From Casimicrobiaceae bacterium (GTDB taxonomy: Bacteria; Pseudomonadota; Gammaproteobacteria; Burkholderiales; Casimicrobiaceae), in NCBI GenBank assembly GCA_025056355.1, contig JANWWI010000009.1, positions 1 through 64,000 of the forward strand: 64,000 nt of DNA, read 5' to 3'. The position numbers and the translations under genes are program-made. Positions within the stretch are counted from its first letter, which is position 1, and each line of letters starts with the position of its first letter. Positions 1 through 64,000 of this stretch are shown here, piece by piece. A model generated the notes under the pieces. The model ran no database searches and was not told the DNA's origin. It worked only from the letters and a program-made list of their open reading frames with translations.

Positions 1-172
1 GCAGGTCAGATAAAGCCCCCCAGGCGCCACGACCGAAAGCGCCAGGCGGTTCATGTCGAGATATTTCTTGAGCGCGCCTGACCTGCCCTTGCTGCGTGGC
101 CAAGAGGTAAACCGCGAGCGCCAGCACGCACGCAACGCCAGCACTCGTGACGGCTCGCCTGTTCAACGGCAC
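1..172 (-). CDS. Small membrane-anchored or secreted protein (partial, C-terminus off the window)
   Basis: A frame of 57 codons opens at a GTG at 172 and runs without a stop off the left edge. A GGAGG lies about 10 bases upstream of the GTG. The N-terminus is basic (RR at residues 5-6) followed by a hydrophobic stretch (about residues 10-24, ending LALAVYLLA), so a signal anchor or signal peptide is likely. The rest is short and polar. I recognise no family. It could be a chance frame; the good ribosome-binding site and the membrane segment are the only support. Confidence 0.4.
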   Translation of the reverse strand, partial: MPLNRRAVTSAGVACVLALAVYLLATQQGQVRRAQEISRHEPPGAFGRGAWGALSDL

Positions 173-312
173 GTGCTAATGCCTCCGGAAAAAACCGCTT
201 CGCCAACGCGGCTGTTACCAATACTCTGAATTGTTGTCACAGCGAGACCACGGAGCGGCCCGATACGCGAAATTGCAGCGTTCATAGCGTAAGCAACACA
301 AAAGGCGGAAGC

Positions 313-606
313 TCAAGCGGAGTAGCTTTCGTTACTCTTGTTCGGGAAGCGGCAGGGAAGTTCATTCCCTCGCAGGAGGTCCGCCAATGCGTGCCAATCC
401 AGCGGCCGATCTTCGCCAAATCCCATGTGGTCGTCATGGTGAGGGATCCACATCGTCGGGCCATACTCGAACGACGAGTAGCGACGTCGATCAGGGGAAC
501 ACTTTCGACCGACGATCACCACTTCCTCTACCCTGTTACTCAGAGCGGGCTGTGGCGCAACGAAGAGGATGGTGAGAGCAACAGCGAGCGTGGCGAAGAA
601 GCGCAT
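313..606 (-). CDS. Small secreted protein of unknown function
   Basis: A 97-residue protein if the ATG at 606 is used; a start at 636 would only add a hydrophilic leader. Residues 1-23 form a clear signal peptide (basic N-terminus, hydrophobic TLAVALTILFV core, Ala-x-Ser end). The mature part is small, with two Cys, several His and an acidic/aromatic C-terminal half. No known domain is recognisable. It lies downstream of the efflux permease operon on the same strand but nearly 500 bases away, so it is probably a separate unit. The call rests on the signal peptide; the function is unknown. Confidence 0.5.
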   Translation of the reverse strand: MRFFATLAVALTILFVAPQPALSNRVEEVVIVGRKCSPDRRRYSSFEYGPTMWIPHHDDHMGFGEDRPLDWHALADLLRGNELPCRFPNKSNESYSA

Positions 607-1097
607 AAATGGTGTCCCGTTTCGTGGAAGGGACACGAACAGTACCCCCCCTCCCCCGCTGTGCCTGTCAAGCCTCCCGCGGGGGGCGCGGATGACGTCG
701 TCGGCGCGGTCTGCGGCGAATCTTCTCGGGCGCGGTCTGCGGGCGCCCGCCTACAATCGCGGGCGATGCGACGCCCCGAGGACGGCCGCGCGGATGCTGA
801 TCTCCCGGGCCGGTCCCGGTCGGCTGCCCCAACGTTGCGGCCCAGGCAGGCGTTCTAGATGTTTCCGGCCTTCCGCTCGCTTATTCCATTTCACCTTGCC
901 TTGACTCCGCGAAATAGGTTGATTCGGTTATCGCAGACGGTGCCGCCTTGAGCGCTACCCGGTGCTCGACCGACTGCGCAAACGGCGGCAGACATCAATG
1001 CGATGATCCAGTGGCGGAAGTCAGACGTTCACAACTCTCATCCCTTCGGGTTTTCGTGCCCGGCCAGTCCTTACACGACGCCTGCGTGCTTGGACAG
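607..1097. other. Intergenic stretch, no convincing gene
   Basis: About 490 bases between the permease stop and the start of the small secreted protein gene. Frames seen here look like random open frames of GC-rich DNA: no ribosome-binding sites, Arg/Pro-rich translations. There is a C-rich run near 645-657 and short GGGCGC/GCGCCC inverted repeats near 728-752, but no poly-T tract, so I do not call a terminator. Confidence 0.5.
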
Positions 1098-2264
1098 CTA
1101 GCCAGCCCGCAGCGCCTCGACGATGCCGAGCCGTGCCGCGCGAAGCGCCGGCAAAAAACCACCGACGAAGCCCATCAGAAGGGCAAAGCCAAGGGCTTGA
1201 GCTGCAATCGCCGGCGTCAGGTGAAAGCCAAAGGCCAGTTGCGAGAAGCTCGTGAAGTTGAGCGTGGAGACGGTGAAGGCTTGAAGGGTCGAGGCAGCGG
1301 CGAGCCCCACGACCCCGCCCACCAGCGCAAGCAGCATCGCCTCGCCAAGAAAGGCCGCGAGAATCGCCCCGCGGCGAAAGCCCAGGGCACGTAGCGTGCC
1401 GATCTCCGCCACCCGGTTTGCAACCGCGGCATACATGGTGATTGCCGCGCCGATCACCGCACCGATCGAGAAGATCGCCGAGAGTGCAAGCCCAAGCACA
1501 TTCAAAAACGTCGAGAGCGCGCGGCTTTGCTCCTCGTAGAAGTCGGGTTCGCGCTTGACATCGAGCTTGAGCCGCACATCGGCCTCCACCGCCGCACGAA
1601 GCCGCTCAAGCGCATCCGGGTGGGTCAGCCGCACGATGACGCTTGAGTAAGCAAGCCGGCGAAATGCCTGGCCCAGTTGCTCCACATCGCCCCAGGCCTC
1701 AGAATTGAAGCCGGTCGCTCCTGCGTCGAAGATTCCCACCACTCGCCAATCGCGCCCCGCGAATCGGGTGAGCTCTCCCAAGCCCAGTCCTTCGAACTCG
1801 CGCGCCACACTTTTTCCGACCACGATCTCGTGGGCACCGGGCACAAACCATCGTCCCTCGATCAGACGCACTTGCGGGCGAATGGCCATACCGACCACAG
1901 AGGTGCCGCGTGTGACAATGTTTTGCGGCCGAGTGTCGCCGCGCTTGGGCTTGCCGATCAGAACGACGATCTCCTTGGAGACCAGCGGCTCGCCGGCAGC
2001 GCCGCGCGCCACACCGGGCAGGGTTTCGATGAGCGCGGCCTGCTCGCGCGACACACCGCTTTGGATTTCGGTTTGCACCCCCTGGCGGATGAGAATCGCG
2101 TTATCGGGGCTGCCGGTGCCGGCCAAGGTGCGCCTGAGCCCGGCATCGAGCATGAGCACCGCCGCAAAGACGAACACCACGAGCGCCATGCCCAAGGCCG
2201 TGAGCGCGGTCGTGAGCCGCCGCACCCAGAGGTTGCGCACGATGTAGGCAAGCAGCAGCCCCAT
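1098..2264 (-). CDS. FtsX-family ABC transporter permease (second permease)
   Basis: A 388-residue MacB/FtsX-type permease. One membrane helix near the N-terminus (about residues 12-42) is followed by a periplasmic domain of some 200 residues. Three more helices near the C-terminus include the family's conserved GTLRALGFRRGAIL-like cytoplasmic loop. The start at 2264 (MGLLLAYIVRNL) matches the family; an upstream in-frame start would add 72 Arg/Ser-rich residues that overlap the neighbouring gene. It lies 7 bases after the first permease, so the two are co-transcribed and probably form a heterodimer served by the ATPase at 4561-5292. Likely role: export of, or signalling about, an envelope-active compound or lipid. 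The substrate is unknown. Confidence 0.85.
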   Translation of the reverse strand: MGLLLAYIVRNLWVRRLTTALTALGMALVVFVFAAVLMLDAGLRRTLAGTGSPDNAILIRQGVQTEIQSGVSREQAALIETLPGVARGAAGEPLVSKEIVVLIGKPKRGDTRPQNIVTRGTSVVGMAIRPQVRLIEGRWFVPGAHEIVVGKSVAREFEGLGLGELTRFAGRDWRVVGIFDAGATGFNSEAWGDVEQLGQAFRRLAYSSVIVRLTHPDALERLRAAVEADVRLKLDVKREPDFYEEQSRALSTFLNVLGLALSAIFSIGAVIGAAITMYAAVANRVAEIGTLRALGFRRGAILAAFLGEAMLLALVGGVVGLAAASTLQAFTVSTLNFTSFSQLAFGFHLTPAIAAQALGFALLMGFVGGFLPALRAARLGIVEALRAG

Positions 2265-2271
2265 GGCATTT

Positions 2272-3426
2272 TCAGCCGACGTGCCGCAGGCCGTCGACGA
2301 TGCGAACGCGTGCCGAGCGCAGTGCGGGGAGGACCGCGGCCAGCACGCCGACGACGAGCATCGCCAGCGCTTGCCCGAGCATCGTCTCGACCGTGAGGCG
2401 CACGACCGGAAAGGCCGTGCTGACGGCATCGCGAAAAAGATCAAGCACAGGCAAGGTGAGCGCGATCCCCGCAAGCGCACCGGCCGTGGTCAATACAAGC
2501 GATTCGCCGAAGATCAACAGCGCCACGAAACGCGGGGAAAAGCCGAGCGCCTTGAGCGTGGCGTATTCCCGGAGCCGCTCGCGGGCGCTCATGGCCATGG
2601 TGTTGGCAACCACCGCAAGAATGATCGCGATGACGACGAAGGAGACGAGCCGAATCGCCTGAACAATCGTTTCCGATTGCGCAACAAACCCAAGCTGAAA
2701 GGCTTTTTCGGTTTCGGTCAGTGTCTCGGCAAGCGAATTGGCAAACTCGCGGTCGATCGCCTGTGCGATTTCCGCGGCACGTTGGCCGTCGCGAATGCCC
2801 ACGACGAATACACCCGTGCGCTCAGCCACGCGCGGCAGCCGCACGCGCATCGTTTCGTTCAGGTATTCCCAGTGAAAGTAGAACTGCCGCGTCAGGGTAG
2901 TCTCATCACGGCCGTCGTAGATGCCGCGAATCGTGAATTCCCAGCGGCCCGGGTAGATCGTGCCCTTGAGCGGCACCGTGTCGCCGATTTTCCAGCCGTA
3001 CTGTTCGGCAAGTCGGCGCCCGACCAGGGCGCCGCGACGGTCGGCAAGCATGGCCCGCATCTGCTCTTCCGGGACAATGAATTCCGGAAAGAGCGCGAAG
3101 TACTCCCGAACACTCACGGCGAATTGCGGGAAGAAGTTGCGCGGCTCTTGGTAGATGCCGCCAAACCACGTGCTCATTGCAACCCCCGTGACCCCATCGA
3201 GCGCACGGATACGTTCGCGGTAGGTGATCGGCAGCGTGAACGTGAGCGAGATGGCGTTACGCGTGATCAGCCGGTTCGCCGAGGCCATGTTCGCACCGGC
3301 ATACCAGGCATCCACCACGGTACGCAGCAGCCCGAAGGCCACGACTGCGATCGTGAGCCCGGCAAACGTAAGCGCGGTACGAAGCCGCGCGCGCAGCAGA
3401 TTGCGCAAGATGAGCCGCAGAAGCAC
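2272..3426 (-). CDS. FtsX-family ABC transporter permease (first permease)
   Basis: A 384-residue permease with the same architecture as its downstream partner: N-terminal helix (about residues 15-35), large periplasmic MacB-PCD-like domain, then three C-terminal helices with the ATLKALGFSPRFV loop that contacts the ATPase. The N-terminal LRNLLRARLRTALT pattern is typical of FtsX-type permeases. It is separated from its presumed ATPase and adaptor genes by the MscS gene, which is unusual for such a set. The substrate cannot be inferred. Confidence 0.87.
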   Translation of the reverse strand: MLLRLILRNLLRARLRTALTFAGLTIAVVAFGLLRTVVDAWYAGANMASANRLITRNAISLTFTLPITYRERIRALDGVTGVAMSTWFGGIYQEPRNFFPQFAVSVREYFALFPEFIVPEEQMRAMLADRRGALVGRRLAEQYGWKIGDTVPLKGTIYPGRWEFTIRGIYDGRDETTLTRQFYFHWEYLNETMRVRLPRVAERTGVFVVGIRDGQRAAEIAQAIDREFANSLAETLTETEKAFQLGFVAQSETIVQAIRLVSFVVIAIILAVVANTMAMSARERLREYATLKALGFSPRFVALLIFGESLVLTTAGALAGIALTLPVLDLFRDAVSTAFPVVRLTVETMLGQALAMLVVGVLAAVLPALRSARVRIVDGLRHVG

Positions 3427-3554
3427 CTGCGCATGATGCCACGTCGAATTGGCGGTCGTCCGGGTGCTCGGAGTGGCAAGCGCCCCGCCCCGGAAGCGTT
3501 GGGGCAGCCGGCACGGCGCGGCTGTAGCGGCGCGTCCTTGGACGCTCAGGCGCC

Positions 3555-4382
3555 TTAGACGAGTTTGGTCTCGCCCAAGATGCGAACCGGCCGCGTGGCC
3601 ACCGGGAAGCCCGCTGCGCCGAGGGTTTCGGCAATCACGCGGTTGGTGTCAAAGTAGACCTGCCAGTAGTGGCGGGTATGGGTGTAGGGTCGAACCGCCA
3701 GTTTCGGTCCGAACTCGGTGAATTCGAGAATCTCCACATCCACGGCAGGCTCGGCAAGCACGTTGGGCACTTTGCTCACAGCCTCTTTGAGCAGCGCACG
3801 CGCCCGGGCGTGATCGGCGCTGGAGGCCAGCTGCGCGACCAGATCGACACGGCGATAGTCGTTGGCCGAAAAATTCTTGATATCGCCGCCCATCACCTTG
3901 TTGTTACCCACATAGGTGAGCACGTTGTCCGGCGTGACGATCGTCGTGGCGAAAAGCCCAATCTCTTTGACGGTGCCTTCGACGCCGCCCGCTACCACAT
4001 AGTCGCCGACCTTGATCGGCCGAAGTGCCAGCATGAACATGCCCGCGGCAAAGTTCGCAAGCAGTCCACTCCAGGCCGCGCCGATGGCCACACCGGCACC
4101 GGCCACAAGCGCCGCAAAGGTCGTGGTTTCGATGCCGAAGTAGCCCAGAATCGCCACCACAAGGGCGATGTTGAGCGCCACCGTGACAAAGTTGCCGAGA
4201 TAGCGCTGAAGCGTCGGATCGACTTCCTGGGCGGTGAGCACGCGGCTCAACAGCCGTGTGGCCAACCCAATCAGCCAGCGCCCGACGATCCATGCGGCGA
4301 TGGCACCAAGGACTTTGAGTCCGACCGCAATCAACTGTGGCTGAAGCTGGCTCCAGAAACCCAACACGTGGTCGCTGTTCAT
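3555..4382 (-). CDS. mscS: Small-conductance mechanosensitive channel, MscS family
   Basis: A 275-residue protein, close to the family's usual size. Three helices occupy about residues 15-115; the third is Gly/Ala-rich (VAGAGVAIGAAWSGLLANFAAG), as in the pore helix of MscS. The beta domain follows, with the IKVGDYVVAGGVEGTV motif, then the alpha/beta C-terminal domain. The ATG at 4382 (MNSDHVLGFW) starts the MscS homology; the frame extends upstream but that part is unrelated. It releases solutes on hypo-osmotic shock in the inner membrane. It sits between the ATPase and permease genes of the efflux system, all on the minus strand. Confidence 0.9.
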   Translation of the reverse strand: MNSDHVLGFWSQLQPQLIAVGLKVLGAIAAWIVGRWLIGLATRLLSRVLTAQEVDPTLQRYLGNFVTVALNIALVVAILGYFGIETTTFAALVAGAGVAIGAAWSGLLANFAAGMFMLALRPIKVGDYVVAGGVEGTVKEIGLFATTIVTPDNVLTYVGNNKVMGGDIKNFSANDYRRVDLVAQLASSADHARARALLKEAVSKVPNVLAEPAVDVEILEFTEFGPKLAVRPYTHTRHYWQVYFDTNRVIAETLGAAGFPVATRPVRILGETKLV

Positions 4383-4560
4383 TGAGATCTCCCCGAGCGT
4401 TGACAACGATTCTTGATTTTTCTGGCTCTTGATGTCAGTCGCGCGCGCAGAGGAATCTGAAAGCGGCGTTGGGTATTGCGCCACCCGGAAGTCCAAACCC
4501 AGCAGACAACGCGAACGCGAGCCCAAAAGCGCAACAGAAGGTCGGGGGGCAACGCCTGGC

Positions 4561-5292
4561 TCAGCGTGAGCGCGATCCTTCGGTGCCAAGCAGTTCGCCT
4601 TTCTCGAGGTGGATCACGTGTCGCGCAACGCGCACGGCGTTCGGATCGTGCGTGACCATCACGACCGTCTTCCCCAGCTCGTCGTTGAGTTGCCGAAGCA
4701 GCGCGAGGACTTCCTCGGCGCTTTTCCGGTCGAGATCGCCGGTCGGCTCATCGGCCACAATCAGCGTCGGATCGGTGATGATCGCGCGGGCAATGGCCAC
4801 ACGCTGTTGTTGGCCGCCGGAGAGTTCGTTCGGGTAGTGATCCATGCGATCCGCGAGCCCCACGAGCGCCAGGGCATACTCCACACGCTCGCGCCGCTCG
4901 CGCCGCGAAAGATCGGTGAGCATGAGCGGCAGCTCCACATTGCCAAAGGCGGTGAGCACCGGTATCAGGTTGTAGAACTGAAAGATGAAGCCGACATGGG
5001 CCGCCCGCCAGTCGGCCAGTTCCGCCTCGCTGAGCTGCGCGAGATCGACGCCGGCCACGCTGAGCGTTCCCGAGCTAGGCCGGTCCAATCCGGCAATCAG
5101 GTTGAGTAGCGTTGATTTGCCCGAGCCAGACGGCCCCATCAGGGCAAGAAAGTCTCCGCGCGGGATGTCGAGGTTCACGTCATGCAGCACGGGCACCACC
5201 TGCGTGCCGCGCTGGTAGTGCTTGCTCACGCGCCGGAGCGAGACGAGCGGCTGTTCGGTCGCGGGCGGAGCCTCGGCCGTCGGGCTGTGCAT
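4561..5292 (-). CDS. ABC transporter ATP-binding protein, LolD/MacB type
   Basis: A 243-residue ATPase with Walker [10 protein letters not shown] (about residue 53), Q-loop, signature LSGGQQQR, Walker [13 protein letters not shown] and the switch His in VTHDP. Sequence type and size are those of ATPases serving FtsX-like permeases (LolD, MacB, YbbA). It starts 5 bases after the HlyD-type adaptor gene ends. The likely complex is adaptor (5298-6515), this ATPase, and the two permeases (2272-3426, 1098-2264). Confidence 0.9.
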
Positions 5293-5297
5293 GCGTT

Positions 5298-6515
5298 CTA
5301 CCGCGACTCGACGCGGCGCAGCGGCTGGCCATCGCGCAGCTCGCGCGGCGGCTTGGCCACGATGCGCTCGCCAGGCGCGAGGCCAGAGACTTCGACGAGC
5401 TCGCCGAGATCGCGCCCGCGCCTGATCGCAACGGCCCGCGCTTGGTTCTCGACGACGCGAAACACGACGCTTTGTCCTTCGCGTTCGACCAACGCGTCTT
5501 TGCGTACGACGGTGACCGGTTTGCGCTCCTGCGGTTCGGGGTGCCGTGCCAGGAAAGCGACTCGCGCGCTCATCTCAGGCAGCAGGCGCGGATCGCGCTC
5601 GAGCAGGGCGACCTTGACGAGCACGGTGGCTTTGCTTCGGTCCACCGTCGGCACGATGCGCGAGACGCGACCCATGAGCCGAAGCTCCGGCAACGCATCG
5701 AGCGTGATTTCGGCCGGCATGCCAACCGCGATCTTGCCGATCGAGGCTTCCGCGACGTCGGCTTCAACTTCGAGCGTCGACAGATCGGCGATCGTGACCA
5801 CCGCGCCTTGCGTTCCGGTGGCTGAAGAAAACGGGGTGATGATGTCGCCGACATTGGCGTTTTTGGTCAGGATGACGCCGTCAAACGGCGCACGGATGAG
5901 CGTCTGATCCACAGCGATTTGGGCCGAGCGCGCCTGTGCGGCCGAAACCTCGATCGCCGCCTCAAGGCTTGCGAGCTGCGCGCGGATGCGTTCGACGCGA
6001 CTTGCTGCAGTGTCGAGCGCGGCTTGTGAGATGAAGCCCTGCGCGAAGAGCTCTTGTTGACGGTGCAACTGCCGCTGCGCTTCGACGAGCTCCGCCTGAG
6101 CTTGGCCGAGGTTGGCGCGCGCGGCCGCTTGCGCGGCAAGCGCCTGATCGCGAGCGGCCAGCACATCGAGTGCTTCGAGCCGCGCAATGAGCTGGCCGGC
6201 TTTGACGCGGCTGCCTTCTTCTACGCCGAGCCATTCCAAGCGGCCGGTGGCCTTGGCTGACACCGAAGCCTTGCGTGCGGCGCTCAGGCGGCCGGTTGCG
6301 TTGAGCAGTGTGATCGACTGAGTGGGCCACGCGCTGCTCACCGTCGTGAATTCGACCTCAAGCGGCGCATGCCTGCGTTGCAAAAGCGCCACCACGGCGA
6401 GCGCGAGCACGGCACCGATGGCGAGCGCGGCACGAAGCCGGCGTTGCCGCCGACGGCGAGCCAACGCGGCCGCTGCAGGCGATTTGTCAATCGAGAGCTT
6501 GCCGAGGTCGGCCAC
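5298..6515 (-). CDS. HlyD/MacA-type periplasmic adaptor subunit of an efflux system
   Basis: A 405-residue membrane fusion protein. It has a short cytoplasmic basic stretch (RRRRQRRLR), one helix (about residues 27-46), a lipoyl-like half motif ([24 protein letters not shown]), a long Ala/Gln/Glu-rich coiled-coil hairpin (about 115-205), then the second lipoyl half and beta-barrel domain ([20 protein letters not shown]). It would link the inner-membrane ABC complex to an outer-membrane channel; no TolC-like gene is in the window. It is the first gene of the operon with the ATPase. Confidence 0.88.
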
Positions 6516-6536
6516 GGCCGGTGTTTCTCTGTTCGA

Positions 6537-7265
6537 TCAGAACGTCAGTCGTTTGAACAGGGGTTCCGGCAAATGCCGGATCACGCTCAGGATGGGCCGC
6601 CACAACGGCGGCAGGTAGACAACGTCGCGGCGCCTTGCCATCGCGCGGTCGATGCCTTTGGCCACTGCTTCGGGGGTGCTCCAAAACGGCCCTTTTGGCA
6701 GGTGCGCGGTCATCGGCGTATCGATGAATCCGGGCTTGACGGTGAGCACATGCACCCCGCGGCGGAGCATGCGCGCGCGCAATCCCGAACAAAAGGCGGT
6801 CAGTCCGGCTTTGGCCGCGCCGTAGGCGTGGTTTGCGCCGCGACCGCGGTCCCCAGCCACGGAGGAGATGACCGCAAGCACCCCGCCACCATGGGCGGCC
6901 ATGTGGCTTGCAAGCGCCTGGGCCCAAAGGCAGGCCGAGGTGAAGTTGAGCGTGAGCTCGCGCGCCAAGTAGTCCAAGTCCTGCTCCGCGTGTGCCGAGT
7001 CGGTCAGACTGCCATGGGCAATGAGCGCCATGTTGGGCGGTGTGTCGAGTTGCTGAAGCGCGGCGCCGATGGCGGCCGGGTTGGTCAGATCGCAGATCAG
7101 CTCGCGCACCGCGGCGGCGCCGCGCACTCGCGCATCGGCGGCCACCGGCGCAAGCCGCTCGGCGCTTCGCGCCACAAGCGTCAGACATGCGCCGCGTTGC
7201 GCGTGCATTCGCAGAAAGGCCTGCGCCACAGCCGAGGTCGATCCCACCACAAGCAGATGTTGCAT
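6537..7265 (-). CDS. Short-chain dehydrogenase/reductase, DprE2-like
   Basis: A 242-residue SDR. The N-terminal nucleotide motif reads GSTSAVAQA, then come the catalytic Ser (SSVAG), YGAAKAG (Tyr and Lys of the YxxxK motif), and a C-terminal tail ending in an RHLPEPLFKRL pattern. The tail and the SSVAGDRGR segment resemble DprE2, the NADH-dependent 2-keto reductase partner of DprE1 in decaprenylphosphoryl-arabinose synthesis. A DprE1-like oxidase gene lies nearby at 8424-9737, which supports a paired epimerase. The ATG at 7265 begins the homology. The substrate in this organism is an inference; another polyprenyl-phosphate sugar is possible. Confidence 0.75.
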   Translation of the reverse strand: MQHLLVVGSTSAVAQAFLRMHAQRGACLTLVARSAERLAPVAADARVRGAAAVRELICDLTNPAAIGAALQQLDTPPNMALIAHGSLTDSAHAEQDLDYLARELTLNFTSACLWAQALASHMAAHGGGVLAVISSVAGDRGRGANHAYGAAKAGLTAFCSGLRARMLRRGVHVLTVKPGFIDTPMTAHLPKGPFWSTPEAVAKGIDRAMARRRDVVYLPPLWRPILSVIRHLPEPLFKRLTF

Positions 7266-7669
7266 GGTGACTCGATTATCGCGAGCCGAGCCCGTTTCGC
7301 TCGGGTTGGCAGGGCTGCGCCTGGCCTCCGCTTTCACATCGCGTCCCGAGCTCAACCGTCGACCTCTTCGCTGTCATGCGGCCGGTTTCGTTTCGCCCGC
7401 AATCATCGAAGCGGCCGCAGGGTTCGGCCAGAGAAGGTTGGTCGGGTAACCGCAGCCCGCGCTCATCCGGTCCGCAGGGGGCGAGCAGGTCGCTTCGCCA
7501 TTCGGGGGACTTGTCACGATCGTTTTCGTATCCAACTGCAAGAATCGGCGTGGCTGCCGCTTGTGCGGCTGCGTCTGATTGCGGTTGGCCCCGGCGCGTG
7601 CTTCTTCACCCTGCGTCGCGGGCCGGATGTTCGTTGATCCACAAAGAATGCACAAAGACACATCGAATC
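7266..7669. other. Divergent intergenic region
   Basis: About 400 bases between the divergently read DprE2-like gene and the secreted-protein gene. Promoters for both should lie here, but I see no clear consensus sigma-70 boxes. The short frames present are not convincing (no ribosome-binding site, low-complexity translations). Confidence 0.4.
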
Positions 7670-8356
7670 ATGAAGCCAAACCTTTTCCTCCTTCCTCGGG
7701 TTCCTGCTGTTCTTGCCGTGGCGTGCTCGGCTGCCCTGGCGGCCGTGGCCAACGCTCAGCCGCTGTCGCTCGGAGAGCAATTTGCGCTACGGGCCTACAC
7801 GGGTCAGGCCATGGGTCAGGCCTTGGCCAATGTGGTACGGGCGGAACGTCTTGGCATTCTCACCAACACCACCTCGATCTGCTCGAGTCTTACTTCGGCC
7901 ATCGGCTCGCAGTTTGTCGCTTCCCGCGGACAGCCGGACGCGCTGCGGGTGGCGGCGGTGGCCAAGTCCGATGAAGTCAAATCCGCGCTTTCGTCGCTGA
8001 GCAACCGCGATGCGGTGGCCTTGATCTTCGGAGGGCAGGCCACGGCCGAGGAGAACTATGCGCTGACCAAGGCCGCGCTTGCAGAGCTGGCGGCCAGCAA
8101 GTATCCCGGCGCGGTGTTTTTCCACTTGCGTGTCTGGGCACCGCGCTTCGTGCAGCGCGCCGCCTCCGAGGACCCGGCCATTGCCGCTTACCTGGCCAGC
8201 AAGGAGAACCTCTTTACCGCGACGGTGGATGCCAATGCGGGCAAGGTGCTCCTACATCAAGCGGCGCTTCGCGAGGGTGAGCAGCGCTCGGCCCGCGTGC
8301 TGGCCGAAGTGCCGATGAACGAAACCTGGCTGACGCTGTTCAAGCGCTCGATGTAA
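7670..8356 (+). CDS. Secreted protein of unknown function
   Basis: A 228-residue protein with a classical signal peptide (MKPNLFLLPRV, hydrophobic core to about residue 25, Ala-Asn-Ala-Gln cleavage). The mature part is Ala-rich and probably helical, with one Cys (in SICSSL) and a repeated Leu/Ala pattern. I recognise no domain. No strong ribosome-binding site is visible before the ATG. It stands alone on the plus strand between the two halves of a putative DprE1/DprE2 pair and ends just before a strong hairpin terminator at 8393. Confidence 0.65.
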   Translation: MKPNLFLLPRVPAVLAVACSAALAAVANAQPLSLGEQFALRAYTGQAMGQALANVVRAERLGILTNTTSICSSLTSAIGSQFVASRGQPDALRVAAVAKSDEVKSALSSLSNRDAVALIFGGQATAEENYALTKAALAELAASKYPGAVFFHLRVWAPRFVQRAASEDPAIAAYLASKENLFTATVDANAGKVLLHQAALREGEQRSARVLAEVPMNETWLTLFKRSM

Positions 8357-8392
8357 TCGACGCGGCGGCGCTCGAAGCGCATGCGCAGCCCG

Positions 8393-8425
8393 AACAGGCG
8401 GCACAAGCCGCCTGTTTTTTTGTTT
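8393..8425. terminator. Rho-independent terminator, probably bidirectional
   Basis: A perfect 10-bp stem, AACAGGCGGC and GCCGCCTGTT, with a 4-base loop (ACAA) is followed by a T-rich tract on the plus strand (about 8415-8421, then TTT). It lies between the convergent secreted-protein gene and the DprE1-like gene, so it can end both transcripts; the minus-strand U-tract is weaker. Confidence 0.85.
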
Positions 8426-9737
8426 AGCCCGATGCCGCAGTGACCCGGCGCCAAAACGAGGAGGAAATGGCCGGGTCGCGCAGCGCCTCAAGCTCACGCC
8501 AGCGCGGGTAACAGGCCTGAAACACCTCGGGCCGCATGCGCGCGTCTTTGGCCGGGTAGAGCCGGCCGCCGGCCTCAAGCAGCATGCGATCGGCGCGGTC
8601 AAGGGCGGCCCGAGTCTGCGCATTCGGGGCAGGAATATCGAGCGTGACGGTGGTGCCTTCGAGAGGAAACGAGAGCCACCCAGGCGAGGGAAGCGCCCCG
8701 AATCGTTTGATGACCGAGAGATAGCTTGCCACCCCTGCGCCGCGCAGATGCGTGAGGATCGTGCCGATCGTGCGGACCGCGTCGGCCGCCGGGACCACGA
8801 ATTGGTACTGGATGAAACCGCGCCGGCCATAGAGCCGGTTCCAGTCGGCCAGCGCATCCAGGGGCCAGAAAAACCGCCACGGTGAGACCTGCTGGCGCCG
8901 GCTGCGACCGAGCGCATGCACACGCCAGTAGAGGGCGTTGAAGGCGCGCGCGGTGGCCTGGCCAAGCAGCCAGCGCGGCGGCTCGATCGGCGGCAGACGT
9001 CGGGGCAAGGCGGGCTCTGGCTCCGGATGCTCAGTGGCCACAAACCGCCCGCGAAAGAAGACACCGCGAAGCCTGGGATCGAGCGTATCCAACCAGCCAA
9101 CCGTAAAAGGCCAGTGGAGGCTTTCGGCCTCAAGCGTGTGATACGCCTCAAGACCGTGGAAGAGACAGACCTCCTGTTCGATCGCTGCCCCTTCGATCCG
9201 GGTCAGCCGCAGCGTGATCTGGTCGATCAGGCCCGTCAGACCGAGGCCACCCACGGTTGCGGCAAACAGCGCGTCGCCGGGGGCAAGCTCAAGCGGCCGG
9301 TCATGGTCCGAGCGCACCAGCCTCAGGCCGGTCACATGGCGGCCAAAAGTGCCGGCCTGCGCGTGATTCTTGCCGTGGATGTCGTTGGCCACTGCGCCGC
9401 CGAGCGTGACAAAGCGCGTGCCCGGAACAACCGGCGGAAACCAGCCGCGCGGCAGAAACACCGAGGCGATATCGGCAATCGTGGCCCCCGCCTCGGCCGT
9501 CAGAAGCCCGGAGCGGGGATCGAAGGCAAGCAGCCGGTCGCGCCGAAAGCTATGCGCGAGCGTGCCGCCGGCGTTGAGGCACACATCGCCGTAGCTGCGT
9601 CCGAGGCCGCGCGGCAGAAAGCGCTCCTCCCGCCCGAGCCAGCGCTGCGGGGGTTCGAGTGGGGTGTCAAGAAAGACGTGACGATGGCGGAGCCCAAAGC
9701 CGCGGCCCCAGGGCTCATCGAGCGATCGCGGACTCAT
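8424..9737 (-). CDS. FAD-binding oxidase, DprE1-like
   Basis: A 437-residue FAD_binding_4-type oxidase. The N-terminal FAD site reads LPRGLGRSYGDVCLNAGG, followed by VVPGTRFVTLGGAVANDIHGKNH, the pattern of the DprE1/GlcD-like vanillyl-alcohol oxidase superfamily, including the conserved His in HGKNH. DprE1 oxidises the 2-OH of decaprenylphosphoryl-ribose, and a DprE2-like reductase completes epimerisation; a matching gene is at 6537-7265. It starts 9 bases after the glmS stop, so the two are probably one transcript. Assignment to this family is firm; the exact lipid-linked sugar is inference. Confidence 0.8.
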   Translation of the reverse strand: MSPRSLDEPWGRGFGLRHRHVFLDTPLEPPQRWLGREERFLPRGLGRSYGDVCLNAGGTLAHSFRRDRLLAFDPRSGLLTAEAGATIADIASVFLPRGWFPPVVPGTRFVTLGGAVANDIHGKNHAQAGTFGRHVTGLRLVRSDHDRPLELAPGDALFAATVGGLGLTGLIDQITLRLTRIEGAAIEQEVCLFHGLEAYHTLEAESLHWPFTVGWLDTLDPRLRGVFFRGRFVATEHPEPEPALPRRLPPIEPPRWLLGQATARAFNALYWRVHALGRSRRQQVSPWRFFWPLDALADWNRLYGRRGFIQYQFVVPAADAVRTIGTILTHLRGAGVASYLSVIKRFGALPSPGWLSFPLEGTTVTLDIPAPNAQTRAALDRADRMLLEAGGRLYPAKDARMRPEVFQACYPRWRELEALRDPAISSSFWRRVTAASG

Positions 9738-9746
9738 GCGCGTGCG

Positions 9747-11585
<1,839 letters not shown>

Positions 11586-11660
11586 CTCTGCGAATGAGCC
11601 TCCGAAACGACGACGATCAAGCCCGAACTATCGCAAAAGTCGCAAACCTGCGCTTGCGCT

Positions 11661-13136
<1,476 letters not shown>

Positions 13137-13225
13137 GGAGAGACAACCCCTGGGCGAGTGGATGACGGAAATGATGACCGGAAGTCGATCTGTGGAGTGT
13201 AGGCGTAGCGCTTGACGGCCGTGGG

Positions 13226-14149
13226 TCAGCCGCGTGGTGAGCTCCGCGCCGTGCTGCCGCGCGGACGATACTGTGCCATAAGCAGCTCGCGAAATGCCTG
13301 CGCGGCCGGGGAGAGCGATCGTGCCGGATCGTGAATCACGTACCACTGACGCACGAGCGGAAAGCCAACCACCGGAATCACCACGAGCCGTTTGGCGCTG
13401 ATTTCAAGCTCGACCGACTGAGCCGACACCACACCCAGCCCCAAACCCGCCTGAACCGCTTGTTTGACCGCCTCCACGGTGGGCAACTCAGCCGCGATGC
13501 GCGGCTCGAGTTGGTGTTCAGCCAGGTGACGCAATAGTGCAGCGCGTGTGCCGCTGCCCGGCTCGCGTAGCACGAAAGGCTCGCGTGCGAGCTCGGCCAA
13601 GCCGACGCGCTTTCGCCCTGCCAGCGGGTGTTCGGGCGCACCGATTACCACCAGCGGGTTGTCGAGAAACGGCTCGGCCACGCAAGAGAAACCCTCGGGC
13701 GGCTGGCCAGCAATGACCAAATCGGTGGCGTGGTCGCTGAGTCGATCGAACACCGCCTGGCGGTTGCCGACCGTGAGCTCCACGGCCAAGTGCGGATAGC
13801 GTCGACGAAACGCGGCAATTGCACGCGGCACGAAGTAGTTGGCTGTGGCCACCACGGCCAAGCGCACGCGCCCGCGCTGCATGCCGCGACGCGCCCGCAT
13901 CGCCGCGATGAGCTCATCGACCTCCGCGGCCACGCGGCGCGCATGGGCCCAGAGCTCTTCGCCGGCCTCGGTGAGTTCCATGCGCTTGCCAACTTGCTCG
14001 ATGAGCACAAGCCCGACTTGGCTCTCGAGCTGTTTGATTTGCATGGAGACCGCGGGTTGGGTCAGATGCAGTGCCTCGGCGGCGCGAGAGATCGAGCGAA
14101 AGTGCGCGACCCGATCGAAGATGCGAAGCTGTCGAAGCGTCAGATGCAT
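13226..14149 (-). CDS. cbbR: LysR-family regulator, CbbR type (RuBisCO operon)
   Basis: A 307-residue LysR regulator. The N-terminal helix-turn-helix (RAAEALHLTQPAVSMQIKQLE, about residues 20-41) and LTLRQLRIFDRVAH start are close to CbbR proteins. The effector domain contains the FVLREPGSGTRAAL segment typical of CbbR. It is read away from cbbL across a 611-base region, the usual CbbR arrangement, and should activate the RuBisCO/carboxysome operon in response to Calvin-cycle metabolites. A second CbbR-like gene at 25546 controls the other cbb cluster. Confidence 0.88.
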   Translation of the reverse strand: MHLTLRQLRIFDRVAHFRSISRAAEALHLTQPAVSMQIKQLESQVGLVLIEQVGKRMELTEAGEELWAHARRVAAEVDELIAAMRARRGMQRGRVRLAVVATANYFVPRAIAAFRRRYPHLAVELTVGNRQAVFDRLSDHATDLVIAGQPPEGFSCVAEPFLDNPLVVIGAPEHPLAGRKRVGLAELAREPFVLREPGSGTRAALLRHLAEHQLEPRIAAELPTVEAVKQAVQAGLGLGVVSAQSVELEISAKRLVVIPVVGFPLVRQWYVIHDPARSLSPAAQAFRELLMAQYRPRGSTARSSPRG

Positions 14150-14376
14150 GGGGGCTTTGGGCAGTCAGGAGTCGGAAGAGGAAAAACACGAGCCAGGTAG
14201 CAGGACATCGCCAAACAAAAGACGGTGGCGCGCCGATGCAGATGATCGGAAGGCGCAAACCGTCGGGGAGCGGTCAGAGCGCAAGGGCGCGAGCCGACCG
14301 AGGGGCTTTTCTGCACCCACCACCCCTGCCGCGCAACCCTTCCGGCGCTTTGCGCCACCTCCGCTTCGCCCGCGAC

Positions 14377-14402
14377 GGGGAGGATGCATTCCCCTTTTTT
14401 TT
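14377..14402 (+). terminator. Terminator-like hairpin upstream of cbbL
   Basis: GGGGA and TCCCC can pair around an 8-base loop (GGATGCAT) and are followed at once by eight T residues (14395-14402). The stem is short but the T-tract is long. It could stop read-through into the cbb operon or act in a long cbbL leader. Confidence 0.5.
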
Positions 14403-14575
14403 GAGCCTTCTGCTGCCGAGCACGTGCTCCCTTGCGAGGGAAGCCAAGCACCCCCGTCGAAACCAAACCCACACACACGCCGTTCCATCCTCCCCTGCGC
14501 CGCGAGGCGTCGGCGGATGCTCGGCGCAAGCCGACCGAGGGGTTCTGGGGTGTCCACGCGAGCGAGGTCAATTTA

Positions 14576-14614
14576 TCAACGCAGCTTATGAAAGCCAAAG
14601 TTTATTTGACTTTA
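14576..14614. promoter_or_regulatory. Probable CbbR binding sites in front of cbbL
   Basis: Two copies of the TNA-N7-TNA pattern reported for CbbR sites occur here: TCA-N7-TTA at 14576-14588 and TTA-N7-TTA at 14602-14614. They sit in an AT-rich patch about 150-185 bases before the cbbL start, in the region divergent from cbbR. The motif is loose, so this rests on position and base composition as much as on the match. Confidence 0.45.
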
Positions 14615-14760
14615 CCTGATGAATGCCTGCCGCTACTGTTTGCGCCGAAACAGGTGTTCGCCCGTGCGGGCGGAGGCTGCTTCGGTGGACCGGTTGCCGA
14701 TGCTGACCGGGATGCCGTGCAGCGCTGCGCCACTCGCCAACTCATTGCCAGGAGCGCATC

Positions 14761-16182
14761 GTGTCGACCAAGACCTATCAGGCAGGCGTCAAGGACTACG
14801 CCAAAACCTATTGGACTCCGGATTACATCCCGCTCGACACCGACTTGCTTGCGGTGTTCAAAGTCGTGCCTCAGCCCGGTGTGCCGCGCGAAGAGGCTGC
14901 GGCCGCTGTTGCGGCCGAGTCCTCGACCGGAACCTGGACCACCGTCTGGACCGACTTGCTCACGGATCTGGACTACTACAAGGGCCGCGCCTACAAGATC
15001 GAGCCGGTGCCGGGCGACCCGAACGCCTTCTACGCGTTCATCGCCTACCCGCTCGACTTGTTCGAGGAGGGTTCGGTGGTCAACGTGCTCACCTCGCTCG
15101 TGGGCAACGTCTTTGGCTTCAAGGCGGTGCGCAGCCTGCGACTTGAGGACATCCGCTTTCCGCTCGCTTATGTGAAGACCTGCGGCGGACCGCCCAACGG
15201 CATTCAGCTCGAGCGCGACCGGCTCAACAAGTACGGTCGGCCGCTGCTTGGCTGCACGATCAAGCCCAAGCTGGGGCTTTCGGCCAAGAACTACGGGCGC
15301 GCGGTCTATGAGTGCTTGCGCGGCGGGCTCGATTTCACGAAGGACGATGAAAACATCAACAGCCAGCCGTTCATGCGTTGGCAGCACCGCTTCGAGTTCG
15401 TGATGGAGGCGGTGAAGAAGGCCGAGGCCGAGACCGGGGAGCGCAAGGGGCACTACCTGAACGTCACCGCCCCGACGCCGGAGGAGATGTACAAGCGCGC
15501 CGAGTTTGCCAAGCAGCTCGGGGCGCCCATCATCATGCATGACTTCCTCACGGCAGGCTTCTGTGCGAACACGGGCCTGGCCAACTGGTGCCGCGAGAAC
15601 GGCATGCTCCTGCATATCCACCGCGCCATGCACGCGGTGATCGACAGAAACCCAATGCACGGCATCCACTTCCGTGTGCTCGCGAAGTGCCTTCGTCTCT
15701 CAGGCGGCGATCACCTGCACTCCGGCACCGTGGTCGGCAAGCTCGAAGGCGACCGCGAGGCCACGCTCGGTTGGGTCGACATCATGCGCGAGCCGTTTAT
15801 CCCGGAAAACCGCAAGCGCGGCATCTTCTTCGATCAGGACTGGGGCTCGATGCCGGGCGTGATGCCGGTGGCCTCCGGCGGCATCCATGTGTGGCATATG
15901 CCCGCACTGGTCACGATCTTCGGCGATGACTCGGTGCTTCAGTTTGGCGGCGGCACGCTCGGTCACCCCTGGGGCAACGCGGCCGGGGCGCATGCGAACC
16001 GTGTGGCGCTTGAAGCCTGCGTCGAAGCGCGCAATCAAGGGCGACCCATCGAGCGAGAGGGCCGCGAAATTCTCACTGAGGCGGCCAAACACTCGCCGGA
16101 GCTTGCGATCGCCATGGAGACCTGGAAAGAGATCAAGTTTGAATTCGACGTCGTCGACAAGCTCGACGTGGCCAAGCACTAA
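14761..16182 (+). CDS. cbbL: RuBisCO large subunit, form IA
   Basis: A 473-residue form IA large subunit. The carbamylated Lys is in [10 protein letters not shown] (about residue 194), catalytic Lys in [11 protein letters not shown], loop 6 region and [11 protein letters not shown] near the C-terminus. It carboxylates ribulose-1,5-bisphosphate. The GTG start at 14761 has AGGAGC 6 bases upstream. It is first of a plus-strand operon with cbbS and cso genes, so this is the carboxysomal (IAc) type. No activase genes (cbbQ/cbbO or cbbX) follow within the window. Confidence 0.98.
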
Positions 16183-16209
16183 GGGTGCGCTTTGAGGAGT
16201 GAGACGATC

Positions 16210-16551
16210 ATGGCCGACATTCTTCCCTATAAACCCACCGAGCGCCGCGGGGAAACCTTTTCCTACCTGCCGCCAATGACGCCGGAGCGCCTGCGCAAGC
16301 AAGTGGCCTATCTGATTGCGCAGGGCTGGAACCCCGCCATTGAACACACCGAGCCGGAGAAGTCCTTCTCCAACTACTGGTATCTCTGGAAGCTCCCGTT
16401 TTTTGGCGAGCGCTCGGTTGAGCGCGTCATGCAGGAGCTTGAAGCCTGCCATCGTGCGAACCCGGGGCACCATGTGCGTCTGATCGGTTACGACAACTAC
16501 GCTCAGTCGCAGGGAACGGCGTTCATCGTCTACCGCGCGCCGGGCCGCTAA
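16210..16551 (+). CDS. cbbS: RuBisCO small subunit, form IA
   Basis: A 113-residue small subunit, normal size for carboxysomal form IA. It shows the family pattern from the start ([22 protein letters not shown]) through [13 protein letters not shown] and ends [17 protein letters not shown]. The ATG at 16210 has GAGGAG 11-16 bases upstream and is preferred to an in-frame ATG... at 16192, which overlaps that site. It assembles with CbbL into the L8S8 enzyme and starts 27 bases after cbbL. Confidence 0.97.
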
Positions 16552-16611
16552 GGCCGCAAAGCGCACCAAGGTTTTCTCTGCCTGATCGTCTGAGCCCACG
16601 GGAGTGTGCCT

Positions 16612-18618
16612 GTGAACAGCTTCTCCGAAGGTCGCCGACTCGCCATGGAGCGCCGCCGCGCGCTTGCACAAGGCCGTGCCGCTTTGCCCCCGTCGCGCGA
16701 TCGCACCCGCGTATCGCGTGACCGCTTAGGCGGCCCCGCGCCGGAGGCGGCCTCTCAAAGCGCAGCGGCTCTAGCGCCTGCGCCGGCTGCGGCCGCACCC
16801 GTTGTGAGCGCAAGCGCGGCCACGAGTTCAGGCTTTACGGGCGGGCTCACGGGGCGGATCATGTCCATGCTCCGGCGGCGTCAGCTGAGCGCGGGCAAGG
16901 CCGCCCTTGCGACCGCAGCGGCGGGGCCAAACCAAAGCCCCCCGCTTTCCGTGGCGGCGGCGAGCGCCCCTGCGGTAGCCTCGACGGCCGAAGCATCGCC
17001 CGAGGTTGAAGCCGCCCCGCTCGTGCCCGAAGCCCGGATGAGCGGAGCACAAGTGGCCAAGCGCCTGCGTGCCGAGCGGGCTCGTGAAAAGGCCCTCGCA
17101 CAGGCCGCGAGCCCCCGTCCAACGCGGCCGCCTCGCCAGGGGCGCTTGGACTATCCGCCCAAGGTTGTGGTCGACTCCACCGCGGGCGGACAGCGCGTGA
17201 CGGGACTCAAGTACACCGAATCGGCGAAGGTGACCGGCGCTGAACAGGGGCTCGGCAAACCGATTTCCGGAACGCAGTACATCTCGCCCCGGGATGCGGC
17301 GATGCGTCCTCCTGCGCTCAAAGTCACCCAAAGCACCACGCCAGGCGGACATGTCGTCACAGGCACTCATGTGAGGACCCGTGTGCCGATCACCGGCGAT
17401 GAAGCCGGCGAGCGACAGCGCATCACGGGGGATCTCGATGGCAAGGTCGAGGATGATGTCACTGCGCGCGATCGTGCCAGCTACGACGGTGTGGCGCAGT
17501 TTGCGCGTCAAGCCAACCCACATGGGCATTCGGTCTTCGGCACGAATCTTGGTCGATCGCTGGTCGTGGCCGGATCCCGCGTCCGCGATCGGCAGCGTCC
17601 AATCGAGCTCACCGAGGGTGGACACCCGATCTCTGGCACGGCCGTGGGTCGAAGCGCCCGCGTCACCGGCGATGAGGCCGGCAGCTGCCGTGTTGTGACT
17701 GGAGATCAGTATCTCGCTCCTGCTGCGCGGCAGGCCGAGTGCGGTGGAGCAGGTGGTGGCACCGCAGCAGCCCCGAGCTTGGGCTACGAGCGGCGCGACC
17801 CGGTCACCGGCGCCAAAGTGACCGTGAGCTCAAGCTGGAGCGGTGCCAAGATTACGGGCACCGGCATCGATCACGATCCGGATGTCACGGGCGATGAGGC
17901 GGGCAGCTGCCGTGTCATCACCGGCACGCCTTATCAGAGCCCAGAGACGATTTACGGCTACTGCGCGCCCGAGGAGGCCCAGGCCGCCGAAGCGCGCCGT
18001 GGCCCGCGCGAGCCAAGGGTTTATGTGAGCGGCGATCTGCCGCTTGACAGCGAAGGGGTGACCGGCACCGAACGAGGCGCCGATCGCGCAATCACCGGCA
18101 CGCCATACTACGAGCCGCTGGCCGAAGCCCCGAGTGCGAAGGACAAGCTCGCCTCGATTGCGGCACGCTTTTCGATTTCCACGCCGCAGCGGCGCGCGCA
18201 GCTCGAGCATCGTGTTGATCCGCTTGCCGCGCCTTCGGCTGAGGCGCGCATCACCGGATCCTTCGCGCAAGGCGAGGGCAAGATCACCGGCAATGTCGAA
18301 TTCCACTTCGCGCCCCGCCGCGCGCCGCAAGACCGTGACGGTCGGCCGAAGATTTCCGGCGAAGGCGGCACGAAGAAGGCGAGGATTACCGGGGATGCAT
18401 GGGTTGAGCACGCCCTGGTCACTGGCACCGAGGGCTATATCGCACACGAGCGCAACCCCTCGGAGCGCGGCCAGGGCAAGCCGCAAGCCTTCGCCGGGAC
18501 ACGGTTTTTCAAGAGCAAGGCGCAGCATGAAGAGCCGCGCCAGATTGTGACCGGCATGGTGGGTTGGTCACCGAAGTCAGCAGCCAAAGTAACCCTATCC
18601 GGCGGGGCGCAGGGATAG
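16612..18618 (+). CDS. csoS2: Carboxysome assembly protein CsoS2 (short form)
   Basis: A 668-residue intrinsically disordered scaffold that ties RuBisCO to the shell. The N-terminal part has two clear RuBisCO-binding basic peptides (ERRRALAQGRAAL near residue 13, MLRRRQLSAGKAAL near 85) and a weaker third (about 145-165). The middle has four to five repeats with paired V/ITG motifs and Cys (GDEAGSCRVVTG, GDEAGSCRVITG). The C-terminal domain (about 510 on) ends VTLSGGAQG as in the family. The start is GTG 16612, with GGAG 7 bases before; a GTG at 16606 is too close. It is shorter than the roughly 870 residues of Halothiobacillus CsoS2. Confidence 0.93.
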   Translation: MNSFSEGRRLAMERRRALAQGRAALPPSRDRTRVSRDRLGGPAPEAASQSAAALAPAPAAAAPVVSASAATSSGFTGGLTGRIMSMLRRRQLSAGKAALATAAAGPNQSPPLSVAAASAPAVASTAEASPEVEAAPLVPEARMSGAQVAKRLRAERAREKALAQAASPRPTRPPRQGRLDYPPKVVVDSTAGGQRVTGLKYTESAKVTGAEQGLGKPISGTQYISPRDAAMRPPALKVTQSTTPGGHVVTGTHVRTRVPITGDEAGERQRITGDLDGKVEDDVTARDRASYDGVAQFARQANPHGHSVFGTNLGRSLVVAGSRVRDRQRPIELTEGGHPISGTAVGRSARVTGDEAGSCRVVTGDQYLAPAARQAECGGAGGGTAAAPSLGYERRDPVTGAKVTVSSSWSGAKITGTGIDHDPDVTGDEAGSCRVITGTPYQSPETIYGYCAPEEAQAAEARRGPREPRVYVSGDLPLDSEGVTGTERGADRAITGTPYYEPLAEAPSAKDKLASIAARFSISTPQRRAQLEHRVDPLAAPSAEARITGSFAQGEGKITGNVEFHFAPRRAPQDRDGRPKISGEGGTKKARITGDAWVEHALVTGTEGYIAHERNPSERGQGKPQAFAGTRFFKSKAQHEEPRQIVTGMVGWSPKSAAKVTLSGGAQG

Positions 18619-18622
18619 ACCC

Positions 18623-20215
18623 ATGGGCATCTTGAGTGCTCGCAGCTTGGCTCAGTCGAGCGCGCGGAGGGTGCGTGTACGCCCATTTCCGGTCGAGGCG
18701 GCCCTCGCCTACACCCGAGAGCATCAAGCTGCGCAGACGCGTTCGGCAAGCATCGCCTTCGTTCCGGCGCAGCCTGTCGGCGGTGTGGAAGGAGCACTCC
18801 ATCCGCTGGCCGATCCAGCGGTTGAACGTGCGCTTGAGGCGCGACGCGAGCGGATCGAGCAAACCTTTGCCGCGATCAGCGAACGGCTCGAAAGGCTTGC
18901 GCATGAGTCCATTCACGAGCGTGGCTACCGGTCGGCGCTTGCAACGATTGCCGCCGAGTGGGGCCTCGATTTCGGGCTTGAGTCGCCGCCGTATCACTGG
19001 GCGCATCCGCTGCCTTGGGGTGAGATTCATGCGCACGGTGTGCTTGCGGCATTTGCACGCCTTGCGGCGGAGGGCAACACCCTCAGCGCGCTCGAGCAGA
19101 CGGAGGGCGAGCCGGTCGAGGCGCTTGTGGCTCGCTTCGGCTTTCACGCAATCGATCTGGTGCCTTGTGCCGATGGGCGTCTTGCGGGACTGACCGAACA
19201 CATCTTGCGTGTGCCGCGCGCCATTGTGACCGCGCGTCGATCCTACGCCGGAGCGATGTTCGATATCGATGAGGCGGTGGCAGCCTGGCGGGCGGTGGAA
19301 ATCGAGCGCCTGCGTCGTCAGGTGGCCGGTCAGGTTTTGCCGCCAAGCCGCTTCCTCAAGATCGGGGTCTACCACGTGAGCGGCAGCCATCCGCAGCACG
19401 AAGGCTGCGCTGCTCACGGCAGCAACGACACACGCGCGATGTCGGCGTTGCTTGAGCGACTGGTGAGCTTTCAAGCCGCTGTCGAAATTCAGCACGGCGA
19501 GCGCCCGGCCATCCTTCTGATCGGGGTGGATACCGACAACGACGCAATCCGAGTGCATGTCCCCGATGCAGACGGCCGTGTGCACATCGAGCGTTTCGTC
19601 TCGAGCAACGACCTTCGGCATCTCACCCGTCGGCTGCCGCGTGAGGCGGGCAAAGCGCTCATTCGCGAGCGGGTGGCTGCCTGTGCAGGGGTGGCACCCG
19701 ACGATGCGGCCACCGAGGGCATGCGCTGGTTGTGCGGTTACTTGCTCAAAAACAACATCGGGCAGGTGGAAGCCGTCGAGCGCCTCTATGGCGGGCGATA
19801 TCCCGATCTCGGGCATGCTGAACGGCTGATCGTGGCCGGCGATCCGATCGATGAGGTGCAGTTGCGAAACCTCGCCTTTCAGACGCAGTTCACCACGCTC
19901 GAAGAGGGCGCGCGCGATGTGGCGGTTGGGCTCAGGCTGCTTGCGCATACGCATGCGCCGCGCGGCTATGCAATTCCGGTGCTGACCACCGCGCGTTATG
20001 ACGAGCGCCTTCCCGGAGCGCGAGTACGCGCGCAAGAGCGCGCCGAGCGGCATGCCGAGGCGATTCGCAGCCGCTACCCGCACGGGGTTGACGGCGCCTC
20101 GCTGGTGGTGCGGGCCGCAATCGTCGATCGCAGCGGGCGTATCGAATTCGTTGCGCCGCCGCGTCTAAGCGTCGGCGCCTTGTCTTCCTCAGCTCATGCA
20201 GAGGCTCTGTCATGA
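18623..20215 (+). CDS. csoSCA: Carboxysomal carbonic anhydrase CsoSCA (epsilon class)
   Basis: A 530-residue shell-associated carbonic anhydrase, close to the 514 of Halothiobacillus. Zinc ligands can be placed by spacing: Cys182 in PCADGR (with Asp184 and Arg186 as the catalytic dyad), His251 in YHVSGS and Cys262 in HEGC, 11 residues later. It dehydrates bicarbonate to CO2 inside the carboxysome. AGGGA lies 7 bases before the ATG, which is 4 bases after the csoS2 stop. The last 4 bases overlap the csoS4A start (ATGA). Confidence 0.95.
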   Translation: MGILSARSLAQSSARRVRVRPFPVEAALAYTREHQAAQTRSASIAFVPAQPVGGVEGALHPLADPAVERALEARRERIEQTFAAISERLERLAHESIHERGYRSALATIAAEWGLDFGLESPPYHWAHPLPWGEIHAHGVLAAFARLAAEGNTLSALEQTEGEPVEALVARFGFHAIDLVPCADGRLAGLTEHILRVPRAIVTARRSYAGAMFDIDEAVAAWRAVEIERLRRQVAGQVLPPSRFLKIGVYHVSGSHPQHEGCAAHGSNDTRAMSALLERLVSFQAAVEIQHGERPAILLIGVDTDNDAIRVHVPDADGRVHIERFVSSNDLRHLTRRLPREAGKALIRERVAACAGVAPDDAATEGMRWLCGYLLKNNIGQVEAVERLYGGRYPDLGHAERLIVAGDPIDEVQLRNLAFQTQFTTLEEGARDVAVGLRLLAHTHAPRGYAIPVLTTARYDERLPGARVRAQERAERHAEAIRSRYPHGVDGASLVVRAAIVDRSGRIEFVAPPRLSVGALSSSAHAEALS

Positions 20216-20505
20216 AGATCTGCCAAGTCGAAGGAACCCTGGTAGCCACAGCGCGCATCGGCAGTCTCGAGAACCGGCGCCTGCTCGTGGTCAAAGAGCG
20301 CGGATCAAGCGGCAAGCAAGTGGCGGTTGATCCGGTGGGCTGCAAGCCCGGCGACTGGGTGATCGTGGTCGGCTCTTCGGCCGCACGCGATGCTGCAGGC
20401 AGCAAGGACTACCCGAGCGATCTGACCATCGTCGGGATCATTGACTACTGGGATGAGGACAACCCGGCGGCCACTGGACCGTCGCAAGGTTCAGCCAAGA
20501 AATAA
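20212..20505 (+). CDS. csoS4A: Carboxysome shell vertex protein CsoS4A (pentamer)
   Basis: A 97-residue BMV-fold (EutN/CcmL-type) protein. The start MKICQVEGTLVATARI and the middle VDPVGCKPGDWVIVVGSSAARDAAGSK are the family signature. Pentamers cap the shell vertices and make it gas-tight. It is translationally coupled to csoSCA by an ATGA overlap. A short basic/polar tail (about residues 85-97) follows the fold. Confidence 0.96.
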   Translation: MKICQVEGTLVATARIGSLENRRLLVVKERGSSGKQVAVDPVGCKPGDWVIVVGSSAARDAAGSKDYPSDLTIVGIIDYWDEDNPAATGPSQGSAKK

Positions 20506-20523
20506 CCGGCGGAGGCGTGTGCG

Positions 20524-20784
20524 ATGCAGATCCATCGAGTGGTTCGAGATTTGGTCACCACCAAGCGCAACTGGTGGCTGCAAGCGAAGTCGCTGCGGGT
20601 GGTGGAGGATCACAAAGGCAACTACGAAGTCGCGCTTGATCCGATTGGCTGCAAGCCGGGCGACTTCGTCATCACGATCGGGGTGTCGGCAGCACGCATC
20701 GCTGCGGGCAACCCGAAGATCACCACCGATTTGACGATCGGCGGGATCATCGATGATTGGGACGAGACGCGCTGGCGAAGCTGA
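20524..20784 (+). CDS. csoS4B: Carboxysome shell vertex protein CsoS4B (pentamer)
   Basis: An 86-residue paralogue of CsoS4A with LDPIGCKPGDFVITIGVSAARIAAGN and a shared GIIDDWDE end. GGAGG lies about 8 bases before the ATG. Both vertex proteins are normally present in alpha-carboxysome operons. Confidence 0.96.
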   Translation: MQIHRVVRDLVTTKRNWWLQAKSLRVVEDHKGNYEVALDPIGCKPGDFVITIGVSAARIAAGNPKITTDLTIGGIIDDWDETRWRS

Positions 20785-20806
20785 GGCGTGCGAGGAAGTG
20801 TTGAGG

Positions 20807-20832
20807 TGGCGCGCGGTCTGATCCTCGCGCCA
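20807..20832 (+). other. Stem-loop between csoS4B and csoS1
   Basis: A perfect 7-bp stem, TGGCGCG with CGCGCCA, around a 12-base loop in the 97-base gap before csoS1. There is no T-tract, so it is not a terminator. It could protect or process the csoS1 message, since csoS1 must be made in far larger amounts than its operon neighbours. This is inference. Confidence 0.4.
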
Positions 20833-20881
20833 AGAGTCGAGCAAAGATGTTTTCAACCCTGCCAACTTGAGGAGAGTAACG

Positions 20882-21217
20882 ATGGCAAGCGAAAAGATGG
20901 GCATTGCCCTGGGCATGATCGAAACGCGCGGCTTGGTGCCCGCGATTGAGGCCGCCGATGCGATGACCAAAGCTTCGGAGGTGCGGCTGATCGGTCGGCA
21001 GTTTGTCGGCGGCGGTTATGTGACGGTGATGGTGCGCGGTGAGACCGGTGCGGTCAATGCTGCGGTGCGCGCCGGGGCCGATGCGTGCGAGCGCGTGGGC
21101 GATGGCTTGGCTGCGGCACACATCATCGCGCGTCCGCATCCTGAGGTCGAAGCCATTCTTCCGAAGTCGCCAAACGCCGGAGGCAGCGGTCGCGACGCCG
21201 ACGTCTCACGCAGCTAG
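20882..21217 (+). CDS. csoS1: Carboxysome major shell protein CsoS1 (hexamer)
   Basis: A 111-residue single-domain BMC protein. It opens GIALGMIETRGLVPAIEAADAM and continues with KASEVRLIGRQFVGGGYVTVMVRGETGAV, the hexamer signature including the FVGGGYV pore loop. GAGGAG precedes the ATG at 20882. Hexamers tile the shell facets and pass bicarbonate and RuBP. Most alpha-carboxysome loci carry two or three csoS1 copies in a row; only one is here. Confidence 0.97.
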   Translation: MASEKMGIALGMIETRGLVPAIEAADAMTKASEVRLIGRQFVGGGYVTVMVRGETGAVNAAVRAGADACERVGDGLAAAHIIARPHPEVEAILPKSPNAGGSGRDADVSRS

Positions 21218-21323
21218 GCGCGGGCCAGCCCTTGCGCGGACGCAAGCGCTTGTCGGCCGCAGTGCGCCCACTGTGCAGCCAAGATCATGCAAGATCAAGC
21301 GACGATAAACAGGATGGATGATC

Positions 21324-21590
21324 ATGGCGAATTGGCCTGAAGGTTGGCAAGAAATTGCGCGTCCGCCCGCGTTGTTCCGGCGCTACGAGTTTGCCAATTA
21401 CGCACAGACGCGCCGTTATCTCGATTTGCTTGCTGAGGAGTCCGAACGCACTGGTCGCTATCCGGATCTGAGTTTCGGCCCTCGGCATGTGAACGTCACG
21501 ATCGCGCTGGCTGCGGAGGATGAGGCGCTCGTTGCGGCCTTTGCCGTAGCGAGTGATAGCTTCGCTGAGCAGGCGCGCGCGGGTGCATAG
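21324..21590 (+). CDS. Alpha-carboxysome RuBisCO assembly factor acRAF (PCD-like)
   Basis: An 88-residue protein of the pterin-4a-carbinolamine-dehydratase-like fold: W-x-E-I-x-RPPALFRRYEFANYAQTRRYLD, then LSFGPRHVNVTI. Proteins of this type in carboxysome operons act as RuBisCO assembly chaperones rather than dehydratases. The ATG at 21324 has AGGA 9 bases before it; an in-frame ATG at 21318 is only 3 bases from it. It follows csoS1 by 106 bases, its usual neighbourhood. Confidence 0.88.
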   Translation: MANWPEGWQEIARPPALFRRYEFANYAQTRRYLDLLAEESERTGRYPDLSFGPRHVNVTIALAAEDEALVAAFAVASDSFAEQARAGA

Positions 21591-21615
21591 CCAACCTCCA
21601 CTGCCGCTTTCTGCT

Positions 21616-21810
21616 ATGTCAAGAAGCCGTCCTGCCCTGAAGCCTGCAGCGACCACACCTCAAGCGCGCACGCCCACGAAAAACCCAACGGCTTTGCGCG
21701 AGGTCGGGAAGGCTGCCGAGCGCAACACGCACGCGTCGCGTTCAGTGCGCGACCAAGCCGTCTCGGCGCGGTCGACGCTCATGCCTCCCTTGCCGGTTTG
21801 GCCTGATTAG
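21616..21810 (+). CDS. Small basic disordered protein, possible McdB-like carboxysome positioning factor
   Basis: A 64-residue frame rich in Ala, Thr, Pro, Arg and Ser, with no hydrophobic core and therefore probably disordered. It ends PPLPVWPD, with its only Trp third from the C-terminus. McdB proteins of carboxysome loci are small, disordered and have an invariant Trp near the C-terminus, and lie beside acRAF or shell genes; this ORF starts 26 bases after acRAF. Against: no good ribosome-binding site (a GTG at 21583 is another possible start), slightly lower third-position GC, and no McdA ParA-type partner in the window. The coding status is uncertain and the identity is a hypothesis. Confidence 0.4.
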   Translation: MSRSRPALKPAATTPQARTPTKNPTALREVGKAAERNTHASRSVRDQAVSARSTLMPPLPVWPD

Positions 21811-21830
21811 AAAGCTGCGGAGAAGCGCTT

Positions 21831-22778
21831 GTGTCCTGGCCTGCCTCGGCACACCCCCTGAGGGCTACGCAGCGGGTACTGCACCCCGAACGGCGACCGT
21901 TGATCGAGGTTGCGGTCGCAATCGTTCGCGATGCTCAAGGGCGCATCCTCATGGCCGAGCGGCTGCCGCATCAGCTCTCGCCCGGCTACTGGGAATTGCC
22001 AGGCGGCAAGATCGATCCGGGCGAAACACCGCTTGAGGCCGCGCGGCGCGAAACGCTCGAGGAAACCGGGCTCGCGATTGGCGACTTGCGTCCGTTTGTG
22101 CGCTATGAGCATCTCTACCCACTTCGTCGTCTTCGCTTGAATTTCTTCCTCGCAGGCGCGTACAGCGGTCAGGCACACGGACGTGAAGGGCAGCGGATTG
22201 CCTGGGTGAATCCCGTTGCGCCCGAAGTGGCGCCAATCCTCCCTTCGAACTATCGCGCTCTGGCGCTCCTGGGGCTGCCGCGCTTTGGTCGATCAGTCGC
22301 AAGCGATCGTTGGCAGCCAGAGCCGGCCGAGGAGCTGGCCATCGTTCGTCCGGGCAAGCTCTCGAGCGAGATGGCCCTCAGACGGATCCAGCACTTTGCG
22401 TCGAGGGGTTTACGGCCACGCCGGCTTTGGGTGGAGGGGCCGCTTGCGCTGGCGATTGCCGCGCGGGCCGAAGCGCTCGTCAGCCACGAGCCGCCCGAGC
22501 GTTGGCCCGCGCGCCCGTCGGTGCCGCTCTGGGTGGTACGTGTGCAAAGTGCCGAGGCGCTACACCGCTACGCGGCTCTCGGGGCCGATGTTGGGCTGCT
22601 TCCGATGAGTGCGTTTTCGGAGCCCCTTGCAGCCAGCGCCCGCGCGCTGATGCCGGCGGTTTACCTCGAGGCGCGCGCCACGGAGCTCGAGACCGCACAA
22701 GCGCTCGTGCGCCGCCACGGGCTGAGCGGGCACATCCTGCGCGAATGCGGCTGCGGCGGCTGTCGCGGCCCGAGCTAA
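21831..22778 (+). CDS. Nudix hydrolase (MutT-like) fused to a ThiE-like domain
   Basis: A 315-residue two-domain protein. The Nudix domain (about 20-150) has the full box GGKIDPGETPLEAARRETLEETG, that is G-x5-E-x7-RE-x2-EE-x-G. The C-terminal half (about 185-310) resembles the TIM-barrel of thiamine-phosphate synthase, ending in a Cys-rich ECGCGGCRG. MutT/ThiE-like fusions are known in Betaproteobacteria and are thought to clear 8-oxo-dGTP. The start is GTG at 21831 after CGGAGAAG. Its place between acRAF and the SulP gene is unusual and leaves open a role tied to the carboxysome. Confidence 0.82.
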   Translation: MSWPASAHPLRATQRVLHPERRPLIEVAVAIVRDAQGRILMAERLPHQLSPGYWELPGGKIDPGETPLEAARRETLEETGLAIGDLRPFVRYEHLYPLRRLRLNFFLAGAYSGQAHGREGQRIAWVNPVAPEVAPILPSNYRALALLGLPRFGRSVASDRWQPEPAEELAIVRPGKLSSEMALRRIQHFASRGLRPRRLWVEGPLALAIAARAEALVSHEPPERWPARPSVPLWVVRVQSAEALHRYAALGADVGLLPMSAFSEPLAASARALMPAVYLEARATELETAQALVRRHGLSGHILRECGCGGCRGPS

Positions 22779-22803
22779 ACCGAAGCCTCTGGAGTGTCGG
22801 GCC

Positions 22804-25137
22804 ATGGAGGGAATTTCCGTGCATGAGGCTCGCCGCGATCTGCCCGCCTCTGGGTTCGCGGGGCTCAAGCATTGGCGCGACGATTTGGCCGCAGGCATTC
22901 AAGTCGCGCTGCTTTGGACGCCGTTTTCGCTCGGGGTCGCGATCGCCTCAGGGGCGCCGGCCGTGGCCGGGCTTATTTCCGCGATCGTGGCCGGCTTGCT
23001 CTATCCCTTCCTCGGCGGATCGCATGTCACGGTAAGCGGCCCGGCCGCCGCGCTTGCTCCGGTGTTGCTCTGGGGCATGTTGATGCTGGGGGAGGGCGAC
23101 CTGGCCAAAGGCTATCCGCTCGTGCTGGTGGCCATCGTGCTCACCGGCGTGCTGCAAATCATTCTTTCGCTGCTACGAGCCGGACAGTACGCGAGCATGC
23201 TGCCCTCGACCGTGATCGAGGCGATGCTGGCTGCCATCGGCGTCATGATCATCGTGCGGCAGTTGCCGCCGCTGCTGGGTGCGCCTTCGGTGCCAACGAA
23301 AGGGGTGCTCGATGCCCTGGCCAAGCTGCCCGAGCAACTCGTGCAGGCCGATCTGATCGTTGCGGCCATTGGGCTTGCTTCGCTTGCGCTCATGTTTGCG
23401 CTGCGCAACCCACGCCAGATGTGGCTGCGCCGCCTGCCTTCGGCCATCCTCGTTGCCCTCTTCGGCATCGTGGCGGCCTATGCCGCTGGGCTTGATGAAC
23501 GCTTCCTCATCAAGATGCCGACCAACTTCCTCGAAGGCTTCCGGATGCCGGCCTTCGACCAGGCGCTGGCGGCTCCCGAACTGTGGCTGCCGATGCTGCT
23601 CGTGGTTTTTGTCTTCACGATGATTGATGGCGTGGAATCGGTGGCCAGCGTCAAGGCGGTTGACAAGATTGACCCCTGGCGGCGCAAGAGCGATGCCAAC
23701 AAAACCTTGCGCGCGATGGGCATCTGCAATTTGACCTCTGGCATGCTCGGCGGTCTGACCGTGATCCCGAACGCCGTGCCGAGCCGCGCCAACATCGATG
23801 CCGGGGCACGTACGCTCTGGTCGAACTTCTGGAGCGGCGTGCTGCTCGTGCTCTTCGCGGTCGCCTTGCCGTGGTTGCTTGCGCGTATTCCGCTTGCGGC
23901 AATTGCCGGTATTCTCATCTACATCGGTTGGCGATTGTGCGAGCCGGCGCTCATTCGCCGCATGTATTCGATTGGCCTGGATCGATTCGTGGTCTTTATC
24001 GGCACGCTGGCGGCGATCCTGGCCACCGATCTGCTGGTGGGCATGCTGATCGGGGTGGCCATCGAGCTCACCTTGCTCGTTTATTTGCTCATGCCTTCCG
24101 TACGCTATGTGCTGACCGGCAGGCTCGATTGGGCCAGTTCGAATCGGCTGCTCTGGGAAAACTTCTCCGGCATGTTTCGCTCGCCGGTCATTCGCGAGCG
24201 GCTCGAGACCCGCAGCGGACGCCCGCATGCCACCTTCACGATGCGATCGCTCGTGGGGTTCAATCTCCTGCAGCTTCAAAAACGAATTGCGGCCTTGCCG
24301 CCGGGGGCCGGCCTGACGCTGCACTTTACCGAATCGGCCCGGATCATCGATCACACGGCGGTTGAGTATCTACGGGAGCTCGAGGAGGAGTTCGCAGCCG
24401 AAGGGCGACCCTTCGCCATTGAAGGGGAGGAGAATTTCTTCCGCTTCTCGGCGCATCCGCTTGCATCGCGCATGCAAGAGCCGAAGCTGGCGCGCCAGCA
24501 AGCCGATCTGTCCGAACGGGCTCGGCTGCTGGCCGGCTTTGCCGCGCGGCATGGGCTTGCCTTTCGCGCCGAGACCGTGGCCACCATCAACCGGCATGGG
24601 TTTATTTACTTGCAGCGCGGTGCGCAGCGCGAGGAAGCGCACGTGGCAAGCGGCCCGTGGCAGGGCGGCACGCTACGCGTGAGCGACTACAGTCACACCT
24701 CACCGCCGGACTATCACCTCGCACACCGGCACACCCTGTTTGTGTTTGAGTACCCGGCGGGCGAGAACGGCTTCGGGCCCGCCGCGCTCACCCCCGGGCA
24801 CTACCTTGAGCGTTATCTGGTGCAACTGCCGGAGGTCAATAGCGCAGCATTGCCTGAAGGCTACCGCGCCTATGGGGAGGCTGACGCGCTTGAACGTTTG
24901 TTGAGTGAGTCCGTCCGCCAAGCCATTGCGACGCTGGGCGCGGTCTACATTGAATGGCAGCCGAGCGCAATTCTGCTGTTCCGCCCGTTTGTTGCGCTTG
25001 AAAATGAAGAGGCGATCGAAGCGCTTCTGGCCGCCTTTGCACAGGTGGTCTGCGTTGCGCGGGCAGCCCGCGCCGAGGCCAGTCGCATCCAGGCCGACGC
25101 TTCCTCCTCCGTCGAGCAAAGCCTCGCCGTGCGCTGA
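22804..25137 (+). CDS. SulP-family transporter, candidate bicarbonate importer, with extra C-terminal domain
   Basis: A 777-residue protein. About ten to twelve helices fill residues 25-435, with the SulP pattern VSGPAAALAPV and a TMIDGVESVASVKAVDKIDPWRRKSDANK segment. A STAS domain follows (about 470-560). A further 200-odd residues (560-777) carry HRHTLFVFEYPAGENGF and a Glu/Ala-rich helix; I recognise no family there. SulP members near carboxysome genes in chemolithoautotrophs are predicted inorganic-carbon transporters, and the position 25 bases after the Nudix gene supports that. Sulfate is the alternative substrate. Confidence 0.85.
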   Translation: MEGISVHEARRDLPASGFAGLKHWRDDLAAGIQVALLWTPFSLGVAIASGAPAVAGLISAIVAGLLYPFLGGSHVTVSGPAAALAPVLLWGMLMLGEGDLAKGYPLVLVAIVLTGVLQIILSLLRAGQYASMLPSTVIEAMLAAIGVMIIVRQLPPLLGAPSVPTKGVLDALAKLPEQLVQADLIVAAIGLASLALMFALRNPRQMWLRRLPSAILVALFGIVAAYAAGLDERFLIKMPTNFLEGFRMPAFDQALAAPELWLPMLLVVFVFTMIDGVESVASVKAVDKIDPWRRKSDANKTLRAMGICNLTSGMLGGLTVIPNAVPSRANIDAGARTLWSNFWSGVLLVLFAVALPWLLARIPLAAIAGILIYIGWRLCEPALIRRMYSIGLDRFVVFIGTLAAILATDLLVGMLIGVAIELTLLVYLLMPSVRYVLTGRLDWASSNRLLWENFSGMFRSPVIRERLETRSGRPHATFTMRSLVGFNLLQLQKRIAALPPGAGLTLHFTESARIIDHTAVEYLRELEEEFAAEGRPFAIEGEENFFRFSAHPLASRMQEPKLARQQADLSERARLLAGFAARHGLAFRAETVATINRHGFIYLQRGAQREEAHVASGPWQGGTLRVSDYSHTSPPDYHLAHRHTLFVFEYPAGENGFGPAALTPGHYLERYLVQLPEVNSAALPEGYRAYGEADALERLLSESVRQAIATLGAVYIEWQPSAILLFRPFVALENEEAIEALLAAFAQVVCVARAARAEASRIQADASSSVEQSLAVR

Positions 25138-25545
25138 GTTTCGCAGGCAGGCGCCGGTCCCTTGCCCTCCGAGTCACCGGCGTGACCGATGTGGCCTTGG
25201 CGGCCGCTGTCTTTGTCGATCGAGTCGGTCGGGAGCGGACCATGCTTCGGGCCGTTGCCAATTCGGACGGCAACGGTTTGCGGGGAAGGGGCGAAGGATG
25301 CGATCGCTATTGCGCCTACAACCGAGCGTCCCCTCGCTTGGGCCGGCCCCGGGCAGGACCGCGGCCGACGTTTGGGCGAAGAAGAGCTCCGTGAAACACT
25401 TGATCGAGCCGTACTCTGAGCTTCAAGGACCGATGAGCTGCCCGAGCGAGCGGGCGTTGACGGCGTTACCGGTCAAAGCGCGGTCTGCGGGGCTTGACGC
25501 CTGCGCGAAGTTCATTGCCCACGGGCAGAGCGCGCGTCACAACCG
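25138..25545. other. Intergenic stretch, no convincing gene
   Basis: About 400 bases between the SulP gene and the convergent second CbbR gene. Two overlapping short frames (25182-25394 and 25189-25419) read as soluble sequence in part (for example GEEELRETLDRAVL) but neither has a ribosome-binding site; they may be the worn remains of a gene or chance. Confidence 0.4.
25252..25280 (+). terminator. Weak terminator-like hairpin after the SulP gene
   Basis: A perfect 8-bp stem, CCGTTGCC and GGCAACGG, with a 9-base loop is followed by only TTTG. It may end the carboxysome/SulP transcript. The T-tract is short, so confidence is modest. Confidence 0.35.
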
Positions 25546-26475
25546 TCAAAACGCAATCCGTCCGGCAAAGCGTTCGGCGAGCATGCGCTCGCCGTGCTCC
25601 AGCACAAAGTAGCGAAACGCTTCGGCCGGCGGGGCCAGGAGTTTCGAGAGGGTGTGCACACAGTTCCAGGCGCGCACGATCGGTGTGCCTTCGACGGTGA
25701 CGATGAAGAGCTCGCCCCGATCGAGTTCATGTTCGATCGTGTGTAGCGAGACAAAGCCGATGCCGAGGCCCGCCGCCACGGATTGCTTGAGAAGTTCGTT
25801 GCTTGCAATCTCCATCGCGATGCGTGGGGTGAGCCCATGGCGGCGCATGAACTCCTCGAAAAGCGCGCGTGTGCCCGAGCCCGGCTCGCGTACGATGAAG
25901 TCGTAAGCGGCAATGGTGGCCGGGCTTGGATGCCCGATGCGCTCAAGCGCATGCCCGCGAGGCGCGATGAACACATGTGGATGCGCGGCAAACGGTTCGG
26001 CGCGCGTGGCCATCTCTTTGGGCGGACGGCCCATGATGGCCAGATCGACCTCGTTTTCCGAGAGCATGCCGAGCAGCTGTTCCCGATTGCCAAGCGCCAG
26101 GCGCACCTCGATGCCGGGATGTTCTCGTTTGAAGTCCGCCACAAGCCGAGGTACGAAATAGGCCGCAGTGCTCACCATGCCTACGGTCAGCAGCCCCGCC
26201 TCACGTCGGGCCAGACGTGCCGCTGCGTCTTGGGCGTCTTTGAGGGTGGCGAGGATCCGGCGCGCGTAGACCAGCATGTATTCGCCGCCGGTGGTCAGTG
26301 ACAGCCGTCGGCCATCGCGCTCGAACAGCGGCAGACCGATATGCCCCTCGAGCTCCTTGATTTGCATGGAAACCGCAGGCGGCGTCAGATGGAGCGCCTC
26401 CGCGGCGCGCGAAATGCTCAAGTGTTTGGCGACTTCAGAAAAAACGCGCAACTGACGAAAGGTGGCGTTACGCAT
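25546..26475 (-). CDS. cbbR: LysR-family regulator, second CbbR-type protein
   Basis: A 309-residue LysR protein: N-terminal MRNATFRQLRVFSEVAKHLSIS, helix-turn-helix RAAEALHLTPPAVSMQIKELE, and effector-domain FIVREPGSGTRALFEEF as in CbbR. It shares this layout with the regulator at 13226 and is clearly a paralogue. It is read divergently from cbbY, first gene of the Calvin-cycle operon, across 173 bases, so it most likely controls that operon and itself. Confidence 0.86.
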   Translation of the reverse strand: MRNATFRQLRVFSEVAKHLSISRAAEALHLTPPAVSMQIKELEGHIGLPLFERDGRRLSLTTGGEYMLVYARRILATLKDAQDAAARLARREAGLLTVGMVSTAAYFVPRLVADFKREHPGIEVRLALGNREQLLGMLSENEVDLAIMGRPPKEMATRAEPFAAHPHVFIAPRGHALERIGHPSPATIAAYDFIVREPGSGTRALFEEFMRRHGLTPRIAMEIASNELLKQSVAAGLGIGFVSLHTIEHELDRGELFIVTVEGTPIVRAWNCVHTLSKLLAPPAEAFRYFVLEHGERMLAERFAGRIAF

Positions 26476-26570
26476 CGCGCTGTATAGCCTTGGTGCGAAC
26501 AGAGCCGATCGTTGAAGAACTTGTTGCCGGTCAGACTTCAGGAAAGGCTTACGTTTACGTGCAGAAACTC

Positions 26571-26583
26571 TGAATTTACCTTA
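26571..26583. promoter_or_regulatory. Possible CbbR site in front of cbbY
   Basis: TGA-N7-TTA fits the loose TNA-N7-TNA CbbR pattern and lies in an AT-rich patch (about 26549-26585) midway between the second cbbR and cbbY. Nearby TTACGTTTACG and TTACC repeats may be further half-sites. Confidence 0.4.
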
Positions 26584-26648
26584 CGAGAGAATGCGGCTAC
26601 AACATCGCCTGATACGAAAACCGCATAACCTATCCGGACGCTTCCCGC

Positions 26649-27446
26649 ATGCCTGCTCCTCGTGTCACGGCCGCTTCGACGCTTGCGGCGCTCATTTTCG
26701 ATGTCGACGGCACGCTGGCCGACACCGAGCATGCCCATTTGGAGGCTTTCAACGAGGCCTTTGCCGAGTGCGGTCTGCCATGGCGGTGGAGTGTGCCGGA
26801 GTACACCCGGCTTCTCCTCGTCTCCGGCGGCAAGGAGCGCATCCTGCACTACTGGCGCTCGATCGACCCAGAGGCGGCGCAAGCGCCCGAGGCGCCGGCG
26901 CGGGTGGCCGAAATCCACCGCATCAAGACCCGCATTTATGAAAGCAAGGTGGCCGACGGGCAGGTGCCCCTTCGGCCGGGTATTGCAAGGCTGATTGAGG
27001 AGGCACGCCGCGCCCGGCTTCAACTGGCCATTGCCACCACCACCACGCCGGCCAATATCGATGCGCTGCTGCGCAAGCCCTTCGGGCCGCAGTGGCGTTC
27101 GATGTTCGCAGCCATCGGCGATGCCTCGACCTCGCCGGTCAAAAAACCCGATCCGCAGGTTTATCTGGACGTGTTGGCCGCACTCAAGGTGCTGGCTTAT
27201 GAGGCCATTGCCTTCGAAGACTCGGAAAACGGCTTGCGCGCCGCCTCGGCCGCTGGCGTCAGTTGTATCTGCACGCCGACCGCCTTTACCTCGCACCATG
27301 ATTTGTCGCAAGCGCTTGTGGTGGTGCCGCACCTGGGTGACCCGGAGCAGCCGCTTGCGCAGCCCCTTCCGGGGCTTGATCAGCCGTATGTGACGCTTGA
27401 GACCGTTGAGCGCTGGCACCGCGGGGTATTGTTCGAGGCCGGCTGA
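26649..27446 (+). CDS. cbbY: HAD phosphatase CbbY (xylulose-1,5-bisphosphate phosphatase type)
   Basis: A 265-residue HAD hydrolase with motif [11 protein letters not shown] (nucleophile Asp), cap domain, motif II TTTTP region, motif [12 protein letters not shown] and motif [11 protein letters not shown]. CbbY enzymes remove xylulose-1,5-bisphosphate, a misfire product that blocks RuBisCO. First gene of the Calvin operon, divergent from cbbR; rpe follows after 38 bases. Confidence 0.92.
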
Positions 27447-27484
27447 CTGAGTGCTGTTCGTTTGAATTTGAAGCCCCACGTGCC

Positions 27485-28183
27485 ATGAAGCTGCGTATCG
27501 CCCCCTCGATCCTTTCGGCCGATTTCGCGCGCCTGGGTGAGGAAGTGCGTGCGATCGAAGCCGCCGGTGCCGATCTGGTGCACTTCGATGTGATGGACAA
27601 CCACTATGTGCCGAATTTGACGGTGGGTCCGCTCGTCTGTCAGGCGATTCGGCCGCATGTGACGATCCCGATCGATGTGCACCTGATGGTCGAGCCGGTC
27701 GATGCACTGGTGCCGATGTTTGCCAAGGCGGGCGCCAACATCATCACCTTTCACCCGGAGGCGAGCCGTCATGTGGACCGGACGCTTGCCCTCATTCGCG
27801 ACCAGGGCTGTCAGGCAGGGCTTGTCTTCAATCCAGCCACCCCGCTTGAGTGGATGGACGATGTGATGGACAAGCTCGACATGGTGCTGCTCATGAGCGT
27901 CAATCCAGGCTTTGGCGGCCAGAGCTTCATCGATTCTGCGTTGCCGAAGCTGCGGCGCGCGCGGGCCAAGCTCGACGCCTATGCCGAACGCACGGGGCGG
28001 CGCATCGCCCTGGAAATCGATGGCGGCGTCAAGGTCGACAACATCGGCCGCATCGTGGCGGCCGGGGCTGACACGATTGTGGCTGGCTCGGCCGTTTTTG
28101 GGGCGCCCGATCCGGACGGCGGCTACCGAAGCATTCTGCGCCGCTTGCGTGAAGCAGCGGCATCTCCGCAACCCTCTGCTTGA
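27485..28183 (+). CDS. rpe: Ribulose-phosphate 3-epimerase
   Basis: A 232-residue TIM-barrel enzyme with [46 protein letters not shown] and EIDGGVK, all family signatures with the metal ligands His, Asp, His, Asp. It interconverts ribulose-5-phosphate and xylulose-5-phosphate. Called cbbE when in cbb operons. Confidence 0.97.
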
Positions 28184-28190
28184 TTTGCCT

Positions 28191-29288
28191 ATGACACACT
28201 CGGGACGCTGGACGCTGACGCGTTACTTGATTGAAGAACGTCGCCGCTTTCCAAACGCAAGCGGTGAGCTCAATGCCTTGATCCTGGACATCTCGCTTGC
28301 CTGCAAGGCCATCGCCCGCATCGTCTCTTTCGGCAAACTCGACGATGCCGTGGGTCTGCCGCAGCCGCCGCATGAGGCCGGGCAGATCAACGTCCAGGGA
28401 GAAGAGCAAAAACCGCTTGATGTGCTCTCCAACGAGCTCTTCTTGCGGATGAATGAGTGGAACGGACACCTGGCCGGGATGGTCAGCGAGGAGATGGAGG
28501 AGCCGTTCCAGATCCCGACCAACTATCCGCGCGGCAAGTATCTGCTGGTGTTCGATCCGCTCGATGGATCGAGCAACATCGATGTGAATGTGTCGGTCGG
28601 TTCGATCTTTTCGATCCTGCGGGCGCCTGAGGAGGTGGTGGCCACCGGTCGAGATGTCCGCGCCGAGGACTTTCTGCAGCCCGGCACCGCGCAAGTGGCC
28701 GCCGGCTACGCCATCTACGGACCCAGCACCCAACTGGTGCTCACCGTGGGCAACGGGGTGGCGGTCTTTACGCTGCATCCGACCCTGGGCGAATTCGTGC
28801 TCACGGCCGACAAGGTGCGTGTGCCGGAGGACACCAAGGAGTTTGCGATCAATACCTCGAACAGCCGCTTCTGGGAGCCGCCGATCAAGCGCTATGTGGA
28901 TGAGTGCTTGGCCGGCAAGACCGGCCCGCGCGGCAAGGACTTCAACATGCGCTGGATCGCCTCGATGGTGGCCGAGGCGCACCGCATCCTCATGCGCGGC
29001 GGAGTGTTCATGTATCCGCGCGACACCAAGGACCCAACCAAGGCCGGGCGATTGCGGCTGCTCTATGAAGCCAACCCGGTGGGCATGATCATGGAGCAGG
29101 CCGGCGGTCGCGCCTCAACCGGCCGGCAGCCCGTGCTCGGCGTGCAGCCGAGCTCGCTGCACCAGCGCATTGGGCTTGTGTTTGGCTCCAAAAACGAGGT
29201 CGAACGCATCGAGCGCTATCACAACGAACCCGAACCCGCGGTGCCGCCCGCGCCGCTTTTCGGTGAGCGCTCGCTCTTTCGTGCTTGA
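28191..29288 (+). CDS. fbp: Fructose-1,6-bisphosphatase, class I
   Basis: A 365-residue class I enzyme. The metal-binding motif [12 protein letters not shown] is present, with the [14 protein letters not shown] region and the C-terminal [12 protein letters not shown] and KLRLLYE-like segments. It makes fructose-6-phosphate in RuBP regeneration and gluconeogenesis. The ATG at 28191 ([15 protein letters not shown]) is 7 bases after rpe; the frame runs upstream within rpe but that is a shadow. The cbb name is cbbF. Confidence 0.96.
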
Positions 29289-29342
29289 GGCATCTCAAGG
29301 ACGCCCAGAGTTCAATCGCTAGTGGTTATCTCTCGCACCGCC

Positions 29343-30227
29343 ATGTCTGAAAAACATCCCATCATTGCCATCACCGGCTCCTCCGGCGCGGGTACCTCAA
29401 CCGTCACACGCACCTTTCAAAACATCTTCCGTCGCGAGGGCGTCAAGGCGGCCATCATCGAGGGCGACAGCTTTCATCGATACGACCGCAAGGAAATGCG
29501 CCAGCGCATGGCTGAAGAGGAGGCTAAAGGCAACCGTCACTTCAGTCACTTCGGGCCGGAGGCCAATTTGTTCGAAGACTTGGAGGCGCTCTTCAAGGGC
29601 TATGCCGAAACTGGCCGCGGGCGCTTCCGGAAATATCTCCACAACGCCGAGGAGGCCGCGCCGTATAACCAGGAGCCCGGTACCTTCACGCCGTGGGAGG
29701 AGCTGCCCGAGGACACCGATCTGCTGTTCTACGAAGGGCTACACGGCGCTGTGGTCACCGACACGGTCAACGTGGCCAAGTATCCGGATCTGCTCATCGG
29801 CGTGGTGCCATCGATCAACCTCGAGTGGATCCAAAAGCTCATTCGCGACAAGACACAGCGCGGCTACAGCCAGGAGGCCGTGGTCGACACGATTCTTCGC
29901 CGCATGCCCGACTATGTGAACTACATCGTGCCGCAGTTTTCGCGCACCCATGTGAATTTTCAGCGGGTGCCGGTGGTGGATACCTCCAACCCGTTTATTG
30001 CGCGAGACATCCCGACGGCCGATGAGAGCGTCTGCGTGATTCGCTTCGCCAATCCGAAGGGCATCGATTTCCCCTATCTCTTGTCGATGATTCACGACTC
30101 GTGGATGAGCCGCGCCAACACGATCGTGGTGCCGGGCGGCAAAATGGAGCTTGCCATGCAGCTCATCTTCACGCCCTTCATCTGGCGCATGATGGAGCGG
30201 CGAAAGCGCGCACTGGGCGCGTTATGA
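29343..30227 (+). CDS. prk: Phosphoribulokinase
   Basis: A 294-residue class I (bacterial) phosphoribulokinase. The P-loop is GSSGAGTST, followed by EGDSFHRYDR (catalytic Asp) and HFGPEANL, YEGLHGAVV. It phosphorylates ribulose-5-phosphate to RuBP, the Calvin-cycle-specific step. The ATG at 29343 is preferred to an in-frame GTG at 29322 on similarity. The cbb name is cbbP. Confidence 0.97.
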   Translation: MSEKHPIIAITGSSGAGTSTVTRTFQNIFRREGVKAAIIEGDSFHRYDRKEMRQRMAEEEAKGNRHFSHFGPEANLFEDLEALFKGYAETGRGRFRKYLHNAEEAAPYNQEPGTFTPWEELPEDTDLLFYEGLHGAVVTDTVNVAKYPDLLIGVVPSINLEWIQKLIRDKTQRGYSQEAVVDTILRRMPDYVNYIVPQFSRTHVNFQRVPVVDTSNPFIARDIPTADESVCVIRFANPKGIDFPYLLSMIHDSWMSRANTIVVPGGKMELAMQLIFTPFIWRMMERRKRALGAL

Positions 30228-30302
30228 CCTCGGGCTCAGGCGAGCCGTCGAGTTGGCGAGGTGCTCGCCGTGGGCTTTCTTTGAGATTTCGGAGTGACCT
30301 TC

Positions 30303-32342
30303 ATGGATGTGCACACATCGACCCTGACCGCCACCGACCGCGACTTGGCCAACGCCATTCGCATGCTTGCAGCCGATGCGGTCGAGGCGGCCAAAAGCGG
30401 CCACCCCGGCGCCCCGATGGGCATGGCCGAGATCGCGGTGGCGCTTTGGAAGCGCCATCTCAAACATGATCCCGCCGATCCGCGTTGGCCCGATCGCGAT
30501 CGTTTCGTGCTCTCCAATGGGCACGGCTCGATGCTCATTTACGCGCTTTTGCACCTGACCGGGTACGATTTGCCCATCGAAGAGCTCAAGCGCTTCCGGC
30601 AACTGCACTCGAAGACCCCGGGGCATCCGGAAGTGGGCATCACCCCGGGTGTGGAAACCACCACGGGGCCGCTCGGGCAGGGCATTTCCAACGCGGTGGG
30701 CATGGCCTTGGCCGAGAAACTGCTTGCGGCCGAATTCAACCGCCCGGGCCACACGATCGTCGATCACTTCACCTACGTCTTTCTCGGCGACGGCTGCCTG
30801 ATGGAAGGCATCTCGCATGAGGTCTGCTCGCTTGCCGGGACGTTGCGGCTTTCCAAGCTCATTGCGGTCTATGACGACAACGGCATCTCGATCGACGGGC
30901 ATGTCGAGGGCTGGTTTACCGACGACACGCCAGCGCGCTTTCGCGCCTACGGCTGGAATGTGATTGGCCCGATTGACGGGCACGATGTCGAAGCGGTGGA
31001 TCGGGCGCTCACCGAGGCCAAGCGTCAGGCCGTCCTGCCTGATGGAAAGCCGACCCTGATTGTGGCCAAAACCATCATCGGCAAGGGCGCACCGAACAAA
31101 GCCGGGGGGCACGACGTTCACGGCGCGCCGCTCGGTGCGGCCGAGGTTGAGGCCACACGCAAGGCCCTGGACTGGCCCTATGCGCCGTTCGAGATTCCGC
31201 CGCATATCTACGCGGGTTGGGACGCCCGCGCCTCCGGAGCCAGCGCGCACAATGCCTGGCGGGCGCGCTTTGATGCCTATCGCGCGGCCTACCCCGCCGA
31301 GGCTGCCGAATTCGAGCGGCGCATGCGCGGCGAGTTGCCGGCGAACTGGAGCGACCGTCTTCCCGAGCTGCTTGCGGCGATGGCGGCGCGCGAAGAGGCG
31401 GTTGCGACGCGTAAGGCCAGCCAGATCGCGCTGGATCATTTTGCGCCGCTGCTGCCGGAATTCTTCGGCGGCTCGGCCGACTTGACCGGCTCGAATCTCA
31501 CCAACTTCAAGGGCTGCAAGATCGCTGGGCGGGATCAGCCAGGCAACCATCTCTCCTATGGTGTGCGCGAGTTTGGCATGGCCGCGATCATGAACGGCAT
31601 GGCCCTGCACGGCGGCTATTTGCCCTATGGGGGCACGTTCCTGGTGTTTTCGGACTATTGCCGCAATGCGATTCGCCTCTCGGCGCTCATGAAGCAGCGG
31701 GTCGTCTATGTGATGACCCACGACTCGATCGGTCTCGGCGAAGACGGCCCGACGCATCAGCCGGTCGAGCAGCTGCCGTCGTTGCGTCTGATTCCGAATC
31801 TCGATGTCTGGCGGCCGGCCGACCAACTGGAAACGGCGGTGGCTTGGGCTGCGGCCATCGAGCGACGCGATGGGCCGACCGTGCTCGCGCTTTCACGTCA
31901 GAACGTGCCGCGACTGCATGGTGAGGCCACGCGCGCGGCCGATATCCGGCGCGGCGGCTACGTCTTTGTCGACTGCGACGGCACGCCGGAGCTCTTGCTC
32001 ATCGCCACCGGCAGCGAACTGCATCTTGCCGTGGAGGCAGCCAAGACGCTTGCCGCCGAAGGCCGTCGGGTGCGTGTGGTGTCGATGCCCTGCACCCAGG
32101 CCTTCGATCGGCAAGACAAGGCTTACCGCGACTCGGTCATCCCCTGTGGCATGCCGCGCATGGCCATCGAGGCCGCGCATCCCGATCTCTGGATCAAGTA
32201 TGTCGGCACACGCGGGGCGGTCATGGGCGTGAGCCGCTTTGGTGAATCCGCTCCGGCCAAGGCGGTCTATGAGCATTTCGGGCTCACCGTGCCGGCGGTT
32301 GTGGAGCGCGCGCGGCAACTTCTTGCGGAGCGTCGGACATGA
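30303..32342 (+). CDS. tkt: Transketolase
   Basis: A 679-residue transketolase. It has the N-terminal [11 protein letters not shown], the thiamine-diphosphate motif [13 protein letters not shown] through [10 protein letters not shown], a central pyrimidine domain ([26 protein letters not shown] with the catalytic Glu/His) and a C-terminal domain. GGAG is 8 bases before the ATG at 30303. The last 4 bases overlap the next gene (ATGA). The cbb name is cbbT. Confidence 0.97.
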
Positions 32343-33040
32343 GCGAGCAGACGGCGCGGCGCTTCGATTTGGTGCTTTTCGACCTCGATGGCACCTTGAT
32401 CGAAACCGCCCCAGAGATTCAGGACGCAGTCAACGACACGCTCGAGGCGCTGGGTCTTGAGCCCGTCGATCTGGAGACCGTTGTGCGCTGGATCGGACAC
32501 GGCACACGCGAGCTGCTCGTCTCGGCGCTTGCGTCACGGCGGGCGCTTGAGCGTGAAGCGGTCGCGCTTGCGGAGGACTTCGATGCGGTGCAGGCGCTCT
32601 ACGCGAGCCATTATCGCGCGCGCTGCGGCACACGCTCGCGCCCCTACGAGGGAATGCGTGAAACCATCGAAGCCTTGCGGGACGCGGGCATCCGTGTGGC
32701 GATTCTCACCAACAAAGAGGCGCGCTACACCCAGGCGGTGCTTGAGGCGCATCGGCTCGAGGATGCCTTCGACCTGGTGATTGCCGGCGATACGCTGCCG
32801 CGCAAGAAACCCGACCCCGCAGGCATCGACTTTGCGCGCGAACGCTTCGGGGTTGGTCGCGAGCGCACGCTGTTGGTGGGCGACTCGGCCATCGATGTGG
32901 CCGCTGCGCGACACGCGGGCGTGGCCGTGTGGGTGTTTCCGTGGGGCTACAACCTCGGTCGACCGATCGCCGAGAGCGCGCCGGATCGGGTGCTATCGAG
33001 CTACGCCGAGCTGCGCGCGGCATTGCTCGGCGCATCGTGA
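32339..33040 (+). CDS. gph: Phosphoglycolate phosphatase
   Basis: A 233-residue HAD hydrolase with [30 protein letters not shown] and [15 protein letters not shown] motifs. It removes 2-phosphoglycolate made by RuBisCO oxygenase activity. It starts inside the tkt stop (ATGA), so translation is coupled. The cbb name is cbbZ. Confidence 0.93.
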
Positions 33041-34135
<1,095 letters not shown>

Positions 34136-34159
34136 TCAGCCCGGCTTCGGAGAGCGTGC

Positions 34160-35353
34160 ATGAAGATCCTGCGCTTTGAAGAGCTTTGTCGCAGCGGTAA
34201 AGTGGCCGGCAAGCGGGTGTTTATCCGTGCCGATCTGAACGTGCCGCTCGATGAAGCGGGTCGAATCACGGAAGACACCCGCATCCGTGCCTCCGTGCCG
34301 GCGATTCGCATGGGCCTAGAGGCCGGTGCTGCCGTCATGGTGACTTCGCACCTGGGGCGCCCGACCGAAGGGCAAATGAAGCCGGAGGATTCGCTGGCCC
34401 CGGTGGCCAAGCGACTCTCGGAGCTGCTTGGGCGCGAGGTGCCGCTTGTGGCCAACTGGGTCGATGGGGTGAGCGTTGCGCCGGGACAGGTGGTCCTGCT
34501 GGAAAACTGCCGTCTCAATCCCGGCGAAAAGAAAAACGACGAAGCGCTTGCGCGCAAGATGGCGGCCTTGTGCGACATCTTTGTGCACGATGCCTTTGGC
34601 ACCGCGCATCGCGCGGAGGCCTCCACGCACGGGATTGCCCGCTTTGCCCCGGTGGCCTGTGCCGGGCCGCTGCTTGCTGCCGAGATTGACGCCATTACCC
34701 GCGCACTCGAAGCACCCAAGCGGCCGCTTGTGGCGATCGTGGCCGGCTCCAAGGTCTCTACCAAGCTCACGATCCTTGAGGCGCTTGCGAAAAATGTCGA
34801 TCAGTTGATCGTCGGCGGCGGAATCGCCAACACCTTCATGCTCGCCTCGGGCTTGCCGGTGGGCAAAAGCCTGGTCGAACCAGACCTGGTACCGCAGGCC
34901 AAGGCCGTCATCGAGCAGATGAAGGCACGCGGTGCCGAGGTGCCCATCCCCGAGGATGTCGTGGTGGCCAAAGAATTCAAGGCCGATGCGCCGGCCACGG
35001 TCAAAGAGGCGAGCGCGGTTGCCGCCGATGAGATGATCCTCGACATCGGCCCGAGGACTGCCGAGCGCTTGGCCGCGCGCCTACGCGCTGCCGGCACGAT
35101 CGTCTGGAACGGGCCAGTGGGCGTGTTCGAGTTCGAGGCCTTCGCCAAGGGCACGGAGGCCATCGCCCGTGCAATTGCCGACTCGCCGGCGTTTTCGCTG
35201 GCCGGCGGTGGCGATACCTTGGCGGCCATTGCTAAATTCGGCATCGAATCGAAGATCGGTTACATCTCGACCGGGGGTGGCGCATTCCTCGAGGTCCTTG
35301 AGGGCAAGACGCTGCCCGCGTTTCAGGTGCTCATGGAGCGGGCGCAGGGGTGA
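34160..35353 (+). CDS. pgk: Phosphoglycerate kinase
   Basis: A 397-residue two-domain kinase with [34 protein letters not shown], the nucleotide-site [10 protein letters not shown] and the C-terminal [17 protein letters not shown]. It phosphorylates 3-phosphoglycerate made by RuBisCO. It lies 24 bases after gap. The cbb name is cbbK. Confidence 0.97.
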
Positions 35354-35358
35354 TAGGT

Positions 35359-35814
35359 ATGAACAAGCGAGGGATCGCGCTTGCGGTGACCGTTGGGGCG
35401 TTTTGGCTGTGCCTGGTGCCGGGACCGGTTGCCGCACAGGCCAGTGAAGCACAGATCGAGGACCTGGTCTCATTCTTTGAGTTTTCGGACGACGCGGGCG
35501 GCATGCTTTTGCCGCGTCAGGTCACCCCGGAACTGCGCGCCGGCATGATCTTTGTCGATGTGCGGCCGCGGGCGCAGTACGCGCGTTCGCGGATCCCCGG
35601 GGCGCGGCACATGGACTGGAAACAAGTGCTCAAGCGCCGCGCCGAATTCCCCAAAGACAAAACCGTGGTTTTCTATTGCAACACCGGAGCGCACTCCTCG
35701 CAGGTTGCCTTTGCGATGCGCTACGCGGGATGGGAACGTGCGCTCGTTCTTGTGGGCGGGCTCGAGGCATGGAAGGCCCACGGGCATGCGCTCGATGAGC
35801 AGCCCTTGCCGTAA
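35359..35814 (+). CDS. Exported rhodanese-like protein
   Basis: A 151-residue protein: a signal peptide ([21 protein letters not shown], cleaving after AAQA) and one rhodanese domain with the substrate motif VFVDVRP-like [21 protein letters not shown] and active-site Cys in [11 protein letters not shown]. It would act in the periplasm as a sulfurtransferase or persulfide carrier. AGGGG overlaps the pgk end and lies 8 bases before the ATG; a GTG at 35350 is an alternative start. A sulfur-handling gene inside a Calvin operon, between pgk and fba, is unusual. Confidence 0.82.
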
Positions 35815-35881
35815 GAGCGGCATCCGACGATTTCAACCTCAACTGGGATCACACCGACAACATCGGAAGGAACTGACAGCT

Positions 35882-36919
35882 ATGGCAATGATCACTTTGC
35901 GGCAACTCCTCGACCACGCGGCCGAACACGGCTATGGCGTGCCGGCTTTCAACGTCAACAACCTCGAGCAGGTCCAAGCGATCATGGAGGCTGCGGCCGA
36001 GACCGACAGCCCCGTGATCCTTCAGGCCTCGGCGGGGGCGCGCAAGTACGCCGGCGAGCCGTTCCTGCGTCACTTGATCCTTGCGGCCGTTGAATCCTAC
36101 CCCGACATTCCGGTCGTGCTGCACCAGGATCACGGCACCTCTCCTGCGGTGTGTCAAGCCTCGATCCGTTCGGGCTTTACGAGCGTGATGATGGATGGGT
36201 CGCTCCTGGAAGACGGCAAGACGCCCGCCTCCTACGAATACAACGTCGAAGTGACCCGCAAAGTCTGCGAGCTGGCGCATGCGGTCGGTGTCTCGGTTGA
36301 GGGCGAGCTCGGCTGTTTGGGTTCGCTCGAAACGGGCACCGCAGGGAAAGAGGATGGCGTCGGGGCGGAGGGCAAGCTCTCGCACGACATGCTGCTCACC
36401 GACCCGGATGAGGCCAAGGACTTCGTCGAAAAAACCGGCGTAGATGCCTTGGCGATCGCCATCGGCACCAGCCATGGCGCCTACAAGTTCACGCGCAAGC
36501 CGACCGGCGACATTTTGGCCATCGACCGCATCGAGCAAATTCACGCCAAGATTCCGAACACCCACTTGGTGATGCATGGCTCCTCGAGCGTGCCGCAGGA
36601 GTGGCTCGAGATCATCCGCAAGTATGGTGGCGACATTAAGGAGACCTACGGCGTGCCGGTGGAGGAGATTCAGCGCGGCATCAAAAGTGGCGTGCGCAAG
36701 GTCAACATCGACACCGACATTCGTCTCGCGATGACCGGCTCGATCCGCAAGGTGCTCTTTGAGAAGCCCTCCGAGTTCGATCCGCGCGCCTTCCTCAAAG
36801 AAGCGCGCAAGGCAGCCAAGGACATCTGCAAGGCGCGCTTTGAAGCCTTTGGCACTGCGGGCTGGGCCTCCAAAATCAAGCCCATCCCGTGCGAGCAGAT
36901 GGCCAAACGCTACCACTGA
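35882..36919 (+). CDS. fba: Fructose-bisphosphate aldolase, class II
   Basis: A 345-residue zinc aldolase. It has [22 protein letters not shown], the Zn-site [39 protein letters not shown] and HGSSSVP. It makes fructose- and sedoheptulose-bisphosphate in the Calvin cycle. The ATG at 35882 starts the homology; upstream in-frame residues overlap the rhodanese gene and are a shadow. The cbb name is cbbA. Confidence 0.96.
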
Positions 36920-36946
36920 CGGACAACGCAGGGGAGGTTGGATCGC

Positions 36947-37498
36947 ATGGCAGCCATTGCACCTGCGGCGGAGCTCGGCTGGGCGGCGCCGCCGTTTCGG
37001 CTCAAAGGCACCGACGGGGCTTGGCACACGCTTGAAGAGCTGCGCGGTGAGCGTGGCACGGTGGTGGTCTTCATGTGCAACCACTGCCCCTACGTCAAGG
37101 CGGTGCTTGACCGTATGGTGCGGGATGCACGTGAACTTCTCGCCTACGGCGTTCGCTTCATCGGCATCAACGCGAACGATCCGGTGGCTTATCCGGAGGA
37201 CAGCTTCGAGCGAATGGTTGAGATCGCGCCGCGGCTTGGCTTTCCCTATCTGTGGGACGAAACGCAGGAGGTGGCGCGCGCATATGGCGCGGTTTGCACT
37301 CCGGATTTCTTCGGTTTCGACCGCGACCTCAAGCTGCGCTACCGCGGTCAGCTCGATGCCTCGCGCAAGGAGACGGCCCCGGAGGGTACGCCGCGTGAGC
37401 TCTTCGAGGCGATGAAGATGATTGCCGAGACGGGCATCGGGCCGGCCATTCAAAACCCGAGCATTGGCTGCTCAATCAAGTGGCGCGAGGCGGCGTAG
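36947..37498 (+). CDS. Thioredoxin-family redoxin (AhpC/TSA-like)
   Basis: A 183-residue soluble redoxin. The active site CNHCPYVK (CxxC) is followed by GINANDPVAYPEDSFERMV and the cis-Pro region GAVCTPDFFGFD, typical of the bacterial thioredoxin-like family with a CNHCPY site. No signal peptide is present. GGGGAGG is 9 bases before the ATG at 36947. It is the last gene of the cbb operon; a redox role toward Calvin enzymes is possible but unproven. Confidence 0.85.
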   Translation: MAAIAPAAELGWAAPPFRLKGTDGAWHTLEELRGERGTVVVFMCNHCPYVKAVLDRMVRDARELLAYGVRFIGINANDPVAYPEDSFERMVEIAPRLGFPYLWDETQEVARAYGAVCTPDFFGFDRDLKLRYRGQLDASRKETAPEGTPRELFEAMKMIAETGIGPAIQNPSIGCSIKWREAA

Positions 37499-37510
37499 GC
37501 CGCCTCGGTT

Positions 37511-37966
37511 CTACGCGGGTTTGCAGTCGCCGAGACGGGCAGCTTCGATGCGTTCCCGGCGATGCTGGAGGTCGCCCCATTTTCGGCCTTTGGTCTCGAC
37601 CTCCGCGAGGTAGCGTGTCGGCGAGGCGAAGGTGAGCCGTGTGCGGCTTTCACCTGAGATGCCGGGCAGATGGCAACGCGCCACAATCTCGTAGTGCTTG
37701 TCATCACGCCGAGTGATCTCGGTGTCGCAAACGAAGCTTGCCGCAAGCAGCGTCCGCCGAATTTCGTGCTTGGGGTCCACGCAGTAGGTTTGGGTTCGGG
37801 TTTGGATCGCTTTTGCCTGGGCGTGATCATTGCCAGCAAGCCGTTCGATACGCCGTTCGATCTTCCAGAGCCCCTGTTGCAGTTGATCAAGCGGTAACTG
37901 ATCCTGCGCCGCAAGCGGGGTGCTTGCCGCTAGCGCAGCGACCAAAGCCATCATCCGAGTTTCCAT
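37511..37966 (-). CDS. Secreted DUF3617-like protein
   Basis: A 151-residue protein with a signal peptide (METRMMALVAALAASTPLAAQ). The mature part has GLWKIERRIE near its start and four Cys (TYCVD, FVCDTE, ARCHL, LGDCKP), as in DUF3617 proteins of Betaproteobacteria. Function unknown. It is convergent with the cbb operon; the stop lies 12 bases from the redoxin stop, and an 8-bp stem (GAGGCGGC and GCCGCCTC, 37487-37506) sits between them. Confidence 0.72.
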   Translation of the reverse strand: METRMMALVAALAASTPLAAQDQLPLDQLQQGLWKIERRIERLAGNDHAQAKAIQTRTQTYCVDPKHEIRRTLLAASFVCDTEITRRDDKHYEIVARCHLPGISGESRTRLTFASPTRYLAEVETKGRKWGDLQHRRERIEAARLGDCKPA

Positions 37967-38088
37967 GGGGGTTCGAAGGGCGCGAGACTGGGGGGACCTG
38001 CCGATCACGTGTGACTCGAAGCGCGGGTGGACAGACGTGTCGAACTTCGCAAGTAAGATCATGGCCCGACGCGTATGATCGAGCCGTG

Positions 38089-38892
38089 ATGTCTTCTGCC
38101 TGCATGTCCAGCCACACGACCGATCGATCCCTGGTTTCAGTCGAGCGTCTCTACGGATCGGAGGCGCTTGAGCGCTTGCGTCGCGGCCATGTGCTGATCG
38201 TTGGTCTGGGCGGGGTCGGTTCCTGGGCGGCCGAGGCGCTTGCGCGCACGGGGGTGGGCCGGTTGACGCTTGTCGATTTGGATGTAGTTGCGGAAGGCAA
38301 TCTCAATCGGCAAGTCCACGCAACCCGAGAGACGCTCGGCATGAACAAGGTCGACGCGATGGCTGAGCGGGTCACTGCGATTGCACCGTCTTGCTGCATC
38401 GAGCGGATCGACGATTTCGTCACGCCCGACAACGTCGAGGCGATTCTCAATCGCGGCTTCGATGTGGTCATCGATGCGGTTGATCAGCTAGGTGCCAAGC
38501 TTGCGCTGATCGGGGCCTGCCAGGCTCGAGGTGTGGAGCTCATCGTTTGTGGCGCGGCTGGGGGCAAACGCGACCCGGCTCGCTTGCGCGATGGGGACTT
38601 GGCTGAAGCGACCCACGATCCGCTGCTCGCGCGGCTGCGTAGTCGGCTTCGGCGCAGCGCGGCGACGTCGGGCCGACGCCGCGTGCCGGCAGCCAGTGGG
38701 CGCCTCGGTGTGCGCGCGATCTGGTCCGATGAGCCGCGCTCAGGCGCGCGGCAAACGACTCAAGCGGGCGCACCTCTTGCGTGCGCTGGCTATGGCTCGG
38801 TGGTGACCGTCACCGCAAGCATGGGGTTTTTCGCCGCAGCGCGTGCGATCGAGAGGCTGCTCGGGAACAAGCAACGGCCGCTCACTCGCTAA
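38089..38892 (+). CDS. tcdA: tRNA threonylcarbamoyladenosine dehydratase
   Basis: A 267-residue ThiF/E1-like enzyme. It has LYGSEALERL at the N-terminus, the ATP site GLGGVGSWAAEALARTGVG, DLDVVAEGNLNRQVHA and DAVDQLGAKLALI. TcdA cyclises t6A in tRNAs. The ATG at 38089 or the in-frame ATG at 38104 may be used. The segment after residue 175 is Arg-rich (RLRSRLRRS), consistent with tRNA binding. It stands alone on the plus strand. Confidence 0.88.
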   Translation: MSSACMSSHTTDRSLVSVERLYGSEALERLRRGHVLIVGLGGVGSWAAEALARTGVGRLTLVDLDVVAEGNLNRQVHATRETLGMNKVDAMAERVTAIAPSCCIERIDDFVTPDNVEAILNRGFDVVIDAVDQLGAKLALIGACQARGVELIVCGAAGGKRDPARLRDGDLAEATHDPLLARLRSRLRRSAATSGRRRVPAASGRLGVRAIWSDEPRSGARQTTQAGAPLACAGYGSVVTVTASMGFFAAARAIERLLGNKQRPLTR

Positions 38893-38941
38893 GCCGCGTG
38901 ATGAGTCGCCATCGAGCGCGGGTTTACCCGGGGCGCTCTAT

Positions 38942-38979
38942 TCACGAGGTTCGAAATTCATCACGAGGTTCGAAATCCA
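38942..38979 (+). repeat. 19-bp tandem repeat upstream of the sox promoter
   Basis: Two copies of TCACGAGGTTCGAAATTCA follow each other directly; the second differs at one base (TCCA end). They end 11 bases before the -35 box, where an activator could bind, or they may be a local duplication. Confidence 0.75.
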
Positions 38980-38990
38980 GTTTGCCCCTA

Positions 38991-39018
38991 TTGACATATT
39001 CGCGTGCGCGAGTATGAT
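38991..39018 (+). promoter_or_regulatory. sox promoter with embedded ArsR-type operator
   Basis: TTGACA (38991-38996) and TATGAT (39013-39018) are near-perfect sigma-70 boxes with a 16-base spacer. The spacer and part of both boxes form a 20-base near-perfect palindrome, ATATTCGCGTGCGCGAGTAT (38996-39015). This resembles the ATTC-N8-GAAT operators reported for the persulfide sensors SqrR/BigR. A bound repressor would block RNA polymerase, so SoxR (39214) probably represses its own operon until reactive sulfur appears. Confidence 0.75.
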
Positions 39019-39059
39019 GCCGGAGACAAAAAGAGGGCGATGCGCTCACGGGGCAGCAC

Positions 39060-39091
39060 AACCGGCGTCGTTTGTAACCGGCGTCGTTTGT
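39060..39091 (+). repeat. Perfect 16-bp tandem repeat in the sox leader
   Basis: AACCGGCGTCGTTTGT occurs twice with no spacer. It lies about 35-70 bases after the expected transcription start, inside the leader. It may be a recent duplication; no function is evident. Confidence 0.8.
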
Positions 39092-39213
39092 TCAACGCAA
39101 AGTCGAGGCAGCGTCGGTCGAGCCCTGTGCCTCGGTCAAAGCAAAGGGGATGTTCGCGGCCTGAAGTGGCTACCCTGACTCAACGCCCCAACACCACGTC
39201 TTTGGAGGTTTCG

Positions 39214-39633
39214 ATGCACGAACTCGATCCGCTGTTTGACAAGGTGGCGCGCTACTTTGCGCTGTTGTCGGATCCCTCGCGGTTGAAGGTGATTCACGCG
39301 ATCTGTAACGAGGAGCGCTCGGTCAATGCGGTTGCCGAAGCCACGGGGTTGTCGCAGCCCACGGCATCGCGTCATCTGAGTGCGCTCTTTATGACGGGAT
39401 CGGCCACGCGTCGCCGCGATGGAAATCAAGTTTTCTACAAGATTTGCGACAAAACGCTGATCGACATCTGTCGCACCGCGTGCGTGAGCCTTGTGGCCCG
39501 TTCCGATGAGGCGCGCGACGCGGATTTGAGTGAACAAAGTGCACGCTTTATGGCCCCGAGTACTTTGTCGCGCCGTAAGGTGACGGGCTTCCGTTCCAAT
39601 TCACGCGTTTTGGTAGGGATGTCTTCGGAATGA
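39214..39633 (+). CDS. soxR: ArsR-family sulfur-responsive repressor SoxR
   Basis: A 139-residue winged-helix regulator: LSDPSRLKVIHAI, helix-turn-helix AEATGLSQPTASRHLSAL, beta-wing RRRDGNQVFYKI. Cys31, Cys78, Cys86 and Cys90 include a pair placed as in the SqrR/BigR/SoxR group, which sense persulfide by linking two Cys. The ATG at 39214 has TGGAGG about 5 bases upstream. It overlaps soxC by 4 bases (ATGA). The long Ser/Arg tail after residue 110 is not part of the fold. It is named soxR by position; it is unrelated to the superoxide sensor SoxR. Confidence 0.85.
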   Translation: MHELDPLFDKVARYFALLSDPSRLKVIHAICNEERSVNAVAEATGLSQPTASRHLSALFMTGSATRRRDGNQVFYKICDKTLIDICRTACVSLVARSDEARDADLSEQSARFMAPSTLSRRKVTGFRSNSRVLVGMSSE

Positions 39634-41018
39634 AAACGCCAGAAGTTGTTACCTCACCTCCGCGCGGGCTCGCGCGTTTCGGTCGTCTTGGCCGTCTCAT
39701 CAAGGCGCCCGAGTTTTTCTTCCCGAGGGAAGCCATTGGCAAATCCCGCGCTGAGCGTCGGGACTTTCTGCGCAAGGCCTTCCTTGCGGCCGGTGGCGCC
39801 GCGGGTGCGCTTGCACCGATCGCTGCCTCGTCAGCGCAGAGTTCCGCTGAGGGCGATCCCAACATTCTCAAGCTGCCGGAGCATTCCACCGGACTTGGGG
39901 CGCCGGTGGCTGCGAACGGCTACGGCATGCCCTCGAAGTACGAGGCAGGCCTCCAGCGTCGTGAAAGTCCTGGCCTCACGCGTGTCAGTGCGGCGTCGGT
40001 GAGCTTTGCGCCGCTTCAGGGGTTCTTTGGAATCATTACGCCGAACGGCCTGCATTTCGAGCGTCACCATCAGGGCTGGTGGGACATCGACCCGACCAAG
40101 CATCGTTTCATGATCAACGGGCTGGTCAAGCAGCCCAAGGTCTATACGATGGATGACCTCATGCGCTTGCCGGCGGTTTCGCGCATTCACTTCATCGAAT
40201 GCGGCGCGAACACCGGCATGGAGTGGGGCAACGTCGCGGTGCCGACCGTGCAGTACACCCACGGCATGATTTCATGCTGCGAATTCACCGGCGTGCCGCT
40301 CAAGTGGCTGCTTGATGACTGCGGTGCGGACTGGAAACGTGGCAAGTACGTCCTCGCGGAAGGCGCCGACGGCTCCGGCATGACCCGCACGATCAATATC
40401 GAAAACGTGATGGATGACGTGCTGGTCGCATGGGGCATGAACGGCGAGATGCTGCGGCCCGAAAACGGCTATCCGCTGCGCTTGGTGGTGCCGGGGGTCC
40501 AAGGGGTTTCTTGGGTCAAGTACCTGCGCCGCATCGAGCTTGGCGACAAACCCTACGGGACCAAAGACGAGGTGCTCCACTATGTGGATCTGATGCCGGA
40601 CGGCACTCATCGCCAATACACGAGCATCCAAGAAGTCAAGAGCGTGATCACCACCCCCTCGGGCGGCCAGGTGCTCGTCGACAAGGGCTATTTCAACGTG
40701 ACCGGCTTGGCTTGGAGTGGTCGCGGCAAGATTCGCCGTGTGGATGTGTCCTTCGACGGTGGCAAGAACTGGAAGCAGGCGCGTCTGGAGACGCCGATCC
40801 TTAGCAAGTGCTTGACGCGTTTCAACATCGACTGGGTGTGGGACGGAAAGCCTGCGATCCTCATGTCGCGGGCCGTCGACTCCACGGGCCACGTACAACC
40901 GAGCATTCGCCAGCTTCGCGCAGTGCGCGGCACGCGGTCGATTTATCACAACAATGCGATTCAGGCCTGGCTCGTGAACGCCAACGGCGAAGTCAGTAAC
41001 GTTCAAGTGGATATCTGA
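39630..41018 (+). CDS. soxC: Sulfane dehydrogenase molybdoenzyme subunit SoxC
   Basis: A 462-residue sulfite-oxidase-fold protein. A Tat signal with RRDFLRK (residues 43-49) and a following Ala-rich segment mark export as a folded Mo-cofactor protein. The Mo-ligand Cys191 lies in FIECGANTGMEW; the C-terminal dimerisation domain follows. With SoxD it oxidises the SoxY-bound sulfane sulfur, so thiosulfate can go fully to sulfate without sulfur globules. It is coupled to soxR by overlap. Confidence 0.95.
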   Translation: MKTPEVVTSPPRGLARFGRLGRLIKAPEFFFPREAIGKSRAERRDFLRKAFLAAGGAAGALAPIAASSAQSSAEGDPNILKLPEHSTGLGAPVAANGYGMPSKYEAGLQRRESPGLTRVSAASVSFAPLQGFFGIITPNGLHFERHHQGWWDIDPTKHRFMINGLVKQPKVYTMDDLMRLPAVSRIHFIECGANTGMEWGNVAVPTVQYTHGMISCCEFTGVPLKWLLDDCGADWKRGKYVLAEGADGSGMTRTINIENVMDDVLVAWGMNGEMLRPENGYPLRLVVPGVQGVSWVKYLRRIELGDKPYGTKDEVLHYVDLMPDGTHRQYTSIQEVKSVITTPSGGQVLVDKGYFNVTGLAWSGRGKIRRVDVSFDGGKNWKQARLETPILSKCLTRFNIDWVWDGKPAILMSRAVDSTGHVQPSIRQLRAVRGTRSIYHNNAIQAWLVNANGEVSNVQVDI

Positions 41019-41021
41019 GCC

Positions 41022-42086
41022 ATGAAACAGCTTGCGTTGACCTGTGCCATTGCGCTGGGCCTTGCGTGCAGCGCTTACGCTCAAAAATTCAGCGGCCTTG
41101 GTCGGCCTGCGACGCCGGCCGAAATCAAGGCGTGGGACATTGATGTGCGGCCCGATTTCACGGGTTTGCCGCCGGGCCGTGGCAGCGTCAAGAAAGGACA
41201 AGAGGTCTGGGAGGCGAAGTGCGAAAGCTGCCACGGTGTGTTCGGTGAGTCGAACGAGGTGTTTACGCCGATCGTCGGTGGAACCACCAAGGAAGACATG
41301 AAGACCGGACGGGTGGCCAACCTGAAGAATGAGGCTTACCCTCAGCGCACGACCATGATGAAGCTCTCCGAGCTTTCCACGCTCTGGGACTACATCAATC
41401 GTGCGATGCCGTGGAACGCGCCCAAGACCTTGACGGTTGAGGAGGTGTACGCCGTTACGGCCTACATCTTGCACCTGTCCGATATCGTGCCGGCCGATTT
41501 TGTGCTCTCGCACGAGAACATCCGCGAGGTGCAAAAAATCCTGCCAAACCGCAACGGAAAAGTCTTCTTTCCCGGGATGTGGAGCGTGAAAGGCAAGCCG
41601 GATGTTCAGGGCTCATCGTGCATGAGCAACTGCGCCAAAGAGGTCAAAATCACGAGCAGCCTGCCCGACTACGCGCGCAACGCTCACGGTCAAATCGCCG
41701 AGCAGATGCGCGGTTTTGGGCCCGTGCGTGGCATCGATGCGCTCAATCCGCCGCGCGCCAAGTTTGAGCCGATTGGGCCGAGCGGGACCACCGTCAAGAC
41801 CGCTGCTGCCGCCCCAACGGCCGCCGCGAAACCCGATGGGCTCAAGCTCGCACAGCAACACGCCTGTATGGCCTGTCATGGGACAACCAACAGGCTTGTC
41901 GGGCCGTCGATGGCAGAGATTGGTAAGCGTTATGCGGATCGTGCCGACAAGGTTGCATTCCTTGCGGCGCGAATCAAATCCGGCGGCTCGGGGGTTTGGG
42001 GTTCGGTACCCATGCCGGCCCAACCCCACATTCCAGAGGCGGATCTCCTCGCCATCGCCGAGTGGATTGCGGCCGGGCGGTTCTGA
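41022..42086 (+). CDS. soxD: Sulfane dehydrogenase cytochrome c subunit SoxD (dihaem)
   Basis: A 354-residue periplasmic cytochrome with a signal peptide (about 1-20). Two haem c sites are present: CESCH (67-71) and CMACH (282-286). An Ala/Thr/Pro linker joins the domains. It takes electrons from SoxC. It starts 3 bases after soxC. Confidence 0.94.
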   Translation: MKQLALTCAIALGLACSAYAQKFSGLGRPATPAEIKAWDIDVRPDFTGLPPGRGSVKKGQEVWEAKCESCHGVFGESNEVFTPIVGGTTKEDMKTGRVANLKNEAYPQRTTMMKLSELSTLWDYINRAMPWNAPKTLTVEEVYAVTAYILHLSDIVPADFVLSHENIREVQKILPNRNGKVFFPGMWSVKGKPDVQGSSCMSNCAKEVKITSSLPDYARNAHGQIAEQMRGFGPVRGIDALNPPRAKFEPIGPSGTTVKTAAAAPTAAAKPDGLKLAQQHACMACHGTTNRLVGPSMAEIGKRYADRADKVAFLAARIKSGGSGVWGSVPMPAQPHIPEADLLAIAEWIAAGRF

Positions 42087-42200
42087 CGGATCATCGCTTC
42101 TCCATGCTGTCACAGACTGCGTCGAGATCGGGTCCTGTCAGCTTCAGGCCGCCTAAAATCGTTAACTTAGCTCAGACGTCACACGTTGTAGGAGGACACT

Positions 42201-42674
42201 ATGCGCAACACCCGTGTAACCCGTCGTGAAGTGCTCAAGGCCGGTGGCAGCTTTGCGCTGGTCGCTGCCGCAGTCGCCAGCGGGCTGCTGCCTGAGTCGG
42301 CGCTTGCCAACTGGAACAAGGCCGCATACGACGGCCAAAACTTCAATGAGGTCCTCAAGGCCCTCGGGGGATCCGCTGCTGAGCGGTCGAACGACATCAT
42401 CATTACGGCTCCCGATATTGCCGAAAACGGGATGGTCGTTCCGATCTCGGTGCAGAGCCGCATTCCGAACACGCAGTCGATTGCGATTCTCGTCGAGAAG
42501 AACCCGCGCAACCTCGCCGCCACCTTCGACATTCCCGCGGGCACCGAGCCGAACGTCGGTACGCGTGTCAAGATGGGCCAAAGCTCCAACGTCCACGCCT
42601 TGGTCAAGGCCGGTGACAAGTTCTACGTTGCCACCAAAGAAGTCAAGGTCACGCTCGGCGGTTGCGGTGGTTGA
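42201..42674 (+). CDS. soxY: Sulfur carrier protein SoxY
   Basis: A 157-residue protein with a Tat-type signal (TRREVLKAGG) and the C-terminal carrier motif GGCGG, where Cys155 bears the sulfur chain. AGGAGG lies 6-7 bases before the ATG. The 114-base gap after soxD is AT-richer near its end (AAAATCGTTAACTTAG) and may hold a secondary promoter. Confidence 0.97.
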   Translation: MRNTRVTRREVLKAGGSFALVAAAVASGLLPESALANWNKAAYDGQNFNEVLKALGGSAAERSNDIIITAPDIAENGMVVPISVQSRIPNTQSIAILVEKNPRNLAATFDIPAGTEPNVGTRVKMGQSSNVHALVKAGDKFYVATKEVKVTLGGCGG

Positions 42675-42730
42675 TCGAGCAAACGCGTAGCCACGAAACA
42701 AGCACGATCAGTTAGAGGAGAGAGGAAACT

Positions 42731-43042
42731 ATGGCAGATCCGATGCGTATTCGCGCACAGCTCAAAGGTGACGTGACCGAAGTGCGCGTTCTGATGTCGC
42801 ATGTGATGGAAACCGGTACGAGGCGCGACAGCTCGGGCCAGACGGTCCCCGCGCACTTCATTCAGACGATTACTGCGACGCATGGCAACCGCACCGTGCT
42901 CAATGCGACGTTCGGTCCCGCGGTCTCCCAAAACCCGGTTCTGACTTTCTCGTTCCGCGGTGGTGCGAAGGGGGACAAAGTCACTGTAACTTGGGTTGAC
43001 AACAAAGGCGAGCGCCGGACGGACGAAGCCACAATCAGCTAA
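42731..43042 (+). CDS. soxZ: SoxY partner protein SoxZ
   Basis: A 103-residue Ig-like protein with the family pattern MRIRAQLKGDVTEVRVLMSHVMETG and HFIQTITATHGNRTVLNA. It has no signal peptide and is exported by piggyback on SoxY. GAGGAGAGAGG precedes the ATG. Confidence 0.97.
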   Translation: MADPMRIRAQLKGDVTEVRVLMSHVMETGTRRDSSGQTVPAHFIQTITATHGNRTVLNATFGPAVSQNPVLTFSFRGGAKGDKVTVTWVDNKGERRTDEATIS

Positions 43043-43074
43043 TCGATCGGCCGACGTCTGGCTGTCTGAGCACT

Positions 43075-43103
43075 GCTGCGCTCCCGGATCATCGGGGCGC
43101 AGC
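43075..43103 (+). other. Intercistronic stem-loop between soxZ and soxA
   Basis: GCTGCGCTCC and GGGGCGCAGC form a 10-bp stem (one G-U pair) with a 9-base loop. Only a short pyrimidine stretch and TTTT follow (about 43111-43114). It could act as a partial terminator or an mRNA-stabilising hairpin. Confidence 0.5.
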
Positions 43104-43139
43104 CTCTGCTTTTGAACCACGAACAAGGAGGATGAAGAG

Positions 43140-43958
43140 ATGAAGTGCCGCACGGTTTTTGCAAGTGTGGCTGGAGCGTTCGCGTTGATCGCGTCGTCCG
43201 TGGGTCTTGCTCAGCAGGACACGCAGAAAGAGATCGAGCGTTATCGCCAGCTTCTGGCCGATGGTAACCCGGCCGAATTGTTGGAGATGCGCGGCGAACA
43301 GCTTTGGAAGGAACGTCGCGGTCCGAAAAACGCCTCACTCGAGCGATGTGACCTTGGACTCGGTCCTGGCGTTGTCAAAGGGGCCTACGCACGTCTGCCG
43401 CGCTATTTCGCCGACGTCGATCGAGTGATGGACGCCGAGACGCGGCTGCTTCATTGTCAGATGACGCTTCAAGGCTTCACGCTCGAAGAGCTGACACGCC
43501 GGCCCTATTCGCTCAATCCGGGCGAGCGTCAGACGGACCACGAAGCGCTGGTGGCTTACATCGTCGGACAGTCTCGCGGCGAGAAGGTGCAAGTGCCCCA
43601 GTCCCATCCGAAAGAGATCGAGTCGTTCCGACGCGGCGAGCGGATGTTTTTCTGGAAAGGCGGTCCGTTTGACTTCTCCTGCTCGAATTGTCACGCCGTC
43701 GACAATCAACGCATCCGTCTGCAGGATCTACCGAATTTCGATAACCCCGCCAACGCTCAGCGCGCCTTCACGACATGGCCGGCCTACCGCGTCAGTCAAG
43801 GCGCGATGCGGACCATGCAGTGGCGCCTCTACGACTGCTTCCGGCAGCAGCGATTCCCTGAGCTCAAGCTCGGCTCACAGGCTGCTATCGATCTGATCAC
43901 CTACATGGGCGTCAAGGCCAACGGGGGGACCATGGATGCCCCCGCCATCAAGCGTTGA
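43140..43958 (+). CDS. soxA: Thiosulfate-coupling cytochrome SoxA (monohaem type)
   Basis: A 272-residue periplasmic protein with a signal peptide (to about residue 25). Only one CxxCH is present, CSNCH at 181-185; Cys233 (YDCFRQQ) is the likely persulfide axial ligand of that haem. Where dihaem SoxA has its first haem, this protein has Cys70 and Cys106, which probably form a disulfide. With SoxX it conjugates thiosulfate to SoxY. AGGAGG lies about 9 bases before the ATG. Confidence 0.94.
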   Translation: MKCRTVFASVAGAFALIASSVGLAQQDTQKEIERYRQLLADGNPAELLEMRGEQLWKERRGPKNASLERCDLGLGPGVVKGAYARLPRYFADVDRVMDAETRLLHCQMTLQGFTLEELTRRPYSLNPGERQTDHEALVAYIVGQSRGEKVQVPQSHPKEIESFRRGERMFFWKGGPFDFSCSNCHAVDNQRIRLQDLPNFDNPANAQRAFTTWPAYRVSQGAMRTMQWRLYDCFRQQRFPELKLGSQAAIDLITYMGVKANGGTMDAPAIKR

Positions 43959-43974
43959 GAAAGAAGGGGGTGCA

Positions 43975-44619
43975 ATGAAAACTCGTACCGTGAAACCGCT
44001 TTACGCTGTCCTGGCGGCCGTGATTGCCTCCGGTTACGCAGGCATGGCAATCACCGCTGCGCCGAAAGAAATCACCGACGCAGAGGTGCTTGCCGTCATG
44101 CGTGAGTCGTTCAAAGAGAGCGGCATAGCCAAGCTGGACCGTTTGACGCAAAACGAACTTCAAGCGGCCTGCACCGCGGCTAACCGTGCCCGCAAGGACC
44201 TCGATCCCGCCACACGCGAACGCCTGCAAAAGGCTGCGCTCGAGTCCGTCAAGTATCCCTCGGATGGCAAATATCTGGGCGACTGGAAGCGCGGTGAGCA
44301 GATCGCGCAGAGCGGCCGCGGCCTGCAGTTCACCGATGGGCCCAACACGGTCAACGGTGGCAACTGTTACGCATGCCATCAGCTCACGAAAGAGGAGATT
44401 TCCTTCGGCAACATCGGTCCGTCGCTGTACAACTACGGAAAATTGCGGGGCCAGTCGGAGGCAATCCTCAAATACACCTGGGCGCGCATTTGGAATAGCC
44501 ATGCCTTCAATGCATGCGCCAACATGCCGCGTTTCGGGGATGCTGGTATCTTGACCGAAGCGCAGATCAAGGACGTGATGGCGCTTCTGCTCGATCCGGA
44601 AAGCCCCGTCAACAAGTGA
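43975..44619 (+). CDS. soxX: Cytochrome c SoxX (long type)
   Basis: A 214-residue exported monohaem cytochrome: signal peptide to about residue 33, haem site CYACH (131-135), and the axial Met in ACANMPRFG. The roughly 90-residue stretch before the haem domain is longer than in short SoxX proteins. AAGAAGGGGG precedes the ATG at 43975. It forms SoxAX with the gene before it. Confidence 0.94.
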   Translation: MKTRTVKPLYAVLAAVIASGYAGMAITAAPKEITDAEVLAVMRESFKESGIAKLDRLTQNELQAACTAANRARKDLDPATRERLQKAALESVKYPSDGKYLGDWKRGEQIAQSGRGLQFTDGPNTVNGGNCYACHQLTKEEISFGNIGPSLYNYGKLRGQSEAILKYTWARIWNSHAFNACANMPRFGDAGILTEAQIKDVMALLLDPESPVNK

Positions 44620-44647
44620 GTTAGTCTGCCCGGGCGATCCCGGGCGT

Positions 44648-44694
44648 AAGCGGTGTCGCGAGCGGTTGTTCTCCGTATCCGGCACCGCTTTTTT
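44648..44694 (+). terminator. Terminator-like hairpin between soxX and soxB
   Basis: AAGCGGTGTCG and CGGCACCGCTT form an 11-bp stem (one G-U pair) around a loop of about 20 bases, and the 3' arm runs into six T residues. It looks like a partial terminator that would lower soxB expression relative to the structural cytochromes. Confidence 0.6.
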
Positions 44695-44716
44695 GATCCG
44701 AACACAAGGCCAGGCC

Positions 44717-46438
44717 ATGAATCGTCGTGAATTTCTGAACGTTCTTGCAATTGCTGCTGCCGCGGGGGCCGCACTCGATTCGGAGGATTTGCTTGCTGCC
44801 GCGCGCCCTGAGCGCTTTTATGATCTGCCGCGGTTCGGCAATGTGCACTTTTTGCACATGACCGACAGCCATGCGCAGTTGCTGCCGATTTACTTTCGCG
44901 AACCCAACGTCAACCTGGGTGTCGGCCCGATGCTCAACAAGCCGCCGCACCTCGTCGGCGAGCATCTGCTCAAAGCCTTCGGAGTCAAACCAGGCACGCG
45001 CGAAGCGCACGCCTTTACCTATCTTGACTTCACCGCAGCGGCCAGGACCTACGGAAAGGTCGGCGGGTTTGCGCACCTGGCCACGCTCGTGAAGCGTTTG
45101 AAGGCGTCTCGTCCCGGCGCCTTGTTGCTCGACGGCGGGGACACTTGGCAAGGGTCTGGCATCGCGCTCTGGACCAAGGGCCAAGACATGGTCGATGCCT
45201 GCAAGCAATTGACCGTGGATGTGATGACCGCGCACTGGGAATTTACCTACGGTGCCAAGCGCGTGCAGGAGGTCGTTGAGAAAGACTTCAAAGGCAAGAT
45301 CGATTTCGTCTGCCACAACGTCAAAACCACCGACTTCGAAGACCTGGTCTTCAAGCCCTACACCATCCGGGAGATGAACGGCATTCCCGTGGCCGTGATC
45401 GGTCAAGCCTTCCCGTACACCCCAATTGCCAATCCGAGGTACTTCGTCCCCGATTGGACCTTTGGCATCCAAGAGGCCCATCTTCAGAAGATGGTCGACG
45501 AAGTGCGTGGCAAGGGTGCACAAGTCGTCGTTGTGGTCTCGCACAACGGGATGGATGTTGACCTCAAGATGGCTTCACGGGTTACAGGAATTGATGCCAT
45601 CTTCGGCGGTCACACCCACGACGGCGTGCCGGCTGCGATCCCGGTGAAGAATGCCAAAGGCACCACGCTGGTAACCAATGCCGGCTCAAACGGCAAGTTC
45701 CTCGGCGTGATGGACTTCGACGTCAAGGGGGGGAAAGTCGTCGATTACCGATATCGGCTGTTGCCTGTGTTTTCAAACCTGCTGCCGCCGGATCGCGACA
45801 TGGAGGCGCTGATCAAGAAGATCCGCGCTCCCTACGAAGCCAAACTCAACGAAGTGCTCGCGACCACGGAGGGGCTGCTTTATCGCCGTGGCAATTTCAA
45901 CGGCACCTGGGATCAGCTCATCATGGATGCCATGCTCGAGGTGCAAGGTGCGCAAATCGCGTTCTCGCCGGGCTTCCGCTGGGGAACCACGATCCTGCCG
46001 GGCCAGGCAATCACACGCGAACATCTGCTTGATCAGACGGCGACGACTTACTCGTATTCGACGCTCACCGACATGACCGGAGAGATGATCAAGACCGTCA
46101 TGGAAGATGTGGCCGACAACCTGTTCAATCCCGATCCGTATTACCAACAGGGCGGCGACATGGTACGCGTCGGAGGCATGACCTACGCCATCGATCCCAC
46201 AGCGAGTGCCGGTAACCGCATCACTGATATGCGGCTCAACGGGGTGCCGATCGACCCGAAAAAGACGTATAAGGTTGCGGGGTGGGCGCCGGTTTCCGAA
46301 GCGGCCCGCGACGCCAACACCGAACCGATCTGGGAGGTGGTCGAACGATGGCTCAAGGCCAAAAAGCGCATCACACCGCGCAAACTCAATCAGCCGCGCA
46401 TTCTCAACTCGACCGGCAATCTGGGTATCGCCTTGTGA
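44717..46438 (+). CDS. soxB: Thiosulfohydrolase SoxB
   Basis: A 574-residue dimanganese enzyme. A Tat motif NRREFLNVL opens it. Metal-site motifs of the 5'-nucleotidase superfamily are present: HMTDSHAQLLP, GGDTWQGSG, AHWEFTYG, VSHNGMD and GGHTHDG. It cleaves sulfate from SoxY-bound thiosulfonate. The ATG at 44717 is chosen because the Tat signal starts there. Confidence 0.96.
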   Translation: MNRREFLNVLAIAAAAGAALDSEDLLAAARPERFYDLPRFGNVHFLHMTDSHAQLLPIYFREPNVNLGVGPMLNKPPHLVGEHLLKAFGVKPGTREAHAFTYLDFTAAARTYGKVGGFAHLATLVKRLKASRPGALLLDGGDTWQGSGIALWTKGQDMVDACKQLTVDVMTAHWEFTYGAKRVQEVVEKDFKGKIDFVCHNVKTTDFEDLVFKPYTIREMNGIPVAVIGQAFPYTPIANPRYFVPDWTFGIQEAHLQKMVDEVRGKGAQVVVVVSHNGMDVDLKMASRVTGIDAIFGGHTHDGVPAAIPVKNAKGTTLVTNAGSNGKFLGVMDFDVKGGKVVDYRYRLLPVFSNLLPPDRDMEALIKKIRAPYEAKLNEVLATTEGLLYRRGNFNGTWDQLIMDAMLEVQGAQIAFSPGFRWGTTILPGQAITREHLLDQTATTYSYSTLTDMTGEMIKTVMEDVADNLFNPDPYYQQGGDMVRVGGMTYAIDPTASAGNRITDMRLNGVPIDPKKTYKVAGWAPVSEAARDANTEPIWEVVERWLKAKKRITPRKLNQPRILNSTGNLGIAL

Positions 46439-46914
46439 GTCCGACCCGCCGCGGGCTGCTCTTCGCGCTTGCCGGCCTGCCGTGGCTCGCAAGTGCGCAA
46501 GGCAAGCTCGGCGAGCGGGTGCTTTGGCCGACCGTCGTCACCGTCGACGGTCGGCGGCTTGCGCCGAGCCACTTTGAAGGCAAAGTTGTCCTGGTCAACA
46601 AGTTCGCAACCTGGTGCCCGTTTTGCCGGGTCGTCAACCCGAAGCTCGATCGCTTCTACAAAACCCATCAGGCTAAGGGGCTCGAATTGCTCTTTCTCGC
46701 AATCGACCGCAACCCAGCCGATGTGCCGAAGTACATGTCCGAGCGCGGCTATCCCTTCCCGGCCGCCATGTGGTCACGCGACTGGGAAGAACGGCTCGGC
46801 GCCGTCAAAGGCTTGCCGATCATTTGGATCGTCGGTCGTGACAGCCGAATCAAACAAATCGAGGCCGGCGAACTGCACGACGAGGACGTGGCCGAGTTTG
46901 CGCGGTGGCTTTGA
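46435..46914 (+). CDS. Exported thioredoxin, SoxW-like
   Basis: A 159-residue TlpA/thioredoxin-fold protein. The N-terminus SPTRRGLLFALAGLPWLASA is a twin-Arg or Sec signal. Active-site Cys61 and Cys64 are in WCPFC. GTG at 46435 overlaps the soxB stop (GTGA), so translation is coupled. SoxW-type thioredoxins keep SoxY or other Sox thiols reduced in the periplasm; electrons would need a CcdA/SoxV protein, not found in the window. Confidence 0.85.
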   Translation: MSPTRRGLLFALAGLPWLASAQGKLGERVLWPTVVTVDGRRLAPSHFEGKVVLVNKFATWCPFCRVVNPKLDRFYKTHQAKGLELLFLAIDRNPADVPKYMSERGYPFPAAMWSRDWEERLGAVKGLPIIWIVGRDSRIKQIEAGELHDEDVAEFARWL

Positions 46915-46943
46915 CAACCGCATCGATAGAATCGATGTAACGT

Positions 46944-47030
46944 GCCGGGGTGGCGGAATTGGTAGACGCAGCGGACTCAAAATCCGCCGGTGGCAACACT
47001 GTGGGGGTTCGAGTCCCCCCGCCGGCACCA
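46944..47030 (+). tRNA. tRNA-Leu (anticodon CAA)
   Basis: An 87-base tRNA with encoded CCA. The anticodon arm is GCGGA-CTCAAAA-TCCGC, giving anticodon CAA (UUG codons). It has the long variable arm of class II tRNAs and the T arm GGGGG-TTCGAGT-CCCCC. The acceptor stem pairs except for a G6-G67 mismatch. Confidence 0.95.
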
Positions 47031-47447
47031 GCCGCGCTTTCATCCCCCGTGGATGAGCTGAGCGGATCAATCGTTCACCTGCATCGCGAAAGCGTCCAGG
47101 ACAGCCATCCATACAGCTCACCCAAAGACGGGGGCGCCAAGGAAGCAAGACAGTTCCACCCGGAGGAACGACTCGCTACCGGTCAAGGAAGCCTCGAGCG
47201 AGGAGCTGGTTCCGATCGTCGCAAACATCGAGGTTCGCGCACAGCGCGTCCCCGGGCGACTCGTTGACAACCGACCGCCAAATCTTTCCGGTCGGGTTCA
47301 CGACGCGCTGAGCCGTTATTCGAGGTTTCCTACGGCGTTGACGACCGTGGCTGCAGCCCTTGAGCTCGCCCTTTGACCGAAGGAAAAGCGCGCCGCTTCC
47401 GCGCGCAAGGACGGCGCGTTGTCCGATGCGCGGACTTCGAAGCTCGT
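47031..47447. other. Intergenic stretch after tRNA-Leu
   Basis: About 415 bases. On the plus strand a frame of about 105 codons ends at 47377 and reads plausibly in part (SSEELVPIVANIEVRAQ) but has no ATG, GTG or TTG near its beginning. It may be the remains of a gene. No terminator is clear for the minus-strand gene ending at 47448. Confidence 0.35.
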
Positions 47448-48974
47448 TCAGGGCAGAAGCCAAGACAGACGAAGCGCGACCTTGCCCGGCGTGTCGAGGG
47501 GAGCGGCCAAAGGAATCCCTGCGGTCAAGGCCTCGCCGCGCAGCCCCAGCAGGTAGCGCAAGACCAGTAGCCCGTCGGTGGTCGCTTTCACCTCGCTACC
47601 GTCGGCCAATTTGAATGCGGGCGAGGGCCCACTGATGGCGGCGGCCAGATAGGTCTCGATGGCTGCTGCATCGCGCGTCGCGCCCAAGCCGAGCGCACCT
47701 TGGGTCAACGCAGTGCCGCGCAAACCGAAGAGATAGCGAGCGAGTAAAAGCCCGTCCGTGGCGGCACTTGCAGAGCCGTTGCCGTCGATGTCGAGTACCG
47801 GTGTGTTCGATGAGGCGATTCGGCGAACCTCGCCAGCTCCCAAATAGGCGACGTAGAGTTCGCCCAGAACGTCTTCGCCGAACGAAGAAAGCTGATACGA
47901 AGGTGCTGTGGCAACCTGTGTGAGCGGCCACAAGCCGGTTGCGGCCGGCGAGGCCGTCCAGATTCGGCCGGTACAAAAGTCGCCGAGCAGGTGCGGAGCA
48001 GCCGCAAATTCAGCTACTAGGGTTCCACGATACCGGTACCCGCTGGTGATCGAGCAATCGCCCGCGTTGTGATCGTACTCGGCAATCGGGTCGCGCGCGG
48101 GCAAACCGCTTGCCGCACAGGAAGTTCCATACGGTGCCGTCCCTTCCCGCTGCGGCCAGCCGAAGTTGATTGGTGCCGCAAGGGTCGAGGCAAGTTCAGC
48201 CGCCGTGACCCGATTGACCTCTTCGCGGGCGTTTTGACCCACATCACCGATGTAGAGATCGCCAGTGATCCGATCGAAGGAAATCCGCCACGGATTGCGC
48301 AGGCCGAGTGCGAGGATTTCGGGGCGTCCGCCCGCCGGAGGCGTTGGATTGTTGACCGGAATCGCATAGTACGGCGGCGAGTCGACGTTGACATCGAGGC
48401 GCAGAATTTTGCCGAGCAGCGACGAGGCATCTTGACTCTTGCACAGTGGATCCCCTGCGCCGCCGCTGTCGCCGGTGGCGATGTAGAGGTAACCGTCGAG
48501 ACCGAATCGAAGTCCGCCGCCGTTATGGTTGGCGTAAGTGGGATGAGGGATCTCAAGCAGCCGTTTTTCGGAATTGGGGTCTGCAGTATTTGGGTTTGCA
48601 CTGTTTCGCTCGAAGCGTGCGATGACGAGTTCGCCGTTGGGTTTGCTCGTGTAGTAGACAAAGAAGCGGCCGTTAGAGGCGTAATTCGGGTGAAAGGCCA
48701 GGCCGAGCAAACCGCGCTCCCCGCAACAAAGCACTCGGTCCGTGATATCCAAAAACGGGGTAGTCAGGACTTGGCCGTCGGGATTGACGATCCGGATGCG
48801 TCCAGGCTGCTCGACCACGAACAGCCGTTCGTCGCCTGCGTGCGCAAGGTCGACCGGTTGCGTCAAGCCGGTTGCAGCCGGCTTGAGCACGATCTGCGCG
48901 GTTGCCGACCCGGCCAGCGCAAACGCCATCAGCGCGGCGAAAAGCACAACTGAGCCTGACCTGGAACGTAACAC
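47448..48974 (-). CDS. Secreted PQQ-dependent sugar dehydrogenase-like protein with dockerin-like repeats
   Basis: About 508 residues from GTG 48974 (an ATG at 49016 is also possible). Signal peptide LRSRSGSVVLFAALMAFALAGSATA. The beta-propeller domain (about 30-390) has LDITDRVLCCGERGLLGLAFHPNY and GLRNPWRISFDRITGDLYIGDVGQNAREEV, the soluble aldose sugar dehydrogenase (GSDH/YliI) family. The C-terminus carries two EF-hand-like dockerin-type repeats: DIDGNGSASAATDGLLLARYLFG, split here by position as about 410-430, and a degenerate one near 455-485. It probably oxidises an aldose in the periplasm or outside, if PQQ is available. Confidence 0.8.
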   Translation of the reverse strand: MLRSRSGSVVLFAALMAFALAGSATAQIVLKPAATGLTQPVDLAHAGDERLFVVEQPGRIRIVNPDGQVLTTPFLDITDRVLCCGERGLLGLAFHPNYASNGRFFVYYTSKPNGELVIARFERNSANPNTADPNSEKRLLEIPHPTYANHNGGGLRFGLDGYLYIATGDSGGAGDPLCKSQDASSLLGKILRLDVNVDSPPYYAIPVNNPTPPAGGRPEILALGLRNPWRISFDRITGDLYIGDVGQNAREEVNRVTAAELASTLAAPINFGWPQREGTAPYGTSCAASGLPARDPIAEYDHNAGDCSITSGYRYRGTLVAEFAAAPHLLGDFCTGRIWTASPAATGLWPLTQVATAPSYQLSSFGEDVLGELYVAYLGAGEVRRIASSNTPVLDIDGNGSASAATDGLLLARYLFGLRGTALTQGALGLGATRDAAAIETYLAAAISGPSPAFKLADGSEVKATTDGLLVLRYLLGLRGEALTAGIPLAAPLDTPGKVALRLSWLLP

Positions 48975-49194
48975 GTTGCCCTCGATATATCCCTTGAATT
49001 CGAGTAAACGATACATCAATGGAGGCGAATCGTCCGCGTCGACCGGCAACCCAGCTTTCGGCTCTATCAGCGACTGGAATTGACCGGCCGCGTGAGCGCG
49101 CCGTTGAAGAAAACTCGGGGCGTGTCGCACACGGTGATTGCTCGACCACGAATCTGGGACACAATGCGAGCTCGAGGCCTTCCAGAGGAGCTGA

Positions 49195-50131
49195 CGGATA
49201 AGCGCTCGGGCGGTTAGAGACCAAGCCGCGATCCGCCGACGCGTCCTTGAACTGCTGCTTGCTCTGGCAGTTAGACTTGGAAGCGCGTTCGGCCGGGCCG
49301 AACCGACAGCACCCCTTGTCTCAAGCGCCTCAGCCCAGGCACCGCCGACGCGCAAGCTCGCCGTCCCTGCCGCAGTCGGCGACCCATTGCAGCAGGTGGC
49401 GCGGCGAGCGAGCACCGGAACCAATATCCTCGACACGTACACTCGCCAGTGGGTGAGCGTTCCCAATCAAGCGCTCAATCAGATGCTCCTGCGCGGTATG
49501 GACCGGGCGATTCGGGGCGAACCCGAGTGCCGACGTAACTTACCTGATGCTCACGCCTGATCGAGGGGAGTGTTGAGCTGCGCGCCGAGGAGCGCGAAGC
49601 GGCGATCACCCAGCGCGCGCTTGAGGTGCTTGCCAGCCGACCCGAGCGCTCACAGTGGGACGAAACCTTTGTGGTTATCCCCAAGTGGCTGTTTGCTGAG
49701 CACGCCGGCATGGCGGGTAAGCTCACAGGCGTCGGAGCCTTCCTCCAACTGCTTGAAAGCGCGCGAGGGAGCGATGCTGTCTTCGAAGGCGGCCTCGCGC
49801 CCAATTTTGAGGGGGAAAACATCCACGATCTGGGTCAAAAAAGTCCCGCAGCCAGACGTATGTCGCGCCGTTTGCCTTCCTGAAGTTGATCGTGCTCGAT
49901 GCGAAAAGTCTTGCCATCACGCGCACCGACGAGCGATTCGATTTTCGCCGGCTCATCAACAGCGACGCTACCGCACTCAACGTGCTCTCCTCGATTCCGG
50001 CCGAAGCGCTCGCGCGTGAACTCGAGCAGCTTGTCGAAACTTTGGCGCGACGCCTGATCGTGGATCGTCCAGGTACGATCGAAATCGGCCCGCTGCGTCC
50101 GGGGTCCGAGGCAACGCTGCCTTCGCGATAA
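49195..50131 (+). pseudogene. Frameshifted gene remnant, unknown secreted protein
   Basis: Three plus-strand frames together read as one plausible protein. Frame A (to about 49517) gives NILDTYTRQWVSVPNQ and LLRGMDRAIRG. Frame B (about 49514-49560) gives NPSADVTYLMLTPD. Frame C (about 49548-49840) gives ETFVVIPKWLFAEHAGM. Frame B again (from about 49838) gives SQTYVAPFAFLKLIVLDAK and ends at 50131. The shifts sit at a GGGG run (49514), near 49555-49568, and at AAAAAA (49837-49842). No start codon is evident. I do not recognise the family. Confidence 0.55.
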
Positions 50132-50199
50132 TCGCGACGCCGTCTGTGGGAGTGCCCGCGGCGGCTGCCTGTGCATTGTGCACCGCTGTGATAAGTGCT

Positions 50200-52403
<2,204 letters not shown>

Positions 52404-52514
52404 AATCTAGCTCTCTTGGGTCCGTGACCGGCGGCGGCGAAGCGCCCCGCCTGTGCATCACGGGTCAAAGCGCGGTCCGAGTGGGACGGCGCCAATTGCC
52501 GAAGGATGACCGTC

Positions 52515-52841
52515 ATGTGGGGAACTGCTTACGCCCAAAGTGCAAGCACGGGCGCTGCCGCGGGCAGCGAGTGGCTGTCGCTTGTGCCGTTGATCGCCAT
52601 TTTTGTGATCTTTTACTTTCTGCTCATTCGTCCGCAGCAGAAGCGCCTCAAAGAGCAGCGCGCCATGATCGAAGCCCTGCAAAAAGGCGACGAAGTGGTC
52701 ACGGCGGGCGGCGTGGTGGGCAAGATCGTCAAGCTCGACGAGAACTACGTCTCGCTTGAAACGGCCGGTGGTACGCAAATTGCCGTGCAGCGTAACGCGG
52801 TTTCTGCGCTCCTGCCCAAGGGTTCGTTGAAGAATCTCTGA
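52515..52841 (+). CDS. yajC: Preprotein translocase subunit YajC
   Basis: A 108-residue protein: a short N-terminal AYAQSAS, one membrane helix (about 20-40, LIAIFVIFYFLLIRPQQKR) and a small cytoplasmic domain with GDEVVTAGGVVGKI. The ATG at 52515 has GAAGGA 8 bases upstream; an ATG at 52506 overlaps that site. It accompanies SecDF. Confidence 0.93.
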   Translation: MWGTAYAQSASTGAAAGSEWLSLVPLIAIFVIFYFLLIRPQQKRLKEQRAMIEALQKGDEVVTAGGVVGKIVKLDENYVSLETAGGTQIAVQRNAVSALLPKGSLKNL

Positions 52842-52888
52842 AACCGCGTTCAACCCGTCCGGAGCGTTGACGGCTCCGCCGTGCTTCG

Positions 52889-54835
52889 ATGAATCGCTAT
52901 CCCCTCTGGAAATACCTCGTCATGGCGGTCGCCGTGACGATCGGGCTGCTCTACACGCTGCCGAACTTCTTCCCTCAGGTGCCCGCGTTGCAGGTGTCGA
53001 CGAGCCGTCCCGGCGTGCGGATCGACGCGGCGCTGCTGTCTCGCGTTGAAAGTACCCTCAAAGCCGCGGGGTTGCCGGTGGCTTCGACAAGACTCGATGC
53101 GAACGGCATCCACGTACGATTCGCCGGAGGCGACACGGTCACGCAACTCAAGGCGAAGGACGCGCTTATCCAGGCGCTCAATTCCGGTTCCCCCGATGGC
53201 AGTGGGCCCTTTGTGGTGGCCCTCACCAACGAGACGACGACGCCGGCGTGGATGCAATCGATCAATGCGCTGCCGATGTTTCTCGGACTCGACTTGCGCG
53301 GGGGGGTGCACTTCCTGATGCAAGTCGACATGAAGCAGGCGCTCGACCGAGCCGCCGACCGCAATGCCGCTGATGTGCGTGCGCTGCTTCGCGAAAAGCG
53401 CATTCGATATGGCGGGGTGGAAAAGGCCGGTGAGTCGCTGATCGTGCGCTTTAGCGATTCCGCAGAGCGCGACAAGGCCAAAGCCGTCATTGAGGGCAAT
53501 CACCCGGACTTGATCGTGCGCGAAGACGGTGCCGGTGTCGATCTGCGCCTCGTGCTTTCGCCCAAAGAGGAGGCGAAAAAGAAACTCGCGGATGCGGCCA
53601 TCGAACAAAACCAAAAAGTGCTCAACAACCGCATCAACGCGCTCGGACTCACGGAGCCGATCATCCAGCGGCAAGGTGTTGATCGAATCGTGATTCAGGT
53701 GCCCGGTGCTTCGGATCCGGCGCGGCTCAAGGAGATCATCGGCCGTACGGGAACGCTCGAGCTGCGGATGGTCGAAGCCGACAGCCGGCGTAACGCGGCC
53801 ATGCTCGAAGCGGCTCGCGCGGGCAACGTGCCGATCGGTCTGGAACTGCTCACCGACCGCACGGGCGAACAAATCCTCGTCAAAAAGCAGTACGTGATCA
53901 CGGGCGAGCGCATCACGAGCGCGGAACCGGCCTTCGACAGCCAGACCAATCAGCCGATCGTTCGCGTGCAAACCGACGGCCAGGGGGCGCGCATTCTGCG
54001 CGAGGTCACGAGCCAGAACATCGGCAACCGCATGGCCATCGTGCTCATCGAAAAGGGCAAAGCGGAGGTCATCACCGCCCCCGTGATCCAGGGAGAGCTG
54101 GGCGCGAACTTTCAGATCAGCGGCAATATGACCGTGCGCGAGACAAGCGACATTGCGCTACTCATCCGCTCGGGTGCGATCGCCGCTCCGATGGAAATCA
54201 TCGAAGAGCGAACCGTGGGGCCAAGCCTTGGTGCTGAAAACATCGAACGCGGGTTCAACTCGGTGCTCTGGGGGTTTGTGGCGCTGGTGGCCTTCATCGT
54301 GGTCTATTACATGGTGATGGGACTGATTTCAGCGCTCGCGCTGGCGGTCAACTTGCTGCTGCTGATTGCCATCCTCTCCATGCTGCAAGCGACGCTGACC
54401 TTGCCCGGGATCGCGGCGATTGCCCTCACGCTCGGCATGGCCATCGACGCAAACGTCCTCATCAATGAGCGCATCCGCGAGGAGCTACGGGCAGGCTTGA
54501 AACCTCAAGAGGCCATTCATGCGGGCTTTGAGCGGGCCTGGGCGACCATTCTCGACTCCAACATCACGACCCTCATTGCCGGCATTGCGCTGTTTGTGTT
54601 CGGGACCGGGCCGGTCAAGGGCTTCGCAGTCGTGCATTGTCTTGGCATTCTGACTTCGATGTTCTCGGCGGTGTTTTTTGCGCGGGGGGTGGTCAATCTG
54701 GTCTACGGCCGCAAGCGCAAGCTTGAGCGGATTTCGATCGGTACGGTGTGGAAGCCAACCCAGACAACGAAAGGCGAGGCCGCATCCGCCGCCGCGGCGC
54801 GATCCAGGCCCGAAACACCGACGCAGGCCAACTAG
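52889..54835 (+). CDS. secD: Protein translocase subunit SecD
   Basis: A 648-residue inner-membrane protein: first helix (about 10-28), large periplasmic P1 domain with GLDLRGGVHFLMQVD, and five helices at the C-terminus with VALTLGMAIDANVLINERIREEL. It pulls proteins across after SecA using the proton-motive force. A 40-residue Ala/Thr tail ends it. Confidence 0.96.
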   Translation: MNRYPLWKYLVMAVAVTIGLLYTLPNFFPQVPALQVSTSRPGVRIDAALLSRVESTLKAAGLPVASTRLDANGIHVRFAGGDTVTQLKAKDALIQALNSGSPDGSGPFVVALTNETTTPAWMQSINALPMFLGLDLRGGVHFLMQVDMKQALDRAADRNAADVRALLREKRIRYGGVEKAGESLIVRFSDSAERDKAKAVIEGNHPDLIVREDGAGVDLRLVLSPKEEAKKKLADAAIEQNQKVLNNRINALGLTEPIIQRQGVDRIVIQVPGASDPARLKEIIGRTGTLELRMVEADSRRNAAMLEAARAGNVPIGLELLTDRTGEQILVKKQYVITGERITSAEPAFDSQTNQPIVRVQTDGQGARILREVTSQNIGNRMAIVLIEKGKAEVITAPVIQGELGANFQISGNMTVRETSDIALLIRSGAIAAPMEIIEERTVGPSLGAENIERGFNSVLWGFVALVAFIVVYYMVMGLISALALAVNLLLLIAILSMLQATLTLPGIAAIALTLGMAIDANVLINERIREELRAGLKPQEAIHAGFERAWATILDSNITTLIAGIALFVFGTGPVKGFAVVHCLGILTSMFSAVFFARGVVNLVYGRKRKLERISIGTVWKPTQTTKGEAASAAAARSRPETPTQAN

Positions 54836-54864
54836 CCCGACCAAGACGATTGGGGAGCCAAGCG

Positions 54865-55848
54865 ATGGAGTTTTTCCGCTTCCGGCGCGACATCCCGTTC
54901 ATGAAGTACGCGCTCGCCTTCAACATCGTGAGCGTGCTGACATTTCTGTTTGCCGTGTGGGCGCTTGCGTTTCGCGGGCTCAACTTCGGGATCGACTTTG
55001 CGGGCGGCACGGTTGTGGAAATCCGTTTCGCGCAGGCGGCCAACGTCAGCGAAGTCCGTAAGGCCGTGGAATCGCTCGGAACCGGAGAGGCGTTCGTTCA
55101 AAACTTCGGAACGCCGAATGACCTCCTTGTGCGTCTGCCGGCGGCTCCGAACGTCTCCAACGCGCAGATGAGCGAACGGCTCTTCGCGGCGATCTGCGGA
55201 CAGCGGGCGATGAACGAAGCCAAAAACGCTTGCGGTGAAGGCGCCGAGCGGATCGAACTCAAACGCGTGGAATTCGTCGGCCCGCAGGTCGGGCGTGAAC
55301 TATTCGAAAGCGGGGCGCTTGCGTTGGTACTCGTGGTCGTGGGCATCATGGCTTACTTGTCGTTGCGCTTCGAATGGCGCTTCGCGGTGGCGGCCATCAT
55401 CGCCAACTTGCATGATGTGGTGATCATCCTCGGGCTGTTTGCGTTCTTCCAGTGGGAGTTCAATTTGCCGGTGCTTGCCGCCACGTTGGCGATTTTGGGC
55501 TACTCGGTCAACGAATCAGTGGTCATTGCCGACCGCATCCGGGAAAACTTCCGCAAGATGCGCAAGGCGTCGGTCGACCAAATCATCGACAACGCCATCA
55601 CCAGCACAATCAGCCGGACGGTAATCACCCACGGCTCGACCCAGATCATGGTACTGTCGATGCTCATCTTCGGCGGCGAGACGCTGTTTTATTTCGCCTT
55701 GGCGCTCACCATTGGGATTTGTTTTGGCATTTACTCTTCGGTGCTCGTGATGGCCCCGCTGGTTCGCTGGTTAGGTGTCTCGCGCGAAAACCTGGTGAAG
55801 CCCGAACGGCCGAAGGATCCGCTTGAGGCCGAGAAGATCTTGCCCTAG
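54865..55848 (+). CDS. secF: Protein translocase subunit SecF
   Basis: A 327-residue partner of SecD: FFRFRRDIPFMKYAL start, GLNFGIDFAGGTVVE after the first helix, and SVNESVVIADRIRENFRK and SRTVITHGSTQ in the C-terminal helices. The ATG at 54865 has GGGGAG about 8 bases before it. Confidence 0.96.
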   Translation: MEFFRFRRDIPFMKYALAFNIVSVLTFLFAVWALAFRGLNFGIDFAGGTVVEIRFAQAANVSEVRKAVESLGTGEAFVQNFGTPNDLLVRLPAAPNVSNAQMSERLFAAICGQRAMNEAKNACGEGAERIELKRVEFVGPQVGRELFESGALALVLVVVGIMAYLSLRFEWRFAVAAIIANLHDVVIILGLFAFFQWEFNLPVLAATLAILGYSVNESVVIADRIRENFRKMRKASVDQIIDNAITSTISRTVITHGSTQIMVLSMLIFGGETLFYFALALTIGICFGIYSSVLVMAPLVRWLGVSRENLVKPERPKDPLEAEKILP

Positions 55849-55895
55849 ACGGGCGACGACGCTGTCGGCGACCCAGCCCAACCCAGGAGATCATC

Positions 55896-56552
55896 ATCGA
55901 AACCCTCGAGCGGCTGTGGAGTTTTTTCACGAGGCTTGATCAGCACCTCTTGGTGCTGGCGCAGGGCTCGCCGGAGTTTTTTTTCAGCACGGTTGCGCTC
56001 ATCATCTTCGTGGAAACCGGGCTGGTCATCATGCCCCTGCTGCCCGGGGATTCGCTTTTATTTGTGGCAGGTACGGTGACTGCGGTGGCGGGGCTTCCGA
56101 TCCACGCTTTAGTGATCTTGCTAATCGTGGCTGCCGTGCTTGGAGACTCGGTCAACTACTGGGTGGGCAAGCAATCCGGCTTGGCGGTTTTTGAGACCGA
56201 CCATCCGCGACTGCAACGGATTTTTCGACGCGACTACCTGGTGCGAACACAGGCCTTTTACGAGCGCTACGGGGCCTTTTCCATCGTCATTGGCCGCTTT
56301 GTGCCGATCGTGCGTACCTTCGTGCCATTCCTTGCTGGGGTGGCGCGTATGCATTACGGACGGTTTTTGACCTACAACATTCTGGGCGGCGTGCTTTGGA
56401 TCACCTCGCTCACTTATGCTGGGTACTTCTTCGGCAACCTGCCGTGGGTGAGGGCAAACCTCTCGCTGATCGTTTTGGCCATCGTGGTCGCCTCGATTCT
56501 GCCAATCGTCGTCAAGGTTTGGCAGGAGCGACGCCGCCCACTTCGGCGCTAG
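55896..56552 (+). CDS. DedA-family membrane protein
   Basis: About 219 residues if it starts near 55896, 200 if at TTG 55950. It has FVETGLVIMPLLPGDSLLFVAG, the conserved Gly-Asp-x3-Tyr-W region (GDSVNYWVGK), and GRFVPIVRTFVPFLAGVARM, the DedA signature. DedA proteins are lipid (undecaprenyl phosphate or other) transporters. AGGAG at 55885-55889 is followed by ATCATCATCGAAACC with no ATG or GTG, so an AUC start at 55896 or a weak TTG start at 55950 must be used. Confidence 0.85.
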   Translation: METLERLWSFFTRLDQHLLVLAQGSPEFFFSTVALIIFVETGLVIMPLLPGDSLLFVAGTVTAVAGLPIHALVILLIVAAVLGDSVNYWVGKQSGLAVFETDHPRLQRIFRRDYLVRTQAFYERYGAFSIVIGRFVPIVRTFVPFLAGVARMHYGRFLTYNILGGVLWITSLTYAGYFFGNLPWVRANLSLIVLAIVVASILPIVVKVWQERRRPLRR

Positions 56553-56603
56553 GCACCGGCGCCGACGGTCCAGCGCGCGGCTGAGGCATGTTCGAGCGGG
56601 CAA

Positions 56604-57875
56604 CTAGCGCGGAGCCATCCAAAGCAAGACGATAGCCAGCGTGAACAGCGTCACCGGTATGCCGATGCGAGCATGCTCGCGCCATCCGATTTCGATGCCT
56701 TGTTGGCGTGCAAGGTCAGCCACGATCAAGTTGGCGATCGAACCGACGAGCAAAAGATTGCCGGCAAAGGTGCTGACCAACGCAAGCAAAACGCCCTGGG
56801 TTTCCTCTTGGAGATGCGGCAGCAGCAGCATCACGGCCGGGACGTTTGAGACGATATTCGAGAGGGTGACCCCAACCACTGTGAGCGGCACTAGATCGCC
56901 CAGCACTATGCCTTGGCGGGTGAGCGCGGCAACCAGCTCGGCGGCTAGGCCAGTTTGCTCGAAGGCCCGGTTGACGACGAACAGCCCCATGAAGAGCACG
57001 AGCAACGACCAGTCCACCGTGCCCATGACCTCAGCCGAATGCAGGCGGCGGGAGAGCAGCAGCACGCCCGCCGCGACGAGGGCGACCACCTCATGCGGCC
57101 AGTCGGTCGCAAGGAAGGCCACGAGCACGGCGGTGACGACGACGAGACCCTTCACGGTTTGACCGCGGTCGAAGGGTGGTGCATCGGCGTGCAGCTGATT
57201 AACGTTGGCAAGCGCGGGGCGCGCATCGCCGCGCCCCGTGGCAAACACGAGCCAGAGCCAGAGGACGAAGAGGCCCGCAAGCGCAGGCGGTGCCGCTTGC
57301 AGGAGGTAGCGCCCGAAGTCGAGCCCGAGCACGCTGCCGATCAGCATGTTCTGCGGATTGCCGATGAGGGTGGCCGCCGAGCCCACGTTGGCCGCACAGG
57401 TAAGTCCCACGAGGAAGGGCACCGGCGCAAGGCCGCGTGCGAGGCAGACGCGCGCGACGATTGGCGTCATCGCGAGGCAGATCACATCGTTCGAGAACAC
57501 CGCCGAGAGCGAGCCCGCGACGAAAACGAGCGTGGCGAGGAGTGCGGACCGCGACCACGGCCGGGTGCCAATCCAGAGCGCAACCGCGGTGTAGAAACCG
57601 CCCAAGCGCATCTGCGCCGAGATCACCATGAAGGAGAAAAGGAGCAGGATCGTCGGGAGATCGATGGCCTGCGCGGCCTTTGATACATCGAGCGCACCGA
57701 GGCCGATGACTGCAATCGCGCCCAAGAGCGCCACCCCCGAGCGATCGAGCCGGAGCCGCGGTAGGCCGCCCAGGAACATGCCCAGATAGACGAGCGCGAA
57801 CACGATGACCACGCCCCAGTCGAGGGGGGCATGGCCGGCCACCGTATCGGGCATGAGGTCTGCGAGATCCTTCAC
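56604..57875 (-). CDS. ArsB/NhaD-type (SLC13-like) anion or cation transporter
   Basis: A 423-residue protein with about eleven helices. Motifs GSLSAVFSNDVICLAMTPIVA and NVGSAATLIGNPQNMLIGS are those of the ArsB/NhaD/citrate permease superfamily; a related NIVSNVPAVMLLLP repeat is in the second half. The substrate (arsenite, Na+/H+ or a dicarboxylate) cannot be fixed from sequence. No arsR or arsC neighbours. Convergent with the DedA gene. Confidence 0.82.
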   Translation of the reverse strand: MKDLADLMPDTVAGHAPLDWGVVIVFALVYLGMFLGGLPRLRLDRSGVALLGAIAVIGLGALDVSKAAQAIDLPTILLLFSFMVISAQMRLGGFYTAVALWIGTRPWSRSALLATLVFVAGSLSAVFSNDVICLAMTPIVARVCLARGLAPVPFLVGLTCAANVGSAATLIGNPQNMLIGSVLGLDFGRYLLQAAPPALAGLFVLWLWLVFATGRGDARPALANVNQLHADAPPFDRGQTVKGLVVVTAVLVAFLATDWPHEVVALVAAGVLLLSRRLHSAEVMGTVDWSLLVLFMGLFVVNRAFEQTGLAAELVAALTRQGIVLGDLVPLTVVGVTLSNIVSNVPAVMLLLPHLQEETQGVLLALVSTFAGNLLLVGSIANLIVADLARQQGIEIGWREHARIGIPVTLFTLAIVLLWMAPR

Positions 57876-58225
57876 ATCGGCATTTTGCCGGGGCGTCTCA
57901 CGGTCGTTCGCACTTGCTCCTCCGTCGTCCGGTCATACTCGGGCGCCACGCGCGCGGCATGGGCGCGCGCCGGTGCTGCACGAGGGCGCTCCTCTGGCCG
58001 GGACTGACCCAGACGCGACGCGAGCGCGAATGCGTTCAGGGTCGATTGAGGACCTTGCTGCCAGTCGCACTCGCTTGCCCTGTTCACAGAAGCCGGTAGC
58101 CGTGCGAGGACATCCAGTCACGCCAAGGTCACGCCAAGGTCACGCCCCGGCGGAAGGCTATAGTTACCTTTCAAGCGCGTCTCCTGAAGCGCGCAGCGCC
58201 CGTAGAACACAAGGTCACTACCATC
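57876..58225. other. Divergent intergenic region
   Basis: About 350 bases between the minus-strand transporter and the plus-strand SRPBCC gene. It contains an 11-bp tandem repeat (GTCACGCCAAG at 58117 and 58128, partial third copy to 58146). No gene is convincing. Confidence 0.45.
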
Positions 58226-58651
58226 ATGCCATCCGCAACGACGATCTCCATAGACGCCTGGGTTCCGGTCGCTCCGCAGACCGCTTGGCGCGCGTACACC
58301 ACGCCGCAGGACGTTGTGCAATGGAATCACGCCACACCGGAATGGCACTGCCCGTGGGCGAACATTGATCTGCGCGAGGGTGGCCGACACGTTGCACGGA
58401 TGGAAGCGCGTGATGGCTCGTTTGGCTTCGATTACTCGGGCACCTACGAAGCAGTGGATGAACCCGTGCGGATCGTTCTGCGGCTTGACGATGGGCGCCG
58501 AGTTGAGACGACGTTCGAACGCGAAGGCGAGGGAACACGCGTGCGCATTCACTTCGAAAGCGAAGCCACGCACACGGTCGAACAGCAACGCGTCGGCTGG
58601 CAAGCGATCCTTGACAGCTACGCTCGCTACGTCGGACAACTGCCCACGTAA
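58226..58651 (+). CDS. SRPBCC/AHSA1-family protein
   Basis: A 141-residue START-like protein with AWRAYTTPQDVVQWNHATPEWHCPWANIDLREGG and a C-terminal GWQAILDSYARYVG helix, typical of the activator-of-Hsp90 homologue-1 (SRPBCC) family. It binds a small hydrophobic ligand in a deep cavity; the ligand is unknown. It starts a small plus-strand group with the next two genes. Confidence 0.85.
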   Translation: MPSATTISIDAWVPVAPQTAWRAYTTPQDVVQWNHATPEWHCPWANIDLREGGRHVARMEARDGSFGFDYSGTYEAVDEPVRIVLRLDDGRRVETTFEREGEGTRVRIHFESEATHTVEQQRVGWQAILDSYARYVGQLPT

Positions 58652-58759
58652 AGCGAGCGCCCGCTCGGGACTTCAGCGAATTGGCTGGCTGCGAAGGATC
58701 ATTGCCGCAAGCGCTGGGCGCTGCTGAGCGGCGCAGTGCTTCAATGGAGAAACATCGCC

Positions 58760-59398
58760 GTGAGCAAAGTTTTCGTCAACATCGCGCTGAGTCTCGACGG
58801 TTACCTCGCGCCCGCGGGCATGACCGTCGAGCACTTCCATGATCCCGGCCACATGAACTGGGGCGCCAAGTGGGGTGCACTCATGGGCTGGGCGCTCAAT
58901 CAGCGCTACCTGCGGGAGAAGCTCAAGCTCGGCGAAGGCGGCGAGACGGGGCCGGTCAATGACCTCGTACGCCACACCTTCGAGCGGACAGGCGCGCACA
59001 TCATGGGCAAGCGGATGTTCGACGGCGGCGAACTGGGCTGGCCGGAGGAGGCGCCATTTCATACGCCGGTCTTCGTGCTCACGCACACCCGGCGCGAGCC
59101 GTGGGTACGGCCCGGCGGCACGGTCTTTCACTTCGTCAACGACAGGCCCGAACAGGCGCTTGCGCTCGCCCGCGCGGCAGCGGGCGGTCGCGACATCCGC
59201 ATCTCGGGTGGGGCGGATGTGATCCAGCAGTATCTGAATCTGGGCGCGATCGATGAGATCGAGATCGCGCTGGTACCTGTGCTCTTCGGCGGCGGGCGGC
59301 GGCTCTTCGATCACCTGACCGAACCGCTGCCGGGTTTTCGTATCGAGCGCGTGCTTCATCATCCGGCCGCGACCCACCTGCGCTACGTGCGCTCGTGA
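58760..59398 (+). CDS. Dihydrofolate reductase-family protein (RibD C-terminal-like)
   Basis: A 212-residue protein with VFVNIALSLDGYLAPAG at the N-terminus and GGADVIQQYLNLGAIDEIEIALVPVLFGGGRRLF at the C-terminus, the pattern of RibD_C/YyaP-like reductases. The exact substrate is unknown. GTG at 58760 has GGAG about 11 bases before it. It overlaps the next gene. Confidence 0.85.
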   Translation: MSKVFVNIALSLDGYLAPAGMTVEHFHDPGHMNWGAKWGALMGWALNQRYLREKLKLGEGGETGPVNDLVRHTFERTGAHIMGKRMFDGGELGWPEEAPFHTPVFVLTHTRREPWVRPGGTVFHFVNDRPEQALALARAAAGGRDIRISGGADVIQQYLNLGAIDEIEIALVPVLFGGGRRLFDHLTEPLPGFRIERVLHHPAATHLRYVRS

Positions 59399-59898
59399 TG
59401 GGCATTGCAGACGCCGTTCGGTCTCGACCGCACATCCGTCTACGTGTTGCGCGCGAGGACGACCTCGAGGCGATGAACCGCCTCGCGCTGCGCGCCAAGG
59501 CGCATTGGGGCTATGACGAGGACGAGCTCGCCCGCTGGCGTGATGCGATCGAGGTGCGGGCCAACACCGTGCGTGAATGGCCTACGTTCGTCGCCGAAGC
59601 GGAAGGCGGGCTGGTCGGCTTTGTGCAAATGAACCCCGCGCAGACACGATGGGCGCTCGATGCGCTCTGGGTCGAGCCCGATCGCATGGGCCAGGGCATC
59701 GGGCGGCGGTTGCTTTCCCACGCGTGTCGCATGGCAGCGGCGGCCGGTCAGCGCGTGCTCTCGATTGATGCCGACCCGAACGCCGTGGCGTTCTATGTGC
59801 GGATGGGTGCACGAGCAGTCGGCTACGTACCTGCGCCGCTTACAAACGACCCCGAACGAGTGCGACCACAGTTCCTGATCGAGACTGTGGCCTCGTGA
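59398..59898 (+). CDS. GNAT-family N-acetyltransferase
   Basis: About 166 residues. The acetyl-CoA site is LWVEPDRMGQGIGRRLLSHA, and IDADPNAVAFYVRMGARAVGYV follows, as in GNAT enzymes. The ATG at 59398 overlaps the previous stop codon; GTG 59395 is also possible. Substrate unknown. Confidence 0.88.
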   Translation: MGIADAVRSRPHIRLRVAREDDLEAMNRLALRAKAHWGYDEDELARWRDAIEVRANTVREWPTFVAEAEGGLVGFVQMNPAQTRWALDALWVEPDRMGQGIGRRLLSHACRMAAAAGQRVLSIDADPNAVAFYVRMGARAVGYVPAPLTNDPERVRPQFLIETVAS

Positions 59899-60060
59899 CA
59901 ACCCGGGCTGGCTGCATTGGACGCTTCAATCAGTCCGGAGCCGCCGTCCGCCTGCCGTGACAAGCACTCTCGTCAGAACCCTCGCCCGCGGCACGCCGAC
60001 GCGCCACGAGTCGACGGCGGGTGGCTTACCGTATCCGTGGGGCACGCAATGGTGCACCAA

Positions 60061-60090
60061 GAAAAACGCCCAACCGATCAAGGTTGGGCG
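60061..60090 (-). terminator. Rho-independent terminator of tRNA-Ala
   Basis: On the minus strand CGCCCAACC pairs perfectly with GGTTGGGCG around a 6-base loop and is followed by TTTTTC. It lies 9 bases after the tRNA-Ala 3' end and would also guard against antisense read-through from the GNAT gene. Confidence 0.88.
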
Positions 60091-60098
60091 TGCCAGGG

Positions 60099-60174
<76 letters not shown>

Positions 60175-60186
60175 GAGACAATCGAA

Positions 60187-60921
60187 TTATAGGCTTGCCT
60201 CTGGAAGGGCGTGAAAACCTGATGTTGCGTTCCAGGCAAGCAAGGCCCGCGGTTGTTGCCAGTCGGTCAGCACGTGGCGCTCGCCGATTCCTGGTACTTC
60301 GAAGCGACCCGGGCGATGTGTATGGCCGTGAATCAAGCAGCGCACGCGAGCCTCGCGCATCGCGCGCGCGATGGCTGTCGGATGGGCATCGAGGATGTGA
60401 AGGGCGGTTTGACCGGTGCGCGCCTTGTACCGCTCGCTTCGCGCGCGCATCGTTTCGGCAAGCCGCTGCCGCGCCCCCTTGGGTAGGGTCGCCACGAAAG
60501 CCGCAAAAAGCCGACTGCGCAGAATCGGCCGTAGCCGTTGGTAGCGACGGTCATCCGTGCATAGCTCATCGCCGTGCAAGAGCAGGACGCGTTCGTGGCC
60601 GAGATCAATCGTGATCCGCTCGGGAAGCAGTTCCATACGAGCGGCGGCGGCAAAGCGCTCGCCGAGCAGGAAATCGCGGTTGCCGCGCAGCAGGTGAAGC
60701 TTGACGCCGGTTGCCGCGAGTGCGGCAAAGTCGCCGGCCACGGAGCGTGCATACGCGTCCCAGTCGAGTTGGTCGTCTCCGAGCCAATAGTCGAATAGAT
60801 CGCCCAGAACATACAGGTGATCGAGTTCACGCGCTGGTCCGGCCAGGAAGCCTCTGAAGCGGGCGTCGGTCGATGGATCCGCGGCGCTCAGGTGGAGGTC
60901 GGAGATGAAAGCGACGCGCAT
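60187..60921 (-). CDS. lpxH: UDP-2,3-diacylglucosamine diphosphatase
   Basis: A 244-residue metallophosphoesterase with SDLHLS, GDLFDYWLGDD, GNRDFLLG, HGDELC and HGHTHRPG motifs holding the metal ligands. It makes lipid X in lipid A synthesis, at the membrane surface. It lies 22 bases after ppiB, a common betaproteobacterial order, and ends 12 bases before the tRNA. Confidence 0.95.
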   Translation of the reverse strand: MRVAFISDLHLSAADPSTDARFRGFLAGPARELDHLYVLGDLFDYWLGDDQLDWDAYARSVAGDFAALAATGVKLHLLRGNRDFLLGERFAAAARMELLPERITIDLGHERVLLLHGDELCTDDRRYQRLRPILRSRLFAAFVATLPKGARQRLAETMRARSERYKARTGQTALHILDAHPTAIARAMREARVRCLIHGHTHRPGRFEVPGIGERHVLTDWQQPRALLAWNATSGFHALPEASL

Positions 60922-60943
60922 GCGTGGTTGCGTCGTGACGCAA

Positions 60944-61453
60944 CTACAAAACGGTTGCGCGCTTGATCACCACGTCTTCGACCGGAACGTCATTGTGCGG
61001 GCCGACGCGGGTCGTGGCGACGGCGCGGATCCGATCGACCACGTCCATCCCTTCCACGACTCGGCCGAAGACCACGTAGCCCCAGCCGGTGCCGGCTTCC
61101 TCCTTGAAATCGAGGAACGCGTTGTCGACGACGTTGATGAAGAACTGGCAACTCGCCGAATGGGGCTCGCTGGTGCGAGCCATCGCGATCGTTCCTCGGG
61201 CGTTGCGAAGCCCCGCGGCCGAGGAAACCTTGCCTTCGTGCGGGATGGGGGGGCGCGTTGGCTTTTTGTGCATGCCCGGGGTGAAGCCGCCGCCCTGGAT
61301 CACGAAGTCGCGAATCACGCGATGAAAAATCGTGCCGTCGTAGTGGCCCGAGCGCACATACTCGAGAAAGTTGGCCGCGGTCTTCGGCGCGCCGAGCTCG
61401 TCGATTTCAAGCGTGATTGAGCCTAAGGAGGTTTGAAGGCGAACGCGTGCCAC
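60944..61453 (-). CDS. ppiB: Peptidyl-prolyl isomerase, cytoplasmic cyclophilin
   Basis: A 169-residue cyclophilin with GSITLEIDELGAPKTAANFLEYV, FHRVIRDFVIQGGGF, CQFFIN and GWGYVVFGRVVEGMDVVD. No signal peptide. It speeds proline isomerisation in folding. Tandem with the exported paralogue 26 bases upstream. Confidence 0.94.
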   Translation of the reverse strand: MARVRLQTSLGSITLEIDELGAPKTAANFLEYVRSGHYDGTIFHRVIRDFVIQGGGFTPGMHKKPTRPPIPHEGKVSSAAGLRNARGTIAMARTSEPHSASCQFFINVVDNAFLDFKEEAGTGWGYVVFGRVVEGMDVVDRIRAVATTRVGPHNDVPVEDVVIKRATVL

Positions 61454-61479
61454 AGTCAGTTCCTTTCACGGCGCGGCGA

Positions 61480-62133
61480 TCAGGGCGTGAGGATCGTGGC
61501 TCTTTCGATCACGATCGGCGTCTTCGGCACGTCGGTCGGGAAGGGACCGCCTGCCCCGGTCGGAATTTCCGCCATTTTGTCAACCACATCCATGCCTGAG
61601 ACGACGCGTCCGAATGCCGTGTAGCCCCAGCCGAAGCGGGCGCAACCCGGTACCGGGTTGGGCACTTTGCAGGGCGGCGGGATTTGCGCTTGAGCCGCGC
61701 TGTGATTCAAAAAGGCGTTGTCTTTGAAGTTGATGAAAAACTGGGCCGTGGCCGAATGCGGATCGGCCGTTCGAGCCATCGCGATGGTGCCACGATCATT
61801 TTTGAGGCCGGCTTTTTCGGCTTGTTCACCTTCGTTGACGATGGGCGCCCGGGTCGGTTTGGCTTTGAGATCTCGGTCATAGCCACCGCCTTGAGCCATG
61901 AAGTCTTTGATGACCCGGTGAAAGACCGTGCCGTCATAGTGGCCCGAACGCACGTATTCGAGAAAGTTGTCGACCGTCTTGGGCGCTGCCGCGCGGTCGA
62001 GTTCGAGCACGATCGTGCCCAAGGACGTCTTGAGTTCAACCCGGGGTTTCGAGGGACTCTGAGCTTGCGCGAGGCTTGTCGACAAGCTGATCAGGACGAC
62101 GGCAAACACAAACAGCGAGAAACGCGTCAACAT
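61480..62133 (-). CDS. ppiA: Peptidyl-prolyl isomerase, exported cyclophilin
   Basis: A 217-residue cyclophilin with signal peptide MLTRFSLFVFAVVLISLSTSLAQA. Core motifs are FHRVIKDFMAQGGGY, ATAQFFINFKDN and GWGYTAFGRVVSGMDVVD. Relative to PpiB it has an insertion of about 20 residues (near 155-175) with two Cys, PPPCKVPNPVPGCARF, which probably form a disulfide. The ATG at 62133 begins the signal peptide. Confidence 0.92.
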   Translation of the reverse strand: MLTRFSLFVFAVVLISLSTSLAQAQSPSKPRVELKTSLGTIVLELDRAAAPKTVDNFLEYVRSGHYDGTVFHRVIKDFMAQGGGYDRDLKAKPTRAPIVNEGEQAEKAGLKNDRGTIAMARTADPHSATAQFFINFKDNAFLNHSAAQAQIPPPCKVPNPVPGCARFGWGYTAFGRVVSGMDVVDKMAEIPTGAGGPFPTDVPKTPIVIERATILTP

Positions 62134-62197
62134 GGCAATCGAGAGAGCAAGGAAAAAAAGGACTCTGCGTGTCAAAGCATGGGCTTGCGGGCCCCCG

Positions 62198-63472
62198 CTA
62201 CGGAAGGCTTGCCGATTCGTGCACGATGTGCCAGACGCCGCCGCGGCGTTGCCAATATTGGCGGACGCGATCACGATGATGCCCGATCGAGCGGTCGAAG
62301 CTCATCAGCACGACATCGGGCTCGCCGGCGAAGCCAAGCGCGGTAACGTTGGTCAGCGCGATGGGGCCGGCCGGGAGGTGGATCGCCGGAACCTTGCGTG
62401 ACACCGGGACCACGCGTGGAGCTTGAGCCGCTTGCGAGACGCGCTCGTGACCTTCATAGTGCCGGGCGATCCGTGAGGCATCGCGCGAGAGGAAATCGAC
62501 GCGCCAGCGCTCGAAGGCGGCTAGAACGCCCTGCGCGGCGCGAGATGCCGCCTCCGGTTCGACCCACTGCAGCGATTCGCCCACGATGATCGGCGTGCGG
62601 CCAGGGGTGATCCAGCGGCGCAGTTTTTCCAGATCGGCGTTCGAGACCACGATGCAGCCGTCGCTTGCGCGCGGGGCACGCGCAAACGTGCTCGCCGGGG
62701 TGCCGTGCAACCAGATGCCGCTGCCCGTGCGTCCGAGGCGGTGATCCCAAGGACTGGGAAAATCGATTTCGTAGGCACCATCCCCGTAGAAGTCGTTGAG
62801 ACGTTCGCGCGGCACTTCGCCGACCAGAAAATAGGTGCCGGTCGGTGTGCGTTTGTCGCCTTCGCGCGTTTTCCCGAGCCCCGCTTTGCCGACGCTTGCA
62901 TAAAAGTCGGCGATCACGGTGAGTCGTCCCCCGCGATGTTCGAGCACATACAGTCGCGAGCGACTCGCATCCACGGCGAAGACATGGTTGACGTCGCCAG
63001 CGATCCGAAGCGCTTCAGCGGGCACCCGATGACGCGGCACGCCCTCCTGAACAGAGGCCAGCCGGGCCCGTGCCTCGGCGCGTAGTTCCTGAACGGCTTC
63101 GGCCCCGCTTTGCGTCGTCGGACGGCGGGTCGGAAAAGCCGTCGGGACGACCACTTGCGCGGAGAGCAGGGACGCAGGAACGCTTCCGAGTTCGGTGAGT
63201 GGGCGCGTACGCGCTGCAAGCAAATCGCCCTTGATCAGATGCGCGAGTCGGTAATTCGGGTAGCGCTCGATCAGCCCATCGATCAGGCGCTCGGCCTCCC
63301 GGAGGCGACCGGCCCGCAAGTGGGCGAGCGATTGAGCCAGGGTCGCTTCGATTGTGTTGGAGGAGGAGGGGGCATTTGATGCCGCTAGAGCGGTTGGCAC
63401 GAACAGCGCGACCGCGCTCGCGGCGATCAACGAAGCCGCGAACCGAGCAGCACGGGAAGCCTCAATCGGCAT
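62198..63472 (-). CDS. L,D-transpeptidase (YkuD/ErfK type)
   Basis: A 424-residue exported protein: signal peptide (about 1-30), a TPR-like helical region (LRAGRLREAERLIDGLIERYP), the catalytic YkuD domain (about 140-285) with HGTP and SDGCIVVSN (catalytic Cys, His), and a C-terminal NTF2-like domain (about 300-424, ending WHIVHESAS). It cross-links peptidoglycan or anchors proteins to it. The ATG at 63472 is chosen for the signal peptide. The NTF2-like gene upstream is probably in the same operon. Confidence 0.88.
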   Translation of the reverse strand: MPIEASRAARFAASLIAASAVALFVPTALAASNAPSSSNTIEATLAQSLAHLRAGRLREAERLIDGLIERYPNYRLAHLIKGDLLAARTRPLTELGSVPASLLSAQVVVPTAFPTRRPTTQSGAEAVQELRAEARARLASVQEGVPRHRVPAEALRIAGDVNHVFAVDASRSRLYVLEHRGGRLTVIADFYASVGKAGLGKTREGDKRTPTGTYFLVGEVPRERLNDFYGDGAYEIDFPSPWDHRLGRTGSGIWLHGTPASTFARAPRASDGCIVVSNADLEKLRRWITPGRTPIIVGESLQWVEPEAASRAAQGVLAAFERWRVDFLSRDASRIARHYEGHERVSQAAQAPRVVPVSRKVPAIHLPAGPIALTNVTALGFAGEPDVVLMSFDRSIGHHRDRVRQYWQRRGGVWHIVHESASLP

Positions 63473-63492
63473 CGGCTGGCCTGTGCCCCTGA

Positions 63493-64000
63493 TCAACCCG
63501 TTCGCTCGCTCACGATGAGCCATTGGCCACCCTCATTGACCAAGCGGAGGGTCTTGCGCGAGTTGGTCTTCAGAAGGTCGGATTGATAAGACTGGCGGAA
63601 TGTGACGGTGGCTTGCGTCGGGCTGGTGAAAGTCACCTCCGGCGCATACACAGCGACTTTGATCGAACGCGGTTTCGTAAGCCGTTCGCGGCGCCGCTCC
63701 GCCCAGACGGCACGGCTGCTCCCATCTTCGGGTCTGAAGTTCTTTGAGTAGGCCGCCAGGTAACTCTCCACATCTTGCCGCGACCAGTGGTTGGCCCACG
63801 CATTCACTGCGGCAAGTACGGGGGCCGGATCCAGCGCAGCGGCACCGCTGGCTGGCGCAGGGGCACTGGGCGTTGAGGCGGCGCCGCCTGAGGCAGTGGC
63901 CGAAGCGGCTGCGGGCGCTGCCGAGGCAACGGGGGCAGGTGCTGAGGGGGCTTTGGTCGTGGCGCCCGGCTGGGCACCTGCCTGCCCCGCGTTGGAGACT
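63493..64000 (-). CDS. NTF2-like domain protein (partial, N-terminus off the window)
   Basis: The frame is open from the stop at 63493 to the right edge, 168 codons. An Ala/Pro/Ser-rich linker (about the first 60 codons seen) leads to an NTF2/SnoaL-like domain: VNAWANHWSRQDVESYLAAYS, KVAVYAPEV and ATVTFRQSYQSDLLK to QWLIVSE. It is the same kind of domain as the L,D-transpeptidase C-terminus. The missing N-terminus may hold TPR repeats and a signal peptide. Confidence 0.8.
   Translation of the reverse strand, partial: VSNAGQAGAQPGATTKAPSAPAPVASAAPAAASATASGGAASTPSAPAPASGAAALDPAPVLAAVNAWANHWSRQDVESYLAAYSKNFRPEDGSSRAVWAERRRERLTKPRSIKVAVYAPEVTFTSPTQATVTFRQSYQSDLLKTNSRKTLRLVNEGGQWLIVSERTG

Follow-up and report, generated by a model that had tools for sequence, protein, structure and literature searches.

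A probable orphan alpha-McdB behind acRAF in a carboxysome locus of a Casimicrobiaceae genome

Can an McdB persist at a carboxysome locus without its partner McdA, and what would such a protein do? This question is raised by a short ORF at the 3' end of the cso operon in a 64,000-nucleotide stretch of Casimicrobiaceae DNA (i.e. the window), which derives from a MAG (G000) of 2.62 Mb in 170 contigs with a completeness of 98%.

The reading frame behind acRAF

The first-pass annotation had proposed a minimal McdB-like protein from a 64-residue, basic, low-complexity ORF ending in PPLPVWPD. Examination of the frame confirmed an ATG start and 64 codons, with the translation MSRSRPALKPAATTPQARTPTKNPTALREVGKAAERNTHASRSVRDQAVSARSTLMPPLPVWPD, whilst the distance from acRAF was corrected from 26 to 25 nt (acRAF ends at 21590). 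The term 'minimal' was dropped, as published alpha-McdBs span 51–169 aa and McdBs of 51 aa were found beside mcdA. A Nudix-domain gene begins 20 nt further on and is also the neighbour behind the orphan mcdB in the congener G009 and in G190. The earlier doubt about a weak ribosome-binding site stands: no Shine-Dalgarno match was detected 5' of the ATG or 5' of an in-frame alternative GTG at 21553. In G009 and at locus L048, the mcdB start codon overlaps the acRAF stop codon as ATGA, making translational coupling of the ORF to acRAF plausible. Scans of the 64-aa ORF against Pfam and NCBIfam gave no match, and its use as a protein query against 60 relatives gave weak, low-complexity matches only; homologues are findable by position and motif and not by sequence.

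Table 1. Features around the ORF behind acRAF, in window coordinates
Feature	Position	Strand	Basis or remark
cso operon (cbbL, cbbS, csoS2, csoSCA, csoS4A, csoS4B, one csoS1)	14761..21217	+	ORFs; Pfam for csoS2, csoSCA and csoS1
acRAF, Rubisco assembly factor, pterin-dehydratase fold	21318..21590	+	Pfam Pterin_4a, 26.2 bits; immediately upstream of the ORF
Gap between acRAF and the ORF	21591..21615	+	25 nt; slot occupied by mcdA (~630 nt) in mcdA-bearing loci
Predicted orphan alpha-McdB homologue	21616..21810	+	64 aa, pI ~11.8, basic, low-complexity, ends VWPD
VWPD-stop, putative carboxysome-binding motif of alpha-McdBs	21796..21810	+	Sole [VI]WPD-stop site in genome and window
Nudix-domain protein	21831..22778	+	Pfam NUDIX; downstream of the ORF

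Several other features of the locus were recorded. A bacterioferritin-like gene, located between csoS1 and acRAF in most surveyed loci, is absent from this position (20882–21590) in the window and is likewise absent in G009 and G190. The cso operon is compact, and a single csoS1 copy is present in both the window and G190. CsoSCA (18623–20215) is strongly divergent, with an end branch of 1.35 and a best identity of 48%, to G190; the catalytic domain gives a Pfam match of 274.7 bits, and CxDxR and H/C active-site-type motifs (i.e. PCADGRL and HPQHEGC) are readable by eye. Positions 22804–25137 encode a 777-aa SulP-family permease with a Pfam Sulfate_transp match over residues 26–397, an overlapping MFS_MOT1 match within it and no further Pfam match at E 0.01 in the C-terminal part. 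Its position in a carboxysome locus makes this permease a candidate bicarbonate transporter.

The C-terminal VWPD and its distribution

Alpha-McdBs are almost wholly disordered proteins with an invariant WPD within R(V/I)WPD at the C-terminus (PMC11321042), and the C-terminal 10 aa of the Halothiobacillus neapolitanus McdB are enough for association with carboxysomes (PMC11321042; PMC8262871). The window protein carries the WPD and the V of this consensus, with Pro in place of the non-invariant Arg. A search for the DNA pattern encoding [VI]WPD followed by TRR yielded one site in the whole genome, at this ORF, and one site in G009, in the same slot; a search of both strands of the window for [VI]WPD-stop likewise returned this site only. 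No such sites arose in 5 Mb of composition-matched simulated sequence. Given the single genomic site and the empty simulation, chance placement of a [VI]WPD-stop ORF right behind acRAF is very unlikely.

The genes of the window cso operon served as queries for a comparison of loci. An acRAF alignment search of 399 genomes of the order identified 42 acRAF-bearing genomes, whose loci were compared, and a class-level sample, with G060 at its centre, contributed a further 69 examined loci; acRAF homologues lie at the cso operon end in the surveyed loci. A [VI]WPD-stop ORF was present behind acRAF in 42/42 loci of the order and 67/69 at class level (i.e. 109/111 in total). That all collected proteins carry WPD follows by construction, since the pattern search selects for it, and the informative count is that of loci with the ORF. 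In one exception (L283), the acRAF concerned is the second copy of its genome, G779. In the other (L253, 3900–4200, from G487), csoS genes, acRAF and mcdA are present with no [VI]WPD-stop ORF behind mcdA; either the McdB of this genome has a different terminus or mcdB has been lost. The earlier suggestion of an McdB-like protein, made from a Trp close to the C-terminus, is therefore upheld by the fit of VWPD to the published consensus (PMC11321042) and by the occupancy of the acRAF slot. A chance ORF in the acRAF–Nudix gap would explain the missing ribosome-binding site, the low complexity and a nearly flat codon-position GC (0.62/0.66/0.69), but is scarcely credible in view of the recurrence of slot and terminus across these loci, the uniqueness of the motif in the genome and the simulation.

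Retention of the frame and the Trp in relatives, which had been put forward as a check, was observed in G009 (L047) and in more distant loci. The acRAF proteins of G009 and the window are 68–69% identical. VWPD is kept in G009 with only synonymous changes in its codons, whilst the remainder of the protein has diverged and alignment of the two proteins is difficult beyond the C-terminus. At position -5, 107/111 collected McdBs have Arg, the window protein has Pro and the G009 protein has Ala, a substitution suggesting that shell binding by the window protein may be weaker.

McdA in the genome and its loss from related loci

The usual gene order, acRAF-mcdA-mcdB, was found in 78 loci. At the order level, mcdA lies between acRAF and mcdB in 32 of the 42 loci and mcdB is an orphan in 10, whilst 46 of the 67 class-level loci with the ORF have mcdA and 21 do not. 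In the window, where the first-pass annotation had seen no McdA, the best tblastn match to ParA/McdA (E 0.004 over 35 aa) was unconvincing. An orphan or a reduced system had been envisaged, with a ParA/McdA gene to be sought elsewhere in the genome. A PF13614 (ParA) search of G000 recovered a chromosomal ParA beside ParB (contig C86), a tandem ParA pair (contig C82) and an Mrp/ApbC-like protein. With an alpha-McdA profile built from 11 sequences, true McdAs scored 240–329 bits as compared to 91 bits for the best ParA in G000 and 100 bits in G009. Thus no alpha-McdA was found in the 98%-complete MAG by profile search, and the single [VI]WPD-stop site gives no second McdB, in agreement with the orphan state. 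It is possible that mcdA lies in the unassembled part of the MAG, against which G009 agrees with the window genome and G248, a closed genome (one contig, 100% completeness), is McdA-free.

The C82 pair (76800–78006) lies beside a DUF72-like gene, and similar tandems occur in most of the carboxysome-free congeners examined. As a candidate for the missing McdA this pair was rejected, since like ParA hits were present in 7/7 carboxysome-free congeners and scores were far below those of true McdAs. A partnership of the McdB with another ParA-family ATPase such as this pair, which is found in both G000 and G009, is highly improbable for the same reason, the hits in the carboxysome-free congeners being mostly tandem, and because the McdB N-terminal motif is absent.

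Across 32 genomes with an orphan McdB (the window genome and G060 included), 18 encode a true McdA elsewhere, in keeping with the published type 2, and 14 do not (i.e. G000, G009, G306, G248, G334, G190, G126, G083, G231, G373, G652, G568, G572 and G748), although the McdA-free genomes other than G248 are mostly drafts and four class-level ones carry no completeness figure. Remnants of mcdA were visible in some of these. Only the last mcdA codons (ADIEAIIEEVL) persist between acRAF and mcdB in G231, and in G373 the central and terminal parts of mcdA are fused by an internal deletion. In both cases mcdB is intact and has the N-terminal motif, and the remnants (L160, 6410–6560; L154, 6170–6220) apparently reflect recent and separate losses in one genus. 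In G126 and G083, a probable mcdA 3' remnant (TRFQAVLEEVSNV and a stop codon) closes with an ATGA overlap, as is typical where mcdB follows mcdA. No mcdA remnant was observed in the window locus, including its 25-nt gap (in which no Shine-Dalgarno was seen either), or in that of G009.

A csoSCA tree joins the window and the McdA-free G190 as sisters (100/100), and both fall inside a supported group with the McdA-free G126 and G083 and the mcdA-bearing G506, the long window branch leaving some doubt as to its exact place. The McdA-free label requires at least six changes on this tree, indicating that the McdA-free state is not a single event. The remnants in two, and probably four, genomes indicate that mcdA has been lost repeatedly.

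Divergence of the N-terminus and the role of an McdB alone

The N-termini of McdBs with and without mcdA were compared using a profile built from the N-terminal 24 residues of 79 McdA-adjacent McdBs, one of which came from G060 where mcdAB is divergent beside cbbL. McdA-adjacent McdBs had a cross-validated median of 27.8 bits and a minimum of 5.1 bits. The window protein scored 0.6 bits and orphans did not exceed 2.7 bits, excepting the recent losers G231 and G373, whose McdBs retain the McdA-side motif (32.1 and 23.1 bits). The window N-terminus is basic but lacks the KLxxSxRxxK-like motif of McdA-adjacent McdBs. On composition, the protein is predicted to be disordered, of low hydrophobicity and biased in the manner of alpha-McdBs, with a charge-hydropathy value of -0.11 (i.e. 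the disordered side), 15% ILVFMWY and 70% K/A/P/T/S/R.

A basic, disordered chain could alternatively serve as a stand-alone nucleoid tether, with VWPD on the carboxysome and KPAA/TPxK-like segments on DNA, replacing McdA in the manner of AlgP/PhaF. KPAA repeats of AlgP bind DNA and are required for even granule spacing (PMC9239181); the G009 McdB is KPAA-rich, the window protein (pI 11.8) has KPAA and TPTK elements and many orphan McdBs are H1-like. The AlgP/PhaF granule-nucleoid tethers partly resemble the window protein in their basic, KPAA-like disordered composition and, by analogy, in a possible one-protein link between particle and DNA. They differ in that there is no sequence family match, the window protein is much shorter and its composition is not enriched over that of McdA-dependent McdBs. 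The expectation that McdA-free McdBs had turned more basic was not supported: the K+R fraction was lower than in McdA-adjacent McdBs (p=0.002) and net charge was no different (p=0.49). Orphan McdBs of G126 and G083 have a pI of 6–7, and no Pfam DNA-binding family was matched. A tether replacing McdA, though attractive for the KPAA-rich protein of G009, is unlikely.

A decaying relic, in which mcdB follows mcdA out of the genome and has no present function, would be consistent with the missing Shine-Dalgarno, the loss of the -5 Arg and the ongoing erosion of mcdA in G231 and G373. We consider such a relic distinctly unlikely, as the open frame and VWPD are retained in both G000 and G009 although these have diverged deeply. 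Estimates of dN/dS argue mildly in the same direction, with values of 0.41–0.54 in the McdA-free f20 trio and ~0.48, suggestive only due to saturated dS, for the window and G009; the G126–G083 pair was too close to be informative. The ORF is also present in 14/14 McdA-free genomes, though these were chosen for carrying it.

Similarities to described systems were then considered. The H. neapolitanus McdB (type 1) shares with the window protein the C-terminal (V/I)WPD, the small, basic and disordered chain and the slot behind acRAF/mcdA. In contrast to type 1, the window has no mcdA immediately upstream and none was found in the window or genome, the N-terminal motif falls far below the type 1 median and the -5 Arg is replaced. 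Type 2, in the account of MacCready et al. 2021 given in PMC8262871, is an orphan mcdB in the cso operon that occurs in addition to an mcdAB located at a distance. As far as that account extends, the window mcdB resembles type 2 in its location in a cso operon without adjoining mcdA, its disordered chain with a WPD C-terminus and its lack of the N-terminal element associated with binding of McdA. It differs from the same account in being the only [VI]WPD site of a genome (98% complete, not closed) with no alpha-McdA found, and in having a basic N-terminus from which only the motif is missing, whereas a charged N-terminus is described as lacking in type 2. Orphan alpha-McdBs are already known; an only-McdB orphan in an McdA-free proteobacterium exceeds the type 2 description available in that account, but may already be tabulated in the 2021 survey. 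Orphan beta-McdBs of cyanobacteria are similar in that McdB is kept without McdA, which was read as an McdA-independent function, and dissimilar in belonging to the other carboxysome type, having a coiled coil and having a more degenerate C-terminal motif (PMC8406218).

The identity of the ORF as an alpha-McdB is well supported by terminus and position. Most likely, and with considerable confidence, it is a type 2-like orphan that would serve as a carboxysome-surface adaptor or condensate protein without McdA, a function that we infer from this identity. From an ancestral order of acRAF-mcdA-mcdB, mcdA would have been lost, after which the McdA-contacting N-terminus would have decayed and the carboxysome-binding C-terminus been retained. 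The VWPD tail would dock the disordered basic chain onto the carboxysome shell, where McdB would act without McdA, probably spacing carboxysomes or tuning a surface condensate layer; ParA-driven positioning is a less likely role. In S. elongatus, mcdB mutants have a stronger (division) phenotype than the mcdA mutant, and an McdA-independent role has been argued for McdB, which is an orphan in many species (PMC8406218). A bolder proposal, which we regard as rather unlikely, is that of a one-protein, McdA-free carboxysome organiser, with the basic chain on the nucleoid or forming a surface condensate and VWPD on the carboxysome, that would spread carboxysomes with no ParA ATPase and that arose several times via mcdA loss.

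McdB is thought to act beyond McdA-driven positioning, and its roles are hard to separate where both proteins are present. Natural experiments are provided by lineages in which mcdB has outlasted mcdA, where the C-terminal WPD is retained and the N-terminal motif decays, and the McdA-free lineages are candidates for studying McdB alone. With McdA apparently absent genome-wide, the role left to the adaptor by itself becomes the question. If carboxysomes are still evenly spread in McdA-free bacteria, a ParA-free organising mechanism must exist.
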